64,000 nt of DNA from Actinomycetes bacterium (GCA_029782335.1 JAKOVA010000002.1:1-64000); one strand, 5' to 3'; shown: positions 1 through 64,000, numbered from the stretch's first letter. Numbers and translations are program-made. Notes: generated by a model from the letters alone, not told the origin.

Positions 1-34
1 GGGGGGCCGCTGGTGGCCCCTCGGATCGGCTCAC

Positions 35-40
35 TAGCAT
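35..40 (+). promoter_or_regulatory. Putative -10 (TAGCAT) of the mre operon
   Basis: TAGCAT lies 12 bases before the mreB ATG and matches the TANNNT hexamers seen before many first genes here. The 5' leader would be about six bases. No convincing -35 is visible because the window starts close by. Confidence 0.4.
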
Positions 41-52
41 GAGTCGGTTCCC

Positions 53-1087
53 ATGGCACGCTTTTCCAGTTTCTCGGGCATGTTCGGGCAGGACATGGCC
101 ATCGATCTCGGGACCGCCAACACCCTCGTGTACGTCCGGGGCGAGGGCATCGTGCTGCGCGAGCCGTCGGTCGTCGCGGTCAACACGTACACCAATCAGC
201 CCCTCGCCGTCGGGATCGAGGCGAAGCGGATGATCGGCCGCACGCCGTCGCACATCCAAGCGGTGCGTCCACTTCGTGACGGCGTCATCAACGACTTCGA
301 CATGTGCGAGAAGATGCTCGCCTACTTCATCCAGAAGGTGCACTCGCGTCGGTTCGCCCGGCCGCGGATGGTGATCTGCGTGCCGGTCGGCATCACCGGG
401 GTCGAGCAGCGGGCGGTGCAGGAAGCGGCCGAGCACGCGGGTGCCGCCACGCCGGTCCACATCATCGAAGAGCCGATGGCCGCCGCGATCGGCGCGGGAC
501 TTCCCGTGCAGGCCCCACGCGGCAACATGATCGTCGACATCGGCGGCGGAACGACCGAGGTCGCGGTGATCTCGCTCGGGGGTGTGGTCGCGAGCCAGTC
601 GGTGCGGGTCGCCGGCGATGAACTCGACGACGCGATCATCCAGTTCGTCAAGAAGGAATACAGCCTCGCGCTCGGTGAGCGGACCGCCGAGGAAGTGAAG
701 ATGTATCTCGGCTCCGCGTGGCCGCTCGTCGAGGAACTCCAGGCGGAGGTTCGTGGCCGCGACCTGGTCACCGGCCTTCCGAAGACGATCGTCACGTCCA
801 CCGAGGAGATCCGCGAGGCGCTCGCCGAGCCGGTCACGGCCATCGTCGACGCCGTCAAGTTCACCCTCGACAAGACACCGCCGGAACTCGCTGCGGACAT
901 CATGGAGCAGGGCATCGTCCTCGCCGGTGGCGGCGCGTTGTTGTCCGGGCTCGATACCCGCATCCACCACGAGACCGGGATGCCGATTCGTATCGCCGAT
1001 AATCCGTTGGACGCCGTCGCATTGGGTTCGGGCCGCTCGCTCGACTCGATCGAAGCGCTCAGCCGCTACTCGGCGTCACTCGACTGA
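53..1087 (+). CDS. mreB: Rod shape-determining protein MreB (actin homologue)
   Basis: Bacterial actin that polymerises under the membrane and positions the elongasome. The 344 residues match the family length. The phosphate-1 loop IDLGTANT is at residues 17-24, phosphate-2 VDIGGGTT at 161-168, EEPMAAAIGAG just before it, and the adenosine-motif-like VLAGGGALLSG near 289. The ATG at 53 gives a short N-terminus ahead of the first strand; the ATG overlapping it at 39 is in another frame. It heads a five-gene cell-wall operon in the canonical order. MreB is not universal in Actinobacteria, so the full mreBCD-mrdA-rodA set suggests a rod or a cell with lateral wall growth. Confidence 0.97.
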   Translation: MARFSSFSGMFGQDMAIDLGTANTLVYVRGEGIVLREPSVVAVNTYTNQPLAVGIEAKRMIGRTPSHIQAVRPLRDGVINDFDMCEKMLAYFIQKVHSRRFARPRMVICVPVGITGVEQRAVQEAAEHAGAATPVHIIEEPMAAAIGAGLPVQAPRGNMIVDIGGGTTEVAVISLGGVVASQSVRVAGDELDDAIIQFVKKEYSLALGERTAEEVKMYLGSAWPLVEELQAEVRGRDLVTGLPKTIVTSTEEIREALAEPVTAIVDAVKFTLDKTPPELAADIMEQGIVLAGGGALLSGLDTRIHHETGMPIRIADNPLDAVALGSGRSLDSIEALSRYSASLD

Positions 1088-1103
1088 ACAGGCAGCGCCG
1101 CAC

Positions 1104-1940
1104 ATGGCGATGAACGCTCGCCGGCCTGGCCGATCGCGACTGACGATCCTCGTCATGGTGCTGGCGTCGATCACGATCGTCACCCTTGACGCGAAGGACG
1201 TGCCGGTCCTGCGCTCGTTGCGCTCGACGGCCCTCGACGTCCTGTCGCCGATCGGCTCCGCCTTCCAGTCCGTCACCGGCCCGCTGCGCAACGCCTGGCG
1301 CGGAGTGACCGACTACGGCGACCTGGAAGCCGAGAATCGGCGGCTCCGGGAGCGTTTGGACGAACTTCGCGGCCGGTCCGAGGCGAGCGCGGAGCTGGCG
1401 GTGGAGAACCGCAAGCTGCGTGATCAGCTCGCGCTGAAGACGGAGACGCCGATCCCGACGATCGTCGGACGGGTCGCGACGGGGAACTTCACCTCCTTCG
1501 ACGACAACACGGCGATCGTGGACCGTGGGAGCGACGACGGCGTCAAAGTCGGCAATCCGGTCGTGACCAAGGGCGGTCTCGTGGGCAGGGTGCAGCGGGT
1601 GTCAGCGACCCGGGCGGTGGTCCAGTTGGTGACCGATCCCGATCTCGTGCTCGGGATCAAGGTGAAGTCGAACGACATCGGAACCGGCCGGGGCACGGGT
1701 GCCGGAAAGCCCTTCCTGGTCGACTCGGGGATCGATCTGACCGATGAGGTCGCCAAGGGTGACCTCATCACCACCGCGGGAACCCAGGACTCCCAGATGC
1801 CGGGTGGTATCCCGATCGGAACGGTCACCAAGATCGCCCGCAACCAGGCCGACCTGGTGCAGGTGCTCGAGGTGCGGCTGGCGGCGGACCTGACCCGACT
1901 GGACTTCGTCCAGATCCTGAACTGGGTACCTCCGTCGTGA
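1104..1940 (+). CDS. mreC: Rod shape-determining protein MreC
   Basis: Bitopic membrane protein that links MreB and MreD to PBP2. The 278 residues begin with a basic stretch, then one membrane helix (about 13-28), a coiled coil rich in E-N-R-x-L-R heptads (about 75-115) and the glycine-rich beta domain that ends in DFVQILNWVPPS. The start is ATG 1104, 16 bases after mreB; ATG 1110 is also possible. The reading frame is open further upstream, but that part overlaps mreB and is out-of-frame shadow. The stop overlaps the mreD start (GTGA), so the two are probably translationally coupled. Confidence 0.95.
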   Translation: MAMNARRPGRSRLTILVMVLASITIVTLDAKDVPVLRSLRSTALDVLSPIGSAFQSVTGPLRNAWRGVTDYGDLEAENRRLRERLDELRGRSEASAELAVENRKLRDQLALKTETPIPTIVGRVATGNFTSFDDNTAIVDRGSDDGVKVGNPVVTKGGLVGRVQRVSATRAVVQLVTDPDLVLGIKVKSNDIGTGRGTGAGKPFLVDSGIDLTDEVAKGDLITTAGTQDSQMPGGIPIGTVTKIARNQADLVQVLEVRLAADLTRLDFVQILNWVPPS

Positions 1941-2464
1941 TCGAAGTCGTCCTCGTCGTCCGCTGGTCCGTGCTCGTGATCACCGCCCTCGTTGTTCAGG
2001 TCGGAGTCGCGCCGGAGTTCCCGGTGCTCGGGGTCGTCGTCAATCTGATGTTGCTGGTTGCGGTCGGTGCCGGAGTTGTCGGGGGCCCCGAGCGAGGCGC
2101 CGTCGTGGGGTTCTTCTGTGGGTTCCTGTTGGACCTGCTCCGGGGCTCCGGAGCGTTGGGCCTCTCGGCGCTCGCCTACACGCTGGTCGGTGCGGCCATC
2201 GGGGCGACGATGACACAGGTTCTGCAGGTGCGACGATGGTCCTCTATGGCCATCGTCGCGGCGGGCAGCGCAACCGGCACGATGATGTTCGCGGTCGAGG
2301 GGCAGCTCTTCGGTGAACGAACGCTGACCAACCCGAGGCTGTGGACGATCGTGACCGTCGGCGCCCTCCTCAACGGTGTGCTCAGCCCGATCGTCCTGCG
2401 CGCGGCCCGCTGGGCCGAGCGGCGCGACGACGAGCCGAAGGTGCTCGGAGCGATCGATGTCTGA
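1937..2464 (+). CDS. mreD: Rod shape-determining protein MreD
   Basis: Small integral membrane partner of MreC. The 175 residues hold five to six hydrophobic segments, the usual MreD layout; sequence conservation in this family is low, so position counts as much as sequence. It starts with GTG inside a GTGA overlap with mreC, and its end overlaps the mrdA start by eight bases. No odd features. Confidence 0.9.
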   Translation: MIEVVLVVRWSVLVITALVVQVGVAPEFPVLGVVVNLMLLVAVGAGVVGGPERGAVVGFFCGFLLDLLRGSGALGLSALAYTLVGAAIGATMTQVLQVRRWSSMAIVAAGSATGTMMFAVEGQLFGERTLTNPRLWTIVTVGALLNGVLSPIVLRAARWAERRDDEPKVLGAIDV

Positions 2465-4526
2465 GCGGCCGGTGAGCATGACGCGGCTGTCGATGGTGGG
2501 GATCGTGTGCGTCGCGCTCTTCGCGTCCCTCTTCACGCGGCTGTGGTACCTGCAGGTGATCGACAAGACCGAACACGTCCGAGCGGCGCGCATCAACCTC
2601 AAGACGGTGCGGGAGGAAGGCACTCGGGGGCGGATCCTCGACCGGAAGGGCCGTGTGCTCGTCGACAACCAGGTGACCAAGGTCGTCGGGATCGAGCGGC
2701 AGGGGATGAAGTCGCTGACCGCGGCGCAACGATCCGCGGTGTTCCGCCGGCTCGCGCAGACGCTGACCCGCTTCGGACTCCCGACGAAGGCCGCCGCGAT
2801 CGAGGCAAAGTACGACGACCTTCGGTACGGGCCCCTCGAGCTGGTGCCGATCGCGACCGGCGTGGACTCGACCGACCTCGAGGTGTACCTGGCCGAGCAG
2901 CATCAGCGCTTCCCCGGGGTGGTCCTGCGGCGACGGACGATTCGCACGTACCCCTACGGATCGGTTGCGGCGCACCTGTTGGGATACGTGTTGCAGATTA
3001 ACGAGAAGGAGCTGAAGGCCAAGACCGACGAGCAGGCGGAGCGTCGACGCGACGATCCCGATGCGGTCATCAAGCCGTATCAGGGCGGCGACGAGATCGG
3101 GAAGGCCGGCGTCGAGCGCACCTTCGAGGATGATCTCCGCGGGACGCCGTCGGACAAGACGATTCAGGTCGACGCCCGCGGTGACTACGTGACGACCGTG
3201 AAGGAGTCCAAGCCGCGGCATGGCGACGACATCTGGCTCACGATCGACGTCGACCTCCAGGCGTTCGCGGAGCAGCAGCTCTCCCAGAAGCTCGCGGAGG
3301 TCCGGGCCAAGGGTGTGAACGCGAAGTCCGGCGCTCGGGCGAACGCTCCGCAGGGCTCCGTGGTGATCATCGACCCGCGCAACGGCGAAGTGTTGGCGAT
3401 GGCCTCCAACCCCAGCTACAACCCGGCGGATCTCGTCAACGGCATCAGCTCTGCGATGTGGGCCAAGCTGAACGACAAGAAGCAGGGCCAGCCGCTGTTC
3501 AACTGGGCTCTCCAGGGCGCGTATGCGCCAGGGTCGACCTTCAAGCTGTTCACTGCGACGGCCGCCATGGACTCGGGATTCCTGACCCAGGCCAACGAGC
3601 ACTACACCGACCGTGGCTCCTACACGGTCACCAACTGCAAGGGGGCTCGGTGCAGTTTCCGCAACGCCGGGAGCACCAAGTACGGGACGGTCGACGTCTC
3701 CTCGTCGATCACCGTGTCCTCCGACGTCTACTACTACTGGATCGGCGACCAACTCTGGCAGCAGCGAGGCCGCTTCGGGGAGACCCCGATCCAGGACACG
3801 GCCGCGCATTTCGGGATCGGCACGGCCACGGGGATCGCGCTCCCGGGGGAGGCGTCGGGTTGGCTGCCCACTCCCGCGAAGCGCAAGGCGCGCCACGAGC
3901 AGTCACCGAAGGCGTTCCCGAACGGCAATTGGTATGCCGGCGACAACCTCAACACGGCGGTCGGTCAGGGCGAAGTCCTCGTCACGCCGTTGCAGCTGGC
4001 GAACGCGTACGCCACCTTCGCCAACGGAGGGACTCGCTATGTCCCCCAGATCGTCATGGCGGTGACACGACCCAAAGACGTCGGGCTCAATCCGGCGGAT
4101 CCGACCAACTACGAGGTGGTCCGGCGGCCCCAACCGCGTCCGGCCGACAACGTCGAGTTCGTCCCCGGCGCCTACGGCAAGATCTGGCAAGGGCTCCTCG
4201 GCGTGATCCAGAACGGTCGCGGAACCGCGAACAAGGCGTGGAACGCGAACCGTGCCGCGTTCCCGATGGCCGGCAAGACCGGAACCGCGCAGGTGCACGG
4301 GAAGGAGGACAGCGCCGTGTTCGCCGCGTTCGGGCCGGCCTACAGCCCCGACAATCCGATCGCTCCGCCGTCGTACGCGATCTCGGTGGTGCTGCCCGAG
4401 AGCGGTTTCGGTGGCGATGAGGCGGCCCCGCTCGCGTTCCGGATCATGGCGCCCGTCTCGGCGGGGACGTTGCCGCTCGCGACCCCCGTCAGCCCCCCGC
4501 CGCCGTCGACCCCGCCGACGTCATGA
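2457..4526 (+). CDS. mrdA: Penicillin-binding protein 2, class B transpeptidase
   Basis: Peptidoglycan DD-transpeptidase of the elongasome; it cross-links strands made by RodA. The 689 residues hold an N-terminal membrane helix (about 10-30), a dimerisation/pedestal region (about 40-230) and the transpeptidase domain. The catalytic S-x-x-K is at S360/K363 (PGSTFK), the second motif is S-S-D in SSDVYYYW near 420, and K-T-G is at 607-609 (MAGKTGTAQ). The C-terminus ends in a proline-rich tail. ATG 2457 overlaps the mreD stop region; longer in-frame translation lies inside mreD and is rejected. The stop overlaps rodA (ATGA). Confidence 0.97.
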   Translation: MSERPVSMTRLSMVGIVCVALFASLFTRLWYLQVIDKTEHVRAARINLKTVREEGTRGRILDRKGRVLVDNQVTKVVGIERQGMKSLTAAQRSAVFRRLAQTLTRFGLPTKAAAIEAKYDDLRYGPLELVPIATGVDSTDLEVYLAEQHQRFPGVVLRRRTIRTYPYGSVAAHLLGYVLQINEKELKAKTDEQAERRRDDPDAVIKPYQGGDEIGKAGVERTFEDDLRGTPSDKTIQVDARGDYVTTVKESKPRHGDDIWLTIDVDLQAFAEQQLSQKLAEVRAKGVNAKSGARANAPQGSVVIIDPRNGEVLAMASNPSYNPADLVNGISSAMWAKLNDKKQGQPLFNWALQGAYAPGSTFKLFTATAAMDSGFLTQANEHYTDRGSYTVTNCKGARCSFRNAGSTKYGTVDVSSSITVSSDVYYYWIGDQLWQQRGRFGETPIQDTAAHFGIGTATGIALPGEASGWLPTPAKRKARHEQSPKAFPNGNWYAGDNLNTAVGQGEVLVTPLQLANAYATFANGGTRYVPQIVMAVTRPKDVGLNPADPTNYEVVRRPQPRPADNVEFVPGAYGKIWQGLLGVIQNGRGTANKAWNANRAAFPMAGKTGTAQVHGKEDSAVFAAFGPAYSPDNPIAPPSYAISVVLPESGFGGDEAAPLAFRIMAPVSAGTLPLATPVSPPPPSTPPTS

Positions 4527-5650
4527 TCACCACGACCCACCGCAGTGGACGTCTCCGCAACCGCGACATGACAGCGGCGTGGCGGCACGTCGATTTCGCC
4601 CTCATCGCGTTGGTCGGGGTGACCACGATGTTCGGATCCGTGATGGTGTATTCGACGACCCGCTACCGCAGCGGCACGTCGATCATCTCCAAGCACCTGA
4701 TGTTCGTGGCGATCGGTTTCGTGGTGATGGGCTTGTGCGCCGCGGTCGACTACCAGCGGCTCCGTGACTGGGCGCGGACGATCTATGTCGGGACCGTCGG
4801 AGTACTCGGGGCGGTACTGGTGGTGGGCTCCACGCACCGCAATATCCGGGCCTGGTTCGACATCGGGCCGATTCAGATCCAGCCGGCCGAGTTCGCGAAG
4901 GTCGCCACGATCGTGGTGCTCGCGGCGTACCTCGGGACGCTCGGCGATCAGCTCCGGCTGCGACACCTCGTCGTCGCGCTCATCGGTCTCGGGATTCCAA
5001 TGGGCCTGATCCTGATGCAACCCGACCTCGGCACGACGCTCGTGTTCGTGGTCATCGGCGCAGGGATGTTGGTGGTGGCGGGCGTGCCGATGAAGTACCT
5101 CGCCGTGCTGTTGCTGATCGGCGTGGTGGGGATCGGTTACATCCTCAACTCCGACACCCTCGACCAGTACCAGCGGGAGCGGCTCATCGCGTTCGCGACA
5201 CCCGACAAGGTGAGCGAAAAGGCGAGCTACAACACGAAACGGTCACAGGAGGCGACGGCCTCGGGTGGGCTCACCGGACAGGGCATCTTCAACGGCCCCC
5301 AGACCAAGGGCGGCTTCGTCCCTGAGCAGCAGACCGACTTCATCTTCACCGTGCCCGCCGAGGAACTCGGCTTCGTGGGCGCCGGCGGCCTGTTGGTCCT
5401 GCTCGCTGCGATCACATGGCGCATCTGGCGGATCGCGCAGGTCGCCCGCGACGACGTCGGGCGGCTGATCTGCGTCGGGGTGCTGTGCATGTTCGCGTTC
5501 CACATCTTCGAGAACGTGGGGATGAACCTCGGCATCATGCCGGTCACGGGGATCCCGCTGCCGTTCGTCAGCTATGGCGGCTCCGCCATGATCGCGACGT
5601 TCGCGGCGATGGGTCTCGTGATGAACGTCCACATGCGGCGTTTCGCCTGA
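4523..5650 (+). CDS. rodA: Peptidoglycan glycosyltransferase RodA (SEDS family)
   Basis: Polymerises lipid II into glycan strands and partners with the class B PBP encoded just upstream. The 375 residues carry about ten membrane helices. The SEDS signature TGIPLPFVSYGGSAM is near residues 343-357, and the large extracytoplasmic loop after the seventh helix (YQRERLIAF onwards) is present. It starts in an ATGA overlap with mrdA. RodA rather than FtsW is supported by the mreBCD-mrdA context. Confidence 0.96.
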   Translation: MITTTHRSGRLRNRDMTAAWRHVDFALIALVGVTTMFGSVMVYSTTRYRSGTSIISKHLMFVAIGFVVMGLCAAVDYQRLRDWARTIYVGTVGVLGAVLVVGSTHRNIRAWFDIGPIQIQPAEFAKVATIVVLAAYLGTLGDQLRLRHLVVALIGLGIPMGLILMQPDLGTTLVFVVIGAGMLVVAGVPMKYLAVLLLIGVVGIGYILNSDTLDQYQRERLIAFATPDKVSEKASYNTKRSQEATASGGLTGQGIFNGPQTKGGFVPEQQTDFIFTVPAEELGFVGAGGLLVLLAAITWRIWRIAQVARDDVGRLICVGVLCMFAFHIFENVGMNLGIMPVTGIPLPFVSYGGSAMIATFAAMGLVMNVHMRRFA

Positions 5651-5705
5651 GCGTGCCCTCGGCGCTGCGCTGCCGGTCACATCGAGGCGGTCGCGGCCCG
5701 ACAGG

Positions 5706-5711
5706 TAGGGT
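5706..5711 (+). promoter_or_regulatory. Putative -10 (TAGGGT) of the radical SAM gene
   Basis: TAGGGT ends nine bases before the ATG at 5721 in the 70-base gap after rodA. There is no Shine-Dalgarno between them. It would give a leader of two to three bases. Confidence 0.45.
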
Positions 5712-5720
5712 GTTGCGGAC

Positions 5721-7688
5721 ATGACTTCAATCTGGGCCCGGCTCGAGCCGCTGCTGGCCAAGGTGCAGAAGCCCGCTCGGTATATCGGTTGTGAGGACGG
5801 CGCGATCGAGCCGGCCTGGCACCCGACGTCGGTTTCGTGGTTGTTGACCTACCCCGACACCTACGAGATCGGTCTCCCGAACCAGGGCCTGCAGATCCTC
5901 TACGACATCATCAACGCTCGTGACGACGCGGTCGCCGAACGCACGTACGCGCCGTGGATCGACCTCGAAGCCGAGATGCGCGCCGCCGGTGTCCCGCTGT
6001 TCTCGGTCGACACCCACCGATCGGCCCAGGATTTCGACATCATCGGCTTCAACCTCTCCGCCGAGCTCAACTACACCAATCTGGTCAATCTGATCGACCT
6101 CGCCGGTGTGCCGGTGCGAGCAGCGGCGCGGCGGCCACATCACGCGCTGATCGCGGTCGGTGGACACTGCACCTACAACCCCGAGCCGGTCGCCGATTTC
6201 GTCGATTTCGTCGTGTTGGGCGACGGCGAGGAGATCGTCTCGGAGATCACCGAGGTGGTGGGCGAGTGGAAGCGATCGGGGCGCGAGTCTCGAACAGATG
6301 TGTTGGTCGCGCTCGCCCGCATCGAGGGCGTCTACGTGCCGTCGCTCTACGACGTCCACTACGACGGCCAGCGGATCGTGTCGATCGAACCGAATCGTCC
6401 CGGGGTTCCCGAACGCGTCGAGAAGCGCACGATCGCCGACCTCGCAGCGTGGCCGCATCCGCGCCGCCAACTCGTGCCGCTCACCGAGGTGGTGCACGAT
6501 CGGCTGAACGTGGAGGTCTTCCGGGGCTGCACCCGGGGCTGTCGGTTCTGTCAGGCGGGGATGATCACCCGCCCCGTGCGTGAGCGACCTGCTGATCAGG
6601 TTCGGACGATGGTGCTCGATGGCCTCCGCCGGACCGGCTACGACGAGGTCGCGTTGACCTCGCTCTCCTCGGCGGACTTCTCCGGCATCGAGTCGGTCGT
6701 TCAGGACATCATCGACGATCCGACCCACTGCGGGCAGATCAGCGTGTCGTTGCCGTCGCTGCGTGTCGACGCGTTCGGCGTCGGGATCGCGGCGCAGATC
6801 CAAAAGGCCCGTCGAACCGGTCTGACCTTCGCTCCCGAGGCGGGCACCTGGCGGATGCGGCAGGTCATCAACAAGCTGATCCGCGAGGAAGATCTCTACG
6901 GTGCCGTCGACGCCGCCTACTCCCAAGGGTGGCGGCGAATGAAGCTGTACTTCCTCACGGGACTTCCGACCGAGACCGACGAAGACACCCGCGGGATCGC
7001 GGAACTTGCCCGCAACGTCGTGCGGATCGGCAAGTCCCACCACAAGTCGCCGTCGGTCACCGTTTCGATCGGCGGGTTCGTCCCCAAGCCGCATACGCCG
7101 TTTCAGTGGTTCGGCCAGAACACCGCGGTCGAACTCCAACGCAAGATCGACCTGCTGCGCGATGAAACACGCCGGGAACGGGGAATCGATCTCAAGTGGC
7201 ACGACCCGGCAGCCACCCTGATCGAAGGTCTTTCGAGTCGTGGCGACCGACGGCTCGGGGACGTCATCGAAGAGGTGTGGCGCCGGGGCGGAACCTTCCA
7301 AGAATGGTCTGAGCGCTTCCGCCTCGATGTCTGGGAGGAAGCGCTCGCGAAGGCCGGCCTCGACCTCGAGTGGTACGTCTACCGTCACCGCACCGAGGAC
7401 GAGGTGCTCCCGTGGAGTCACATCTCGGCGGGCCTCCACCAGGACTTCCTCTGGCAGGAGTGGCGTGACGCGCTCGCCGAGGTTGGGCTCCCCGATTGTC
7501 GGTGGACGCCGTGCTACGACTGCGGGGCATGCACCGGCTACTCGATCGAGCACGTGGTGGCGTCCGCGGTCCCGCCGGCGGGTGGGAGCCAGGGCACCGG
7601 ACAGGACCTCTCCGTCGGCGTGAGCGTTCCGGTGATGCTGCTCGATCGGCGACCCGATGCCGTCGGGCCGCCGCAGGAGGCGTCGTGA
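5721..7688 (+). CDS. TIGR03960-family radical SAM protein
   Basis: Radical SAM enzyme of unknown reaction. The 655 residues contain an N-terminal cobalamin-binding-like region, the [4Fe-4S] motif C270-x3-C274-x2-C277 (GCTRGCRFC) and a C-terminal cysteine cluster PCYDCGAC near residue 600 that is typical of this family. It overlaps by four bases with the TIGR03936/DUF2344 gene; in other bacteria the two are adjacent or fused, so they almost certainly act together. The RNase E/G and ribosomal protein genes downstream suggest an RNA or translation role, but that is inference from location only. Confidence 0.9.
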   Translation: MTSIWARLEPLLAKVQKPARYIGCEDGAIEPAWHPTSVSWLLTYPDTYEIGLPNQGLQILYDIINARDDAVAERTYAPWIDLEAEMRAAGVPLFSVDTHRSAQDFDIIGFNLSAELNYTNLVNLIDLAGVPVRAAARRPHHALIAVGGHCTYNPEPVADFVDFVVLGDGEEIVSEITEVVGEWKRSGRESRTDVLVALARIEGVYVPSLYDVHYDGQRIVSIEPNRPGVPERVEKRTIADLAAWPHPRRQLVPLTEVVHDRLNVEVFRGCTRGCRFCQAGMITRPVRERPADQVRTMVLDGLRRTGYDEVALTSLSSADFSGIESVVQDIIDDPTHCGQISVSLPSLRVDAFGVGIAAQIQKARRTGLTFAPEAGTWRMRQVINKLIREEDLYGAVDAAYSQGWRRMKLYFLTGLPTETDEDTRGIAELARNVVRIGKSHHKSPSVTVSIGGFVPKPHTPFQWFGQNTAVELQRKIDLLRDETRRERGIDLKWHDPAATLIEGLSSRGDRRLGDVIEEVWRRGGTFQEWSERFRLDVWEEALAKAGLDLEWYVYRHRTEDEVLPWSHISAGLHQDFLWQEWRDALAEVGLPDCRWTPCYDCGACTGYSIEHVVASAVPPAGGSQGTGQDLSVGVSVPVMLLDRRPDAVGPPQEAS

Positions 7689-8398
7689 GGGTTCGGATCC
7701 GGTTCACGAAGCTGGGCCGAGTCTGCTTTCTGTCGCATCGCGACGTCGCTCGTGTCTGGGAGCGTGCGGTGCGCAAGGCGTCCCTCGCCGTCGCGTACAG
7801 CGAGGGGTTCTCGCCACGGCCGAAGGTGCACTTCGGCCTGGCGCTGTCAGTGGGGCACACATCGGAGGCCGAGTACCTCGACATCGACCTCCGCGAGCGG
7901 GTCGAGCTCGATGGCCTCGCTGCGGTCGTGTCGCCGTGCCTCCCGCCCGGCATCGACGTCACCGCGGTGAGCGAGATCTCCCCGAGCGAGACGTCGTTGC
8001 AGGCGGTCGTCGACGAGATCACCTGGCAGTTCCTCGTCGGGACCCGACCCGAGGTGGCGAGCGAGGCCGTTGCCGCGCTGATGTCGCGGGCCTCGGTGCC
8101 GGTGACGGTCTCGCGCAAGGGCACCGATCAGGAGGTCGACCTTCGGCCGGCGATCGGCAGGCTCGATGTCGAGGCGGTCGGAGCGGAAACCGCTCGTCTC
8201 ACGGCAGTGCTCGCCACCAAACCGAAGAGCTTCCGGCCCGATGAGGTGCTGGACGCGATCGACCTGCCGCCGTGTGACCGGCGAGTGCACCGGGTCGAGC
8301 AATGGATCATCGATGCGGAAGGCGGCCGACGGCCGGTGCTCGCGGCACCCCGGGCTGTCATCGCGACCGACGTGGAGCCGGAGCTTCACGTCGGGTGA
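7685..8398 (+). CDS. TIGR03936-family (DUF2344) protein
   Basis: Partner of the preceding radical SAM protein; biochemical function unknown. The 237 residues begin with the family hallmark R-I-R-F-x-K-L-G-x-x-x-F-L-S-H-R-D and the S-E-G-F-S-P-R-P segment near residues 40-47. The GTG at 7685 sits in a GTGA overlap with the upstream stop and places the hallmark right at the N-terminus, so it is preferred over the longer open frame that runs back into the neighbour. Confidence 0.88.
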   Translation: MRVRIRFTKLGRVCFLSHRDVARVWERAVRKASLAVAYSEGFSPRPKVHFGLALSVGHTSEAEYLDIDLRERVELDGLAAVVSPCLPPGIDVTAVSEISPSETSLQAVVDEITWQFLVGTRPEVASEAVAALMSRASVPVTVSRKGTDQEVDLRPAIGRLDVEAVGAETARLTAVLATKPKSFRPDEVLDAIDLPPCDRRVHRVEQWIIDAEGGRRPVLAAPRAVIATDVEPELHVG

Positions 8399-8436
8399 GG
8401 CGGGGTGCCACAGCGCCCCGCACGAGAGGACTGGAA

Positions 8437-10128
<1,692 letters not shown>

Positions 10129-10175
10129 TCGCCCCACGGGGTCGCCCCGGTTGGCCGTCGGGGCCGCTCGGCCTG

Positions 10176-10181
10176 TAGCCT
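10176..10181 (+). promoter_or_regulatory. Putative -10 (TAGCCT) of rplU-rpmA
   Basis: TAGCCT ends ten bases before the rplU ATG in the 63-base gap after the RNase gene. TTGGCC lies 19 bases further upstream and could be a -35. No Shine-Dalgarno is visible. Confidence 0.45.
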
Positions 10182-10191
10182 CGCGCGCCGT

Positions 10192-10500
10192 ATGTACGCA
10201 GTCATCTCCACCGGCGGTAAGCAGTACCGCGTCGAAGAAGGCGATCGACTCGAGGTCGAGCGCCTCGGCGAGATCGACACCGATGTCGAACTGCGCCCGG
10301 TTCTCCTCGTCGACGGCGACACGACGCTCGCCACCCCCGCGCAGCTCGCCGGCGCCTCGGTGTCGGCCCGAATCGTGGGCGCGGCGAAGGGTCCCAAGAT
10401 CAACGCCTTCTCCTACAAGGCCAAGGCGAACGTCCGGAAGCGCTGGGGTCACCGCCAGCACTACGCCGTGGTCGAGATCACGAAGATCGCGAAGGGCTGA
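10192..10500 (+). CDS. rplU: 50S ribosomal protein L21
   Basis: Large-subunit protein that binds 23S rRNA. The 102 residues match the family length and start with the hallmark MYAVISTGGKQYRVEEGD; the C-terminus has the conserved K-R-x-G-H-R-Q-x-Y segment. It is followed after three bases by rpmA, the near-universal pairing. Confidence 0.98.
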   Translation: MYAVISTGGKQYRVEEGDRLEVERLGEIDTDVELRPVLLVDGDTTLATPAQLAGASVSARIVGAAKGPKINAFSYKAKANVRKRWGHRQHYAVVEITKIAKG

Positions 10501-10503
10501 ATC

Positions 10504-10755
10504 ATGTCGAAGACCAAAGGTGGCGGCTCCACTCGGAACGGCCGCGATTCGGAGTCCAAGCGCCTCGGCGTGAAGGTCTTCGACGGCACGGCGGTCACCG
10601 CCGGTTCCATCATCGTCCGCCAGCGGGGCACCCGGATCCATCCCGGCAAGAACGTCGGGCGCGGTGGCGATGACACGCTCTTCGCCCTCGCTGCCGGCAA
10701 GGTGAAGTTCGGCCAGCGGAACAACCGCAAGCTGGTCGACATCATCACGGAGTAG
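10504..10755 (+). CDS. rpmA: 50S ribosomal protein L27
   Basis: Large-subunit protein near the peptidyl transferase centre. The 83 residues contain the family core [19 protein letters not shown] and [13 protein letters not shown]. The N-terminus is short (MSKTKGGG), so no cleaved Firmicutes-type extension is present. Co-transcribed with rplU. Confidence 0.98.
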
Positions 10756-10798
10756 TCCGACGCCCTCCCGCCAACTCGCGCGGGGCGCCCACTCGCTG

Positions 10799-11080
10799 TT
10801 GCTGCTGGTCAGCACCGTGCTGCTGATCGTCGGCGCCGCGCTCGCACTCCGGCCTTATACGGACGGGTCCGACCGGGAGTGTGGCCGTCCGGTCGCCGAA
10901 CTGCGTGCTGGTCCGTGTGCGGGCGGCGCCCGGCTTCGTGCCGCCGCCGGCGTCGTCGCGGTCCTCGCTGGAAGCGCCGCGCTCGTCGTGTGGTTCCGCC
11001 AGTCGTTTCTCCTCCGGCAGGAACTCGATGAACCCTCGGAGGGTGACGACAGCGCTGGCGGCTCCACGCCGTCGCAGTGA
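10799..11080 (+). CDS. Small two-helix membrane protein, unknown
   Basis: A 93-residue frame starting at TTG 10799, 43 bases after rpmA. It has two hydrophobic segments (about 1-18 and 48-66) and an acidic, serine-rich C-terminus (EPSEGDDSAGG). Two cysteines lie in the loop (ECG, GPCAGG). The start codon is uncertain because no Shine-Dalgarno or TANNNT hexamer precedes it, and the frame stays open further upstream. No family was recognised. It may be co-transcribed with rpmA. Confidence 0.45.
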   Translation: MLLVSTVLLIVGAALALRPYTDGSDRECGRPVAELRAGPCAGGARLRAAAGVVAVLAGSAALVVWFRQSFLLRQELDEPSEGDDSAGGSTPSQ

Positions 11081-11085
11081 CCGCC

Positions 11086-11103
11086 CCGCGCCTGGTGGCG
11101 CGG
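11086..11103. terminator. Hairpin between convergent genes
   Basis: CCGCGCC-TGGT-GGCGCGG forms a perfect 7-bp GC stem with a four-base loop exactly in the 24-base gap between the converging gene ends at 11080 and 11105. There is no T-tract, so it would be a GC-rich bidirectional terminator at best. Confidence 0.5.
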
Positions 11104-11104
11104 A

Positions 11105-12256
11105 TCAGTGACGCCAGTCGACGCCCTGGGGAAGGGCGGCGGGATCCCAACCGAGATGTTCGGTCGCCATCGTGAAGGCGTAGCGGTCGGTCATCCCGGC
11201 AACGTAGGTGACGGCGTCGCGGAGCGCTTCGGGGCTCCCGGCGAGGACGCCCGCTGGGGCCGGCGCGACCTCTTCGAAGGGCAGGGTGTTGGGGCGATCC
11301 GCATAGAACTCGACGAGCGCGCGCAGGACGCGGATCACCTGCTCGGACTGCGCGACCGACGCCGGTCGCATGTAGATGTGGTCGTAGTTGAACTGCCGAA
11401 ACGCGGCGAGTGCCTCGGCGAGGGGCTCGGTCATCCCGATGCGGCCGGTCGACGACACCGCCTCGACAACCCCGCCGATGAACGCGCCGAGTTGCCGGCT
11501 GCGGCGATCCCCGCATCGTTCCCGGACGATCTCCGGCAACATCGCTGGGGTGACGATTCCGGCACGGACCGCGTCTTCGAAATCGTGGCACACGTAGGCG
11601 ATGCGATCCGCCCACGAGACGACCTCGCCCTCGGGGGTTTGGGGAGCGGGTCGTGACCAACTGTGATTGCGGATGCCGTCGAGCGTTTCGACACAGAGGT
11701 TGAGCGGGGCGAGCACGACATCGGCACCCCAGACGGCGTGGTCGTAGCCCTCGTCGAGAAACGGCGAGAAGGCGTCCTCGGAGGCATGACCGCCCGGGCC
11801 GTGCCCACAATCGTGGCCGAGGGCGATCGCGTCGGTGAGGGCCACGTTGAGGCGACACGCTCGGGCGATCGACGTCGCGACCTGGGCGACCTCGAGCGCG
11901 TGGGTGAGGCGGGTGCGCTGGTGGTCGTCGGGAAAGATGAAGACCTGCGTCTTCCCCGCGAGCCGGCGGAAGGCCGTGGTGCCGTGCAGGATGCGGTCGC
12001 GGTCGCGTTCGAAACACGTGCGCACCGGATCGGGTTCCTCCTGACGGGCGCGCGTGCCGCTCCCGACGGCCAAGGTCGCGCCCTGCGATGAGTTGACGGC
12101 TTCCATCTCCTCGCGGGCGACTCGATCGAGGACCTCGACCCCCGAGAGAGCGACCGTGGACTCGGCGTGAGCCAACCGCAACGGTGCGCCGGTGGCGACG
12201 CCGGCCATCGTGGAGGCCCATGCCTGGGCCCTGCGGTGGTGGGGGGAACTCTGCAC
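11105..12256 (-). CDS. dgt: dGTPase-like HD-domain triphosphohydrolase
   Basis: Hydrolyses dNTPs to nucleosides and triphosphate; the substrate in this clade is uncertain. The 383 residues carry the HD signature: H in RTRLTHALEV, HD in GHDCGHGPGGH and a downstream D in VSWADRIAYVCHDFED. The sequence RDRILHGTTAFRRLAGKTQVF before the HD motifs is typical of the dGTPase-like subfamily. The GTG start is set by a TAGGAT hexamer exactly six bases upstream. It is a single gene, convergent with rplU-rpmA and divergent from the tad genes. Confidence 0.92.
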   Translation of the reverse strand: MQSSPHHRRAQAWASTMAGVATGAPLRLAHAESTVALSGVEVLDRVAREEMEAVNSSQGATLAVGSGTRARQEEPDPVRTCFERDRDRILHGTTAFRRLAGKTQVFIFPDDHQRTRLTHALEVAQVATSIARACRLNVALTDAIALGHDCGHGPGGHASEDAFSPFLDEGYDHAVWGADVVLAPLNLCVETLDGIRNHSWSRPAPQTPEGEVVSWADRIAYVCHDFEDAVRAGIVTPAMLPEIVRERCGDRRSRQLGAFIGGVVEAVSSTGRIGMTEPLAEALAAFRQFNYDHIYMRPASVAQSEQVIRVLRALVEFYADRPNTLPFEEVAPAPAGVLAGSPEALRDAVTYVAGMTDRYAFTMATEHLGWDPAALPQGVDWRH

Positions 12257-12262
12257 GGAGTG

Positions 12263-12268
12263 ATCCTA
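12263..12268 (-). promoter_or_regulatory. Putative -10 (TAGGAT) of dgt
   Basis: On the minus strand TAGGAT is followed by six bases and then the dgt GTG, with no Shine-Dalgarno. This fits a leaderless mRNA and fixes the start codon. Confidence 0.55.
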
Positions 12269-12343
12269 CGGAGCAGGACTGACAGCCACGCGAAACGCAG
12301 CGTTGGGCCCGCCCCGAACCCGAAGCTCAACTTTCCCGCTGAA

Positions 12344-12370
12344 ATGCCGATGAAAAGGGGCTCACGGCAT
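12344..12370 (+). other. Structured leader hairpin before tad genes
   Basis: ATGCCGATGA and TCACGGCAT pair as a nine-base stem with one bulged A around an AAAGGGGC loop, 55 bases before the first tadE ATG. A second imperfect stem (GGCGT/ACGCC) follows near 12393-12415. The purine-rich loop could mask or act as an accessory ribosome site. No known riboswitch consensus was matched. Confidence 0.3.
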
Positions 12371-12425
12371 CACCACGATCACCGGTCGGCGTCGCCCCTG
12401 GGCAACGCCGGGCGTCGGAGTTCCC

Positions 12426-13004
12426 ATGCGTATCCGCAAACGGCGTAGCGAACGAGGCGTGGCCCTCATCGAGGCTGCGATCGCAACACCGGTCGTTGTG
12501 CTGCTCATCTTCGGGATCATCGAGTTCGGCCTCGCCTTCAAGGACTACCTCTCGATGTCGGCTGCGGTCAGGGACGGCGCTCGGGTTGCCTCGACCCTGG
12601 GGCGCACCACCAACACTGACTACGCGATCCTTCAGCAGGTCAAGCGGCGGATGCTCGCCGTGGACGCGAGCCAGATCGAACGGATCGTGGTGTTCAAGGC
12701 CGTGAACCCGTCCTCCACGATCGACTCGGTCAACCCCAGTTGCAAGACGACCTCGATCATGAACGTCTGCAACAGCTACTCGAACGCGGATCTGAGTCGT
12801 CCTGAAACGGACTTCACCGGTGGGGGAGGGGCGCCGGATCAGGCGTGGCCGCCGGCCGTACGCAAAGACGCCCTGTCGGCGCCACCGGACTACGTCGGGG
12901 TCTGGGTGCAGGTCAAGCACCAGCAGATCACCGGTCTGTTCACGATGAAGAGCACCTACACCGACGAGGTGATCATGCGGATCGAACCGGCGACGATCTC
13001 ATGA
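12426..13004 (+). CDS. TadE-family pseudopilin
   Basis: Minor pseudopilin-like protein of the Tad/Flp pilus pathway. The 192 residues start with a basic tail, then RGVALIEAAIATP, where the G-V-A-L-I-E step matches the prepilin-peptidase cleavage site with the conserved Glu at +5, followed by one membrane helix (about 14-38) and an extracellular domain with one Cys pair (CKTTSIMNVC). It overlaps the next gene by ATGA. No Tad ATPase, secretin or peptidase gene is in the window, so the machinery must be encoded elsewhere. Confidence 0.85.
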   Translation: MRIRKRRSERGVALIEAAIATPVVVLLIFGIIEFGLAFKDYLSMSAAVRDGARVASTLGRTTNTDYAILQQVKRRMLAVDASQIERIVVFKAVNPSSTIDSVNPSCKTTSIMNVCNSYSNADLSRPETDFTGGGGAPDQAWPPAVRKDALSAPPDYVGVWVQVKHQQITGLFTMKSTYTDEVIMRIEPATIS

Positions 13005-13693
13005 GGCGGGCCGTTGATCTCGTGGCGCTCCGCCGTGATCTGGCAGCGCGACGCCAGCGCGGTGAACGGGGCGTGGCGCTGCTCGAGACGGCGATCGTCG
13101 CCCTCATGTTGATGAGCCTGCTGATCGCGACCTTCGAGCTCGGGATGGGCTGGCGGTCCTCGATCACCAATTCCAACGCGGCGCGAGCCGGCGCACGCGT
13201 CGCATCGTTTCAGGGCACCGGGTACCAGGCGGACTATGCCGCCCTGCTCGCCGTCGGTTCGGGTCTCAAGTCCGTCGGGCAGGCATCCATCAAGCGGGTG
13301 ATCATCTTCGACGCGACGTCGGGGAGCCCGACGGTCCCGGCGGCATGCCTTGCGGTGACACCCTCGGCGGTGCTCACCACTCCGGCGGGCGTCAACACCG
13401 CGTCGGCCAAGTGCAACGTGTACTCCGGCGCACAGGTCAGCGGGATCCTGAACGGGTCGCTCAGCACGTCGAACTTCGGAACCGGCACCAACGTCTCCGG
13501 CGCCTGCCAATACTCCAAGCTCGACCGCTACTGGTGCCCCTTCACGCGTCGCAACAGCCAGGCGACCGGCCTCGACGACGTGGGTGTGTACGTGGAGGTG
13601 TCGCACGCGACCTTCACCGGGCTCTTCGGATCGTCCTTCACGATCCGTGACTCCGAAGTCATGCAGATCGAACCGAGCGCAACAGGAGCGTGA
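13001..13693 (+). CDS. Second TadE-family pseudopilin
   Basis: Paralogue of the preceding gene. The 230 residues have a longer basic N-terminus, then RGVALLETAIVALML with the prepilin-type G-V-A-L-L-E step, one helix and an extracellular domain containing several cysteines. Both proteins end in a similar segment, T-G-L-F followed by V-I/V-M-x-I-E-P, which points to duplication. ATG 13001 lies in an ATGA overlap with the first tadE; longer upstream translation is shadow. The stop overlaps the next gene (GTGA). Confidence 0.83.
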   Translation: MRRAVDLVALRRDLAARRQRGERGVALLETAIVALMLMSLLIATFELGMGWRSSITNSNAARAGARVASFQGTGYQADYAALLAVGSGLKSVGQASIKRVIIFDATSGSPTVPAACLAVTPSAVLTTPAGVNTASAKCNVYSGAQVSGILNGSLSTSNFGTGTNVSGACQYSKLDRYWCPFTRRNSQATGLDDVGVYVEVSHATFTGLFGSSFTIRDSEVMQIEPSATGA

Positions 13694-15660
13694 GCGTGAA
13701 CCCCCAAGCACGACGAGGTTCCATCCTTCGCCGCAGGTGGACGCAACGGAACGAAGGCGGTTACGTGCTGGCGCTCACCGCGATGGTGATCGTGCCCCTC
13801 CTCGTGATCTCGGCGATGGCGGTCGACTTCGGCGGCTGGTTCGCGCAGGGAACCCGCATGCAGCGAGCTGCCGACGCCGCAGCGCTCGCAGGCGTGGTGT
13901 GGCTTCCCGACATGGCTGAAGCGACGAGCGTCGCCAAGAAGACCGCGAAGGCGAACGGCTACGACGACGCGCTGAGCAACATCACCGTCACCGTCTCGAG
14001 GGTCAACGAGTACGAACTGAAGGTGGACATCAACGACTCCGAGGGTCGGGTCTATCTCGCGTCGTGGATCCGGAACAACGTGTCGATCACCCGGAGCGCG
14101 ACCGCCAAGTACGTGCTGCCCGTTCCGCTCGGGAGCCCGAGGAACTTTTTCGGCACCGGGAACATGTACGCGGCGAACCCGGAGAACTTCTTCGCAGCGA
14201 TCAACGGCACGTGTCAGTCGAAGTACCAGGGTGACCCATTCGCCGTGCCGAGGATCTCGAGCAACAACAACGCATGTGCGAACAACGCGACCTACACGGC
14301 CAACGGCGACTACAAGGACCCGGCCACGACCGATCAGTACGAGTACTACATCACGGTGCCGGAGGGGCGTACCCAACCGATCCTGGTCAGCTTGTGGAAC
14401 CCGGGCGGTAACGAGACCTACACCGTGACGGGCACGCCTTCCTCGTCCACCAAGACGATCACCGTGAACAACGTGAGCAAGGGTGTGCAGGCGCAGCCGG
14501 CCACGTCGTGTTCCGGCGGCCCGAACTACTCGTGTACGACCTCGTTCAGCGTTCGCGCCAAGGCGACGAGCACACCGTCGCTTAGCTGCATGGGGTCGGG
14601 GCCCTACACCTGCACCCTCAGCTTCAACGGGAGTCCCTCGTCAAGCTTCTCGATCACGAGCAACTCCGGAAGGCCCACGCGTGGGGGCTGTTCGTACACG
14701 GGGAACGGATCGAACCGCTACTACACGTGCCCGATCTCGGTGCCCACCAGCGTGACCGCGGACGCGACGCCGGCGTGGGCCTGCACGTTGGCTGCGGACA
14801 AGTACACGTGCACGTTGAGCTCGACCTACACGCCGACCAGTACCTACACCGTGAACGACCCGGCGGGTGGATCCGGGGTCCCGGCGACCACCTTCTCCCT
14901 CTACGCGGCGGACGCCACACCCCTCGACGACGCGGACAACACGCTGCTCAACGTCAGTGGGAGTTGCGCGCCGGGCGACGCGACGTACCCGAACCCGCGG
15001 ACATTTACGAACGCCACGACGGGAACGCGAACGATCCTCGGCCAAGCGGGCTGGACCGACCTCTGCGTCATTCCGACCGGCACCCCTGCCGGCAAGTACC
15101 GATTGACGTTGCGCAACTCCGCTGTAGACGGTGCGACCGGTCTGAACGGATACGGGGTCATGGCGTCGTACCTGAACAACGTCGGGGCGGCCTGCGACAG
15201 CCGAACCGACGCAATGTGTCCCAAGGTCGCCGGGAAGAACTGGATCTCGATCTACGCGAACTATGCAGGTAGCGTCGGCTCCTTCTTCCTCGCGGAGATC
15301 GACCGTGCCTACGCCGGCAAGACCGTGGTCATCACGCTCTTCGATCCGGGTGAGGGTGGTAACTACATCGAGATCCTCGACCCGAATGGAAACCCGGTCT
15401 CCTTCGTTGCGCGGGACATGGGCATCGACGGCGTGACGCCGTCGTCGCCGTTGCCGGCGAACACCAGACTCGACGTGACCCAAGCGAGATACAACGGCCA
15501 CTACGTCCAGTTGGAGATCGATCTTCCAGGGTCCTACGGCACCAGCCTCACCCAGTACTGGTGGAAGATCCGCTACACCTTCCTCTCCAACACGTCGGTG
15601 ACGGACCGAACGACATGGGGTGTCCGGGTGCTCGGCAACCCGGTTCACCTCACGAGCTGA
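13690..15660 (+). CDS. TadG-like surface protein with cysteine-pair repeats
   Basis: Large Tad-associated exported protein. The 656 residues open with a basic tail and the helix VLALTAMVIVPLLVISAMAVDFGGW, then RAADAAALAG, the signature of the Tad-like N-terminal (TadG) domain. Residues about 265-395 are Thr/Ser-rich and contain four short repeats each holding a cysteine pair (such as CSGGPNYSC, CMGSGPYTC and CTLAADKYTC), which look like small disulfide-closed beta units. The C-terminal part is another beta-rich domain of unknown function. GTG 13690 overlaps the upstream stop. It probably sits on the cell surface as a pilus tip or adhesin component (inference). Confidence 0.8.
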   Translation: MSVNPQARRGSILRRRWTQRNEGGYVLALTAMVIVPLLVISAMAVDFGGWFAQGTRMQRAADAAALAGVVWLPDMAEATSVAKKTAKANGYDDALSNITVTVSRVNEYELKVDINDSEGRVYLASWIRNNVSITRSATAKYVLPVPLGSPRNFFGTGNMYAANPENFFAAINGTCQSKYQGDPFAVPRISSNNNACANNATYTANGDYKDPATTDQYEYYITVPEGRTQPILVSLWNPGGNETYTVTGTPSSSTKTITVNNVSKGVQAQPATSCSGGPNYSCTTSFSVRAKATSTPSLSCMGSGPYTCTLSFNGSPSSSFSITSNSGRPTRGGCSYTGNGSNRYYTCPISVPTSVTADATPAWACTLAADKYTCTLSSTYTPTSTYTVNDPAGGSGVPATTFSLYAADATPLDDADNTLLNVSGSCAPGDATYPNPRTFTNATTGTRTILGQAGWTDLCVIPTGTPAGKYRLTLRNSAVDGATGLNGYGVMASYLNNVGAACDSRTDAMCPKVAGKNWISIYANYAGSVGSFFLAEIDRAYAGKTVVITLFDPGEGGNYIEILDPNGNPVSFVARDMGIDGVTPSSPLPANTRLDVTQARYNGHYVQLEIDLPGSYGTSLTQYWWKIRYTFLSNTSVTDRTTWGVRVLGNPVHLTS

Positions 15661-15683
15661 GCGGCGAGGGAGCGAAGCACGTC

Positions 15684-16337
15684 ATGACCCGAACCTCCAC
15701 CCGTCGCGTTGCGTTGTTGATGAGCGTCCTCGCGGTCGGGCTGGTCGCTCCAGCGTGCCAGGACGACGACGGCGCTGCGGTCGGATCGACGACGACCACG
15801 ACGATCGCAGGTGGTGCCGGCTCCGCGGTTCACGCCGATGCGGGCGCTGCGTCCACGACCTCGATGCCCGACGATGCCGCTGATGTCGTGACGACTCCCG
15901 TTTCCGGCGCCGCGGACATGACGACGACCACCGCCGGAGCGCCGAGCCGCCTCGAGGGATCCTGGCGGGCGAGCATCACCGAGTTGCTTGGCGCCGGGGG
16001 TGCCGGGGAGGGGGGACTGAACTGTTCGGGTTCGGTCACCTACAGCTTCCACGCCGGCGTCACGACCACGACTGGCGGTGGGTCCTGCGCGATGGGGCCG
16101 ATGAACGGAACGGTCACCTACGACGCCCGTGCGGACTACCGGGTCGAAGGTGACCGTCTCATCATCACCAACACCTCCGACGGGTCCCGCTTGATGCTCG
16201 GCGGCGCCGCGGTCCCCGGTGTCGGTTCGATCTTCGGCAATGGGACGCTCCTGTTTTCGATCAACGGCGACGAACTGACGATCAGCCGAACCGACCCCGA
16301 CCTCGGAACGCTCGCTCAGACGCTCCACCGCGTGTAA
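15684..16337 (+). CDS. Secreted lipoprotein, unknown
   Basis: The 217 residues start with a signal peptide whose lipobox is LVAPAC (Cys about 24), followed by a long Thr/Ala/Gly linker and a C-terminal domain of about 120 residues that starts with LEGSWRASITELLG. That domain has a beta-rich pattern (CSGSVTYSF, GTVTYDARADYRVEGDRLIITN) resembling lipocalin-like META/DUF families, but none was firmly recognised. ATG 15684 is preceded by GAGGGAG. It follows the TadG-like gene by 23 bases and is probably in the same transcript, so it may be an anchor or assembly factor for that system. Confidence 0.7.
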   Translation: MTRTSTRRVALLMSVLAVGLVAPACQDDDGAAVGSTTTTTIAGGAGSAVHADAGAASTTSMPDDAADVVTTPVSGAADMTTTTAGAPSRLEGSWRASITELLGAGGAGEGGLNCSGSVTYSFHAGVTTTTGGGSCAMGPMNGTVTYDARADYRVEGDRLIITNTSDGSRLMLGGAAVPGVGSIFGNGTLLFSINGDELTISRTDPDLGTLAQTLHRV

Positions 16338-16535
16338 CCGGTCGTCTCGAACTAGACGCCGCCGGCGTGGGTGCGCTCCGTCCGTCGAAAACGCGTCCCG
16401 CGAGGTTGGGATCCCGTGAGACGCTCCTTAGCGTTGTGGGGCATGCGCAGAGGAGGAGCCCGGTCGCCGCGGCACCCGAGGGGATCGTCGTACCCGACGT
16501 CACCCGCCCAGGACGGCGTCCCCGCTCATCGCACC

Positions 16536-16541
16536 TAGTCT
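16536..16541 (+). promoter_or_regulatory. Putative -10 (TAGTCT) of obgE
   Basis: TAGTCT is followed by six bases and then the GTG of obgE, with no Shine-Dalgarno. The 200-base gap upstream holds no convincing gene; only short imperfect hairpins are visible in it. Confidence 0.55.
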
Positions 16542-16547
16542 TGACGG

Positions 16548-17858
16548 GTGTCCGAGTTCGTCGATGAGGCCGCGCTCTGCGCGCGTGGGGGTGACGGCGG
16601 CGCCGGGTGCGTGTCGTTTCGTCGCGAGGCCCACGTGCCCCTCGGTGGCCCCGACGGCGGAGACGGCGGGAAGGGTGGTGACGTGTGGCTCGTCGCCGAC
16701 CGCAACGTGGCATCGCTCCTGGCGTTCCGCGATCACCCGCACCGCAGCGCGGCGAGTGGTACCCACGGCCAAGGCAAACGTCGCCACGGCTCACGTGGCG
16801 ACGATCTGATCGTGAAGGTGCCCGAAGGCACGGTCGTCAAAGACCGTGACGGGGTCGTGCTCGCAGACCTCGTCACCGCCGGTGACCGGTGGCTCGCCGC
16901 GGCGGGGGGCCACGGCGGCAAGGGCAACGCCCGCTTTCTCTCCAACCGGCGACGAGCGCCTGCGTTCGCCGAGCAGGGCGAGGAGGGGGTCGAGCGGTGG
17001 GTCTGGATGGAGCTGAAGCTGATGGCCGACGTGGCGCTCGTCGGTCTGCCCAACGTCGGCAAGTCGACCCTCATCTCGAGGATCTCCGCGGCCCGGCCGA
17101 AGATCGCCGACTATCCGTTCACCACGCTGGTGCCCAACCTCGGGGTGGTGCGCGTCGCCGATGACGAGGATTTCGTCGTCGCCGACATTCCCGGCCTCAT
17201 CGAGGGCGCCGCACAAGGCCGTGGGCTCGGGCACCGCTTTCTGCGTCACATCGAGCGGGCCAGGGTCCTCGTGTTGCTCCTCGACTTGTCTCCGCTCGCG
17301 GAGCTGTCGCCCGCGGATCAGGAGCGGGTGTTGCTCGGTGAGCTTGCCGACTATCGCCCCGAGCTCCTCGAGCGACCGATGGTGCGGGTGGGTGCCCGTG
17401 TCGATCTCGCCGAATCGGGGGGTGACGCGAAGCCCGGTGGCGAGCCTGGCGGCGACGACCTGCTCCGGATCTCGGCGGTGACGGGGCAGGGCATCAGCAG
17501 CCTCGTGGGTCGCCTCGCCACGATGGTCGCGCAGACCCGCGCCGAGGAGCCGGAACCCGACTCGTATGTCGTCCACCGCCCGGTCGCGGAGGGCTTCCGG
17601 GTGATTCGTGGCGATGACGGTGCATCCTTCGAAGTGGTCGGTCGCGAGGCCATCCGAGCGGTCGCGCTGTCGGACCTCACCCAGCCTGCTGCCCTTGATG
17701 TCGCCCAGGAGCGGCTGCGTCGCCTTGGAGTCGATCGGGCCCTCGCCCGTGCGGGAGCGCGCGACGGTGACGTGGTCCGTATCGGCCGCCTCGAGTTCTC
17801 CTACGAGGGCGAGGATCAGTTCCGGGTCGACGACGAGGCGACGGGACGGTCGAGGTGA
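16548..17858 (+). CDS. obgE: GTPase Obg (ribosome maturation and stress)
   Basis: Essential GTPase that binds 50S precursors and (p)ppGpp. The 436 residues hold the glycine-rich Obg domain (1-158, ARGGDGGAGCVSF, GGPDGGDGGKGG), the G domain with P-loop GLPNVGKST at 166-174 and DIPGLIEGA for G3, and a C-terminal OCT domain (about 350-425). In the G4 region the usual N-K-x-D is not evident: the sequence runs VRVGARVDLAES, so G4 looks degenerate (V-G-A-R-V-D), which is worth checking. It is followed by proB after seven bases. Confidence 0.95.
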   Translation: MSEFVDEAALCARGGDGGAGCVSFRREAHVPLGGPDGGDGGKGGDVWLVADRNVASLLAFRDHPHRSAASGTHGQGKRRHGSRGDDLIVKVPEGTVVKDRDGVVLADLVTAGDRWLAAAGGHGGKGNARFLSNRRRAPAFAEQGEEGVERWVWMELKLMADVALVGLPNVGKSTLISRISAARPKIADYPFTTLVPNLGVVRVADDEDFVVADIPGLIEGAAQGRGLGHRFLRHIERARVLVLLLDLSPLAELSPADQERVLLGELADYRPELLERPMVRVGARVDLAESGGDAKPGGEPGGDDLLRISAVTGQGISSLVGRLATMVAQTRAEEPEPDSYVVHRPVAEGFRVIRGDDGASFEVVGREAIRAVALSDLTQPAALDVAQERLRRLGVDRALARAGARDGDVVRIGRLEFSYEGEDQFRVDDEATGRSR

Positions 17859-17865
17859 ACCGCCG

Positions 17866-18948
17866 ATGAGGATCGTCGTCAAAGTCGGGACGTCGTCGAT
17901 CACCGACGACGACGGGCGACTCGACGTCACCGCGATGGCGAAGGTGTGCGCGGAGATCGCCGAGGCTCGCGCGGGAGGCCACGAGGTGGTCCTGGTCTCG
18001 TCCGCCGCGATCGCGGCGGGTCTTCCCGCCCTGGGGCTGACCGCACGTCAACGGCCTCGAGACGCCCGTACCCTCCAGGCGGTCTCCGCAGTGGGCCAAG
18101 CCCGCCTCATGCAGCGCTACAACGAGATCTTCGCCGACCTCGATGTCGTGGCCGGACAGGTGCTGTTGGCACCACGCGACTTCATGCTCCGCCACCAGTA
18201 CCTCCACGCCCGCTCCACCCTCGACCGGCTGCTCGAGTTGGGTGTCGTTCCGATCGTCAACGAGAACGACGCCGTCGCCGACGAGGAGATCCGCTATGGC
18301 GACAACGACCGGATCGCCGCCCTCGTCGCGCAACTCCTCGACGCGAGGCTGCTCGTCCTGCTCACTGATGCCGCCGGGCTCTTCACTGCCGATCCGCGCG
18401 TTGACGCCGACGCCTCGCTCATCGAGGAGATCGCCCGGATCGACCATGAGCTCGAGTCGCTCGCCGGCGGGTCGGGTTCCAACCGTGGGAGCGGCGGGAT
18501 GTCGACGAAGATCGCGGCGGCGAAGATCGCGGCATGGTGTGGTGTCCGAACCGTGATCGCTGCCGCGGACCGCCCCGGCGTGGTCGGCGACGCGATCCGC
18601 GGCACCGCAGGGGTCGGCACGGTGGTCCAACCGCGCTCGGAACGGCTCAGCGCGAGAAAGGTCTGGATCGCGTTCGCGGTCGGAAGCTCGGGTCGGCTTC
18701 ACGTCGACGCCGGCGCAGTCCGAGCGTTGCTCGAACGCAACTCGTCGCTGCTCGCCGCGGGCATTCGTCACGTCGAAGGTGACTTCGATGTGCGCGACGC
18801 GGTCGAGGTCGTCGATCCGACCGGTGCGCCGATCGCGAAGGGGCTCGTTCGGGTCGACGCAGAGACGCTACGAAACGCCGGTTCGGAGGTTCCGAGCCTC
18901 GTCATTCACCGTGACGACCTCGTGGCGCTGCCGTCGTCGGTTCGCTGA
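17866..18948 (+). CDS. proB: Glutamate 5-kinase
   Basis: First step of proline synthesis, ATP-dependent phosphorylation of glutamate. The 360 residues comprise the amino-acid-kinase domain (1-250; VKVGTSSI, SSAAIAAG, NENDAVADEEIRYGDND, GGMSTKIAAAKIA) and a C-terminal PUA domain (about 275-355). ATG 17866 follows GAGGTG and gives the standard N-terminus. The pathway partner proA lies 8.4 kb downstream in the same orientation, separated by the minus-strand stress-type operon. obgE-proB adjacency is common in Actinobacteria. Confidence 0.96.
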   Translation: MRIVVKVGTSSITDDDGRLDVTAMAKVCAEIAEARAGGHEVVLVSSAAIAAGLPALGLTARQRPRDARTLQAVSAVGQARLMQRYNEIFADLDVVAGQVLLAPRDFMLRHQYLHARSTLDRLLELGVVPIVNENDAVADEEIRYGDNDRIAALVAQLLDARLLVLLTDAAGLFTADPRVDADASLIEEIARIDHELESLAGGSGSNRGSGGMSTKIAAAKIAAWCGVRTVIAAADRPGVVGDAIRGTAGVGTVVQPRSERLSARKVWIAFAVGSSGRLHVDAGAVRALLERNSSLLAAGIRHVEGDFDVRDAVEVVDPTGAPIAKGLVRVDAETLRNAGSEVPSLVIHRDDLVALPSSVR

Positions 18949-18988
18949 ACCCGGCGATCACCGCAGCGACCGACGCGGCGAGGTCCGC

Positions 18989-19828
18989 TCAGCTGGCAGC
19001 GGGTGCCTCGGGCCCACTTGACGGCTCGGCCGAGGGCGCCGGTTCTGCTGCGGCTGCTGCTGCCGAGGTGTCGGTTGCCGTTGCAGCGGTGGCCGGCGCC
19101 GTGGTGCCGGCGATCCCGAGCTCGCTGCGGATCTGCTCGAGCCGGGCCTGCGCCTCGGTGTTCATCGCCGCGTGTTCGACTTCGAGCATCTTGGCCTCGA
19201 CACTCGAGCCGCTGAGCTCCGCCGCTGCGGTCGCCTTCGCGTACCGCTGCTCGATCTTCTGGCGGACCTCGTCCATGGACGGGACGTCTTCGCCCACCGT
19301 CTGGGAGAGGCTCGTCATCGTCGCATTGAGCGACTCCTGCATCTTCGCCTGGTCGAGCTGGGAGACGAGCCGCTGCTTCTCGGAGAGCTTCTTCTGCAAC
19401 GCGGTGCTGTTCTGGGAGACGGCCGCCTTCGCCTGATCCGAGGCCTGAGCGGCCTGGAGCGCCATCTGCTTGAGGCTCTCGACCTCGGCCTCGAGCGCGA
19501 TGAGACGGTTCGCGAACGACTCGGCCGCGGACGCGAACTCGGCCGACTTCGTCGCGTCTCCCTTCTTCGCCGCCTCGTCGGCCATGAGGACCGCCTGACG
19601 TGCGTTCGCGTTGACCTTGGCGAGCTCATCGAGCTTCGCGTCGAGTTGCATCTCGGTGGTCTTCTGGTTCGCGATCACCGTGGCGGCCTGTTCGGTCAGA
19701 CGGCGGTGCTGTTCACGGGCTTCGGTGATCGCCTGTTCGAGCTGCACCCGCGGATCGGCCTGTTCATCGAAAGCCATGCCGAGCTTGGTTCCGAGGTATT
19801 TCCACCAACGACGGAGGGTCTTGAGCAT
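18989..19828 (-). CDS. pspA: PspA/IM30-family membrane stress protein
   Basis: ESCRT-III-like coiled-coil protein that protects or reshapes the inner membrane. The 279 residues are almost entirely helical, with the N-terminal amphipathic helix LKTLRRWWKYLGTKLG, then DPRVQLEQAITEA and long coiled coils to about 220. The C-terminal 50 residues are Ala/Pro/Ser-rich and disordered. A TAACAT hexamer seven bases before ATG 19828 favours that start over the ATG three codons upstream (19837). It follows murJ by 108 bases on the same strand, behind an operon of envelope proteins, which supports an envelope-stress role. Confidence 0.88.
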   Translation of the reverse strand: MLKTLRRWWKYLGTKLGMAFDEQADPRVQLEQAITEAREQHRRLTEQAATVIANQKTTEMQLDAKLDELAKVNANARQAVLMADEAAKKGDATKSAEFASAAESFANRLIALEAEVESLKQMALQAAQASDQAKAAVSQNSTALQKKLSEKQRLVSQLDQAKMQESLNATMTSLSQTVGEDVPSMDEVRQKIEQRYAKATAAAELSGSSVEAKMLEVEHAAMNTEAQARLEQIRSELGIAGTTAPATAATATDTSAAAAAAEPAPSAEPSSGPEAPAAS

Positions 19829-19835
19829 GGGCTGC

Positions 19836-19841
19836 ATGTTA
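19836..19841 (-). promoter_or_regulatory. Putative -10 (TAACAT) of pspA
   Basis: On the minus strand TAACAT is followed by seven bases and ATG 19828. No Shine-Dalgarno separates them. It suggests pspA can be expressed on its own in addition to read-through from murJ. Confidence 0.45.
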
Positions 19842-19936
19842 CGGAGTCGACGCAGCGCGATCGCGTCGGTATGACCTCGCGGCGATTGGGGAACCGGCGG
19901 AATGGACCAGTCCCCGAGACGTTCGCGTGAAGGCGC

Positions 19937-21577
19937 TCAACCGCGTCGAAGGCGTTCGGCGAGCTGCCCGAGGAGCCGGCGGCTCCCCTCGACGTTGAGG
20001 GCGACTGCGGCCGCGGCGTAGGTGGCGAGGCCAAGCGGCGTCACGACCAGCAGTCGGCTGAGCGCGCCGCCGGGCACCGCCACGCGTGTGAGGGCGATCA
20101 CCCCTGCCATGACGGCGGACGCTGCGACGATTCGCAGGGCCTGGTCTGCCAGGTGACGAAGGCGGTGACGATCGCCGAGGCCCACCCGGCGGTGCAGTAC
20201 CACGAGCGAGACGGCTGCGGCGATGAGGTACGCGGCCGAATAGGCGCCCGCGAGGCCGACCGCACCGGCCCCGATGAGCGCGAACGCCCCGAGCACGTTC
20301 AGCCCGTTCTCCAACAGGTTCAGCAGGAACGGGGTTCGTGTGTCGCTCAGCGCGTAGAAGGCCCGGAGGGTCAGCAGATACACCGAATATCCGGTGAGTC
20401 CGATCGCGAACGCGACGAGCGTGCGACCCGCGAGCAGCGCGTCGCTCAGCGTGTAGTCCCCGTGGCGCAACATGACGACGGCCAACTCGTTGCCCAAGAG
20501 GACATAGCCGACCGCGGCAGGAACGATGAGGGCCAACAGCGCGCGGAGCGCCTGTGCGAAACGCGTTTGATACGCGGCGACGTCTCGATCGACCGCCGCC
20601 CGGGCGAGTTCCGGGAGAAACGTCGTCATCAGCGTCACGGCGATGAGGCCATGGGGGAGCTGGAAGTAGATGAACGCGTTCTGGTAGGCGGTGACCTTGC
20701 CCGCCGGTGGTCGGTCCGCAAGTCGGAGCACCACCGCGAGCGCCACCTGATTCGCGGCGACGTAGCCGAGCGTCCAACCCGAAAGCCGCACGAGCTGTCG
20801 CAACATCGGGTGGCGCCAGTCGAAGTTCCATCGCAGCCGGATGCCCGCCCCTCGCATCGAGTGGATCAACGGGATCGTCATCGCGACGATCCCGGCGGTC
20901 GTGCCCAGGCCGAGCACGAGCCGAGCGGTGGGGTCGCTGCCGATCGCGGAGATCCCGTTTCGCGGGCCACCGGGATACGCGACGACGAGGTAGCCGCACA
21001 CGGCGATCACGATGACGTTGTTGAGCACCGGCGTGAACGCTGCGGCCAGATACCTCCGGCGGGCGTTCAACGCGCCGGTGGCGAGGGCGGTCAGCCCGTA
21101 GAATAGAATCTCGGGCAGCAGGAGCTGCAACAGCGGGACGAGCAGGTCGATCTTCTGCGCTGCATGAGGCCGTCCGGCGTCGACATAGACGCGGGCGAGC
21201 AGCGGCGATGCCACGACCGCGATGACCGAGACGGCCGCGAGGGTGACGAGGCCGACGCTGAAGAGCGCCGAGGGCCCGCTCGGATCACGCTCACGGTCCG
21301 CCTTGACGAACAGGGGGATCATCGTGGCCGACAGCACGCCCCCGATGAGCAGCTCGTAGATGATGTTCGGGGTCGTGTTCGCGAGGTTGTACGCGTCGCT
21401 GAACAGGTCGCTGCCGAGCGCCGCAGCCAGTGCGATTACTCGGATCATTCCCGTCAGACGACTGAGGCCCGTTCCGATCGCGACGGCCATCGACGAGCGG
21501 AGCAGTCGAGGGTTTCCGTCCTCGTCGTCGTGGTCGACGACGGCTCGGTCAGATTCGACCGCGTCGTCGGGGCTCAC
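19937..21577 (-). CDS. murJ: Lipid II flippase MurJ
   Basis: Flips lipid-linked peptidoglycan precursor across the membrane (MOP superfamily). The 546 residues carry about 14 membrane helices. Family features include the N-terminal SSMAVAIGTGLSRLTGMIR and LLIGGVLSATMIPLF near residues 60-75. GTG 21577 sits in a GTGA overlap with the upstream gene; a longer in-frame start at 22102 would overlap that gene throughout with Arg-rich nonsense translation and is rejected. It is the last gene of a five-gene minus-strand operon. There is no C-terminal pseudokinase/extracellular extension like that of the mycobacterial MviN protein. Confidence 0.94.
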   Translation of the reverse strand: MSPDDAVESDRAVVDHDDEDGNPRLLRSSMAVAIGTGLSRLTGMIRVIALAAALGSDLFSDAYNLANTTPNIIYELLIGGVLSATMIPLFVKADRERDPSGPSALFSVGLVTLAAVSVIAVVASPLLARVYVDAGRPHAAQKIDLLVPLLQLLLPEILFYGLTALATGALNARRRYLAAAFTPVLNNVIVIAVCGYLVVAYPGGPRNGISAIGSDPTARLVLGLGTTAGIVAMTIPLIHSMRGAGIRLRWNFDWRHPMLRQLVRLSGWTLGYVAANQVALAVVLRLADRPPAGKVTAYQNAFIYFQLPHGLIAVTLMTTFLPELARAAVDRDVAAYQTRFAQALRALLALIVPAAVGYVLLGNELAVVMLRHGDYTLSDALLAGRTLVAFAIGLTGYSVYLLTLRAFYALSDTRTPFLLNLLENGLNVLGAFALIGAGAVGLAGAYSAAYLIAAAVSLVVLHRRVGLGDRHRLRHLADQALRIVAASAVMAGVIALTRVAVPGGALSRLLVVTPLGLATYAAAAVALNVEGSRRLLGQLAERLRRG

Positions 21578-22332
21578 GTCCCGCCTGTCGCGCCGCTGAC
21601 GCCGCGGGCGGTCTCGAGTCCCTGGCGCAGCGCTTCCATCTCGTCGCCGATCGCGCTGAACTCGGCTCCGACGTCGTCGACACTGCCGATGACGGCACCA
21701 CCGGTGGACGCGGACAGTTCGATCGCGCGGGTCACCGTGTCCTCGAGCCGCTCTGCGAGCAGCCGCAACTTGTCGCGGGTGGCGGTAATGGCCGCGTCCA
21801 TTCGTGACGCAGTCTCGAGTTGGGAGCGAATCGCCGCCTCGGTGCGTTGGGTGATGTCGGTCGAATACCCCGATCGTTGCAGCTCGTCGAGCTCGCGTTG
21901 TGCGCCGGCGGCGTCGACTCGACGCCGTGCCTCGGTGAGCGCGTGGCCTGCATATGCGGTTCGCCAACACTCGAGCACGCCATGGTGGAGGTTGTCGCCG
22001 AGCAACTCGAGCCGCTCGCGGATCGGCCCGGCGGTGGCTCGACGCACTGCGTCGCGGTACTGCTTCTCGGCAGCGAGTGCGCTCTGCACCAATCGACGCC
22101 ACGGTTCGTCGAGGGCGAAGGGGTCGATGCGGTCTTCTTTGGGGCCGCGGGGGATCGCAGCGCCGACACGTGCGGCGAAGAACAGCACGCCGCCGACGAT
22201 GGCCCCGAGGGGGTTCCCCAAGGCGAGGATCCCGAGGGCTGTCCCGGCGCCCGCAGCGAGGATGCCAGACGGTGACGTGATGGCGCGCGCGACGGGACGG
22301 CTGAAGAAGCGGTCACGGAGCGAGGGTGCCAC
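21574..22332 (-). CDS. Coiled-coil membrane protein, unknown
   Basis: The 252 residues start with a basic segment and a Gly/Ala-rich hydrophobic hairpin (about 19-55, GILAAGAGTALGILALGNP), ending at a PRGPKEDRIDPFAL linker. Residues about 75-235 are predicted helical with heptad-like spacing. No domain was recognised. It overlaps murJ by GTGA and follows the VWA lipoprotein by 14 bases, so it is part of the same operon. The layout suggests a cytoplasmic coiled coil tethered to the membrane, possibly bridging the exported VWA protein and the ATPase (inference). Confidence 0.75.
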   Translation of the reverse strand: MAPSLRDRFFSRPVARAITSPSGILAAGAGTALGILALGNPLGAIVGGVLFFAARVGAAIPRGPKEDRIDPFALDEPWRRLVQSALAAEKQYRDAVRRATAGPIRERLELLGDNLHHGVLECWRTAYAGHALTEARRRVDAAGAQRELDELQRSGYSTDITQRTEAAIRSQLETASRMDAAITATRDKLRLLAERLEDTVTRAIELSASTGGAVIGSVDDVGAEFSAIGDEMEALRQGLETARGVSGATGGT

Positions 22333-22346
22333 GGCGATCGATTCCC

Positions 22347-24167
22347 TCAGAAGTTCGACACGACCTGCGTGAAGACCTCGCTGATGGATGAAGCGTCGGT
22401 CGCGTTGTACGCAGCGGCGTTCGAAGCTTCGGCCATCGATCGCAGCGACGGCATGTCGGCGTCAGCGCCGTAGCCGATCGTGAAAACCCGCACGGGCTTC
22501 GCGTTCTCGCCGGTGGACCCTTGTCGGATCTGGGTGAGGAGGTTGGACTCCTGGCGACGGTCATCGGCGCTGTTCCCGTCGTCGTTGCGGCCGTCGGTGA
22601 GCAGCAGCACTGCGTTGATCCGAGCGGGGTCGTAGCCGTTGAGCACGTCGCGGTACGACGCCGCCGCCACGTCGAACAGTGGCGTGCCGTTCGTGGGGAT
22701 CAGGTTGCCGATCTGGCGTTTGAGCATCTCACGGTTCTGGCCGATCGCTCCGATGGGAACCAGATCGAGGTACATGCGGCTCTGGTCGGGGCCGAGGCCC
22801 GTCGAGAAGATCCGCAGCCCGACCTCGTCGTCGTCCTTGAAATCGTCGAGCGCTTGGACCGCCGCGCGTTTGGCCAACTCGAGCTTCGTGTCGGAGGAGT
22901 CGGCTCCCGCCGAGTCGCCCATCGACCCCGAGACGTCCAAGACGATCAGCACACGGGCGGTCTTGCGGTTGACCGCCCACTGATCGAGAAGGTCGACCAT
23001 CACCTTGGGTCGCGGAACCTGCAGCAGCGTCGCCGGCTGGCTGGGGTCGACTCCGTGTGCGGCGTCGACCGGCGCCGCGATCGACACCTTCGGGTTGGCA
23101 GGTCGGAACCCGAACTTCAACACCCGGCGTTGATTCGCCGGCTCCTGAACGAACTCCTGGAACTTGGTCGCCGCCTGCCGCTTCGCGTCGGTCACCCAGG
23201 GGGCATCGAGAATGAAGAACGGACTGTCGGAGTACAACGTCCCCTCCGCCGGGTAGACCGCGACGAGGGGAGTCTTCGGTTTGCGGGGCTCCTCGCCCGG
23301 GTCGAGCACGCCGTCGGGGTTCCCGGCGTTGTAGTCGATGACCGACTTCTCCTCGACCGCGACCGCCGATGCGTAGGTCAACGCGGTGCCACGCCGGTCG
23401 GCCCGGTACCAGTTGTTGAGGAAGGTCATGGTGATGTCGCCGTAGTGGACCACTGCCGACTCGATGCCGCGGTTGAACTCGACGGTCGCGGGGTTGGTGA
23501 GGTCTTCGGAGGTGAGGTCCTGGGTTTTTCCGACGGCGGCGTAGTTCTGCGCGATGAGCGCCGAGAGGCCCGAAGTGGAGAAGTTCGGGTTGGTCTTGCC
23601 GAGCCGGAAGGGGCCCCACTCCGGGTGTCCGTAGAGCGCCCACCCCTGAGGGTCCTGCGCGAGTCGCAGAATGTCGGACCACTCGACTGGGGTTGCCGGG
23701 TAACCCATGGCGTTCGCCATCGGCTTCGGCATGGCGATCACCAGCGGCGTCAACATGAACGGTTGTGCGTCCGGTGACGTCATCGCCGCGGCGCCCCGGT
23801 CGGCGAGCCGCTGGTTGAGGATCGCTCCCCACGAACTCGCCGCGGGTGACCAGATGACCGGTTTCGGTCCGTCGGTCCGCTCATCCCAGCCGTTGGCGAG
23901 TGCCGACATCCCGACGCCGGAGGACTTCTTTTGCACCCGGACCACCACGCAGTCGCCTCCGACACGCTCGTTGCGCCGGTTGAAGCTCTCGGCGAGGGCC
24001 GTGAGCAGGTCGAGCTTCTCGGGGGAGACGGCGGTGTCGACCGTGACGCAATTGCTGGGCGTCGTCGGCGCCTCCGCCTCGTTGCCGTCGCCTCCGCAGG
24101 CGACGAGGAGGCCGGCGACCACTGCGAGCGCGCCGAGCGCGAGTGTCGTTCGAGACAAGCGGTTCAT
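22347..24167 (-). CDS. Lipoprotein with solute-binding and VWA domains
   Basis: The 606 residues start with a lipoprotein signal (LLVAC, Cys24). Residues about 40-375 look like a type 2 periplasmic binding protein (LLTALAESFNRR, VIWSPAASSWGAIL, FFILDAPWV). Residues about 400-605 are a von Willebrand A domain with the MIDAS D-x-S-x-S in VLDVSGSMGD near 410 and LLTDGRND further on. A binding module and a VWA module are thus fused on the outer face of the membrane. ATG 24167 is in an ATGA overlap with the upstream gene. Similar fusions occur in other Actinobacteria; the ligand is unknown. Confidence 0.85.
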   Translation of the reverse strand: MNRLSRTTLALGALAVVAGLLVACGGDGNEAEAPTTPSNCVTVDTAVSPEKLDLLTALAESFNRRNERVGGDCVVVRVQKKSSGVGMSALANGWDERTDGPKPVIWSPAASSWGAILNQRLADRGAAAMTSPDAQPFMLTPLVIAMPKPMANAMGYPATPVEWSDILRLAQDPQGWALYGHPEWGPFRLGKTNPNFSTSGLSALIAQNYAAVGKTQDLTSEDLTNPATVEFNRGIESAVVHYGDITMTFLNNWYRADRRGTALTYASAVAVEEKSVIDYNAGNPDGVLDPGEEPRKPKTPLVAVYPAEGTLYSDSPFFILDAPWVTDAKRQAATKFQEFVQEPANQRRVLKFGFRPANPKVSIAAPVDAAHGVDPSQPATLLQVPRPKVMVDLLDQWAVNRKTARVLIVLDVSGSMGDSAGADSSDTKLELAKRAAVQALDDFKDDDEVGLRIFSTGLGPDQSRMYLDLVPIGAIGQNREMLKRQIGNLIPTNGTPLFDVAAASYRDVLNGYDPARINAVLLLTDGRNDDGNSADDRRQESNLLTQIRQGSTGENAKPVRVFTIGYGADADMPSLRSMAEASNAAAYNATDASSISEVFTQVVSNF

Positions 24168-25039
24168 CGGGTTACGTCTTTCACTCGTTCACGGAGGGTA
24201 GCGAGCGCCCCGGGGTTGAAGTCCCGCGTGCCGCGCCCGGCGCGCCACCCGGCCCGGGTGAGGGCGGCCCGGAGCTGCTCGAGTGGCACCGCATCGGGGT
24301 TGCCGGCGATCACGACCGCGACGGTCGGCCCATCCGGGGGGACGACCGCATCGACCGCCTGGGGGTTGACGCCGGAAGCGTCGACGCCGAGGCCGAGCGC
24401 AACGTCGAAGACGCCGGTCGTCTGGATCTGACGGATGACCGGCGCCCCTCGGCTCACGAGGTTCGCGGAGTGCTCGACCTCGTTCAGCCACTGATCGAAG
24501 CCGTCGTCCTCGTCGATGTCGTTGCGGGCGAAGTCGGTGCGGGGTCGGTCGCCGTCATGGAGATGCCCGGCGACGAGCGCCCCGATCCCGGCGAGACCGC
24601 TCGTGGTGTCGACCGAGTCGTGGGCGACGCGGCGGCCGGGCTCCGCAAGGCACTGCCAAGTGTGGCACGAGGTCAGCTCCGGGGCGCGACGCAGGACCGC
24701 GGCGACCGACGTGTGGGCGATCGGGGCGCTGGTCTCCAGTAGCGGCTGGGCGGGCCCGAAACCGGCGATCGTGACCCAGGGCGACGCGACCACCCACGCG
24801 TCGGCGTCGAGGGAACCGCCCGTCGCGAGCCGCTCGGCGGTGACCGCCGGCCGTTCGCTGCGGACATCGACGCCGCTGAGGGCACGGCACGCCGCTTCGA
24901 GCACGTTGTCACAGATGATCGACCGGCGGTGCTCCGGCGCGTCGCTGTCGCGTGCGTTGTCGTCCCGCAACGCACGCCGGAGCGCGATCGCCCCGAGGAC
25001 CATCGCGACCGACAGCAGGAGCGCCCCGAGGCGCTTCAC
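24164..25039 (-). CDS. Exported binding-protein-like protein, unknown
   Basis: The 291 residues begin with one hydrophobic helix (about 4-22, LGALLLSVAMVLGAIAL) without a lipobox, so it is membrane-anchored or secreted. The remainder has alternating strands and helices resembling a periplasmic-binding fold (CDNVLEAACRAL, DAWVVASPWVTIAGFG, VAVVIAGNPDAVPLEQL) with four cysteines that could form two disulfides. GTG 25039 overlaps the AAA+ gene stop (GTGA); the GTG four codons further upstream is less likely. No named family was recognised. Its place between the ATPase and the VWA lipoprotein argues for a shared system. Confidence 0.7.
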   Translation of the reverse strand: MKRLGALLLSVAMVLGAIALRRALRDDNARDSDAPEHRRSIICDNVLEAACRALSGVDVRSERPAVTAERLATGGSLDADAWVVASPWVTIAGFGPAQPLLETSAPIAHTSVAAVLRRAPELTSCHTWQCLAEPGRRVAHDSVDTTSGLAGIGALVAGHLHDGDRPRTDFARNDIDEDDGFDQWLNEVEHSANLVSRGAPVIRQIQTTGVFDVALGLGVDASGVNPQAVDAVVPPDGPTVAVVIAGNPDAVPLEQLRAALTRAGWRAGRGTRDFNPGALATLRERVKDVTR

Positions 25040-26502
25040 GGCGTGACCCACGGCGGTGGAGGCGGATCGGCGTGTCCCGGCGCGCCGGCCGCCAGAGACC
25101 CGGAGGGCGGATGGAGCGGCAGATCCTCGGGAAGCAGGGTGATCAGATCGGACTCACCGGGTGACTCGAGCCCGACGATGCGGCTCGCCTGACGGGCGAC
25201 GGCGTCCTCGAAAATGTTGCGGGCGAAGCGACCGTTACCGAAGCCTTTATCTCGCGGCGCGTCGTGGAAGATTCGCTGGAGTTTCGCTTTCGCGGCGTCG
25301 TTGAGCTCGTAGCGTTTGGCGCCCGCGATCGACTCGAAGATCATCAGGAGTTCGTCGTCGGAGTAGTCGGGAAACTCGATCGTGGTAGGGAAGCGGCTCC
25401 GGAGACCAGGATTGGCGTCGAGGAAGTCGCCCATCTCGTCGGGGTAGCCGGCGACGACGACCGCCACTCGATCCCGGCGATCCTCCATCAACTTCACGAT
25501 GGCGTCGATCGCTTCACGGCCGAAGTCGTTCTCGCCCCCGCGGGTCAGCGTGTAGGCCTCGTCGATGAAGAGCATGCCGCCGTCGGCCTCGTCGAAGCGT
25601 TTGGTCACCTGCGGCGCGGTTTGGCCGACAAAGCCGGCGACGAGGCCGCTTCGGTCGGTCTCGGTCAAATGCCCGCGCTCCAACACGCCGAGCGTGCGGA
25701 AAATCTTGGCGAGCAGCCTCGCGACGGTGGTCTTTCCCGTCCCGGGGTTTCCGACGAACACGAGGTGCTGGCTTGTCTCGACCGTCGGAAGCCCGTGTTC
25801 CGTCCGGAGGCGCTGCACTTGGAGCAGGTCGGCGATCCGAGCGACCCGTGCCTTCACCTCGCTGAGCCCGACGAGGCCGAGGAGCTCCGCCATCAGCGTC
25901 TCGAGGGGGACGGGCGGCTCATCGACCGGTTGGGCCGGTGCTGGTTGGGGGCTGTCCGCCGGGGCCACCGTGTCAGCGGGCCCGCTCGGCGCGACCACCT
26001 GTTCGTTGGAAACCTCGCGGATCCGTCCGACGAGCATCGAGCGGAACGAGGCGATCGCATCGAGTTCGGCCTGGCTCGTCGCGACGTCGAGCGCAGCGAC
26101 CGCATGCATCACGTCCATCGCTCGGCTGTAGTACGTCCAGGCGTAGGAGCGGTCGTGCGAGGCGGCGACGAGGATCTCGAACATCGTCGACGGTGTCGAC
26201 AGCCAACGACCCTTGTCGGCGACGAGGGTCGAGCCCCGGAGCTGCTGGGGTGTTGCGCCGGCGAGCTGCTCATCACCGAGGAGCGGTCCGAAGGTTCGGG
26301 CCAGGGCCCACAGTTCGGGATCGGCGTGGCGGCCGTCCGCGTCGATGAACGCGGTGACGATGTTGAAGGCCTCGTTGATGGCGTCGTCGCGTGACCGATC
26401 GGGCCGCGCCGCGGGCAGGCCGGCGGTCACTTCGGCGAGCGCGGCGCCGACCTGGTCGACGAACGCGTCAACCGAAGGAGAGAGCGGGTCCGCGCCGTTC
26501 AT
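25036..26502 (-). CDS. AAA+ ATPase (CbxX/CfqX type) with TerB-like N-terminus
   Basis: The 488 residues divide into a helical N-terminal domain (about 40-165), a Pro/Ala linker (170-200) and a CbxX/CfqX/SpoVK-type AAA+ domain (205-480). Walker A is GNPGTGKT (251-258) and Walker B MLFIDEAYTL (310-319), with the family's glycine-rich VAGFVGQTA pore segment near 288-296. The N-terminal part has a TerB-like pattern (FIDADGRHADPELWAL), an assignment that needs a profile search. A TAGCCT hexamer lies eight bases before ATG 26502. It heads the operon that runs through the VWA lipoprotein to murJ, and probably remodels one of those partners from the cytoplasm. Confidence 0.88.
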   Translation of the reverse strand: MNGADPLSPSVDAFVDQVGAALAEVTAGLPAARPDRSRDDAINEAFNIVTAFIDADGRHADPELWALARTFGPLLGDEQLAGATPQQLRGSTLVADKGRWLSTPSTMFEILVAASHDRSYAWTYYSRAMDVMHAVAALDVATSQAELDAIASFRSMLVGRIREVSNEQVVAPSGPADTVAPADSPQPAPAQPVDEPPVPLETLMAELLGLVGLSEVKARVARIADLLQVQRLRTEHGLPTVETSQHLVFVGNPGTGKTTVARLLAKIFRTLGVLERGHLTETDRSGLVAGFVGQTAPQVTKRFDEADGGMLFIDEAYTLTRGGENDFGREAIDAIVKLMEDRRDRVAVVVAGYPDEMGDFLDANPGLRSRFPTTIEFPDYSDDELLMIFESIAGAKRYELNDAAKAKLQRIFHDAPRDKGFGNGRFARNIFEDAVARQASRIVGLESPGESDLITLLPEDLPLHPPSGSLAAGAPGHADPPPPPWVTP

Positions 26503-26510
26503 CCGGGCGG

Positions 26511-26516
26511 AGGCTA
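26511..26516 (-). promoter_or_regulatory. Putative -10 (TAGCCT) of the AAA/VWA/murJ operon
   Basis: On the minus strand TAGCCT is followed by eight bases and ATG 26502, in the 50-base gap after the DsbA-like gene. This would make the five-gene operon an independent, nearly leaderless transcript. Confidence 0.5.
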
Positions 26517-26552
26517 CCGGCGCCGCGATTCAGCGCGGCTCATCTCGGCTCG

Positions 26553-27194
26553 TCACGGCGCTGAGCGGGCTGCTGCCCGCTGGAGCGCTCGCTCGAACAC
26601 TTCGGTCGGCTGCGCTCCCGCGACCGCGAGCGCGCCGTCGATCAAGAAGTACGGCACACCCGTCACGCCGAGATCGAGCGCCGCGTCTTCGTCCGCTCGG
26701 ACCTCAGCGGCGAACTCGTCGCCGACGAGCATCTCGGCGACCTCCGTCCGGTCCAGCCCGGCGTCGACACCGATGCGGGCGAGGGTGAGGTGGTCGCTGA
26801 TGGTCTCACCGTCGGTGAAGTAGGCGCGAAGGAGTCGTTCTTTCACGTTGAGGGCTAGGTCGTGGGTGGCGGCGAGGTGGATCAGCCGATGGGCGTCGAA
26901 GGTGTTCGCGCGGACGGCACGGTCGAAGCGGAAATCGATCCCGAGCGGCTCGCCTTGTTGGCGAAGGCTGTCGTTCGCCGCGTGCGCCTGTTCGAGCGAC
27001 ATGCCGTACTTCTTCGCGAGATGCTCCTCGATGGTGCCCGTTGCGGCCGCCGGAGCGTTGGGGTTCAGCTCGAAGCTCCTGATGTGAAGGTCGAGCTCAC
27101 CCTCGAGGCCAACGTTGACCACTGCCGCCTGAAGGCGGCGGAGGCCGAGGAAGCAGAAGGGGCACACCACGTCCGACCACATCTCGATTCGCAT
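26553..27194 (-). CDS. DsbA-family oxidoreductase (FrnE-like)
   Basis: Thioredoxin-fold oxidoreductase of the cytoplasmic FrnE/2-hydroxychromene isomerase-like group. The 213 residues have the C-P-F-C active site at 11-14 (SDVVCPFCFLG) and the cis-Pro loop GVTGVPYFLIDG near 177. No signal peptide is present, so it is cytoplasmic. A purine-rich stretch (GGGAAGGG) precedes the ATG. It ends 50 bases before the ATPase operon on the same strand, and is divergent from proA. Confidence 0.88.
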   Translation of the reverse strand: MRIEMWSDVVCPFCFLGLRRLQAAVVNVGLEGELDLHIRSFELNPNAPAAATGTIEEHLAKKYGMSLEQAHAANDSLRQQGEPLGIDFRFDRAVRANTFDAHRLIHLAATHDLALNVKERLLRAYFTDGETISDHLTLARIGVDAGLDRTEVAEMLVGDEFAAEVRADEDAALDLGVTGVPYFLIDGALAVAGAQPTEVFERALQRAAARSAP

Positions 27195-27338
27195 GCCCTT
27201 CCCAACCTCGGTCCGTCCGCCGTCATTCCAGGGGCTCGATGCTGCTCGTCATCCCCTTCGGCCACGTCGTCTTCGGTGCCGGCGATGGTGCCGGTGCCGG
27301 TGTCGGTGACGGCCGCGGATCGCTCAGCACGACGCGGG

Positions 27339-27344
27339 TAGCCT
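27339..27344 (+). promoter_or_regulatory. Putative -10 (TAGCCT) of proA
   Basis: TAGCCT is followed by six bases and the proA ATG, without a Shine-Dalgarno. The rest of the 156-base divergent gap contains a short GGTGCC-type repeat but no other clear signal. Confidence 0.55.
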
Positions 27345-27350
27345 GCGGGG

Positions 27351-28598
27351 ATGTCCGTCACGCCGATCGCCGAGCTCGGGCGTCGGGCCGCGGCAGCGGC
27401 CGCAACGGTCGCCGCAGCCTCGACCGCCCAGAAAGACGAGACGTTGCGTCTCGCCGCAGACCTGCTCGAAGCCCGCTCCGCTGAGATTCTCGCGGCGAAC
27501 GAACTCGATGTCGCTGCGGCTCGTGAGCGAGGCGAGTCGAGCACCGTCATCGATCGACTGATGCTCACCGAGGCAAAGATCGCCGCCATGGCGGCCGGGT
27601 TGCGCCAGGTTGCCGGGCTCGCGGATCCGGTCGGAGAGGTACTCGGCGGTTGGGTTCGACCGAACGGGTTGCGGATCAGCCAGGTGCGTGTTCCCCTCGG
27701 CGTTGTCGGCATCATCTACGAGAACCGCCCCAACGTCACCTCCGACGCCTTCGGGCTGTGCTTGAAGTCAGGCAACGTCGCCTTCCTGCGGGGTTCCTCG
27801 GGTGCGATCCGCTCGAACCTTGCGATCGCCGCCGTGCTGCGCGCCGCCCTCAACAAAGGCGGCCTGCCCGAGGACGCGCTCGTCGTCGTCGACGACACCT
27901 CGCGCGAGGCGGCGGTCGAGTTCATGCAGCTTCGCGGGGTGATCGACTGCCTCATCCCCCGTGGTGGGCCATCACTGATCGCGTCGATCCAGGAGCATGC
28001 GACCGTTCCGTTCATCATCGACGGCGACGGCAACTGTCACCTCTACGTCGACGCCGCCGCCGACCTGGCGATGGCCGAGTCGCTGCTGCTCAACGGAAAG
28101 ACCCAGCGGCCGTCGGTGTGCAACGCGCTCGAATCGCTGGTTGTTCACCAGGCGGTCGCGGAGCAGTTCCTTCCCCGGGTGGATGCGGTGCTCGGTGAGG
28201 TCGAGTTGGTCGGCGACGAGCGCGCCACCGCAGCGATCCCACGTTGTGAACCCGCAGCGGACGATGACTTCTCCCGAGAGTTCCTCGATCTGAAGCTCTC
28301 GATTCGGGTGGTCGATTCCCTCGACGAGGCGATCGCGCATGTCAACGAGACGGGTTCGGGCCACTCGGAAGCGATCGTGACCGAGGACCTGCGCGTCGCG
28401 GATCGCTTCGTGGCCGAGGTCGACGCGGCGGCAGTGTTGGTGAACGCGTCGACGCGGTTCGTCGACGGTGAGGAGTTCGGCTTCGGGGCAGAGATCGGCA
28501 TCTCGACCCAGAAGCTGCACGCTCGGGGCCCGATGGGGCTTCGCGAGCTCACGACCGCGAAGTACGTCGTGCGAGGCGACGGCCAAACCCGCGGCTGA
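27351..28598 (+). CDS. proA: Glutamate-5-semialdehyde dehydrogenase
   Basis: NADPH-dependent reduction of glutamyl 5-phosphate, second step of proline synthesis. The 415 residues match the family length and contain GVVGIIYENRPNVTSDAF, LCLKSGNVAFLRG and the catalytic cysteine region QRPSVCNALESLVVH, with the C-terminal signature FVDGEEFGFGAEIGISTQKLHARGPMG split across 370-395. It works with the proB product. The gene is single and followed by an unusual repeat spacer. Confidence 0.97.
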   Translation: MSVTPIAELGRRAAAAAATVAAASTAQKDETLRLAADLLEARSAEILAANELDVAAARERGESSTVIDRLMLTEAKIAAMAAGLRQVAGLADPVGEVLGGWVRPNGLRISQVRVPLGVVGIIYENRPNVTSDAFGLCLKSGNVAFLRGSSGAIRSNLAIAAVLRAALNKGGLPEDALVVVDDTSREAAVEFMQLRGVIDCLIPRGGPSLIASIQEHATVPFIIDGDGNCHLYVDAAADLAMAESLLLNGKTQRPSVCNALESLVVHQAVAEQFLPRVDAVLGEVELVGDERATAAIPRCEPAADDDFSREFLDLKLSIRVVDSLDEAIAHVNETGSGHSEAIVTEDLRVADRFVAEVDAAAVLVNASTRFVDGEEFGFGAEIGISTQKLHARGPMGLRELTTAKYVVRGDGQTRG

Positions 28599-28666
28599 TT
28601 CGTTCTGCCCACCCCGTTCGTTCTGTCCACCCCGTTCGTTCTGCCCCACCCCCGTTCGTTCTGTCC
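28599..28666. repeat. Degenerate 18-bp direct repeats after proA
   Basis: Four consecutive copies of CCGTTCGTTCTGTCCACC (the first lacks three bases, the third has an extra C, the fourth runs into a hairpin) start at the proA stop codon. C/T variation at one position is the main difference. Spacing is about 18 bases with no unique spacers, so it is not a CRISPR array. Confidence 0.85.
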
Positions 28667-28707
28667 CGTGTGGTGTCACGCGGGCGTGACACCACACGGG
28701 ACAGAAC
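28658..28707. terminator. Perfect 24-bp inverted repeat with GG loop
   Basis: Positions 28658-28681 and 28684-28707 are exact reverse complements separated by GG. The outer part of the left arm (GTTCTGTCC) is the core of the preceding 18-bp repeat, so the right arm is an inverted copy of it. It could end proA transcription, though a G-rich tract rather than a T-tract follows. A palindromic (REP-like) element is an alternative reading. Confidence 0.7.
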
Positions 28708-28708
28708 C

Positions 28709-28759
28709 CGGGGGGTTAGGGGTTGGGGTTGGGGTTGGGGGGTGGGGGTTGGGGTTGGG
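28709..28759 (+). repeat. Telomere-like G-tract (GGGGTT)n
   Basis: About 50 bases made of seven or more runs of four to seven G separated by TTA, TT or T. This is well above the requirement for an intramolecular G-quadruplex on the coding strand, and it lies just upstream of the moxR promoter. Confidence 0.8.
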
Positions 28760-28764
28760 CTGCA

Positions 28765-28780
28765 TTGACCGGGCGGTCAA
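28765..28780. promoter_or_regulatory. Palindromic operator-like site before moxR
   Basis: TTGACCG-GG-CGGTCAA is a perfect 7-bp inverted repeat. It contains a possible -35 (TTGACC) and ends nine bases before the TAGCCT -10 of moxR. Such spaced palindromes are typical of TetR-family operators; no tetR gene lies nearby. Confidence 0.5.
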
Positions 28781-28789
28781 GTCGCTGGG

Positions 28790-28795
28790 TAGCCT
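28790..28795 (+). promoter_or_regulatory. Putative -10 (TAGCCT) of moxR
   Basis: TAGCCT is followed by six bases and the moxR ATG. TTGACC lies 19 bases upstream as a candidate -35. Together with the palindrome this is the best defined promoter of the window. Confidence 0.6.
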
Positions 28796-28801
28796 GGCGA
28801 G

Positions 28802-29719
28802 ATGCCCGACGGTCCAGCCAACGAGTTCCGATTCGACAGCGTCGACGACGTCCGCGACCGACTTCGAAAGGTCGATTACCTCTCCGACGAGGGGATCGCG
28901 GGGATCGTGTATCTCGCGGACCGACTCGGCAAGCCGATCCTCGTCGAGGGTCCTGCCGGTACCGGCAAGACCCAGCTCGCGAAGTCCGTCGCCGAGATCA
29001 CCAACGCGCGGCTGATCCGGCTGCAGTGCTACGAGGGCCTCGACGAGTCGAAGGCCCTCTACGAGTGGAACTACAAGAAGCAGCTGCTGCGCATCCAGGC
29101 GTCGAAGGCCGACGGTGACTCGACGGGGTGGGACCAGATCGAAGAGGACATCTTCTCCGACGACTTCCTCCTCACCCGCCCGCTGCTCGAGGCGATCCGT
29201 GCGGAAGACCCCGTCGTGCTGCTCATCGACGAGGTCGACCGCGTCGAGGTCGAAACCGAGGCGCTGCTCCTCGAGATCCTCTCGGACTACCAGGTGTCGA
29301 TTCCCGAACTGGGCACGATCACCGCGAGGCAGATCCCGCTCGTGTTCCTGACGTCGAACAACACCCGCGAGTTGTCCGAGGCGTTGAAGCGCCGCTGCCT
29401 GTTCCTCCACATCGACTACCCGGATATGGAGCGCGAGAAGGAGATCGTGCTCACGAAGGTGCCCGACATCTCCGAGTCGCTCGCGGATCAGGTCGCTCGG
29501 ATCGTGCGGTCGATCCGGCAGCTCGAGCTGAAGAAGTCGCCGTCGGTGTCCGAGACCCTCGACTGGGCACGCACGCTCATGCTGTTGGGCGTCGAGAAGG
29601 TCGACGCAGAGGTCGCGACGAGCACCGCCAACATCCTGCTCAAGTACCAGACCGATATCGCCAAGGCGAACAAGGAGCTTTCCAACGAAGCCTCCACGGT
29701 CAATCGGGCGGCGAAGTGA
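28802..29719 (+). CDS. MoxR-family AAA+ ATPase
   Basis: Chaperone-type ATPase that works with VWA proteins in metal-centre insertion or complex assembly. The 305 residues carry Walker A EGPAGTGKT (about 49-57), Walker B VVLLIDEVDRVE (about 139-150) and sensor 1 LTSNNTRELSEALKRRC. The sequence YEGLDESKALYEWNYKKQLL after Walker A is typical of the CoxD-like group. It is followed by a VWA/CoxE-like gene, the usual partner, across a 15-bp repeat. No CO dehydrogenase or other client genes are in the window, so the client is unknown. Confidence 0.93.
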   Translation: MPDGPANEFRFDSVDDVRDRLRKVDYLSDEGIAGIVYLADRLGKPILVEGPAGTGKTQLAKSVAEITNARLIRLQCYEGLDESKALYEWNYKKQLLRIQASKADGDSTGWDQIEEDIFSDDFLLTRPLLEAIRAEDPVVLLIDEVDRVEVETEALLLEILSDYQVSIPELGTITARQIPLVFLTSNNTRELSEALKRRCLFLHIDYPDMEREKEIVLTKVPDISESLADQVARIVRSIRQLELKKSPSVSETLDWARTLMLLGVEKVDAEVATSTANILLKYQTDIAKANKELSNEASTVNRAAK

Positions 29720-29790
29720 CCCATCGCGGAATGGCCCGTCGCGGGGTGACCCGGCGCGGAGTGACCCGGCGCGGAGTGACCCGGCGCGGA
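29716..29790. repeat. Five 15-bp tandem repeats between moxR and the VWA gene
   Basis: Units of GTGACCCGGCGCGGA repeat five times (first two degenerate, last three identical), beginning inside the moxR stop codon and ending just before the VWA gene start. The unit length is a multiple of three and each unit carries a GTGA, so every unit contains a potential stop/restart signal. Confidence 0.85.
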
Positions 29791-29798
29791 GTGGCGTG

Positions 29799-31277
29799 AT
29801 GGGTGAGCAGCTCGCGGTGGCCGGTGCGCCGATGCTGGCGCTGTTGAACGGATTCATCATCGAGCTGCGCCAAGCCGGCCTGCCGGTCAGCCTCACCGAA
29901 CACCTCGACGCGATGGAGGCGGTGAAGCACATTCCCCTCGAGGACCGCGCTGCCTTCAAATACGCGCTCGCCGCGACGCTGGTGAAGAACAACGCCCACT
30001 GGCGCAGTTTCGAGACGGTGTTCGAGGTCTACTTCTCGCTCCGCGGGCGCGAGTACGCCGTTGGCGACGAGCTCGCCGACCTCCCAGAGGATCTGCTCGA
30101 CGAGCTCGAGCAGATGATGAGCGGGCAGGGCGACGGGCAGATGCAGGGTGGTGGCGGCCACGAGGCACTGAGCGCCGAAGAGCTCGCCGAGATGCTCTAT
30201 CAGTCGCTGCTGCGCGGCGATCAGTCGATGATGCGCGCCGTGGCTCGACAGTCGGTGAAGCGATTCGCGGGCATGGAGCCGGGCCGGCCGGTGGGCGGCA
30301 CGTATTACCTCTATCGGACGCTGCGGAACCTCGATCTCGACTCGGTCATGAACCGGCTGATGGACCAGTCGCGTTCGGGCCGTGACGACGAGCCGCTCAC
30401 TCCGCTCGAGGAGCGACTCGAGCGTGATGAGTACGAGTCGCGGGTGGAGCAGCTCAAACAGGAGATCGAAGCGGAGATCCGGCGGCGTCTCGTCGCCGAC
30501 CGGGGCGTCGAGGCAATGGCGAAGACCCTCCGCAAGCCCCTCCCCGAAGACATCGACTTCATGCACGCCAGCCGCGACGAGATGAAGCTGTTGCGCCAGG
30601 CGATCTACCCACTGACCCGCAAGCTCGCGGTTCGGCTCGCTCGCAAACGGCGCCATGGTCGCAAGGGTCCCCTCGACTTTCGCAACACGGTTCGCCACTC
30701 GCTCAGCTACGGCGGTGTGCCCGCCGAGCCGAAGTTCCGTTACCCGCGGCCGGCGAAGCCGGAGATCTTCGTCATCGCGGACATCTCCGGGTCCGTCGCG
30801 GCCTTCGCGCGGTTCACGCTGCACCTCGTCTACGCCATCGCGAACCAATTCTCGCGGGTGCGGGCGTTCGTGTTCATCGACGGCATCGACGAGGTCACCC
30901 GGTTCTTCGAGGGCACCGAGGACATCGTCGAGTCGATTCACCGGGTCAACACGGAGGCGGACGTGGTCTGGGTCGACGGCCACTCCGACTACGGCCACGC
31001 GTTCGAGACCTTCTGGTCGAAGTGGGGCAAGGAGGTCGGGCCGAAGACCACCGTCCTCATCCTCGGCGATGCGCGCAACAACTATCACGCCGCGCAGAGC
31101 TGGGTGATCAAGGAAATCCGCCACCGCGCCCGGCACGTGTACTGGCTGAACCCCGAGCCTCGGTCCTACTGGGACACCGGCGATTCGATCGTGGGCGAGT
31201 ACGGCACCCACTGCGACGGGGTCTACGAGTGCCGCAACCTCCGCCAACTCGAGAAGTTCGTCGACGTCCTGACCTGA
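29799..31277 (+). CDS. CoxE-like VWA-domain protein
   Basis: Cytoplasmic VWA protein that pairs with MoxR ATPases. The 492 residues have a helical N-terminal half (with a Gly/Gln-rich stretch near 108-125) and a C-terminal VWA domain whose MIDAS motif is D-I-S-G-S near 328-332; the threonine/aspartate loops WVDGHSDYGHA and LILGDARNN follow. It has no signal peptide or membrane helix. The start is ATG 29799, with GTG 29796 as the alternative. It is separated from moxR by the 15-bp repeat array and surely co-transcribed. Confidence 0.9.
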   Translation: MGEQLAVAGAPMLALLNGFIIELRQAGLPVSLTEHLDAMEAVKHIPLEDRAAFKYALAATLVKNNAHWRSFETVFEVYFSLRGREYAVGDELADLPEDLLDELEQMMSGQGDGQMQGGGGHEALSAEELAEMLYQSLLRGDQSMMRAVARQSVKRFAGMEPGRPVGGTYYLYRTLRNLDLDSVMNRLMDQSRSGRDDEPLTPLEERLERDEYESRVEQLKQEIEAEIRRRLVADRGVEAMAKTLRKPLPEDIDFMHASRDEMKLLRQAIYPLTRKLAVRLARKRRHGRKGPLDFRNTVRHSLSYGGVPAEPKFRYPRPAKPEIFVIADISGSVAAFARFTLHLVYAIANQFSRVRAFVFIDGIDEVTRFFEGTEDIVESIHRVNTEADVVWVDGHSDYGHAFETFWSKWGKEVGPKTTVLILGDARNNYHAAQSWVIKEIRHRARHVYWLNPEPRSYWDTGDSIVGEYGTHCDGVYECRNLRQLEKFVDVLT

Positions 31278-31329
31278 GCGCCGCCCGGCCTCCGAGCATT
31301 GCCCGTGGCGCTGAGCGGATGGCCGTGGT

Positions 31330-31359
31330 GCGGAGGATCGCGGCGCGGAGGATCGCGGC
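31330..31359. repeat. Two 15-bp tandem repeats after the VWA gene
   Basis: GCGGAGGATCGCGGC occurs twice in direct succession in the 84-base gap between the converging VWA and DUF2505 genes. The unit length equals that of the array before the VWA gene and both contain GCGGAG or a close variant. Confidence 0.7.
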
Positions 31360-31361
31360 GA

Positions 31362-31847
31362 TCAACCAATCAGGCGATCGATGACCGTGGCCTCGCCTTC
31401 GAGGTGCTCGCGCATGCCCGCAATGATCGCCTTTTCGACCTGGCCGGCCACCAGCAGGGCGCGAACCCGGAGGTCGCCCGAGATGATGCGCTCGCAGCCG
31501 TCGCCGAGATCGTGGAAGCGGCTGGTGGCACTCGCCTTGAGTCGATCGGCGTAGTGGTCGGGCCGGATCGTCGTGGTCGACGTGTTCGTCGTCAGGTCGT
31601 AGATCGTGTCGTCGATCCAGGTGAGCTTGTCGGGACTGACCACGGCGAGTGCGGCGGCCGGGAGGTCGGCGACGAAGCGATACCGCACCTGCATACGGAC
31701 CCGATCAGCGGAGGCGTCGCGATCGATGACCTCGGGAGATCCGAGCTTTCCGACGCCGTCGAGATGCGGGTACAACGCCGGGTCGCCGTACAGATCGATC
31801 ACGTCCGCGGCCGACGTTGCGAAACGCTGTCGTACTTCGAAGTTCAT
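31362..31847 (-). CDS. DUF2505 domain protein (SRPBCC-like)
   Basis: The 161 residues match the actinobacterial DUF2505 family: MNFEVRQRF at the N-terminus, a SRPBCC/START-type pattern of strands, and a C-terminal helix (VEKAIIAGMREHLEGEATVIDRL). Such proteins have a hydrophobic cavity for a small lipid or polyketide, but the ligand is unknown. ATG 31847 overlaps the stop of the GNAT gene (ATGA). It is the last gene of a three-gene operon headed by a PaaX-like regulator. Confidence 0.8.
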   Translation of the reverse strand: MNFEVRQRFATSAADVIDLYGDPALYPHLDGVGKLGSPEVIDRDASADRVRMQVRYRFVADLPAAALAVVSPDKLTWIDDTIYDLTTNTSTTTIRPDHYADRLKASATSRFHDLGDGCERIISGDLRVRALLVAGQVEKAIIAGMREHLEGEATVIDRLIG

Positions 31848-32356
31848 GCGGGGAGGGGAGTGGTGAGGTCGTAACGGAATCCGGCGAGCTGAACGCCGGG
31901 TGCGGGGCTCCAGTCGACGAGCGGATCGCGCTCGAAGCCGAGGCGGAGATAGAGGCGCTTCGCGTCCTCCATCGGGGCTGATGAGTGCAGGATCATCCAG
32001 CGTCGGCCCTCCTCACGAGCGCGAAGCAGGCAGGCCTTCGTGAGCGCTGCTGCGACACCACGTCGACGGGCGTCGGGACGTACGGCCATCATCCGGATCG
32101 AGGCGGCGTCATCGACGCTGTGCTCACAGAAGGGGTTGGTTCGGTCTGGGACGTAGGTCGCTCCTCCGAGCAGTGCGCCGTCGGTGTCGATCGCGACGAA
32201 CACCGGGCAGCAGGCGGCACGGCCCTCGACGTCACGCAGAGCATCGACGTACCCCTCGGGGGCGCCGCCTTCGCCGAGGGCCTGGTAGGCGTCCGCAATC
32301 AGATCTCCCAGGGGTGCGTAGTCGTCGGGGGTCGCGAGTCGCACCGTCACGCTCAT
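31844..32356 (-). CDS. GNAT-family N-acetyltransferase
   Basis: The 170 residues contain the acetyl-CoA-binding motif A region IRMMAVRPDARRRGVAAAL (R-R-R-G-V-A) near 95-113 and motif B LYLRLGFER near 138-146. The substrate cannot be told. ATG 32356 overlaps the paaX-like stop (ATGA). The same frame stays open far upstream as Arg/Pro-rich translation inside the neighbouring gene, and that extension is rejected. Confidence 0.88.
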   Translation of the reverse strand: MSVTVRLATPDDYAPLGDLIADAYQALGEGGAPEGYVDALRDVEGRAACCPVFVAIDTDGALLGGATYVPDRTNPFCEHSVDDAASIRMMAVRPDARRRGVAAALTKACLLRAREEGRRWMILHSSAPMEDAKRLYLRLGFERDPLVDWSPAPGVQLAGFRYDLTTPLPA

Positions 32357-33264
32357 GGCAGCGCCGCAATCGATTCGTCGAAGACCTCGAAGAGGGCGGG
32401 GCCGGACTTGTCCTCGCGAGTGAGCACACCGAGACGACGGCAACGAGCGAGCACCTCCCGCGCCTCGCGGCCGGGCCAGGGGCGGGGGAGGAGTTCCGGT
32501 GGAAGGAGTGGGTCGCGCTCGAAGCAGTCGTTGAACCGGATGGCGATATGAAGCGCACCGGGGAGGAAGTCCGCCTCGCGGAGCCGCTCGCCGCTGCGTC
32601 GCATGCGCTCGAGCTCTGCGGGGACGCCCTCGTAGGTGGCGGTGAACTGCTGGTAGTGCTCTGCGATGGTGTCGAGCGGCCACAGGCGTGCGGCGATGTG
32701 GCGAGGGTCGTGGTCGCCGCCGATCTCGAGGTCGTCGGTGGTTGCGAGGGTGACGTGATCGGCGATGCCGAGGCGCTCCGCGGTCTCTCGAACCTCCGAC
32801 TCCCAGCGGTGCGGAGAGACGTACAGACCGTTCTGGATGGCAGCGGCACCGAGTTCGAACAGTCGATCGCGGAACGCATCTCGGTCGGAGCGGCGCGACT
32901 CGGGGATCGCGAAGGCGACGAGACGCCACTTCCGATCCCAACCTCGACCGGCAGCGTCTTGTGCGTACGCGAGGGTGTGGCGTCGGTGGAGTGACGCGAG
33001 CGTGGCGCGTCCCGCTGCGGTGGCGCGGTAGACGGCTTCGCGCCCCTCGCCGTCGCGGGTGAACCAACCGAGCCCGACGAGCCGACGAAGTTGCGAACGC
33101 AGCTGATCGGCGCTGACGCCGCAGGCGTCAATGACGTCGAGCAACTCGGCGGCGACGATCGTGCCGTCGCGGTGCGCCATGCCCAACACGAGCAGGCGGG
33201 TCGGGATCGACACCGCCTCTCCGACCACCGGGTCGGTCGATTCTCCAACGATCGGATCGCCCAC
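32353..33264 (-). CDS. PaaX-family transcriptional regulator
   Basis: The 303 residues contain a winged-helix N-terminal domain (about 20-95), the PaaX central domain (FAIPESRRSDRDAFRDRLFELGAAAIQNGLYVSPH split around 120-155) and the PaaX C-terminal domain with LPGALHIAIRFNDCFERDPLLPPELLP near 235-262. PaaX relatives respond to CoA thioesters, classically phenylacetyl-CoA. No paa genes are present here. GTG 33264 has a TAGAGT hexamer exactly six bases upstream. It heads an operon with a GNAT enzyme and DUF2505 protein, which are likely its co-regulated partners. Confidence 0.85.
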   Translation of the reverse strand: MGDPIVGESTDPVVGEAVSIPTRLLVLGMAHRDGTIVAAELLDVIDACGVSADQLRSQLRRLVGLGWFTRDGEGREAVYRATAAGRATLASLHRRHTLAYAQDAAGRGWDRKWRLVAFAIPESRRSDRDAFRDRLFELGAAAIQNGLYVSPHRWESEVRETAERLGIADHVTLATTDDLEIGGDHDPRHIAARLWPLDTIAEHYQQFTATYEGVPAELERMRRSGERLREADFLPGALHIAIRFNDCFERDPLLPPELLPRPWPGREAREVLARCRRLGVLTREDKSGPALFEVFDESIAALP

Positions 33265-33270
33265 GACCGC

Positions 33271-33276
33271 ACTCTA
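33271..33276 (-). promoter_or_regulatory. Putative -10 (TAGAGT) of the paaX-like operon
   Basis: On the minus strand TAGAGT is followed by six bases and GTG 33264. It lies in the 42-base gap after the M15 peptidase gene, so the operon is independent. Confidence 0.55.
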
Positions 33277-33306
33277 GGTCGATCGCGGCGGATGTGACAG
33301 CGAGGG

Positions 33307-34077
33307 TCAGTGGCCGGTGGCGGAGAAGTGCATGAAGTCCTTCAGCGTCCGGAAGTTGCCACCCCAGGACAGTCCGGCGTTGCGCATCGCGGTGACCACG
33401 ACATCGCCGGCCACGATCGTGCCCGGGTTCGCCGCCGAGCGCGTCCCGTTGAGAGGGATCACCAGCGACCCCGACACGTACGGGTTCTGCACCGGGTTGA
33501 TGTCGATCGCGAGCCCCGAGGCGTGTGCGCTCCACGACGTGGCGCGGGTCGTGCGCCGGCACATGAACCCCTGCGTGGCGTTCACCGTGTCGGGCGTGTT
33601 CGGTTGGGGGATGTAGTTGCCCGAAGCGTCGAACATCTCGGGAGTGAGGTACTTCTCCGAGGTCTCCATGCGTTCGATCGGGAACTTCTCGTTCCAGAGC
33701 GTGTTGAACGCCCGCACGACGCCGGGGGCAATTCGCCGATGGACGACCAACTCACCGACGTGTGCCGCGTTGTCGAAACCCCAATACGACAGGCGCAACA
33801 GTCGGAGCTCCGTCGGCGGGACCGGACAGCCCGGGTGCCACGACAACCCCAGCCGCCCCGCGTCGACGGGATGGATCTCCCCGACGAACGACGCGCGCCG
33901 CCGAACCTCCGTCTCGAATCGGTTGAGCGCCTCGACCTGTCGGGACAGTTCCGGTTCGACGAGGGGAGCGAGGCCTCGTTCGGTTCGCCAGCGGTTCAGG
34001 GTTTCGCCGTCACACCCGACGACCGTCAACGCGATCGCGGCGAGCGCGATGACGGCGACGAGGACTCGTCGCGTCAT
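33307..34077 (-). CDS. M15-family peptidase-like lipoprotein
   Basis: Probable D-Ala-D-Ala-type carboxypeptidase or related cell-wall peptidase outside the membrane. The 256 residues start with a signal peptide ending in the lipobox LTVVGC (Cys22). The zinc motif S-x-H-x-x-G-x-A-x-D is in SAHASGLAIDINP near residue 185, and the second histidine site is FMHFSATGH at the very C-terminus. ATG 34077 overlaps the DAHP synthase stop (ATGA). A longer frame into that neighbour is rejected. Confidence 0.87.
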   Translation of the reverse strand: MTRRVLVAVIALAAIALTVVGCDGETLNRWRTERGLAPLVEPELSRQVEALNRFETEVRRRASFVGEIHPVDAGRLGLSWHPGCPVPPTELRLLRLSYWGFDNAAHVGELVVHRRIAPGVVRAFNTLWNEKFPIERMETSEKYLTPEMFDASGNYIPQPNTPDTVNATQGFMCRRTTRATSWSAHASGLAIDINPVQNPYVSGSLVIPLNGTRSAANPGTIVAGDVVVTAMRNAGLSWGGNFRTLKDFMHFSATGH

Positions 34078-35417
34078 GCCCGGGCGTGGAGCAACTCGGC
34101 GACCCGGAAGGCCAAGTCGAGGGACTGGCGGCCGTTGAGGCGGGGGTCGCACATGGTCTCGTAGCGCAGCGTGAGGTGGTCGTCGAGGATCGCCTCTCCG
34201 CCGCCGAGGCACTCGGTCACGTCGTCAGAGGTCAACTCCACGTGGACCCCGCCGGGCCACGTGCCTGCCTCACGATGTGCGGAGAAGAACCCGGCGATCT
34301 CGTCGAGGATGTCGTCGAAGTCGCGGGTCTTGCGGCCGGATTGGGACGTGAAGGTGTTGCCGTGCATCGGGTCGCACGCCCACACCACGGGGTGGCCGGC
34401 GTCGCGCACCGCGTTGAGCAGTGGCGGCAGTGCGGAGCGGACCACGTCCTTGCCCATCCGCGTGATGAGCGTGAGGCGTCCCGGAACCCGCTCGGGGTTG
34501 AGCGCCTCGCACAACCCCAACACGTCGTCGGGAGTGGCGTTGGGGCCGATCTTGCAGCCAACCGGGTTGTGGATGCCGCGGAAGAACTCGACGTGCGCAC
34601 CGTCGAGCTCGCGGGTCCGTTCACCGAGCCACACCATGTGCGCCGAGCAGTCGTACCAGTCGCCGGTGAGCGAGTCCTGGCGAGTGAGGGCCTCCTCGTA
34701 GCCCAAGATGAGCGCCTCGTGGGAGGTGAAGACGTCGGTTTCGTGCAGTGACGGCACGGTGTCGGTGTCGAGGCCACAGGCGGCCATGAACCGCAGCGCC
34801 CGGTCGATGGAGCGGGCGAGTTGCTCGTAACGCGCACCCTCGGGCGACTCGGAGACGAACTCCTGATTCCAGGCGTGGACGCGACGGAGGTCAGCGAATC
34901 CGCCGCGGGTGAACGCCCGCAGCAGGTTCAGCGTCGCTGCGGACTGGTGATACGCCTGGACGAGGCGGTGCGGATCGGCCGTTCGAGCCTCGGCGTTGAA
35001 CGCGATGTCGTTGACGATGTGGCCGCGGAACGACGGCAGCGACGTTCCGTCGATCGTTTCGTTGGGGGAGCTCCGCGGCTTGGCGAACTGTCCGGCGATC
35101 CGCCCGACCTTCACGACGGGGACACCGGCGGAGTAGGTGAGAATCACCGCCATCTGGAGGATGAGCCGCAGCCGCTCACGGATGGAGTTCGCGTTGAACG
35201 AGTCGAACGACTCCGCGCAGTCGCCCGCTTGGAGCAGGAAGGCGCGCCCTTGTGCGACGGTGCCGAGCGCTGCTTGCAGCGAGCGGGCCTCGCCGGCGAA
35301 GACCAACGGCGGATAGCCGCTGAGGGTCTTGAGGACGGCTTCGAGTTCGCCGGTGTCGGGCCAGTCAGGTTGTTGGTTCGCGTGCAGTTCTCGCCACGAC
35401 GCGGGGGTCCAGGTCAC
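34074..35417 (-). CDS. Class II 3-deoxy-7-phosphoheptulonate synthase
   Basis: First step of the shikimate pathway (PEP plus erythrose 4-phosphate). The 447 residues are of the plant/actinobacterial class II type: WTPASWR at the N-terminus, LLQAGDCAES near residue 60, KVGRIAGQFAKPRSSP and WACDPMHGNT for metal and substrate binding. GTG 35417 puts the family N-terminus (TWTPASWRE) at the start; TTG 35453 would add 12 residues and is less likely. It is followed by the M15 lipoprotein with an ATGA overlap and preceded by the sigma factor after 53 bases. Confidence 0.95.
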   Translation of the reverse strand: MTWTPASWRELHANQQPDWPDTGELEAVLKTLSGYPPLVFAGEARSLQAALGTVAQGRAFLLQAGDCAESFDSFNANSIRERLRLILQMAVILTYSAGVPVVKVGRIAGQFAKPRSSPNETIDGTSLPSFRGHIVNDIAFNAEARTADPHRLVQAYHQSAATLNLLRAFTRGGFADLRRVHAWNQEFVSESPEGARYEQLARSIDRALRFMAACGLDTDTVPSLHETDVFTSHEALILGYEEALTRQDSLTGDWYDCSAHMVWLGERTRELDGAHVEFFRGIHNPVGCKIGPNATPDDVLGLCEALNPERVPGRLTLITRMGKDVVRSALPPLLNAVRDAGHPVVWACDPMHGNTFTSQSGRKTRDFDDILDEIAGFFSAHREAGTWPGGVHVELTSDDVTECLGGGEAILDDHLTLRYETMCDPRLNGRQSLDLAFRVAELLHARA

Positions 35418-35470
35418 CCCGACAGTCTCGCAGCCGAACGCGGGGAACCCCAACCGCGATTCGGGGGGAC

Positions 35471-36301
35471 TCAGGCGGCGTCGGTCGTGGCGAGCGCGCG
35501 TTCCCGGACGGTTCCGACCGCACGCTTCACGAGGCGTCGTGCCGCCTCGGCGGTGACGCCGAGTTCGTCGCCGACCTCGCGGTAGCTGCGTCGCTGGCCG
35601 TCGCCGAGGCCGAATCGCCGTTCGATCGCGAGCCGTGCACGCTGATCGAGGACGTCGAGCATGTCGCTCAACAACTGATCGTCGACGCGGCCCATCGCTT
35701 CGTCCTCGGGGCCCGGGGTCGAGTCGGCGAGCAGATCGACGAGTTCGTTGGAGTCGTCGTCGCCAACCTGACGGTCGAGCGACGTCGGCGTGGAGAGTCG
35801 ATGGAGGATCAGGTGCTCGTCGTCGAGTTCGTCGCCGTCTCCCGAGACGTTCCGCAGCGCGGCGCGCAGCGACGCCGAGCGATCGCCGGGGAGGCGGATC
35901 AGCGAAGCCTTCTGGTCGAGCGCACGGCCGATGGCCTGGCGGATCCAGAACGTCGCATAGGTGGAGAACTTGAAACCCTTCCGCCAGTCGAACTTGTCGA
36001 CGGCGTGCTCGAGGCCGAGGTTGCCTTCCTGGACCAGGTCCATCAGCTCCATCCCCTGTGGCAGCGGGTAGCGCCGTGCGACCGAGACGACGAGCCGCAG
36101 GTTGGAGCGGATGAAGCGGTCCTTGGCAGCGGCGCCGGCGGCGATCGCACGATCGAGGTCACGGCCGCGTGCGCCCGACGCCTTGGCCGAACGGGCGGCG
36201 ACGCCCGCCTCGATGATCTGGGACAGCTCGATCTCCTCGGCCGCGTCGAGCAGCGGCACCATGCCGATCTCGTTGAGATAGAGGCCAACTGAGTCAGTCA
36301 T
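35471..36301 (-). CDS. RNA polymerase sigma-70 family factor (group 2 type)
   Basis: The 276 residues contain region 1.2 (SVGLYLNEIGMVPLL), a full region 2 with DLVQEGNLGLEHAVDKFDW and FSTYATFWIRQAI, region 3, and region 4 with ERRFGLGDGQRRSYREVGDELGVT. Region 1.1 is absent, so it is a group 2 (non-essential, RpoD/HrdB-like) factor rather than the housekeeping one. ATG 36301 gives the region 1.2 start and removes a non-conserved extension. No anti-sigma gene is adjacent. It is divergent from nadD across an AT-richer 139-base gap. Confidence 0.92.
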   Translation of the reverse strand: MTDSVGLYLNEIGMVPLLDAAEEIELSQIIEAGVAARSAKASGARGRDLDRAIAAGAAAKDRFIRSNLRLVVSVARRYPLPQGMELMDLVQEGNLGLEHAVDKFDWRKGFKFSTYATFWIRQAIGRALDQKASLIRLPGDRSASLRAALRNVSGDGDELDDEHLILHRLSTPTSLDRQVGDDDSNELVDLLADSTPGPEDEAMGRVDDQLLSDMLDVLDQRARLAIERRFGLGDGQRRSYREVGDELGVTAEAARRLVKRAVGTVRERALATTDAA

Positions 36302-36428
36302 CGTGATCACCGTTCCACGGCGTTGTGGGCCGAGGCCTTGATCGGCCGCCGGGTGGTGTCGCCCGGCGGTGGGGTGGAGGTTGCCGTGGATACCTATCGG
36401 CATATCCAGAAATTTGTTGAGTGCCGCG

Positions 36429-36434
36429 TACCCT
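36429..36434 (+). promoter_or_regulatory. Putative -10 (TACCCT) of nadD
   Basis: TACCCT is followed by six bases and ATG 36441, which supports that start over the in-frame ATG at 36369. No Shine-Dalgarno. Confidence 0.5.
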
Positions 36435-36440
36435 CTGCCG

Positions 36441-37025
36441 ATGCCGTCTCGGATCGGGATTCTCGGGGGGAGCTTCGACCCACCGCACCTGGGTCACCTC
36501 GCCGTCGGGGTCGAATCCGCCCATCGTCTCGATCTCGACGTGGTGCATGTCATGGTGGCGAACGATCCGTGGCAGAAGTCGACGGCGCGGTCGGTGACCC
36601 CCGCAGCGCTGCGTTGGGAGATGGTGCAGGCGGCGTGTGCCGGCCATCCCCGGCTGTTCGCGGACGACGCGGAACTGCGACGCGGAGGAGTGACCTATTC
36701 CATCGACACGGTCACGGCGCTGGTCGCCGAGGGATGTGAGGTGACCTTGTTGCTGGGCGACGACGCCGCAGCGGGCGTCGAGACCTGGCACCGCGCTCAG
36801 GAACTCGCGGAGCTCGTGACGCTCGGGGTGGTCGGGCGGCCGGACTCGCCGGTCGCCGAGCCGCCGGAGCGCTGGCGGGTCAGGCGAATCGAGTGTCCGG
36901 CGTTCGAGATCTCGTCGACCGACATCCGGCGTCGGTGCGCGGCGGGGGAGCCGATCGACCACCTGGTTCCCCCGGGGGTGCTCGCCGTGATCGATCGTGA
37001 GGCCCTCTATGGTTTCGGCCGATGA
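36441..37025 (+). CDS. nadD: Nicotinate-nucleotide adenylyltransferase
   Basis: NAD synthesis: nicotinate mononucleotide plus ATP to deamido-NAD. The 194 residues contain GGSFDPPHLGHL (9-20), the nucleotidyltransferase signature, and EISSTDIRRR near 158. The chosen ATG gives the canonical N-terminus MPSRIGILGG. It overlaps the next gene by ATGA and starts the nadD/LytR_C/rsfS operon conserved in Actinobacteria. Confidence 0.95.
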   Translation: MPSRIGILGGSFDPPHLGHLAVGVESAHRLDLDVVHVMVANDPWQKSTARSVTPAALRWEMVQAACAGHPRLFADDAELRRGGVTYSIDTVTALVAEGCEVTLLLGDDAAAGVETWHRAQELAELVTLGVVGRPDSPVAEPPERWRVRRIECPAFEISSTDIRRRCAAGEPIDHLVPPGVLAVIDREALYGFGR

Positions 37026-38335
37026 CCGAGCTGGAGGCGCCGGGTGGCGACACATCGGTGAAGCCCTCGGAACCGCGGGCGGTGTCACGCGATCGTGCTC
37101 GCCAGGCACGCGCCGCCTCATCCGGCCGAGCGCGGCGCTCGAGTGGAGGCGCTGCGGCGGGGGGCGACACGGTGGGGGGCGACACGGCGCGCCCCGCCGT
37201 CGGTCACCGGCGGATCTGGCCGTATGGGCTGGTGTCGCTCGTCGCGCTGGTCGGTCTGGTTGCTTTGGCGTGGGTCGGCTACGACGCGAGCCTCGATGTG
37301 CGTGGAGGCACCGCTCTCAACGCCGGAACGGACCCGTCGAAGCCCGGTTACGAGGCGCGGGTGAAGCCGACTCCGACGCATCTGATCATTCCGCTCGCCT
37401 CGGACGGTCGCATCGATGATCCGGTGCTGTTGGTCGAAGGCTCCAAAGGCGGGGGCAACCTCGTGTTCGTGCCGGGCCTCACGGTGGTGACCGTTGAGGA
37501 CAAGCCGTACAACCTGACGGAAGTCGCGACGCAACTCGGCGCCCCGAGGCTCGTGGAGTCGATCCAGGAGGTGCTGGGGATCGCCATCACGGATGCGGTG
37601 GAGCTCGGTCCGGAGGAGATCACCGAGTTGTTGGGCTCGGCGGGGCCGCTCGAGATCGAGAACCCCGACCCGGTGCGCGTCGGCGACGACGTGGCGTTCC
37701 CTGCCGGCCAGATCGAGCTTTCCCCGGGCGATCTGCCGCGGTTCCTCGCGGCGTTCAACGTGGGTGAACCGGTGGTGAATCGGCCGTTTCGGGCGCAGCA
37801 GGTCTGGGAGGCATGGCTGAGGAAGGTTCCGTCGTCGCCGCCGAGGCTCGCGGCGCAGACGGTGATCTCGGGTGACGGCACCCTGGACATCACGGCGCTC
37901 GTCACGCGGATCGCCGGCGGTGCAGTGACGGCCCAACAGCTTCCGCTCGATCGGAAGGTCGTCCCGGACATGGGCGGTTTCGCCGTCTACCAACCGAACG
38001 TCGAGGCGATCAACGAGCTGATGGCGTCGGTGGTGCCGTTCCCGGGATCGGCCTTCCCCGGCCAACGCGCTCGGGTGCGGCTCTTGAACGGTACGAAGGA
38101 TCCGAACGCGACGCTGCGCGCCGCCCGGCCGATTGTCGCTGCTGGCGGGCAGGTCGTGGTGATCGGCAACGCGTCGTCATTCGATGTCGCGTCGAGTCGC
38201 GTGGAGTACAACGCGGAGTCGCAGAAGGCGGCGGCGCAGGCGATCGCCGAAAAGCTCGGCGTCGCCGAGGCCACGCCGGGCGTGGAGTCCGACGCCGCCG
38301 ATGTCACCGTCACCATTGGAGCGGACGCACGATGA
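37022..38335 (+). CDS. Degenerate LCP-like protein with LytR C-terminal domain
   Basis: The 437 residues have an Arg/Ala/Gly-rich cytoplasmic tail (1-65), one membrane helix (about 68-85), an LCP-like domain (about 115-300) and a LytR_C domain (about 335-435, RVRLLNGTKDPN). The LCP fold can be followed (ITELLGSAGPLEI matches the L-V-D-x-L-G-G-V strand), but the catalytic R-S-D-T and P-R-D motifs of LCP glycopolymer transferases are not visible. It is therefore probably not an active ligase and may bind wall glycopolymer or lipid pyrophosphate instead (inference). It overlaps both neighbours by ATGA. Confidence 0.8.
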   Translation: MTELEAPGGDTSVKPSEPRAVSRDRARQARAASSGRARRSSGGAAAGGDTVGGDTARPAVGHRRIWPYGLVSLVALVGLVALAWVGYDASLDVRGGTALNAGTDPSKPGYEARVKPTPTHLIIPLASDGRIDDPVLLVEGSKGGGNLVFVPGLTVVTVEDKPYNLTEVATQLGAPRLVESIQEVLGIAITDAVELGPEEITELLGSAGPLEIENPDPVRVGDDVAFPAGQIELSPGDLPRFLAAFNVGEPVVNRPFRAQQVWEAWLRKVPSSPPRLAAQTVISGDGTLDITALVTRIAGGAVTAQQLPLDRKVVPDMGGFAVYQPNVEAINELMASVVPFPGSAFPGQRARVRLLNGTKDPNATLRAARPIVAAGGQVVVIGNASSFDVASSRVEYNAESQKAAAQAIAEKLGVAEATPGVESDAADVTVTIGADAR

Positions 38336-38706
38336 ATTCGTTCGACCTCGCACGCGCTGCGGCAGCAGCAGCCGACCACCGAGGAGCCCGCGATGTCGTG
38401 CTGCTCGACGTGTCGGAGATCCTCACGATCTGCGACGTGTTCGTGATTGCGTCGGCGCCCAACACACGGTTGGTCGCGGCGGCTGCCGACGAGGTCGAAC
38501 AGCAGTTGTTCGTCGAGCACGGCATCAAGCCGGCCGCGGTCGAGGGTCTCGACGCACGACGATGGGTGCTCCTCGACTATGGCGACGTGATCGTGCACCT
38601 GTTTCTCGACGAGGAACGTGACTACTACCGCCTCGAGCGGCTCTACAGCGACGCTCCTCGACTCGAGTGGGTTCCGAATGTCGCCGGTGGCAGCGCGGCG
38701 AACTGA
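38332..38706 (+). CDS. rsfS: Ribosome silencing factor RsfS
   Basis: Binds L14 on the 50S subunit and blocks subunit joining in starvation. The 124 residues contain the family core VVLLDVSEILTICDVFVIASAPN and the C-terminal WVLLDYGDVIVHLFLDEERDYYRLERLY stretch, split around 80-108. It overlaps the upstream gene (ATGA) and completes the nadD operon. Confidence 0.96.
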   Translation: MNSFDLARAAAAAADHRGARDVVLLDVSEILTICDVFVIASAPNTRLVAAAADEVEQQLFVEHGIKPAAVEGLDARRWVLLDYGDVIVHLFLDEERDYYRLERLYSDAPRLEWVPNVAGGSAAN

Positions 38707-38711
38707 GTCGT

Positions 38712-38927
38712 TCAGCCGGGAGGCTTCGGTGCCCCGTTGGGTCGAGGACTGAACAACACGTATTCGATCGCGCTGTGGGGGATGACGATCCTCGTTCCGT
38801 CGGCACGGGTCACCGCCCACGCTCTGCCGGAGTTCAACATCTCTTCAACTGTTGCCTCGTCGTACTGCTCGTCGTCGGAGACGGCGATCTCGCGGTCACA
38901 GCGGAGATGGATGTGGATCGTCGGCAT
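38712..38927 (-). CDS. Small conserved-looking protein, unknown (71 aa)
   Basis: The 71 residues start MPTIHIHLRCDREIAVSDDEQ and have an alternating strand-strand-helix-strand pattern (ATVEEMLNSGRAWAV, TRIVIPHSAIEYVLF) and a Pro-rich end. No family was recognised; a role as a small binding or regulatory protein is only a guess. A TATCGT hexamer lies exactly six bases before the ATG, the same spacing as in longer certain genes, which makes a real gene likely. It converges on rsfS with a five-base gap. Confidence 0.65.
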   Translation of the reverse strand: MPTIHIHLRCDREIAVSDDEQYDEATVEEMLNSGRAWAVTRADGTRIVIPHSAIEYVLFSPRPNGAPKPPG

Positions 38928-38933
38928 GGCGTG

Positions 38934-38939
38934 ACGATA
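38934..38939 (-). promoter_or_regulatory. Putative -10 (TATCGT) of the 71-aa gene
   Basis: On the minus strand TATCGT is followed by six bases and ATG 38927. Confidence 0.45.
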
Positions 38940-39131
38940 CGACGGGGCGGTGACGTCATGCGTTGGAAGTGGCGCTCCTCCGCTGTGTGCTGTGGTCGGG
39001 ACACCATTACGAGACTTTTCGGTCCACGAACGCCGCTGTGCGCGGATCGATCGTCACATCCACAGCGGCGCTTGCTGCCCGATCCGCCCGGGGCGACGGG
39101 TCGGATCGACGCCCGGCGGTATTGCCGGTGC

Positions 39132-39223
39132 AGGCAGCCAACACCCCGAGTGCGAGAGCGAGAGCAACGCAGGCAGCCAACACCCCAGTGCGAGCGCGGG
39201 AGCAACGCAGGTAGCAACGCCCC
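39132..39223. repeat. Two and a half 38-39-bp tandem repeats
   Basis: Copies begin at 39132 (39 bp), 39171 (38 bp) and 39209 (partial, 15 bp). Each starts with AGGCAGCCAACACCCC or a close variant and ends with AGAGCAACGC or GGAGCAACGC. They lie in the 389-base stretch 38928-39316, which otherwise holds only the 71-aa gene promoter and the tRNA terminator; no other gene is supported there. Confidence 0.75.
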
Positions 39224-39257
39224 GGCGTCACTCGCTCACGCCAAAACGTTCCGAGCC

Positions 39258-39301
39258 GAAAACCCAGTGATTCCGGGGGTTCTTGACCTCCCCGGAATCA
39301 C
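39258..39301 (-). terminator. Rho-independent terminator of tRNA-Ala
   Basis: On the minus strand GTGATTCCGGGG and CCCCGGAATCAC form a perfect 12-bp stem with an 11-base loop, followed by TGGGTTTTC. It starts 15 bases after the tRNA 3' end. It is the only terminator in the window with a T-tract. Confidence 0.8.
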
Positions 39302-39316
39302 CGTGACCTTCTGCGG

Positions 39317-39390
39317 TGGAGCTGATGAGAATCGAACTCACGACCTCTTCCATGCCATGGAAGCGCTCTAGCCAACTGAGCTACAGCCCC
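39317..39390 (-). tRNA. tRNA-Ala (anticodon GGC)
   Basis: A 74-base cloverleaf on the minus strand. The acceptor arms GGGGCTG and CAGCTCC pair with a G3-U70 wobble, the alanine identity element. The anticodon stem CTTCC/GGAAG encloses ATGGCAT, giving anticodon GGC, which reads GCC codons. The T arm is GTGAG-TTCGATT-CTCAT and the discriminator is A73. CCA is not encoded (ACCG follows the stem), so it must be added after transcription. It has its own terminator. Confidence 0.95.
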
Positions 39391-39404
39391 GCTTGGGAGC
39401 GCTC

Positions 39405-39410
39405 ACACTA
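39405..39410 (-). promoter_or_regulatory. Putative -10 (TAGTGT) of tRNA-Ala
   Basis: On the minus strand TAGTGT ends 14 bases before the mature tRNA 5' end, leaving a 5' leader of about seven bases for RNase P. TTGGCC 20 bases upstream is a weak -35 candidate. Confidence 0.45.
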
Positions 39411-39515
39411 GCAGCGCCGCTGTGGGACACGGCCAACCGCGGCGTCGCGCGCCGCCGGTTCGCCTGCCGGCTCGCCCTGCGCTGTCGGCCCGTTCGGTCG
39501 TTCCGGCGGGCTCGG

Positions 39516-39521
39516 TAGCAT
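39516..39521 (+). promoter_or_regulatory. Putative -10 (TAGCAT) of leuS
   Basis: TAGCAT is followed by seven bases and the leuS ATG. TTCGGT lies 17 bases upstream as a weak -35. No T-box or attenuator-like structure is apparent in the short gap to the tRNA. Confidence 0.5.
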
Positions 39522-39528
39522 CCGAGCC

Positions 39529-42027
39529 ATGCCCGAGCCCACTGGTGGCGTGCCGCCGTATGTCCCCACCGAGATCGAACCGGCGTGGCAACAGCGTTGG
39601 CGCGAGGAACGAACCTACGAAGTCGACAACGACGACCCGCGTCTCGCAGACGGTCGGGGCTACTACGTCCTGTGCATGTACCCGTATCCCTCGGGTGCCG
39701 CGCACATGGGCCACGTGCGCAACTACACCTTCGGCGATCTGCTGACCCGTTACCGCACGATGCAGGGCGACGCGGTGCTGTCCCCGATGGGGTTCGACAG
39801 CTTTGGGCTTCCCGCCGAGAACGCGGCGATCAAGACCGGCGTGCACCCGCGGCCCTTCACCGACGAACGCATCGAGGAACTGCGGAGCTCGATCACCCGC
39901 ATCGGTGGCGTGTACGACTGGCGACGCGAGGTCCGCAGCCACGATCCCGTCTACATCCGCTGGACACAGTGGATCTTCCTGCGCTTCCTCGAGGCCGGCC
40001 TCGTGTATCGGGCCAACGCCCCGGTCAACTGGTGCCCGGGGTGCCAGACGGTCCTGGCCAACGAACAGGTCGTCGACGGGCTGTGCGAGCGTTCGGGCGA
40101 CCCGGTGGACAAACGCGACCTGGAGCAGTGGTTCTTCCGCATCACTGACTACGCCCAGCAGCTCCTCGACGATCTCGCGACCGTTGACTGGCCCGAACGG
40201 GTCGTCACTCAGCAGCGCAACTGGATCGGTCGTTCCGAAGGCGCCCAGTTCCGCATGTCGGTCTGTGACTCCGACGCCAACCCGCTCGGCGACACGTCCT
40301 TCGAGGTGTTCACCACCCGCCCCGACACCTCCTTCGGCATGACCTTCTGCGTCCTGGCGCCTGAGCATCCCCTGGTCGCGGAGATCACCACCGACGATCG
40401 GCGTGACGCGGTCGAGGCGTTCGTCTCCACCGCACGTTCGATGCGGGAGATCGACCGTCTCTCCACGGAAGGTCCGATCGACAAACGCGGTTGCTTCACC
40501 GGCGCGTACGCCCGAAACCCCTTCAACGGGGTGGCCGTGCCGATCTATGTGGCCGACTACGTGCTGGTCACCTACGGCACCGGGGCGATCATGGCGGTGC
40601 CCGGCGAGGATCAACGTGACTGGGATTTCGCCACCGCGTACGACCTGCCCATCATCCGTACGGTGCAGCCGCCCGCCGACTTCGACGGCGAGGCCTACTC
40701 GGGTGATGGCCCCTCGATCAACAGCGGCTTCCTCGACGGCCTCGGCATCGCTGACGCCAAGGAGCAGGCGATCGGGTGGCTCGAGTCGCAGGGCATCGGC
40801 GAACGGAAGGTGAACTTCCGCCTCCGCGACTGGCTGCTGTCCCGCCAGCGCTTCTGGGGATGCCCGATCCCCGTCGTCTACTGCGAGGGCTGCGGCATCC
40901 GCCCGCTGCCCGACGATCAGCTCCCGGTGCTCGCTCCCGACGACGTCGAGTTCCGCCCCACGGGCGAGTCACCGCTCCGCTACCACGAGGGGTTCCTCCA
41001 CACGACCTGTCCCGACTGCGGCGGCCCCGCCACCCGCGAGACCGACACGATGGACACCTTCGTCGACTCGTCGTGGTACTTCCTCCGGTTCGCCGACCCG
41101 GCGCCCGACGCGCCGTTCCGCTCGGAGGAGGTCGCCAAGTGGATGCCGGTCGACCAGTACATCGGCGGCGCCGAACACGCCGTGTTGCACCTGATGTACG
41201 CCCGCTTCTTCACCAAGGCCCTCGCGGATCTCGGCTATGTGCCCAAGGAACTGCGTGAACCGTTCCAGCGGCTCTTCACCCAGGGCATGATCCGCCTCGA
41301 CGGCTCCAAGATGTCCAAATCGAAGGGCAACCTCGTCGCGCCCGAAGCGATCATCGACACCCTCGGCGCGGACACGTTGCGGCTCGCGCAGCTGCAGGTG
41401 AAGCCGCCCGAAGAAGACGTCGACTGGGAAGACGTCGGTCTCGACGGCTGCTCGCGTCTGCTGCATCGCATCTGGCGGCTCGCGGTGCCGGGCTCGGATC
41501 TGGTGTCGGCTGGTCGCGACGGCGAGGAACTCGATGTCGACGTCACGTTCCGGCGGGCGACCGCGCACCTCATCGCCGGCGTCACTGCCGACTTCGACCG
41601 GTGGAGCTACCACACGGCGGTCGCCAAGGTGATGGGGTTCGTCAACGACGCGTATCGCTACGTGCAGTCCAACGACGGCCCGCACATGGGCGTGCTCGGC
41701 GACGGGATCGACACGCTGCTGTTGCTGCTCGCCCCGGCGTGCCCGCACATCTGCGCGGAGCTGTGGTCACGCCGTCACGAGGGCGCCCACGTGCACACGC
41801 AGGCCTGGCCGGTCGCCGATGAGCGGCTGCTCGCCGTCGACGAAGTCGAGATTCCCATCCAGGTGAACGGCAAGGTGAAGGCGCGGATCGCGGTGCCGTC
41901 GGGCCTCGACCCGAACGACCTCGAACGGCTCGCGCTCGCCGACGCGAAGATCGCCGCGATCCTCGACGGCGCAACCCCGCGCAAGGTCATCGCCGTCCGC
42001 GACAAGACCGTGAACATCGTTCTCTGA
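39529..42027 (+). CDS. leuS: Leucyl-tRNA synthetase
   Basis: Class I aminoacyl-tRNA synthetase. The 832 residues are of the bacterial type: HIGH motif variant in YPSGAAHMGHVRNY (near 45-58), KMSKS in DGSKMSKSKGN near 590-600, the CP1 editing domain between them with TTRPDTSFGMTF near 263, and the C-terminal domain ending KTVNIVL. The zinc-type cysteines CPGC and CEGC are present. It is a single gene with its own near-leaderless promoter. Confidence 0.98.
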   Translation: MPEPTGGVPPYVPTEIEPAWQQRWREERTYEVDNDDPRLADGRGYYVLCMYPYPSGAAHMGHVRNYTFGDLLTRYRTMQGDAVLSPMGFDSFGLPAENAAIKTGVHPRPFTDERIEELRSSITRIGGVYDWRREVRSHDPVYIRWTQWIFLRFLEAGLVYRANAPVNWCPGCQTVLANEQVVDGLCERSGDPVDKRDLEQWFFRITDYAQQLLDDLATVDWPERVVTQQRNWIGRSEGAQFRMSVCDSDANPLGDTSFEVFTTRPDTSFGMTFCVLAPEHPLVAEITTDDRRDAVEAFVSTARSMREIDRLSTEGPIDKRGCFTGAYARNPFNGVAVPIYVADYVLVTYGTGAIMAVPGEDQRDWDFATAYDLPIIRTVQPPADFDGEAYSGDGPSINSGFLDGLGIADAKEQAIGWLESQGIGERKVNFRLRDWLLSRQRFWGCPIPVVYCEGCGIRPLPDDQLPVLAPDDVEFRPTGESPLRYHEGFLHTTCPDCGGPATRETDTMDTFVDSSWYFLRFADPAPDAPFRSEEVAKWMPVDQYIGGAEHAVLHLMYARFFTKALADLGYVPKELREPFQRLFTQGMIRLDGSKMSKSKGNLVAPEAIIDTLGADTLRLAQLQVKPPEEDVDWEDVGLDGCSRLLHRIWRLAVPGSDLVSAGRDGEELDVDVTFRRATAHLIAGVTADFDRWSYHTAVAKVMGFVNDAYRYVQSNDGPHMGVLGDGIDTLLLLLAPACPHICAELWSRRHEGAHVHTQAWPVADERLLAVDEVEIPIQVNGKVKARIAVPSGLDPNDLERLALADAKIAAILDGATPRKVIAVRDKTVNIVL

Positions 42028-42083
42028 GTGTCGGCGCACAAGATGGTGTAACCGGTTCGTCATCTCAGGGGTCGAAAATCACC

Positions 42084-43778
42084 GTGCACACCCTCTCCTC
42101 CCGAATCATTGACGCCGCCGCCGGTCTCCGACTCGGCGGCGCGGACGGTTGGATCACCTTCATCGACGGCGACGACGCCACCACCGTGCGTTGGGCCGAC
42201 CTCCACACCGACGCCCGTGCGATGGCAGCGGGACTCCAGGCGCAGGGAGTCCGTCCCGGCGACCACGTCGGCATCCTCGGCCCCACGACCCGCGACCTCG
42301 TCACCGCGGTGCAGGCGACGTGGTTGGCGGGCGCATGCGTCGTCATGTTGCCGCTGCCGATGCGGATGGCCTCGCTCGATGCCTTCATCGGCCAGACCCG
42401 CGACCGCATCGCCCAGGCCGACTGCCGCTTGGTGCTGCTCGACCCGCAGTTCCGCGAGTTCATCACCCCCGTCGAGGGCGACGCCCCCTTCGTTGCGCTG
42501 AACGAACTCGCCACGGACGAGACCGACTTCATCCGTCCCGACGACGACCCCGACGCACTCGCCATCCTGCAATTCACTTCGGGCTCTACGTCAGACCCGA
42601 AGGGTGTGATGCTCCCGCACCGCCAGATCTGCCACAACCTCGACGGCGCCGTGGAGGCAGCCGATCTCCGTCAGGGGGACGTCTTGGTTTCGTGGCTGCC
42701 CCTCTACCACGACATGGGGCTGATCGGACTGCTCACCATCCCGATGACGACCGGGCTCAACCTCGTCCTCGGCGCTCCCCAGGATTTCCTCGCCAAGCCG
42801 ATCCGTTGGATGCAGTGGATCTCCGACTTCGGTGGTACCTGCACCGCGGGGCCGAACTTCTCCTACGTGCTCGCAGCGCGTGCGCTCCGCCGGGCCGAAG
42901 GCCTCGACCTGTCGAAGATGCGGACCGCCCTCAACGGTGCGGAGCCGGTCGACGCCGACAGCTTCCGTGCCTTCGCCGCTGAGGCGGCCCGGTTCGGGTT
43001 CCCCGACCATGCCTTGTTCCCGGCGTTCGGCATGGCCGAAGTGTGCATCGCCGGGGTGTTTCCCCGCCCCGGCAGCGGAATGAGCACCGACGTGGTCGAC
43101 GGACGGGTGCTCGAGACCGAGCGTTACGCAGCGACCACCGCTCGCGAGGCGCGCCACGCCAAGGAACTCGCGGTGTTGGGGACCGCAATCCCGGGGCTCG
43201 AGATCCGCGTCATCGATCCATCGTCGGGGCTGCCGAGTCGGGCCCGTGAGGTCGGTGAGTTGCAGATCCGCGGAACGTCGGTCACGAGCGGCTACTACAA
43301 GCGCCCCGACGCGACCGCGGAGCTGATCGTCGACGGGTGGCTTCGCACCGGCGACCTCGCGTATCTCACCGAGGACGGCGACATGGTGATGTGCGGCCGC
43401 ATCAAGGACGTCGTCATCATCGGCGGCCGCAACATCTACCCCCAGGACATCGAGAAGGCCGTCGGGGCGATCGACGGGGTGCGTACCGGCAACGTGATCG
43501 CATTCGGTCAGGAAGGCCGCAATCGCAAGCAGCACGTGATCGTCGTGGCGGAGACGAAAGCCGACGACACGGAGCTGATCGAAAAGGCCATCACCAGTGC
43601 GGTGCTCGACGAGATCGGCGTGCCCCCGCGTCAGGTGGTGCTCGTCGATGCAGGGACCATCCCGAAGACGTCGTCGGGCAAGCTGCAACGGTCTGCGTGC
43701 CGTCGGATGTTCGAGAACGGTGAGCTTGCGTTCCGCGGCGAGGCGGTCGACCTGCGCCCCGCGTCGCAGTCCTGCTGA
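42084..43778 (+). CDS. Fatty-acyl-AMP ligase-like adenylate-forming enzyme
   Basis: ANL-superfamily enzyme that activates a carboxylic acid as acyl-adenylate. The 564 residues have the AMP-binding loop LQFTSGSTSDPKG (162-174), A5-type FGMAEVCIAG, A7 LRTGDLAYLTEDGDMVMCGRIKD split around 420-440, and the C-terminal lysine in IPKTSSGKLQRS near 535. The motif NIYPQDIE and the overall layout fit the FAAL/FadD32-like group, which passes acyl groups to carrier proteins rather than CoA; no PKS or acyl carrier protein is adjacent. The GTG start at 42084 is moderately certain, with AGGGGTCG upstream. Confidence 0.85.
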   Translation: MHTLSSRIIDAAAGLRLGGADGWITFIDGDDATTVRWADLHTDARAMAAGLQAQGVRPGDHVGILGPTTRDLVTAVQATWLAGACVVMLPLPMRMASLDAFIGQTRDRIAQADCRLVLLDPQFREFITPVEGDAPFVALNELATDETDFIRPDDDPDALAILQFTSGSTSDPKGVMLPHRQICHNLDGAVEAADLRQGDVLVSWLPLYHDMGLIGLLTIPMTTGLNLVLGAPQDFLAKPIRWMQWISDFGGTCTAGPNFSYVLAARALRRAEGLDLSKMRTALNGAEPVDADSFRAFAAEAARFGFPDHALFPAFGMAEVCIAGVFPRPGSGMSTDVVDGRVLETERYAATTAREARHAKELAVLGTAIPGLEIRVIDPSSGLPSRAREVGELQIRGTSVTSGYYKRPDATAELIVDGWLRTGDLAYLTEDGDMVMCGRIKDVVIIGGRNIYPQDIEKAVGAIDGVRTGNVIAFGQEGRNRKQHVIVVAETKADDTELIEKAITSAVLDEIGVPPRQVVLVDAGTIPKTSSGKLQRSACRRMFENGELAFRGEAVDLRPASQSC

Positions 43779-43784
43779 GGCGGC

Positions 43785-44807
43785 TTACGCTTCGCGCAGG
43801 TCGCGAAGCACCGGCAACCACGTGTCGGGGTCGCTCTTGTACGGCGCGTAGAAGCTGAGCCGATCGACGACGTCGCCGTAACGCTCCCGGAACTTCGCAG
43901 CGATGTCGGCGGGCTCGGCGACGACGGCGAAGGCATCGAGCACCTCGTCGTCGACCAGCGTTCCCATCTCCTCCCAGCGGCCCTCCTTCGAGAGCCGATT
44001 GAGATCGTCCTGGAGATCACCCCATCCGTGGAGCTCGAGGACCGCCCGATACGCGGGTGTCGACCCGTAGAACGCGATCTGTTGGCAGGTTCCGCTCCGG
44101 CTGCGGGCGAACTCTTCCTCGTTCGTCCCGGTCACGACGAACGCAGGGCCCGAGATCTCAATGTCGTCGAGGGACTTCCCGGCCTTCGTTGCGCCACGTT
44201 CGAGCGCCGGCAGCGTCACCTCCCGGAGATACCGCTCGGTGGTGAACGCGTGGCAGATGAACCCGTCACACACCTCTCCGGCGACTTCGGTCATCAACTC
44301 ACCGACCCCGGCGAGCGCGACCTTCGGTGTGCCGTGCGGGTTCGGGCCCGGGTTGAAGAACGGCGTCATCAGCGTGTGCGTGTAGAAGTCGCCGCGGAAG
44401 TCGAGCGGTGTGCCGTCGTTCCAACACGCCCAGATGGCGCGCATCGCGAGCACGAACTCGCGCATCCGGGCGGCGGGATGGGACCACGGCATCGAAAACC
44501 GCTTCGTGATGTGCGGCTTGATCTGGCTTCCCAACCCGAGGATGAACCGGCCGCCGCTCAGCGCGTGAAGGTCGTTTGCGGTCGCGGCGAGGGTCATCGG
44601 GCTGCGGGCGAAGGCCACGGCGATCGAGGTCCCGAGGTCGACCTCGACGGCTGACCCAGCCGCGAGCGCGAGCGGTAGGAACGGGTCGTGGGACGTCTCC
44701 GCCGTCCAGATCCCGGAGTAACCGGCGTCTTGGAGTTCCTTCGCGATCGCGCCGATTGCCGCCGGATCGTGTTGCAGTGTGGGTCCGAGCCCCCCGTCGA
44801 CCTTCAT
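43785..44807 (-). CDS. LLM-class F420-dependent oxidoreductase
   Basis: Luciferase-like TIM-barrel flavin/F420 oxidoreductase. The 340 residues match the actinobacterial TIGR03617-type subfamily: LGTSIAVAFARSPMTLAATANDLHALSGGRFILGLGSQ, split around 58-95, and a C-terminal region ending in LPVLRDLREA. F420 rather than FMN use is inferred from the subfamily. A TAAGGT hexamer lies six bases before the ATG. It converges on the acyl-AMP ligase with a six-base gap; the substrate is unknown. Confidence 0.87.
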   Translation of the reverse strand: MKVDGGLGPTLQHDPAAIGAIAKELQDAGYSGIWTAETSHDPFLPLALAAGSAVEVDLGTSIAVAFARSPMTLAATANDLHALSGGRFILGLGSQIKPHITKRFSMPWSHPAARMREFVLAMRAIWACWNDGTPLDFRGDFYTHTLMTPFFNPGPNPHGTPKVALAGVGELMTEVAGEVCDGFICHAFTTERYLREVTLPALERGATKAGKSLDDIEISGPAFVVTGTNEEEFARSRSGTCQQIAFYGSTPAYRAVLELHGWGDLQDDLNRLSKEGRWEEMGTLVDDEVLDAFAVVAEPADIAAKFRERYGDVVDRLSFYAPYKSDPDTWLPVLRDLREA

Positions 44808-44813
44808 GGACGG

Positions 44814-44819
44814 ACCTTA
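44814..44819 (-). promoter_or_regulatory. Putative -10 (TAAGGT) of the LLM oxidoreductase gene
   Basis: On the minus strand TAAGGT is followed by six bases and ATG 44807. Confidence 0.55.
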
Positions 44820-44859
44820 GGCGGCGGCGGGAGCTCTGGCAGCCTCGGGCGGCCGTCGG

Positions 44860-45723
44860 TCATTCGCCCTGGTCGCGGAGGAACTCCTGGAACTCGGCCG
44901 CCAACTCGTCGCCGGTGGGCAGCGGGCCGAGGTTGATCGGATCCTGGGCGTCGAAGAGCTCCTCGAGCTGGTGGACCATCTGGCGGTGCTGCTCGTTGCC
45001 GGCGACCAGCTCGTCGAGCTGGATCCGGCTGGAGGCCGCCTCCTCGGCAATCGACGTGCGTGAGAACTCGATGTGGCCGACACGCGAGACGGCGTCCAAC
45101 AACGCGAGCGACGCCGCCGGGTACGGGATGCCCGAGATGTAGTGGGGAACTTGCGCCCAGAGCCCGAGCGTCGGGATGCCCGCGTCGTGGATCGCCATCT
45201 CGAGCGCGGTCTGTGCGCCGGAGGGGACCATGAGCGATCCCCGCACGTAGCCGGGCAGCGAGTCCAAGAGCTCCTCGGAGGGGCTGGTCAACCCCAGTGG
45301 CGCCTCGCGTGTGTGCGGCACCGGTGCCGGGTAGGCGCCAAGGCCCAGCGTCATCCGGACACCGACACCGACCGCGACCTCTCGCACCGCCGTGATGAAG
45401 GGACCCCACAGATGGTCGGGTTCCGCGCCGCTCAACAACAACACGTGGCGACCGTTGAGGTCGCTCAGGGAGCGAAGCTCGATCGAGGGCCACTTCAACT
45501 CGCGCATGACCCCCTCTTCGAGGGTGAGGACGGGGCGTCGGGCCCGCATGTCGAGCAGTTGGTCGATGTCAAAGGATGCGAACAACTCCGAGGGGTGCGC
45601 GTCGAGGATCGCCTGTGCCGCGCTCGCCGCGGCGGCGCCGGCGTCGAACCACCCCTCGAGCGCGACGATCAAGGTCGGCTCGTGCAGGGTGTGATGTTGG
45701 TGGAATTGGACGAGTTCAGTCAT
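44860..45723 (-). CDS. PAC2-family protein
   Basis: Member of the PAC2 (proteasome assembly chaperone-like) family. The 287 residues contain PTLIVALEGWFDAGAAA at the N-terminus and GLWAQVPHYISGIPYPAASLALLDAVSR near 180-207, both conserved in actinobacterial members, which often accompany proteasome genes. No proteasome genes are in the window. The C-terminal 60 residues are helical and acidic. It follows the APH-like gene by nine bases and is co-transcribed with it. Confidence 0.87.
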   Translation of the reverse strand: MTELVQFHQHHTLHEPTLIVALEGWFDAGAAAASAAQAILDAHPSELFASFDIDQLLDMRARRPVLTLEEGVMRELKWPSIELRSLSDLNGRHVLLLSGAEPDHLWGPFITAVREVAVGVGVRMTLGLGAYPAPVPHTREAPLGLTSPSEELLDSLPGYVRGSLMVPSGAQTALEMAIHDAGIPTLGLWAQVPHYISGIPYPAASLALLDAVSRVGHIEFSRTSIAEEAASSRIQLDELVAGNEQHRQMVHQLEELFDAQDPINLGPLPTGDELAAEFQEFLRDQGE

Positions 45724-45732
45724 GGTTCGGCT

Positions 45733-46785
45733 TCAACCTGCCACGCCTGCGGCGGCATTGCGGGTTCGCTCGGCGAGTTGCTCCACCATCTTGGCGAAGC
45801 CGCGGACCTGTTGCCCCTCGACCGCGCTGCCCATCGCGCCACCCGCGTACCGCGCGTACACCCCGGCGATGATGCAGGTGAGCTTCCACCAGCCAAACGC
45901 TTCGTAGAAGGCAATGTCGGCCAGATCCCTGCCGGAAGTCACCCCGTAGCGCGTGACCACTTCGCTGCGTCGCAGAAACCCCTCCAGAGAGGTTGGTGAC
46001 GCCTGGGGGAGCGCTGCGGTATCGCCCGGGTCGGCCCAGTACACCGAGAGGAGACCGACATCGGCGAGCGGATCGCCGAGGGTGCAGATCTCCCAGTCCA
46101 ACACCGCGGCGACAGATCCGTCCGCCGCCAGCATGCAGTTGTCGAGGCGGTAGTCGCCGTGGACGATCGAGACGCCGTGCTGGTGGGGAGTCCGCGAGGC
46201 GAGCAGGTCGTGAACTTCGTCGACCGCCGGGTAGTCCATGCCGGGGACCTGCTCCTTCGAGCTCTGGTACTGGCGATACCAGCGACGGAGCTGCCGCTCG
46301 ATGTATCCGTCGTGACGGCCGAGATCGCTGAGGCCGACGGCGCTGATGTCCACAGCGTGAATCGCCGCAAGCGTGTCGACGATCGACTCGCTCGCACGGC
46401 GCCGCTGTTCGACGCTCAAGGTCGCGGCGGTCGCCTCATTCCGCACGATCGTGCCCTCGACGAACTCCATCACATAGAACGGCGAGCCGTTCACCTCGAC
46501 GTCCGTACACAGAGCGACCGCTGGGGCGACGGGAACGTCGGTCGCCGCGAGTGCCGAGATGATCCGGTACTCCCGTTCCATGTCGTGGGCAGTGGCGAGT
46601 ACCTGGCCGAGCGGCGGTCGCCGCAGCACCCAACGGCCGTCGTGTCGGTCGGTGACCTCGAAGGTGAGGTTCGAATGACCGCCGGCGATCAGGCGGAACG
46701 AGAGCGGTTCGGTGATGTCGCCGACGTGCTCGGAGAACCACGCGGTCACGCGTTCGACGTCGACTCCCTCGATCGGGGTGGCCAT
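45733..46785 (-). CDS. Phosphotransferase family protein (APH/ACAD10-like)
   Basis: Kinase-fold protein of the APH family. The 350 residues carry the N-lobe AGGHSNLTFEV and WVLRRPP, the Brenner motif HGDYRLDN (209-216) with the catalytic Asp, and the metal-binding D-W-E at 230-232 (LDWEICTLGDPLADVG). This subfamily resembles the ACAD10 N-terminal kinase associated with hydroxy-acyl metabolism rather than antibiotic resistance, so resistance should not be inferred. A TAGGGT hexamer lies six bases upstream of the ATG. It is divergent from the thioredoxin gene. Confidence 0.87.
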   Translation of the reverse strand: MATPIEGVDVERVTAWFSEHVGDITEPLSFRLIAGGHSNLTFEVTDRHDGRWVLRRPPLGQVLATAHDMEREYRIISALAATDVPVAPAVALCTDVEVNGSPFYVMEFVEGTIVRNEATAATLSVEQRRRASESIVDTLAAIHAVDISAVGLSDLGRHDGYIERQLRRWYRQYQSSKEQVPGMDYPAVDEVHDLLASRTPHQHGVSIVHGDYRLDNCMLAADGSVAAVLDWEICTLGDPLADVGLLSVYWADPGDTAALPQASPTSLEGFLRRSEVVTRYGVTSGRDLADIAFYEAFGWWKLTCIIAGVYARYAGGAMGSAVEGQQVRGFAKMVEQLAERTRNAAAGVAG

Positions 46786-46791
46786 TCGGCC

Positions 46792-46797
46792 ACCCTA
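46792..46797 (-). promoter_or_regulatory. Putative -10 (TAGGGT) of the APH-PAC2 operon
   Basis: On the minus strand TAGGGT is followed by six bases and ATG 46785. Confidence 0.55.
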
Positions 46798-46859
46798 GGA
46801 CGAATCGACGGGTCACCCGCCGCCGAATCCGCCCGCCGGGAGCCGCGCAGCACGCGTCG

Positions 46860-46865
46860 TAGGAT
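46860..46865 (+). promoter_or_regulatory. Putative -10 (TAGGAT) of the thioredoxin/TPR gene
   Basis: TAGGAT overlaps ATG 46864 and is followed by seven bases and GTG 46873. If it is the -10, ATG 46864 cannot be translated from this promoter and the GTG is the start. Confidence 0.45.
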
Positions 46866-46872
46866 GGCGCTC

Positions 46873-47577
46873 GTGGTCGACGTCACCGACGCAACATTTG
46901 AAGCCGAAGTCATCGCACGCTCCCACGAGGTCCCCGTGGTCGTCGACCTGTGGGCCACGTGGTGCGGTCCGTGCCGCACCCTCGGGCCGATCATCGAGAA
47001 GGTCGTCGCGGAGACCGACGGCAAGGTCGTCTTGGCGAAGGTCGACACCGACGCGAATCCGCAGGTCGCCAACGCCTTCCAGGTGCAGTCGATCCCGGCG
47101 GTCTACGCGCTGAAAGACGGCAAGGTCGTCGACGGGTTCATCGGGGCGCAGCCCGAGTGGGCGGTGGCGGAGTTCGTGAACCGCCTGATCCCGACCGCGG
47201 AACAGACCGAGGTCGAGCGCCTCATCGAAGCGGGTGACGAAGCGTCGCTCCGCCGGGCACTCGAACTCGAAGCCGACAACGCCGAGGCAGTGGTGGCGCT
47301 TGCCGAACTACTCGTCGTCGACGATCGCTCCGACGAGGCGCTCGCGTTGCTCGAACGAATCCCGCCGTCCGCCGACACCCGTCGTGTGGCGGCGCTGGCC
47401 CGCGCGGGGGTCGACGCGGTGGGAGACGATCTCGACGCGAAGCTCACGGCGCTCCTCGCGACGGTGAAGACCGACGACGCCGCTCGTCAGGAGTTCGTCG
47501 ATCTCCTCGAACTGCTCGGCCCCGATGACCCGCGAACCGCGGTGTACCGCCGCAAGCTGACCACCGCCCTGTACTGA
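46873..47577 (+). CDS. Thioredoxin with C-terminal TPR-like domain (CnoX/YbbN-like)
   Basis: The 234 residues consist of a thioredoxin domain with W-C-G-P-C (Cys31, Cys34) and the cis-Pro loop SIPAVYAL near 75, and a C-terminal helical tetratricopeptide-like part (about 105-234). CnoX-type proteins are redox-protective chaperones; this one retains both catalytic cysteines, so it may also be an active disulfide reductase. GTG 46873 is preferred because of the -10 spacing; ATG 46864 would add MAL. Confidence 0.88.
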   Translation: MVDVTDATFEAEVIARSHEVPVVVDLWATWCGPCRTLGPIIEKVVAETDGKVVLAKVDTDANPQVANAFQVQSIPAVYALKDGKVVDGFIGAQPEWAVAEFVNRLIPTAEQTEVERLIEAGDEASLRRALELEADNAEAVVALAELLVVDDRSDEALALLERIPPSADTRRVAALARAGVDAVGDDLDAKLTALLATVKTDDAARQEFVDLLELLGPDDPRTAVYRRKLTTALY

Positions 47578-47682
47578 CGTCGAGTCGTCAGCCGCTGCGG
47601 CGCACGCCGCCTCGCGGTAAGGTCGGCGTCGCCGTTCGCCGGCGCCTTCCCCCACGATCCGCTCCCACCATGGAGTCGTACC

Positions 47683-48492
47683 GTGGACGCGCCCTACGCC
47701 GAGCACGATGCCGGCTCACCTCCGGCCGATCCGGACGTCGTCGTCCCCGACGATGATGAGCTCGACCGCCTCCTGCGCCCGCAGCGGCCGGATCCGCGCA
47801 CGCTCATCGTCACCTGGTTCCGCGGGCTGAGCCCCCGGGCCCGCTGGCTCACGGTCGGGGTGGTGGCCGCAGCAGTCGGGTTGGCGTTGCTCAGCGGGCT
47901 GCTCGGCGACAGCGGCTCGTCGGCAGTCGTGTTGCCGATGACCAAGGCCGACGACGTCCCCAGCGTCGGATCCCGCGCCGCGTCTGGAGCGCCCGCGGGC
48001 CCCGCCCCGACGACGGCGGCGTCCGCCCTCACCGTGCACGTCGCCGGCGCAGTGAGCGCGCCGGGGATCGTCCGCCTCCCCCTCGGCGCTCGGGTCGCCG
48101 ACGCGCTCGCCGCTGCGGGCGGCCTCCGCGGCGACGCCGACAGCGATCGCCTCAACCTCGCCGAAACGCTCTCGGATGGCGTCCGGCTGTATGTGCCTGC
48201 GATCGGACAAGCGGTGCTGCCTCAGCCGGTCAGTGCCGGTGGGGTTCACCTCGGTGGGGGAGGAGGCGGTGTGGACGGCGAACCGAGCACCCCTGCTGCG
48301 CCGTTGGATCTGAACTCGGCAACGGCGGAGCAACTCGATTCGCTTCCCGGCGTCGGCCCGTCGACCGCCGCAGCGATCATCGGATACCGCGACTCGCACG
48401 GCCCGTTCAGGAGCGTCGACGAACTCGACGAGGTACGGGGAATCGGGCCCGCGAAGCTTGAACAGCTCCGAGAACTCGTGGTCGTCTCATGA
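47683..48492 (+). CDS. comEA: ComEA-like DNA-binding competence protein
   Basis: Membrane-anchored DNA receptor for transformation or DNA uptake. The 269 residues have an acidic cytoplasmic tail, one membrane helix (about 56-76), an SLBB domain (VHVAGAVSAPGIVRLPLG near 123-140) and a C-terminal helix-hairpin-helix pair (LDLNSATAEQLDSLPGVGPSTAAAI, split around 206-230). The GTG start lies 105 bases after the thioredoxin gene; a TAAGGT hexamer at 47618 may be its -10, giving a leader of about 55 bases. The stop overlaps comEC (ATGA). Confidence 0.92.
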   Translation: MDAPYAEHDAGSPPADPDVVVPDDDELDRLLRPQRPDPRTLIVTWFRGLSPRARWLTVGVVAAAVGLALLSGLLGDSGSSAVVLPMTKADDVPSVGSRAASGAPAGPAPTTAASALTVHVAGAVSAPGIVRLPLGARVADALAAAGGLRGDADSDRLNLAETLSDGVRLYVPAIGQAVLPQPVSAGGVHLGGGGGGVDGEPSTPAAPLDLNSATAEQLDSLPGVGPSTAAAIIGYRDSHGPFRSVDELDEVRGIGPAKLEQLRELVVVS

Positions 48493-50204
48493 GCGACCTT
48501 GCGTTGGGGGTTGCCGCCGTCGCCGCGGGTGTCGTGGCGCTCGTCGGGTTCGCCGTGTCGTGGTGGGTGCTGCTCGTGATCGCGGCCGTCGCCCTGGTTG
48601 TCCGCCGACCCGAACTCCTCGTACTCGCCCTGGTGCTGGCGGTCGGAACCCGCGCGCAGGTCGAACGCTCCGCGCTGGCTGGTGAACGGCCCGCCACGGT
48701 CTCGGAGACGGTCGTGGTGCTGCGCGATCCCGTTGCCCGCTTCGGTCGATGGCGCTTCGACGTGCAACGGGGCGACGAACGCGACGAAGCGGACATGTCG
48801 ACCCGTGAGGGGGCCCCGGTGGTTGGCGAACGGCTGGAGGTCCGTGCGGCGGTGCGGCCGCTGGAGGAATCCGAGTGGGCCGTCGCCCGTCATCTCCGGG
48901 CGAAGCTGCGCATCGACTCGGTGATCGAGCGTCACCCACCCCCTCCGCTGCCACGCGCGGTCAACGCGGTTCGCGAGCTCATCAGCGAAGGAGCGGCCTC
49001 GCTCGGTCGGCAACGACCCCTCTTCCTCGGCATTGTCTTCGGCGACGACCGTGAGCAACCGGGCGCGCAGGTCCAGCGATTCCGCGTGGCGGGGCTCTCA
49101 CACCTGCTTGCGGTGTCGGGTCAGAACGTCGCTTTCGTGTTGCTGGTTGCTGCGCCGCTGCTCCGGCGTGGTCCGTTCGCGTGGCGATGGATCGCCTCGA
49201 TGGTGCTCCTCGGTGCCTTCGCGGAGATCACGAGAGCGGAACCGTCGGTGTTGCGCGCGGTGGCGATGGCGGCGGTTGCCTCGAGCGCTCAGGTGCTGGG
49301 CCGTGGCGCGTCACCGATACGGGTATTGAGCCTTGCGACCCTTGGTCTGAGCGTGCTCGACCCGCTCTTGTGGCACTCGGTGGGGTTTCAGCTCTCGTTG
49401 GCGGCGACGGCCGCCCTGATCCTCGTGCGGCCCGTGATCGCCGCCCGACTCGCAGGTCCTCGCGTCGTCCGTGAAGCGCTCGCAGCGGTCCTCGCGGCGC
49501 AACTCGCCACCTTTCCGCTGCTGGCGTGGCTCGGGGCAACAACGTCCATCGCGTCGCTCGTTGCGAACCTGCTCGCCGTACCGGTCGCCGGAGCGGTCAT
49601 GGTGTGGGGCCTGACCGGCGGCGTGCTCGCGGCGCTCAGCGCAGCCCCGCTCGGCTGGCTGCTGCACCGTCCGACGGCGCTGATGCTGTGGTGGATCGAC
49701 GCGGTGGCGCGATGGGCGTCGTCGCCGCGGTGGCCGCTGGTGGGGGCCACGACCTACGTGATCGTCGCGCTCGGAACTGGGGCGGCGCTCTCCAGCCGGA
49801 GGTGGGTCGCGAGGATCGGTCGGATCCTCGTGGCGGCGTGGTGCGTGGCCCTCTTCGTCCCCGCCGCGTCGGGCCGCTTCGGGTGCGGTCCCGCCATTGT
49901 GGGCTGGCGCCGGGGCGAGGCGGTCGTCGTCAGCGTCTCGGGCTCGGCGCAGGACGGCCCGCTCCTCGAGTGCCTCGCCCGTCACCGGGTGCGCCGCGTC
50001 GACCTGCTGGTGCTCGGCGCACCGGGTGCCGCCGCGACCCGCCAAGCCGCCACCGTGCGAGAGATCTCCCGCGTGGGAACCGTGCTCGCCGCCCCGGGGC
50101 GCGTGCGCGGAGCCCGACGACTGCAGCCGGGTCGTTGGCGGGTCGGCACGGGTGTCGTGGAGATCTCACGGGACGGAGGTGCATGGAGCGTCCAGGTAGG
50201 TTGA
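48489..50204 (+). CDS. comEC: ComEC/Rec2-type DNA channel with degenerate C-terminus
   Basis: Membrane channel for single-strand DNA uptake. The 571 residues contain an N-terminal OB-like domain between the first helices and the competence domain with the hallmark SHLLAVSGQNVAF near 203-215 and eight or more membrane helices to about 460. The final 110 residues replace the usual metallo-beta-lactamase domain: no H-x-H-x-D-H motif is present, and the segment (RVDLLVLGAPGAAATRQAA) looks like a shrunken remnant. Typical family proteins are 700-800 residues. It may need a separate nuclease or be reduced in function. Confidence 0.9.
   Translation: MSDLALGVAAVAAGVVALVGFAVSWWVLLVIAAVALVVRRPELLVLALVLAVGTRAQVERSALAGERPATVSETVVVLRDPVARFGRWRFDVQRGDERDEADMSTREGAPVVGERLEVRAAVRPLEESEWAVARHLRAKLRIDSVIERHPPPPLPRAVNAVRELISEGAASLGRQRPLFLGIVFGDDREQPGAQVQRFRVAGLSHLLAVSGQNVAFVLLVAAPLLRRGPFAWRWIASMVLLGAFAEITRAEPSVLRAVAMAAVASSAQVLGRGASPIRVLSLATLGLSVLDPLLWHSVGFQLSLAATAALILVRPVIAARLAGPRVVREALAAVLAAQLATFPLLAWLGATTSIASLVANLLAVPVAGAVMVWGLTGGVLAALSAAPLGWLLHRPTALMLWWIDAVARWASSPRWPLVGATTYVIVALGTGAALSSRRWVARIGRILVAAWCVALFVPAASGRFGCGPAIVGWRRGEAVVVSVSGSAQDGPLLECLARHRVRRVDLLVLGAPGAAATRQAATVREISRVGTVLAAPGRVRGARRLQPGRWRVGTGVVEISRDGGAWSVQVG
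50197..50202 (+). promoter_or_regulatory. Putative -10 (TAGGTT) of folP2-holA
   Basis: TAGGTT overlaps the comEC stop codon and is followed by eight bases and the GTG at 50211. Expression of folP2-holA could thus be uncoupled from the competence genes. Confidence 0.45.
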
Positions 50205-50210
50205 GCCCCC

Positions 50211-51065
50211 GTGATTCTCGAGTTGGGACGGCACCGCCACGACATCACCTACCGGTCGGTCGTGATGGGCATCCTCAATCGAACGCCCGATTCGTTCTAC
50301 GACCACGGCGACTACTTCGCCTTCGACAAGTTCCTGACGAAAGCCGAGTCGCTCGTCGCACAGGGTGCCGACCTCCTCGATGTCGGTGGGGTGAAGGCCG
50401 GTCCGGGCCCCGTCGTCTCCCAGGAGGAGGAGCTCGAGCGGGTGGTGCCGGCGGTCGAGGCCCTCGTTGCTCGCTTCGACGTTCCCGTCTCGGTCGACAC
50501 CTGGAACGTCGCGGTGCTCGACGCTGCGCTGAGCGCCGGCGCCGTTGTGGGCAACGACATCTCCGGGTTCGCGGACCCGGAGTATCTCCCGACCTGCGCC
50601 CGTCACGGCGCGTCGGTCGTGGCGACCCACATTCGTCTCGGCCCACGGATCCCCGACCCCGAGCCGGTCTACGACGACGTTCTGGTCGACGTGCGCGCGT
50701 TCCTGGCGAGATGCGGGGCGGCGGCGCTGGAGGCGGGCATTCCCCGTGAACGGATCATGCTCGACGACGGCTTGGACCTCGGCAAGACCGAACCGCAGTC
50801 CCTCGCGTTGCTGCGCAGCTCCGATCAGCTCGCGGCGCTGGGCTTCCCCACGTTCTTGTCGGCCTCCAACAAGCGGTTTCTGGGTGAGCTGTTGGGTACC
50901 GATGTGAGCGACCGCCACGACGGAACCCTGGCGGCGCACGCGCTGGGCGTGTCGTTGGGGTGCCGGATCCTCCGGTCACACGATGTGGCCGGATCTCGTC
51001 GCGTCGCCGACACGATCGCCGCGATCCTCGAGGCCCGCGACGCCCGCGACGCGGAGGCCGCGTGA
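50211..51065 (+). CDS. Dihydropteroate synthase-like protein (FolP2 type)
   Basis: TIM-barrel protein of the dihydropteroate synthase family. The 284 residues show the loop-1 motif ILNRTPDSFYD (21-31) and DVGGVKAGPG (57-66). These match the mycobacterial FolP2 variant (NRTPDSFYD, DVGGVKAGPG) rather than canonical FolP (NVTPDSFSD, DIGGESTRPG), so true synthase activity is doubtful. The SNKRFLGELLG segment near 223 corresponds to the usual substrate-binding serine/lysine region. No other folate genes are nearby. Its stop overlaps holA (GTGA). Confidence 0.85.
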   Translation: MILELGRHRHDITYRSVVMGILNRTPDSFYDHGDYFAFDKFLTKAESLVAQGADLLDVGGVKAGPGPVVSQEEELERVVPAVEALVARFDVPVSVDTWNVAVLDAALSAGAVVGNDISGFADPEYLPTCARHGASVVATHIRLGPRIPDPEPVYDDVLVDVRAFLARCGAAALEAGIPRERIMLDDGLDLGKTEPQSLALLRSSDQLAALGFPTFLSASNKRFLGELLGTDVSDRHDGTLAAHALGVSLGCRILRSHDVAGSRRVADTIAAILEARDARDAEAA

Positions 51066-52057
51066 GTGCCCCGATCCACATCGTGCGGGGGAGCGACCCG
51101 GTCGCGGTCGCCGATCGGCTCGACGAGGTGCTCGACGGTCTCCTCGATGGTCGTGCTCGTCGCGACGTCGTCGAGGAACTCTCGGGCGACGACTACGAGT
51201 GCGCCGCCGTGGTGCTCGGCGCCGCCTCGGTGTCCATGTTCGGCGACCGGGTCATCGTCGCCCGCAACGCCGCACGATTCGGGAGCGACGAACTCGCGCC
51301 GCTGCTCCGGTATCTGGAAGACCCCAACCCCACATCGACGATCGTGTTGGTGTGGGAGAAGGCGGTCTCCCCGTCGGCCAAAGCGAAGCCGTTTCCCAAG
51401 AAGCTCGGCGACGCTGCCAAAGCGGCCGGCGGGGTCGTGCACACCGCCGACCCACCGACCCAGGCGAAGCAACGCGACGTGTGGCTCTCGGAGCGGCTGG
51501 CGTCGTCGAACGTCGCGCTCCTCCCGAACGCGAAACACCTGATCGGTGAGCGTTTCGGCGAGGACGTCAGCCGCATTGGTGGCGTGCTGAACGTGCTCGA
51601 AGCGTCGTTTCCCGCAGGTACCAAGCTGTCGGCCGACGACATCGAACCGTACCTGGGTGATGGGGGATCGGTTCCGCCGTGGGACCTCACCGACGCGATC
51701 GACAAGGGCGACGTTCCCGTCGCGGTCGATGCCCTCCAGCGCATGATTCGCGGCGGGCGACACCCGTTGCAGGTCATGGCGACACTCCAGACGCACTACG
51801 AGCGGATCCTCGGCCTTGACGGTGCGGGCTGTCGCGACGAACGCGACGCCGCGGCGCATCTGGGGATGACAGGTTCGACCTTTCCCGCCAAGAAGGCGCT
51901 TGCGGCGGCTCGGCGCCTCGGCTCCGCCGGTGTCGCCCGCGCGCTCGGGCTGCTCGCCGCTGCCGACGCGGATGTGCGAGGTGCGGCGGGTTGGGACGGG
52001 GCGCTGGTGATGGAGGTACTCGTGGCCCGCCTCGCTCGTCTCAACGCCCGGCGATGA
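51062..52057 (+). CDS. holA: DNA polymerase III subunit delta
   Basis: Clamp-loader subunit that opens the sliding clamp. The 331 residues fit the family: an N-terminal ATPase-like domain without a functional P-loop (SAPIHIVRGSDPVAVADRL, VSMFGDRVIVARNA), the central domain with DLTDAIDKGDVPVAVDALQRMIRGG split around 222-245, and the C-terminal helical domain. GTG 51062 sits in a GTGA overlap. comEA-comEC-holA order is widely conserved and supports the assignment; rpsT also follows nearby, as in many bacteria. Confidence 0.92.
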   Translation: MSAPIHIVRGSDPVAVADRLDEVLDGLLDGRARRDVVEELSGDDYECAAVVLGAASVSMFGDRVIVARNAARFGSDELAPLLRYLEDPNPTSTIVLVWEKAVSPSAKAKPFPKKLGDAAKAAGGVVHTADPPTQAKQRDVWLSERLASSNVALLPNAKHLIGERFGEDVSRIGGVLNVLEASFPAGTKLSADDIEPYLGDGGSVPPWDLTDAIDKGDVPVAVDALQRMIRGGRHPLQVMATLQTHYERILGLDGAGCRDERDAAAHLGMTGSTFPAKKALAAARRLGSAGVARALGLLAAADADVRGAAGWDGALVMEVLVARLARLNARR

Positions 52058-52932
52058 CGCGTCGTCCCACCTGGCTGGGGGCGTTCCTCACGGCGTCGGT
52101 CATCTGGGGATGCAGCTTCCTGTTCATCAAGGTCGGCCTCCGCGACCTGTCACCGCCGCAGGTCGCGTTCGCCCGCACCGCGCTCGGGGCGATCACCGTC
52201 GCCGGATGGGTGATGATCCGACGTGACCGCTGGCCGCGCAGCGTTCGGGTGTGGATGCAGTTGGCGGTGCTCGGCGTGTTCTGGAACGTCGCGCCGTTCC
52301 TGCTGTTCTCGTGGGCCGAAACCCGGTTGTCGTCGGTGCTCGCCGGGCTCTTCAACGCGGCGACGCCGCTGTTCACGGCGCTGGTGGTGGTCGTGGCGCT
52401 CCGGGACGAGCGCCTGACGCGGGCGGTCGCTGGCGGCCTGGTGGTCGGCTTCGTTGGGGTGATCGTGGTGCTGGGGCCCTGGCGCGGCGGTGGCGAGGTC
52501 GATCTGTTGGCGAGCCTCGCGTGCATCGGGGCGACCGCGTGCTACGGGATGGGCTACGGCTACAGCCGTCGGGTCCTGCTCGGACAGGGGTATTCGCCGG
52601 CAGTCGTGACCGCCGGCCAACTCGTCACCGCGAGCCTGATGTTGCTCGCGGTCGTGATGTGGCTACCGCTTCCCGAACGGATCGGCGCGGACGTGGTCTG
52701 GTCGATGCTCGCGCTCGGTGCGCTGGGCACCGGCGTCGCCTACCTCGTCAACCTGCACCTGATCGGCACCGCAGGGCCGACGGTGGCGTCCATGACGACC
52801 TACGTGACACCGATCTTCTCCACCCTCGCCGGAGTGATCGTGCTCGGTGAGGTGCTGAGCTGGAATCAGCCCGTTGGGGCGCTCATCGTGCTGGGGGGCG
52901 TGGCCCTCACCCAGCGGCGCCGAGGAGCGTGA
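52054..52932 (+). CDS. EamA/DMT-family transporter
   Basis: Drug/metabolite-transporter-family permease with two EamA halves. The 292 residues contain ten hydrophobic helices; typical motifs are WGCSFLFIKVGLRDLSPPQVAFAR near 16-39 and ISTLAGVIVLGEVLSWNQPVGA-like sequence near 255. The substrate cannot be predicted. It overlaps holA by ATGA, an unusual but probably fortuitous coupling, and converges on rpsT with three bases between the stops. Confidence 0.88.
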   Translation: MTRRPTWLGAFLTASVIWGCSFLFIKVGLRDLSPPQVAFARTALGAITVAGWVMIRRDRWPRSVRVWMQLAVLGVFWNVAPFLLFSWAETRLSSVLAGLFNAATPLFTALVVVVALRDERLTRAVAGGLVVGFVGVIVVLGPWRGGGEVDLLASLACIGATACYGMGYGYSRRVLLGQGYSPAVVTAGQLVTASLMLLAVVMWLPLPERIGADVVWSMLALGALGTGVAYLVNLHLIGTAGPTVASMTTYVTPIFSTLAGVIVLGEVLSWNQPVGALIVLGGVALTQRRRGA

Positions 52933-52935
52933 CGC

Positions 52936-53205
52936 TCAGGCCTCGTCAGCGCTCGCCGCGAGGCGCTTCGCCAGCCGCGACTTCTTGCGTGCGGCGGCGT
53001 TCTTGTGGATCACGCCCTTCGCCGCGGCTCGGTCGATGGTGGAGACGGCCTTGACGGCATCGGCAGCGGCGGTTTCCTCGCCTGCCGCAGCGCTGCGTTC
53101 GGCGTTCTTGATGCGGGTCTTCAGCTCGGAACGAACGGCCTTGTTGCGCAGGCGCGCCTTCTCGTTCTGCCGGTTGCGCTTGATCTGGCTCTTGATGTTC
53201 GCCAC
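52936..53205 (-). CDS. rpsT: 30S ribosomal protein S20
   Basis: Primary 16S rRNA-binding protein. The 89 residues are of normal length and start [21 protein letters not shown]; the body is helical and basic. GTG 53205 is used; a longer in-frame stretch upstream has no resemblance to S20. CCAGGAAC precedes the start as a ribosome site. Confidence 0.96.
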
Positions 53206-53259
53206 GGTGCAGTTCCTGGGTTGCGATCGCTTCAGTGCGCCGATGCGCACGGCCGGTCG

Positions 53260-53265
53260 AGGATA
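53260..53265 (-). promoter_or_regulatory. Putative -10 (TATCCT) of rpsT
   Basis: On the minus strand TATCCT lies about 54 bases before the GTG, with TTGGAG 19 bases further upstream as a possible -35. This leaves a leader of about 48 bases, unlike the leaderless genes nearby, and the leader could host S20 feedback control. Confidence 0.4.
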
Positions 53266-53328
53266 GTCGGCGATCAACACCGACCTCCAACCACCGTCGT
53301 CGGTTCAAGCGGTGGCACGCCTGCACCG

Positions 53329-53334
53329 TAGGGT
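53329..53334 (+). promoter_or_regulatory. Putative -10 (TAGGGT) of lepA
   Basis: TAGGGT ends 11 bases before ATG 53346; no Shine-Dalgarno is visible between them. Confidence 0.4.
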
Positions 53335-53345
53335 TGTGGGACGCC

Positions 53346-55133
53346 ATGACCGAACTGTCCCGCATCCGCAACCTGTCGATCATCGCCCACATCGATCACG
53401 GGAAATCGACCCTCGCCGACCGGATCCTCGAGATCTGCGGCGCGGTCGACCGACGCGAGATGCGCGACCAGTACCTCGACTCGATGGACCTTGAACGCGA
53501 ACGCGGGATCACCATCAAGTTGCAGTCGGTCCGCCTCGACTACCGCGAACACGTCATCAACCTGATCGATACGCCAGGCCACGTGGACTTCGGCTACGAG
53601 GTGTCACGGTCCCTCGCCGCCTGCGAAGGCGTGGTGCTGGTGGTCGACGCATCGCAGGGGATCGAGGCTCAGACACTCGCCAACTGCTACCTCGCGCTCG
53701 AACACGATCTCGAGATCGTCGCCTGTCTCAACAAAATCGACCTACCCGCCGCCGACCCCGACCGGTATGCGGGGGAGATCGAGCAGGTGCTCGGCCTCCC
53801 GGCAGAGGACATCCTGCGGATCTCGGCGAAGACCGGCGACGGCGTCGAGGCGTTGCTCGATGCGGTGCTCGAGCGGATCCCGCCTCCCCAGGGTGACCCG
53901 ACCGCACCGCTGCAGGGGCTGATCTTCGACTCGCACTTCGACCAGTACCGAGGGGTCATCAGCTCGATCCGGGTCGTGAACGGCACGCTCAAGACCGGTT
54001 CCCGGCTGCGGTTCATGCAGGCGGGAGCGGTCCACGACGCTGACGAGGTGGGGGCGCGACGACCCGCGCCCACGCCGATGGCAGCCCTCGGGCCCGGTGA
54101 GGTGGGCTATCTGATCGCGGGGATCAAAGACGTCGGCGAGGCCCGCTCCGGAGAGACCGTCACCGATTCCGCGCGGCCCGCCGATGCGCCGCTCGAGGGG
54201 TACCGGGAACCCAAGCCGATGGTGTTCTGCGGCCTGTATCCCGTCGAGGGCGACGAGTTCGAGGACCTTCGCGAGTCGCTCGAGAAACTTCGCCTCAACG
54301 ACAGCTCCTTCACCTACGAGGCCGAGACCTCCGGGGCGCTCGGGTTCGGGTTCCGCTGTGGCTTCCTCGGCCTCCTCCACATGGAGATCGTGCGCGAACG
54401 CCTCGAGCGCGAGTACGACCTGAACCTCATCGCGACGGCACCGTCGGTGGAGTACCGGGTGATCCGCACCGACGGCGTCGAGGTGCAGGTCGACAATCCG
54501 GCGGACCTGCCGGAGCCGGCGAAGATCGACCAGATCCTCGAGCCGTACCTTCAGGTGTCGATCATCACCCCGGCCACCTACACCGGCACGCTGATGGACC
54601 TCTGCCAGAGCCGCCGTGGCGAGATGACGAAGATGGAGTACCTCTCGCCCGAGCGGCTCGACCTTCGCTACCGGATGCCCCTCGGTGAGGTCGTGATGGA
54701 CTTCTTCGATCAACTGAAGTCGCGCACCCAGGGGTACGCGAGCCTCGATTACGAACCGGTCGGCTACGCGCCCGCAAACCTCGTCAAGGTCGACATCCTC
54801 ATCGCCGGCGAACCCGTCGACGCCTTCTCGGCGATCGTGCATCGCGACAAGGCCTACGAGTACGGGAAGAAGCTGGTCGACAAACTGCGGGAACTCATCC
54901 CGCGCCAACAGTTCGACGTGCCGATCCAGGCTGCGATCGGCTCGAAGATCCTCAGCCGTCAGACGGTCAAGGCCTATCGCAAGGACGTCACGGCGAAGCT
55001 CTACGGCGGCGACATCTCGCGGAAGCGGAAGCTGTTGGAGAAGCAGAAGGAAGGCAAGAAGCGGATGAAGAACCTCGGTCGGGTCGAGGTTCCCTCCGAC
55101 GCCTTCATCTCTGCGCTGCGGCTCGACGACTAA
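53346..55133 (+). CDS. lepA: Elongation factor 4 (LepA)
   Basis: Ribosome-associated GTPase with a role in translation under stress and in 30S assembly. The 595 residues contain the P-loop AHIDHGKST (14-22), RGITIK switch I, DTPGHVDF switch [11 protein letters not shown], an EF-G-like domain pair and the LepA-specific C-terminal domain ending near RLDD ([22 protein letters not shown], split around 558-580). ATG 53346 gives the canonical N-terminus; earlier in-frame codons overlap the rpsT promoter region. Confidence 0.97.
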
Positions 55134-55184
55134 CGCCGGCGACAGCGGGTTCCGGTGGCGGTCGTCGGCCACCGTCGGGATCAT

Positions 55185-55211
55185 CTGGCACTCGCCTAGA
55201 CTGAGTGCCAG
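55185..55211 (+). promoter_or_regulatory. CIRCE element (HrcA operator)
   Basis: CTGGCACTC-N9-GAGTGCCAG is a perfect 9-bp inverted repeat with the canonical nine-base spacer and differs from the classical CIRCE (TTAGCACTC) only in its outer bases. It ends at the base before the hrcA ATG. The -10 TAGACT lies inside its spacer, so bound HrcA would cover the promoter of its own operon. Confidence 0.93.
55197..55202 (+). promoter_or_regulatory. Putative -10 (TAGACT) of hrcA-dnaJ-rsmE
   Basis: TAGACT occupies the 3' two-thirds of the CIRCE spacer and ends nine bases before the hrcA ATG. Transcription would start within the right CIRCE arm, two to three bases before or at the ATG. Confidence 0.55.
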
Positions 55212-56219
55212 ATGTTGGACGAACGCAAGGCGGCCATTCTCCGCGCGGTGGTCACCCGCTACATCGAGACCGCGCAACCCGTGGGGTCGTCCCAGGTCGT
55301 GGACGCAGCGGCGGTTGGCGTCTCCTCCGCCACGGTGCGCAACGAGATGACGATGCTCGAACGTGAGGGGTACCTCACCCAGCCTCACACGAGCGCCGGT
55401 CGAATCCCGACGGAGAAGGGCTACCGCTACTTCGTCGACTCGCTGCCCGGGCCGACCGACCTCGGCCCTGCACAGGCTCGCGAAGTCCGGGCGTTCTTCT
55501 CCCGGGCGCACGGCGAGCTCGAACAGATGCTGAAGTCGACGAGTCGGCTGCTCTCGAGGCTCACCGCGACGACGGCGCTCGTGGTCGGTGACGCAGCGGA
55601 GACGGCAACGGTCCGCTCGGCACAGTTGGTGTCGCTCTCCGCCCGATCCACGCTCGCCGTGGTGGTGTTGTCCAACGGCACGGTGCTGAAGCGCACGATC
55701 GAGTCACCCGAGGTGACCGAGGATCAGGTCGCCCTCGCGACCCAGAGCGTGCTGGCGGCGCTCGGCGGGCATCAGCCTCATGAGCCGGTCCGTGTTCCGG
55801 CGTCGGGCGACGCTGTGGTCGACGATCTCGCGGACCGGACCCTGATCGCTGTGCGCGCCGCAGCCGAGGAGGAGCGGCGGCACGTCTTCGTCGAGGGCTC
55901 CGCGAACATCGCGGGAGCGTTCGAGACGGTCAGCACACTCCGTGAGGTGCTCGGCATCCTCGAGCAACAGCTGACGGTCGTGACGCTCCTCGAGGATGTC
56001 CTGCAACGGGGCCTGACCGTCGCGATCGGCTCCGAGACGGGCGTCGCACCGCTCGCCGAGTGCTCCGTTGTCGTCGCTCCCTTCATGGTCGGGGGTGAAC
56101 CGGCGGGAACGATCGGCGTGTTGGGGCCGACACGGATGAACTATGCCAAGACGCTTGCCGCGGTGGCGATGGTCAGCCAGCGGCTTTCTCACACCCTCAC
56201 CGAGGGCGAGGTGGGTTGA
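55212..56219 (+). CDS. hrcA: Heat-inducible transcription repressor HrcA
   Basis: Repressor of class I heat-shock genes that binds CIRCE. The 335 residues have the winged-helix N-terminal domain ([22 protein letters not shown], then [30 protein letters not shown], split around 25-60) and the dimerisation/insert domains typical of the family. The gene carries its own CIRCE, and its TGA overlaps the dnaJ ATG by one base (TGATG), so repressor and co-chaperone are made together. Confidence 0.96.
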
Positions 56220-57343
56220 TGAGCGAGAACCTCTACGACGTGCTCGGCGTCGCGCACGACGCGTCGGCGGATGAGATCAAGCGCGCTTACCGGAAACTCG
56301 CGCGCAAGCTGCACCCCGACACGAACCCCGACGATCCCGAGTCGGAGGCCCGCTTCAAACAGGTCGCGCAGGCCTACGAGGTGCTGTCGGACCCTGCAGC
56401 GCGGGAGCGCTACGACCGGTTCGGTTCGGTCGACGGGTTCGACTTCGGTGATCCCTTCGGCGGGGGCGGCGGACTCGGAGACCTCTTCGACGCCTTCTTC
56501 GGTGGCGCAAGCCCCTTCGGTGGCGGAGGCGGCCGAGGGCGTGGACCGGCGGGTCCACCGCGGGGGCCCGACATCGAGGTCGTCGCGGTGCTGGAGTTCG
56601 CCGACGCGGTCTTCGGGGCCAAACACGAGGTGAAGGTGCGCACCGCGATCGCGTGTGACGTGTGCGAGGGCAGTGGCGCCACTCCCGGTTCGGAACCCAC
56701 GACGTGTCCGGACTGCAACGGCTCCGGCGAACAACGCATGGTTCGCCAGACGATGCTCGGCCAGATCGTCTCTGCGTCGGTGTGTCGCCGCTGCCAGGGC
56801 CAGGGTCAGATCGTGACCGACCCGTGTTCGGAGTGCCGCGGTGAGGGCCGCACGATCGTCGACAAGACCTACACCGTGGACATCCCGGCGGGCGTGGACA
56901 CCGGCTCGACGTTGCGGCTGACCGGTCGAGGGGCGGTGGGACCCCGCTCGGGGCCGGCGGGTGACCTGTACGTGAAGATCAAGGTGCGTCCCCACGATCG
57001 TTTCCAACGTCAGGGCTACGACTTGCTCGAAGACCTCCCGGTCTCGATGACGCAGGCCGCGCTGGGTCATCACCTGTCCTACGAGACCCTCGACGGGGTC
57101 GAGGACCTGGTCATTCCGCGAGGAACCCAGTCAGGTCGCGTCTTCCGCCTTCGCCATCGTGGGGTCCCTCATGTGGAGGGTCGTGGCCGGGGCGATCTGT
57201 TGGTGCGTGTCGTGGTGATGACGCCCCAGGACCTCGACGCCGAGCAGGAGGATCTGCTCGAACGGTTCGCTGAGCTGCGCGGTGAAGAGGTGGCACGCCC
57301 CGACACCGGGCTGCTGTCAAAGATCCGCTCTGCCTTCCGCTGA
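56219..57343 (+). CDS. dnaJ: Chaperone protein DnaJ
   Basis: Hsp40 co-chaperone of DnaK. The 374 residues comprise the J domain with the H-P-D triplet (LHPDTN near 33-38), a Gly/Phe-rich linker (about 75-120), four zinc-finger repeats of the C-x-x-C-x-G-x-G type ([32 protein letters not shown], about 145-205) and the C-terminal substrate domains. ATG 56219 overlaps the hrcA stop. This hrcA-linked copy is the DnaJ2 type; a second dnaJ with dnaK-grpE is expected elsewhere. Confidence 0.96.
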
Positions 57344-57346
57344 CGC

Positions 57347-58033
57347 GTGATCCCGTCGGCCGGACACCTCTTCTACGTGACGGACCTCGAAGCTCCGGAG
57401 TTGAACGCGCGTGATCAGCACCACGCAGCGCGGGTCCTGCGCCTTCGCGGCGGTGAGGAGCTTTCCATCGCCGACGGCGCGGGGCGGTGGCGGCGGTGCT
57501 GCTGGAGTGGAGCCGCCGTGGAGCCGATCGGGCCGATCCACCACGAGCCGCAACCCGCCGAGACGCTCACGGTCGCGTTCGCGTTGCTGAAGGGATCCAA
57601 GCCGGAGCTTGTCGTCCAGAAGCTGACCGAGTTGGGCATCGACCGGATCGTCCCGCTGCGAGTGGAGCGATCCGTGGTGCGACACGACGCCGGTCGTTCC
57701 GAGCGCTTCCACGAGCGCTTGAGCGAGATCGCCCGAGAGGCGGGGATGCAGAGTCGTCGCGCGCGTCTGCCGCTCGTCGAGCCGACCGCGTCGTTCGGTG
57801 AGTTCCTCGCATCCGAGGACCGACCGCTCCTCGCGGATCGCGGCGGGCGGCCGCTTCGGGCAGGTGACACGTGTGTGGTGATCGGCCCCGAGGGGGGCTG
57901 GAGCGATGCCGAACGCCGTGACGTGCCTGCTGACGACGTGGTCGCCTTAGCGCCGGGTGTGTTGCGGGCGGAGACGGCAGCGATGGCTGCGGGTGTACTC
58001 CTCGCCGCGTTGCGCTCCGCTCGCGACGGGTGA
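57347..58033 (+). CDS. rsmE: 16S rRNA (uracil-1498-N3)-methyltransferase
   Basis: SPOUT-type methyltransferase that makes m3U1498 in 16S rRNA. The 228 residues show an N-terminal PUA-like domain (DQHHAARVLRLRGGEEL near 24-38) and the knotted C-terminal domain with GPEGGWSDAER near 185-195 and LAPGVLRAETAAMAAGVLL near 202-220. GTG 57347 lies three bases after dnaJ. dnaJ-rsmE linkage is common. Confidence 0.94.
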   Translation: MIPSAGHLFYVTDLEAPELNARDQHHAARVLRLRGGEELSIADGAGRWRRCCWSGAAVEPIGPIHHEPQPAETLTVAFALLKGSKPELVVQKLTELGIDRIVPLRVERSVVRHDAGRSERFHERLSEIAREAGMQSRRARLPLVEPTASFGEFLASEDRPLLADRGGRPLRAGDTCVVIGPEGGWSDAERRDVPADDVVALAPGVLRAETAAMAAGVLLAALRSARDG

Positions 58034-58073
58034 ATTTGCCTCGTTGCAGGCCGCGCGACGGTCACTCACAGTG

Positions 58074-58103
58074 TTGATGCACGCAAAGACGGTGACATAG
58101 AGT
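58074..58103 (+). promoter_or_regulatory. Promoter of the BldD-like gene (TTGATG-N18-TAGAGT)
   Basis: A -35 TTGATG and -10 TAGAGT are separated by 18 bases. The start site would be about 54 bases before the ATG, which has a strong GGGAGGAGA Shine-Dalgarno. This gene is therefore not leaderless, in contrast to many others here. Confidence 0.5.
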
Positions 58104-58163
58104 GCCCTCGCCTTCCGGGCCGGGGAGCGCGTCACGCACCCCTGTGCGGGAGGAGACCGAAGC

Positions 58164-58676
58164 ATGGCAGTGATCGAGGACGACGACGTGAACCCTGGTT
58201 ACGGCCGCCAGGTTGGCGAACGGCTCCGGCTGATCAGGCGCCAGAAGCGTCTCTCGCTGCAAGAGGTCGAAGCGCAGTCGCAACAGGAGTTCAAGGCGTC
58301 GGTGCTCGGAGCCTACGAGCGCGGCGAGCGCGCCATCTCGGTGCCCCGCCTGCAGCGCTTGGCTCGGTTCTATCGAGTGCCGGTCGATCAGCTGTTGCCC
58401 TACGACGAAGACGGCCAGCCGCTCGACGACGAGACGCCCCGGGGCGACCCGGACGCGGGAGCCAAGCTCGACCTGACCCGGCTGGAGAACCTTTCCGGCC
58501 CGGAGGCCGAGACGCTGGGTCGGTACCTCCGCATGATTCAGGTGCAACGCCAGGACTTCAACGGCCGGGTCCTGACGATCCGTCGGGACGACATGCGTGC
58601 CATCGCCGCGATCCTTGGGGTGACGGAGGAATCCGCGGTCGGCCGTCTCGATGAACTCGGCTTGAAGCTCGCCTGA
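58164..58676 (+). CDS. BldD-like helix-turn-helix regulator
   Basis: The 170 residues have an XRE-type HTH (about 14-75: LRLIRRQKRLSLQEVEAQS, GAYERGERAISVPRLQRLARFY) and a C-terminal domain resembling Streptomyces BldD. The c-di-GMP signature R-x-D-x8-R-x-x-D is present as R129-Q-D131, eight residues, then R140-R-D-D143. BldD dimerises on tetrameric c-di-GMP to repress sporulation genes; the same ligand is inferred here but the targets are unknown. ATG 58164 follows GGGAGGAGA. It is single, with a terminator-like hairpin downstream. Confidence 0.87.
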   Translation: MAVIEDDDVNPGYGRQVGERLRLIRRQKRLSLQEVEAQSQQEFKASVLGAYERGERAISVPRLQRLARFYRVPVDQLLPYDEDGQPLDDETPRGDPDAGAKLDLTRLENLSGPEAETLGRYLRMIQVQRQDFNGRVLTIRRDDMRAIAAILGVTEESAVGRLDELGLKLA

Positions 58677-58685
58677 AACGCCGCC

Positions 58686-58722
58686 TGCCGGCGGCGGCAA
58701 CCCACCGTTGCTGCCGCCGGCA
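58686..58722 (+). terminator. GC-rich terminator hairpin after the BldD-like gene
   Basis: TGCCGGCGGCGGCAAC pairs with GTTGCTGCCGCCGGCA (16 bp, one G-U) around a CCACC loop, nine bases after the stop. No T-tract follows. It stands in the 157-base gap between converging genes. Confidence 0.65.
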
Positions 58723-58833
58723 AGCGATCGGTGAAACCCTGATGGGTTCCGATCCGTCGGTGACGCTCGAGGGAGAACTCGCGTCGACCGCTCGAGTGAC
58801 AGTAGGAAACCCGCCGAGCGGCGGATAGGGGGG

Positions 58834-60333
58834 TTACCCCACGACGGTCGGAGGCGGGAGCGTGAGGACCTGGCCGGCGTACACGAGGTCGGGATTGGTG
58901 GGGTCGACCAGCACACCCATGTTTGCCCGGATGAGTTTCCGCCAGTATCGGGCCGTCTCCGTGTCGGAGGGTGGCCGCCCGAACGCGGCCGACAGCGTCG
59001 TCTCGGCGACTGCCCACAAGTGATCGCCACGCCGGAGGGTGTAGGTCGATCGTGCGGGATAGCGGGCTTCGGGTGGTGCGGCGGAGGCGGGGGCCCCGGG
59101 GAGGATCGGGGTGGGGATGGTGACGGCCGTAGGGGTGTCGGGAGTGACCGGGGCGTCTGGGGTGTCGGGGGCTGCGGTCACTGCGGTCACTGCGGTTGTC
59201 GTCGTTGTCGTCGAGGCCTCCGGGAGGCGAGGAGACTGGAGCACGGTCCGGGGGGTTGTGCTGGGTGCGTGTGGCATCGCCACCGCCGAAGTCGTGACGC
59301 CCACCACCGTGATGCCGGTGATCCAGCGCCGTAACCACGACGGCGCGACGCGTTCGGAAATGCGACCGAGCCGATCGGAGCGAGTGGTCCAGGCGAGCAC
59401 CGGCAAGAGGTTGAGTGCCGCCCCGTACCAGCCGACGGCAACGAGGGTCCACGCGAGGGCCGAGAGCGGGAGCGTGCCGACGCGGGCGACCACATCGTTC
59501 GCCGGCGAGGTGAAGCGCTGTGCTGCGATGGCGCAGGCCGCGCAGAGCAGGGCACGCACGAGCAGCGGCGGGATCGGTGAGCGCCTTCGCCGTCGTCGCG
59601 TGGGCCGTGTCGGCGCGGTTGCGGGAGTGTGCGCGAGGTTCCGCATCGTGGTCGCTCCACGCCGCGGGGAGTGGGAGATCCGTCGACGACGGGCACCCTT
59701 CGGCGAGCGGGGGGAACGGGCGGAACGTCGGCCGGGAGTGCGGCCGTCGACGGCGAGGCGTGCGATTTGGTCGGCCAACGCCGCGGCGGTGGTCGGCGCC
59801 TCGGCTGCCGTCTCGAGAATGCGGCTCAGGCGGCGTGCGGCCGAGCGCTCCGACGCGGTGGTCGCCGCCGAGACCGTCCACGCTTGAGCGACGTCGAGCG
59901 CCGCACGCACATCGGCGAGTGCGGGGCCGGCATCGGGCCGAGTGACACGCGTCGCCCGGCCCAATGAGCACAGCACGATGGAGCCACCGTCGGTTCGGAT
60001 GACGTGATCGCCGCGGACCGATCCGTGGGCCCACCCCAGGGCGTGCAGTTCTGCAAGCACTCGGGTGAGTTGTCCGATGACGACCACTGCCTCTGCGATC
60101 GTCCGTGGAGGGTCGGAGCGCAGCGTGGTGCTCCCGGCGAAGCCGGTGTGCAGTTCGTCGGGTGGCGTCGTGCCGCTCGCGAGCTCCACGAGGTTGGGGT
60201 GGCGGAGTTCGGTGAGGACGTCGCGTTCCCGCTGGATCCGGAGTCGCGCCCGCTCGTCGGTAGCGGTCTTGACGTGTCGAGCAGGGACTGACCCGTCGCG
60301 CCCCGGCAGATGCGTGATCCCACCCGTTTCCAC
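58834..60333 (-). CDS. Pseudokinase-like membrane protein with LysM domain
   Basis: The 499 residues combine an N-terminal protein-kinase-like domain (about 15-190), a basic Arg-rich linker (about 195-245), two to three membrane segments (about 260-355), a Thr/Pro-rich stretch, and a C-terminal LysM domain (about 425-495, YTLRRGDHLWAVAE) for peptidoglycan binding. VKTA (Lys22) resembles the ATP-lysine motif, but the catalytic loop reads H103-G-S-V-R-G-D-H (Asp, Lys and Asn replaced) and DFG reads S-L-G, so phosphotransfer is unlikely. GTG 60333 lies six bases after a TATGAT hexamer; ATG 60351 is the alternative start. Confidence 0.8.
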   Translation of the reverse strand: METGGITHLPGRDGSVPARHVKTATDERARLRIQRERDVLTELRHPNLVELASGTTPPDELHTGFAGSTTLRSDPPRTIAEAVVVIGQLTRVLAELHALGWAHGSVRGDHVIRTDGGSIVLCSLGRATRVTRPDAGPALADVRAALDVAQAWTVSAATTASERSAARRLSRILETAAEAPTTAAALADQIARLAVDGRTPGRRSARSPRSPKGARRRRISHSPRRGATTMRNLAHTPATAPTRPTRRRRRRSPIPPLLVRALLCAACAIAAQRFTSPANDVVARVGTLPLSALAWTLVAVGWYGAALNLLPVLAWTTRSDRLGRISERVAPSWLRRWITGITVVGVTTSAVAMPHAPSTTPRTVLQSPRLPEASTTTTTTAVTAVTAAPDTPDAPVTPDTPTAVTIPTPILPGAPASAAPPEARYPARSTYTLRRGDHLWAVAETTLSAAFGRPPSDTETARYWRKLIRANMGVLVDPTNPDLVYAGQVLTLPPPTVVG

Positions 60334-60339
60334 GGTGGA

Positions 60340-60345
60340 ATCATA
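60340..60345 (-). promoter_or_regulatory. Putative -10 (TATGAT) of the pseudokinase gene
   Basis: On the minus strand TATGAT is followed by six bases and GTG 60333. It is the closest match to TATAAT in the window and would exclude ATG 60351 as a start from this promoter. Confidence 0.5.
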
Positions 60346-60388
60346 GTGCATGAAATGTATTGAAAGTGGGGGTAAGGGGTGTTGCTTC

Positions 60389-60508
60389 CTACCCGAAGAC
60401 GGCAGCGATGGTGACGCCGATGCCTGCGACGATGGCAAGGATCATGGCCAAGGCCACGAGTGCGATGCCGTCGTCGCGACTGCGGGGGGAAAGACGGTAC
60501 GGCTGCAT
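60389..60508 (-). CDS. 39-residue single-helix membrane peptide
   Basis: A 39-codon frame with a basic N-terminus (MQPYRLSPRSRDDG) and one 22-25-residue membrane helix rich in Ala/Ile/Val (LVALAMILAIVAGIGV). Support for a real gene comes from a TACGGT hexamer exactly six bases before the ATG, the same spacing as for certain genes, and from position: it is on the same strand, 55 bases upstream of the pseudokinase-LysM start. A role as a membrane partner or regulator of that protein is inference. Confidence 0.6.
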   Translation of the reverse strand: MQPYRLSPRSRDDGIALVALAMILAIVAGIGVTIAAVFG

Positions 60509-60514
60509 CCGCGT

Positions 60515-60520
60515 ACCGTA
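60515..60520 (-). promoter_or_regulatory. Putative -10 (TACGGT) of the 39-aa membrane peptide
   Basis: On the minus strand TACGGT is followed by six bases and ATG 60508. Confidence 0.45.
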
Positions 60521-60577
60521 ACCATCTGCTCCCCCCAGAGCCCGCTTCATGCGGGGTGACCGGTCCCCGCTGTGACA

Positions 60578-61138
60578 TCAGAGACTGCGCCCGCAGTAGG
60601 CCATGAGCCGCGCGACCCCATTCGGCTCCACGGGAGGTACCTGCGGGCCGAACATGCCGGCCTGCCGGAACGCATCGAACCCAGCTGCGTCGGCCATCTC
60701 CCGGACGGCGTCGCAGCGGTCTGCGTCGACCACGCCCATGTGGCCGGTCGCGGCCGCAAGGTCGACCCCGTGGACAAACGTCTCGAGCACGTTGATCTGA
60801 GCTGCGAGCAACGGTGGGAAGTCCCCGAAGGGGAGCGTGATGGTTCCCCGGTGGTGTTCGTCGCGTGACCATCCCGCGAGGACGGCGGCTGCACTCGATG
60901 CGACCTGTCGCCGTGGATCTGAATCCTTGGGCCCGACGGGAGTGCCGAGTGCGTCGGCGAACATCCCGAGTGCCCCGACGATGTGGGCCGCGACGGTCTC
61001 GGCGTTCCAGTCGGGGCAGGGCGTTGGGAGCTGAAGCTGCGAGTCGGTGAGCGACTCGACGCGCTCTACGGTGTCCGCGAAGGCCGCTGCCATGAGCGAG
61101 AGCACCTCGGTGAAGCTCGGGTCGGTCCAGGTGCTCAT
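60578..61138 (-). CDS. TIGR03086-family metal-binding protein (DinB/MDMPI-like)
   Basis: The 186 residues belong to the mycothiol-dependent maleylpyruvate isomerase N-terminal (DinB-like) four-helix family: LPTPCPDWNAETVAAHIVGAL near 37-57 with the metal-binding His, and ETFVHGVDLAAATG near 118-131 with two further His. Members are mycothiol transferases or have unknown substrates. ATG 61138 overlaps the ABC permease stop (ATGA), so it is the last gene of the exporter operon and may conjugate mycothiol to the exported toxic compound (inference). Confidence 0.85.
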   Translation of the reverse strand: MSTWTDPSFTEVLSLMAAAFADTVERVESLTDSQLQLPTPCPDWNAETVAAHIVGALGMFADALGTPVGPKDSDPRRQVASSAAAVLAGWSRDEHHRGTITLPFGDFPPLLAAQINVLETFVHGVDLAAATGHMGVVDADRCDAVREMADAAGFDAFRQAGMFGPQVPPVEPNGVARLMAYCGRSL

Positions 61139-61968
61139 CGCCGTGACTCCCAGCGGAACCAACGGAGGCAGACCACGAGGCCTCCCAGCGTCCAGGCGGC
61201 GAGCACGGCGAGGTCGGACCATACGAATCCGGCGCCGGTGGTTGCCGGGTGGAATGCATGTTGCAGGCTGTGTGCCAAGGGTCGAACTGGGAAGATCTTG
61301 GCGGTGAAGTCGAGCCAGCCGGGTGCGCCGCTGAGCACCATCCAGATGCCCGAGATGAACGTCAGCGGGAGCACGAGGATGTTCAGCACCGCTGGCGCGG
61401 CATCGGCATTCGGGATGACCGTTGTGGCGGCGAGGCCAAGAGTGGTGAAGCAGATCGAGCCGAGCACCACGGTGACGATGAGTGCCGGCAACGTCGAGGT
61501 CCGGATTTGCACGTCGTAGGCCAGGCTCCCGAGCAGCAGGGTCGCTCCGACGAGGACGGCTGCGGTGACCAGTGTGGATCCGATCCGTCCAGCCATGAAC
61601 ACCCATCGCGGCAGTGGGGTGCCCTTGATCCGCTTGAGGATGCCGGCGTCGCGGGAGACGGCAACCGAGGTTGCGAGGTTGGTGAAGGTCGCCATGATCA
61701 GCCCGTAGGCCAAGATCCCCGGCACGAACCACGTGGAGTAGCTGATGCCGCCGAGTTCAGTGATGTGGTGGCCGCCGTTGATCGCGTTGAACACGACGAG
61801 GAAGACCAGCGGGAATACGACGCTGAAGAACGCTCGAGTCCGATTCCGCCAGAAGGCGCGCTGCTCGAAACCGATTTGGGTCGCGACGAGCCGCAGATCC
61901 GACTCGGTCGACGTCGTGGTTGACAGCGGCCGGAACTCGGCGCTGGCGGTGGTGCTGATGGTGCTCAT
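61135..61968 (-). CDS. ABC-2 type transporter permease (DrrB-like)
   Basis: Membrane half of a drug or lipid exporter. The 277 residues have six hydrophobic helices and the ABC-2 signature region ILKRIKGTPLPRWVFMAGRI near 116-135 with VLNILVLPLTFISGIWMVLSG near 198-218. It overlaps the ATPase gene and the downstream TIGR03086 gene by ATGA, so three proteins are made in a coupled way. Substrate unknown. Confidence 0.92.
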   Translation of the reverse strand: MSTISTTASAEFRPLSTTTSTESDLRLVATQIGFEQRAFWRNRTRAFFSVVFPLVFLVVFNAINGGHHITELGGISYSTWFVPGILAYGLIMATFTNLATSVAVSRDAGILKRIKGTPLPRWVFMAGRIGSTLVTAAVLVGATLLLGSLAYDVQIRTSTLPALIVTVVLGSICFTTLGLAATTVIPNADAAPAVLNILVLPLTFISGIWMVLSGAPGWLDFTAKIFPVRPLAHSLQHAFHPATTGAGFVWSDLAVLAAWTLGGLVVCLRWFRWESRR

Positions 61969-62951
61969 TTCGAGGTGCTCTTTCCGTGGTGGGGTGCGTG
62001 TGCTGACATCGCCGGGATCTGCACGCGCGGGTCGGTGATCTCGGAGGTGAGTTCGAGGTAGATGTCTTCGAGGCTCGGGCGGTGGACGTCGAGGTCGTCG
62101 AGAGAGATGCCCGCGTTGATCGCCCAGCTGGTGAGGCGGTGCAAGACCCCCGGCAGGTCGCTCGAGCGGATCTCGAGTTCCGAACCGTGCAGGGCGACCT
62201 GGGCTGAGGCGAACTCCGGGAGCGCAGAGGGCTCGAGATGCGCCGGCAGTGTTGCCGTGATCCGGGCAGTGGCGCGGTCTCGGCCTCCGAGGGTCGCGGG
62301 CGTTCCCTCGGCGACGATCTCGCCGGCTGCGACGACAGCGATCCGATCCGCGAGCGCCTCGGCCTCATCCATGAAGTGCGTGGTCAGCAACACCGTCTTG
62401 CCGAGGTCGCACAGTGTCCGGAACGTCGACCAGCTGTGCCGGCGGGCGGATGGATCGAAGCCAGTCGTCGGCTCGTCGAGGAAGATCACGTCGGGATCAC
62501 CGATCAGTGCCAGCCCGACATCGAGGCGGCGGCGTTGCCCGCCCGAGAGGCTGCGTACGCGGTCGGTCGTCTTGGCGTCCAACTCCACGAGCCGGATGAC
62601 GTCTGTTGCCGAGAGCCGGCGCGGGTAGTAGCGGCCGTACATCTCGAAGACCTCGGCCACGGTCAGGTCATCCTGCACGCCGCACTCCTGGAGCACGATT
62701 CCCATGCGCTCGCGCATCCGCCGCTCCCCGCGGGCGGGGTCGAAGCCAAGGACGTGGACATCGCCGGCGGTGCGATCCCGGTAGCCCTCCAGAATCTCGG
62801 TTGTCGTGGTCTTGCCCGCACCGTTTGGACCGAGCAGGCAGAACACTTCGCCGACGGCGACGGTGAAACTGATGTCGCGAACGGCGGTGTAGGCGCCGTA
62901 TCGCTTCTTGAGGTGGTGCACCTCGATCGCATGGGGTGGGTGATGGGTCAT
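61965..62951 (-). CDS. ABC transporter ATP-binding protein (DrrA-like)
   Basis: ATPase half of the exporter. The 328 residues contain Walker A GPNGAGKTT near 46-54, the signature LSGGQRRRLDVG near 140-151, Walker B VIFLDEPTTGFDP near 161-173 and a C-terminal extension of about 100 residues as in the DrrA family. ATG 62951 is preceded by GGAAAGGAG, a strong Shine-Dalgarno; the longer in-frame start at 63029 would run through the PadR operators and is rejected. It is divergent from the PadR gene. Confidence 0.94.
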   Translation of the reverse strand: MTHHPPHAIEVHHLKKRYGAYTAVRDISFTVAVGEVFCLLGPNGAGKTTTTEILEGYRDRTAGDVHVLGFDPARGERRMRERMGIVLQECGVQDDLTVAEVFEMYGRYYPRRLSATDVIRLVELDAKTTDRVRSLSGGQRRRLDVGLALIGDPDVIFLDEPTTGFDPSARRHSWSTFRTLCDLGKTVLLTTHFMDEAEALADRIAVVAAGEIVAEGTPATLGGRDRATARITATLPAHLEPSALPEFASAQVALHGSELEIRSSDLPGVLHRLTSWAINAGISLDDLDVHRPSLEDIYLELTSEITDPRVQIPAMSAHAPHHGKSTSK

Positions 62952-62984
62952 CGCTGACTCCTTTCCAGATACGTCGAACTCAAC

Positions 62985-63000
62985 ATGTATGACTCGACAT
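62985..63000. promoter_or_regulatory. PadR box 1 (ATGT-N8-ACAT)
   Basis: Exact match to the PadR-family operator layout, with an eight-base spacer. Each half is itself part of an ACATGT palindrome (62983 and 62997). It lies in the divergent gap between the ABC ATPase and PadR genes, 34 bases upstream of the ATPase start. Confidence 0.8.
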
Positions 63001-63027
63001 GTGGAACTGTGCACGTCTGAGCTCGAC

Positions 63028-63043
63028 ATGTCAAGCGTTACAT
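63028..63043. promoter_or_regulatory. PadR box 2 (ATGT-N8-ACAT)
   Basis: Second exact copy, 43 bases (about four helical turns) from box 1, again built from two ACATGT sequences 14 bases apart (63026 and 63040). It ends 15 bases before the padR ATG and includes TTGACA on the minus strand, so it would control both directions. Confidence 0.8.
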
Positions 63044-63057
63044 GTCAAGATGAGCAC

Positions 63058-63633
63058 ATGAGTCTGAAACACGCGCTCCTCGGCTTGCTCGCCGAGGGAC
63101 CCGCCAGCGGTTACGAGCTGACGAAGCGCTTCGAGCTCTCCCTCGCGAACGTCTGGAGCGCGAAGCACTCCCAGATCTATCCCGAGCTGCGGAAGATGGC
63201 GGCCGAGGGCTGGCTTGTCGCTGGTGAAGAGGGGTCACGGGGCCGCAAGGAGTACGTCATCACCGACGACGGGAGGGCGGAACTGCGTCGGTGGCTCGTC
63301 GAGGTTCGCCCCGAGCGGGCCGGTCGCAACGAGTCGATGCTTCGCGTCTTCTTTCTCTGGACGCTCGACCCCGCAGAGGCCGTCGCCTATCTCGAACGGG
63401 AGGCCGCTGCCGCGCACGCCTACGTCGAGCGGCTCACCGCACTCGACGCCCTCGTTGCCTGGGACGAATCGGGTGCCGACTTCATGGGTCGGCTCGCACT
63501 CGAGGAGGGCCTCCTCATCGCTCAGGTCCAGGCGGAGTGGGCGGAGTGGGCTGCCGAGCAGATCCGCTCAGGCCGCGACGCGACGACCCTCACCGGCCGC
63601 CGGCGCCGTCCGCCGACCAAGCGGCAGCGCTGA
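63058..63633 (+). CDS. PadR-family transcriptional regulator
   Basis: Repressor with a winged-helix N-terminal domain (about 1-90: LKHALLGLLAEGPASGYELTKRFE, SQIYPELRKMAAEGWL, GRKEYVITDDGRAELRRWL) and a C-terminal helical dimerisation domain (Vir-type, about 95-180). The 191 residues end in a basic tail. ATG 63058 gives the usual N-terminus MSLKHALLG. Two ATGT-N8-ACAT operators lie between it and the divergent ABC exporter operon, so it probably represses itself and the exporter until a ligand binds. Confidence 0.92.
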   Translation: MSLKHALLGLLAEGPASGYELTKRFELSLANVWSAKHSQIYPELRKMAAEGWLVAGEEGSRGRKEYVITDDGRAELRRWLVEVRPERAGRNESMLRVFFLWTLDPAEAVAYLEREAAAAHAYVERLTALDALVAWDESGADFMGRLALEEGLLIAQVQAEWAEWAAEQIRSGRDATTLTGRRRRPPTKRQR

Positions 63634-63688
63634 GTTCGTCGCGCGATATCCCACTCGCCGCAGCGCCGCAGCGCCGCCCGCGCCCTGT

Positions 63689-63788
63689 GCCCACGCCCGC
63701 GCCCGCGCCCGCGCCCGCGCCCACGCCCGCGCCCGCGCCCGCGCCCGCGCCCACGCCCACGCCCGCGCCCACGCCCACGCCCGCTCCC
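63689..63788. repeat. Hexanucleotide tract (GCCCGC/GCCCAC)n
   Basis: About 100 bases of six-base units GCCCGC with GCCCAC variants at regular places; the 30 bases at 63691-63720 recur exactly at 63721-63750. It lies 55 bases after the padR stop. Open frames through it are artefacts of the repeat. Confidence 0.85.
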
Positions 63789-63828
63789 AGCGTCCCTTCG
63801 CCGGCGTTCCCGTCCGGCTGGGTGGTTC

Positions 63829-64000
63829 GGGGAATTCGGCCCTGGGCGCGTTGGTCTGGCGCGGTGGGGGCCGAGTTCGCGGTGGGGGTGGTTGGTGGGT
63901 CGGGTGGTGCGGGGAATTCGGCCCTGGGCGCGTTGGGCTGGCGCGGTGGGGGCCGAGTTCGCGGTGGGGGTGGTTGGTGGGTTGGGTGGTGCGGGGAACT
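63829..64000. repeat. 82-bp tandem repeat array, open at the window end
   Basis: Units start with GGGGAATTCGGCCC at 63829 and 63911, and a third begins at 63993 and is cut by the window edge. The two full units differ at only a few positions, such as GGTCTGG versus GGGCTGG. Each contains a GTGGGGG and GGTTGGTGGG G-rich part. No gene is visible between 63634 and 64000. Confidence 0.88.

Follow-up and report, generated by a model that had tools for sequence, protein, structure and literature searches.

The window, that is the whole stretch of 64,000 nucleotides analysed here, comes from an acidimicrobial MAG (genome 75% complete). From 26502 down to 19937, its minus strand carries in this order the genes for an AAA+ protein (AAA), a substrate-binding-like protein (SBP2), a lipoprotein (SBP-VWA), a membrane-hairpin protein (CC) and MurJ; pspA comes next on the same strand. 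The features are as follows.

26511..26516, minus strand: TAGCCT, -10-like box (putative leaderless promoter), 14 nt ahead of the AAA ATG
25036..26502, minus strand: AAA, AAA+ chaperone of the CbbX/SpoVK/EccA clade, 488 aa (Pfam, NCBIfam, AF2/Foldseek)
24164..25039, minus strand: SBP2, membrane-anchored diverged substrate-binding-like protein, ~291 aa (profile comparison)
22347..24167, minus strand: SBP-VWA lipoprotein, 606 aa (lipobox LVAC, SBP_bac_11, VWA)
21574..22332, minus strand: CC, membrane-hairpin helical protein, 252 aa (hydrophobicity, AF2)
19937..21577, minus strand: MurJ lipid II flippase (TIGR01695, 286 bits, cut-off 235.6)
19836..19841, minus strand: TAACAT, -10-like box, 13 nt ahead of the pspA ATG at 19828
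18989..19828, minus strand: PspA (PspA/IM30, bacterial ESCRT-III superfamily; PF04012)

The five open reading frames lie where the initial annotation had placed them, all on the minus strand, and the tight junctions that it described were found again as three overlaps of 4 nt and one gap of 14 nt. AAA and SBP2 share a GTGA, provided that SBP2 starts at 25039; its longest ORF begins at 25051, and the start at 25039 is favoured by the relatives, which begin with MKR-L. SBP2 and SBP-VWA overlap in an ATGA, the 14-nt gap separates SBP-VWA from CC, and CC and murJ overlap in a GTGA. The pspA gene, also seen earlier on the same strand, follows 108 nt past murJ; its start was taken as the second ATG, which is common to relatives, the longest ORF starting at 19837. 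The locus occupies a conserved obgE-proB/proA position.

Profile and structure-prediction searches bear out the AAA+ ATPase call made for the first gene and narrow it to the CbbX/SpoVK type. The product matches Pfam AAA and AAA_lid_6 (PF17866, 71.8 bits). Its NCBIfam scores for CbbX, SpoVK and EccA (220, 284 and 227 bits) all stay below the equivalog cut-offs (459, 423 and 467 bits respectively), SpoVK (TIGR02881) being the best match. Foldseek with the AF2 model (pLDDT 85) returned CbbX on top (3syk, E 2.4e-18, 39% identity in the structural alignment). Walker A was located at 251, Walker B at 311, the GY sensor-1 at 352–353, NPGLR at 364–368 and GNGRFARN at 422. The signatures that define the clade (PMC10659427) were all found: the GY sensor-1, an Asn 4 residues ahead of the arginine finger, the sensor-2 Arg and AAA_lid_6. 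Motifs and predicted fold confirm the product as a member of the CbbX/SpoVK/EccA clade. AAA+ proteins of this clade are narrow, dedicated chaperones with one or few substrates, often with envelope functions, and SpoVK activates MurG in B. subtilis (PMC10659427).

The N-terminal domain of AAA (about residues 8–165) is all-helical. The protein had been labelled TerB-like, and three tests gave this label no convincing support. Only 2 of 25 members matched TerB, at best with E 0.074; hhalign of the region against six TerB proteins gave 21.3, the best of 20 shuffles reaching 18.6; and a search of PDB sequences with the region gave no match. At the sequence level, Pfam scans of the AAA product gave no match to an MIT domain.

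The description of the third gene product as a binding/VWA lipoprotein was upheld: SBP_bac_11 and VWA match over their Pfam cut-offs, the lipobox is present and the MIDAS is complete (D411-S413-S415, T495 and D525), with DxSxS and D525 invariant in a 19-sequence alignment. When the whole SBP-VWA profile was searched against the PDB with hmmsearch, VWA domains were matched and nothing else. SBP2 matches no Pfam family. Over the full length, its profile can be aligned to that of the SBP domain in SBP-VWA (hhalign 97.7%, E 2.4e-12), and the second gene, previously read as binding-like, thus encodes a diverged paralogue of that domain; a hydrophobic segment lies at its N-terminus. The locus genes in the window include no recognisable ABC permease or ABC ATPase. 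Because no such gene accompanies them, SBP-VWA and SBP2 are probably sensors and not parts of an importer.

CC has a hydrophobic hairpin at about residues 21–58, followed by a helical bundle predicted to be cytoplasmic, and matches no Pfam or NCBIfam family. A fold search with its AF2 model (pLDDT 74) gave no match at E <= 0.001, returning de novo bundles and generic helical proteins only. The CC proteins of actinomycetes belong to the same family (hhalign 99.3%, E 1.8e-20). Homology of CC to PspM was considered and is unsupported, hhalign giving either 46%, restricted to a short coiled stretch, or 0.9%.

The last two products are readily identified. MurJ, whose earlier assignment stands, is the only MurJ found in the window genome. 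PspA (91.1 bits, E 1e-25, cut-off 33.9) is likewise its only PspA. PspA is a bacterial membrane-repair protein that stabilises stressed membranes and is a relative of human ESCRT-III.

Conservation of the locus was evaluated with profiles from class relatives: contigs of named genomes were scanned and all ORFs were scored in 94 non-duplicate loci, picked by SBP-VWA score and with gene calls of our own. A locus counts as acidimicrobial-type at an identity of about 50% or higher, and two divergent class members were added to this group; the others come from Streptosporangiales, Micromonosporales, Pseudonocardiales and Chloroflexi MAGs (including Streptosporangium, Dactylosporangium and Amycolatopsis). 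CC directly follows SBP-VWA in 47 of 48 testable acidimicrobial-type loci and in 31 of 36 others. PspA lies at most 4 kb downstream of SBP-VWA-CC in 32/37 and 11/32 loci respectively, and AAA upstream of SBP-VWA in 30/44 and 0/35. Dactylosporangium and Planosporangium have the genes arranged as ClgR-like, SBP-VWA, CC, PspA, PspM, which places SBP-VWA and CC inside the actinobacterial psp operon. PspM of these Micromonosporales loci scores 186 and 174 bits (NCBIfam cut-off 80), and the ClgR-like match, at 111 bits, is under the equivalog cut-off of 170. ClgR-like and PspM genes stand beside pspA in the relatives L111, L113 and L114; the genes neighbouring the window locus include neither ClgR nor PspM. 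In Streptosporangium, Nonomuraea and Chloroflexi, SBP-VWA-CC-PspA recurs in a different gene setting, and SBP-VWA-CC occurs without adjoining PspA in Amycolatopsis, Microbispora and Planotetraspora.

AAA was also surveyed independently of the SBP-VWA anchor. Full-length AAA was detected in 15 of 148 class genomes, with the pspA locus in all 15. Several loci are reduced: AAA-x-CC-MurJ-PspA (L127), AAA-CC-MurJ-PspA without SBP-VWA (L128, genome G027), AAA-CC-SBP2 fragment-MurJ-PspA (L129) and a bare AAA-PspA pair (L132, genome G146). CC-MurJ-PspA (L130) and MurJ-PspA (L131) are found without AAA. A phylum sample of 297 genomes added nine genomes with full-length AAA outside the class, in six of which the gene is in a locus with PspA; of the other three, G403 and G394 carry it unlinked to pspA, and G316 has the two genes on different contigs. 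The link between AAA and PspA is thus strong but not absolute. Together, these surveys show that AAA, SBP2, SBP-VWA, CC and PspA are kept together well beyond close relatives, and for these genes the neighbourhood condition under which the initial annotation would have been refuted does not hold. They also change the place of pspA, which the initial annotation had left outside its interval as a neighbour: PspA belongs to the locus, is its most constant partner and forms the centre of the system. The C-terminal tail of PspA shows no visible difference between loci with and without AAA, and no AAA-specific motif.

MurJ, the last gene of the operon as first annotated, is not a core member. It is downstream of SBP-VWA in 16 of 37 acidimicrobial-type loci and in none of the 32 others, and thus joins only in some acidimicrobial genomes. 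In the MurJ tree, the locus copies group with the sole MurJ of G048 and G072, where the gene lies elsewhere, and apart from a second, diverged MurJ type. Presence at the locus needs about 6 gains or losses on this tree (5–6 in bootstraps; 3 forced by supported branches). The pspA-adjacent MurJ is the only MurJ match of the genome in G000, G043, G075 and G083, the last three being 97–98% complete. The MurJ of G075 is very diverged and its placement in the tree is unsure.

The TAGCCT box reported ahead of the first gene is indeed present. A TANNNT lies 11–16 nt ahead of the AAA start in 15 of 39 loci, which is more than chance because shifted controls gave 0–5 of 39, and the box looks like a leaderless promoter. 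Ahead of the pspA start, TANNNT was found in 32 of 43 acidimicrobial-type loci (0–11 in shifted controls), so that most pspA genes carry a conserved leaderless -10 box of their own. Where TANNNT is missing, the aligned sequences upstream of pspA often show a Shine-Dalgarno-like AGGAG instead, as in L033 and L035, two loci of the window's own family. No box is claimed ahead of SBP2, where TANNNT (18/49) is only about twice as frequent as in shifted controls (up to 10). A sigma-70 promoter scan gave no match, as expected if promoters here are without a recognisable -35. Since pspA mostly carries its own leaderless promoter box, the locus likely has at least two transcription start points and is not one simple transcript. 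The earlier proposal that the proteins are made together has to be qualified accordingly.

The observed gene content, domains, conservation, operon geometry and PspA link are best read, with reasonable though far from full confidence, as a membrane-stress system with PspA at its centre, which would be a variant form of the actinobacterial Psp response and work as a sensor-to-repair chain. Such a chain is suggested by the joint occurrence of exported SBP/VWA proteins that have no importer, a hairpin protein in the membrane, a polymer of ESCRT-III type and a dedicated AAA+. Lipid-anchored SBP-VWA and membrane-anchored SBP2 would bind an envelope ligand or partner outside the membrane, and CC, through its membrane hairpin and cytoplasmic bundle, would couple them, on the inner side of the membrane, to PspA, which would polymerise where the membrane is stressed. 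For the AAA+ we propose the role of a chaperone dedicated to this complex, in which ATP hydrolysis most likely drives the extraction or remodelling of PspA or of CC-PspA. Loci that include murJ would co-express lipid II flipping, so that wall-precursor export and membrane repair would be made together. In this chain we infer the topology, the direction of sensing and the AAA+ substrate (PspA or CC-PspA). A more specific version, in which the AAA+ is a bacterial counterpart of Vps4 that pulls PspA subunits from polymers and is steered across the membrane by the SBP/VWA sensors via the CC hairpin, is put forward only tentatively. The envelope machine of the initial annotation survives here in its conserved gene set; the TerB likeness of its ATPase is unproven, MurJ is not a core member, and its centre has moved to PspA.

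Alternatively, the locus could be a lipid II machine, in which the SpoVK-like AAA+ would activate MurJ or another lipid II enzyme, the SBP/VWA proteins would monitor the wall and PspA would be a helper. The SpoVK match with its MurG precedent, the 4-nt MurJ/CC overlap in the window and the four genomes whose sole MurJ adjoins pspA are consistent with this. We nevertheless hold it unlikely: MurJ is absent from 21 of 37 acidimicrobial-type and 32 of 32 other loci, with AAA staying with PspA, G146 has AAA-PspA alone, and MurJ has repeatedly come or gone at the locus. A similarly low probability is given to two separate adjoining units, a sensory SBP-VWA-CC and a PspA with its own promoter, kept near each other by proB/proA synteny. 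The conserved pspA box, the many actinomycetes that have SBP-VWA-CC without pspA and the conserved obgE-proB/proA position point that way, but SBP-VWA-CC-PspA recurs in the unrelated surroundings described above, including those with ClgR and PspM in Micromonosporales, and AAA-PspA survives loss of the genes in between. A solute-uptake or nutrient-sensing system, with the SBPs feeding an ABC importer, is very improbable: it would fit the SBP_bac_11 and SBP_bac_8 domains and locus L041, which has a further SBP, of branched-chain-amino-acid type, between CC and PspA, but the locus genes include no recognisable permease or ABC ATPase, the AAA+ is of the CbbX clade and not an ABC ATPase, and the SBP is fused to VWA, a fusion not known from importers.

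The PspA-centred system shares its PspA core with the actinobacterial Psp system (ClgR-PspA-PspM-PspN in M. tuberculosis); the window locus is without ClgR and PspM beside pspA and adds AAA, SBP2, SBP-VWA, CC and MurJ. It resembles archaeal and eukaryotic ESCRT-III/Vps4 in that the genes for an ESCRT-III superfamily polymer and for an AAA+ go together, the AAA+ being from the classical AAA group and bearing an extra N-terminal helical domain. Unlike Vps4, the window AAA falls in the CbbX clade and MIT was not detected by sequence, and the likeness would be an analogy in working, not membership. With CbbX, SpoVK and EccA it shares the AAA core, AAA_lid_6 and the clade signatures, with 39% identity to CbbX, whereas it scores under all three equivalog cut-offs, has another N-terminal domain and is encoded in a pspA locus.

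Published work likens PspA to ESCRT-III and leaves open by which ATPase it is remodelled (PMC8281802, PMC11746142, PMC11237479); two of these papers state as open which ATPase, if any, remodels PspA/Vipp1 (PMC8281802, PMC11237479). PspA beside a two-AAA-domain protein has already been described in some clades (PMC11237479). The texts of two genomic surveys of Psp systems (PMC11237479 and PMC9239133) mention no vWA, von Willebrand, MurJ or substrate/solute-binding Psp partners, and no paper came up in literature searches joining PspA with MurJ/VWA/AAA, or with von Willebrand and solute-binding. As far as we found in the literature searched, the set of PspA, SBP/VWA, CC and AAA is apparently undescribed. 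An AAA+ from a clade with dedicated substrates is genetically tied to PspA in many genomes, once as a bare pair, and this makes the question of bacterial ESCRT-III remodelling directly testable. The locus also offers a candidate function for the exported SBP-VWA family and the CC family, both of which turn up repeatedly in actinomycetes, also within clgR-pspA-pspM operons. Some acidimicrobial genomes have their one detected lipid II flippase gene in the pspA locus, and membrane repair would thereby be tied to the export of wall precursors.

A reading as a defence system was dropped, since PADLOC gave only weak and generic matches. MoxR-VWA and RavA-ViaA pairs likewise combine AAA+ and VWA genes in an operon; at the window locus, by comparison, the VWA protein is exported and the AAA is cytosolic and not MoxR. 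A separate pair of MoxR and CoxE-like VWA genes is found in the window at 28802-31277.

In the window, the genes surrounding the AAA locus include the following:
16548-18948, obgE-proB, and 27351-28598, proA, flanking the main locus on either side
26553-27194, minus strand, DsbA/FrnE-like thioredoxin-fold gene
28802-29719, plus strand, MoxR-type AAA+
29796-31277, plus strand, CoxE-like VWA protein

The obgE-proB flank is conserved in several acidimicrobial genomes, even with only pspA, murJ or the gene of the membrane-hairpin helical protein CC left (reduced loci L128, L130 and L131). The DsbA/FrnE-like gene lies upstream of AAA, with 50 nt between its end and the AAA start, and could be co-transcribed with AAA; it is not a constant neighbour of the locus among relatives. 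The MoxR-type and CoxE-like genes, which constitute a second, cytosolic AAA/VWA pair, are divergently oriented from the AAA locus, and this adjacency is conserved in relatives L127 and L131.

Additional substrate-binding genes were observed in the loci of relatives, the branched-chain-amino-acid-type gene being the third of its locus in both L041 and L039:
L041:11911-13050 and L039:5579-6733, branched-chain-amino-acid-type, between CC and PspA
L107:8019-11743 (Streptosporangium) and L118:7712-11683 (Chloroflexi MAG), each with a tandem pair of SBP-VWA (substrate-binding and VWA lipoprotein) genes ahead of PspA

A typical acidimicrobial locus was found in L046, a MAG titled 'Acidobacteria bacterium', a title that may be wrong.

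Shorter CC paralogues are also present outside the main locus:
L134:5350-6240, adjoining pspA
L135:4440-5003 and L136:4630-5217, each near a gene for a zinc-finger TFIIB-like protein
G000:C92:13437-14003 (contig C92 of genome G000)
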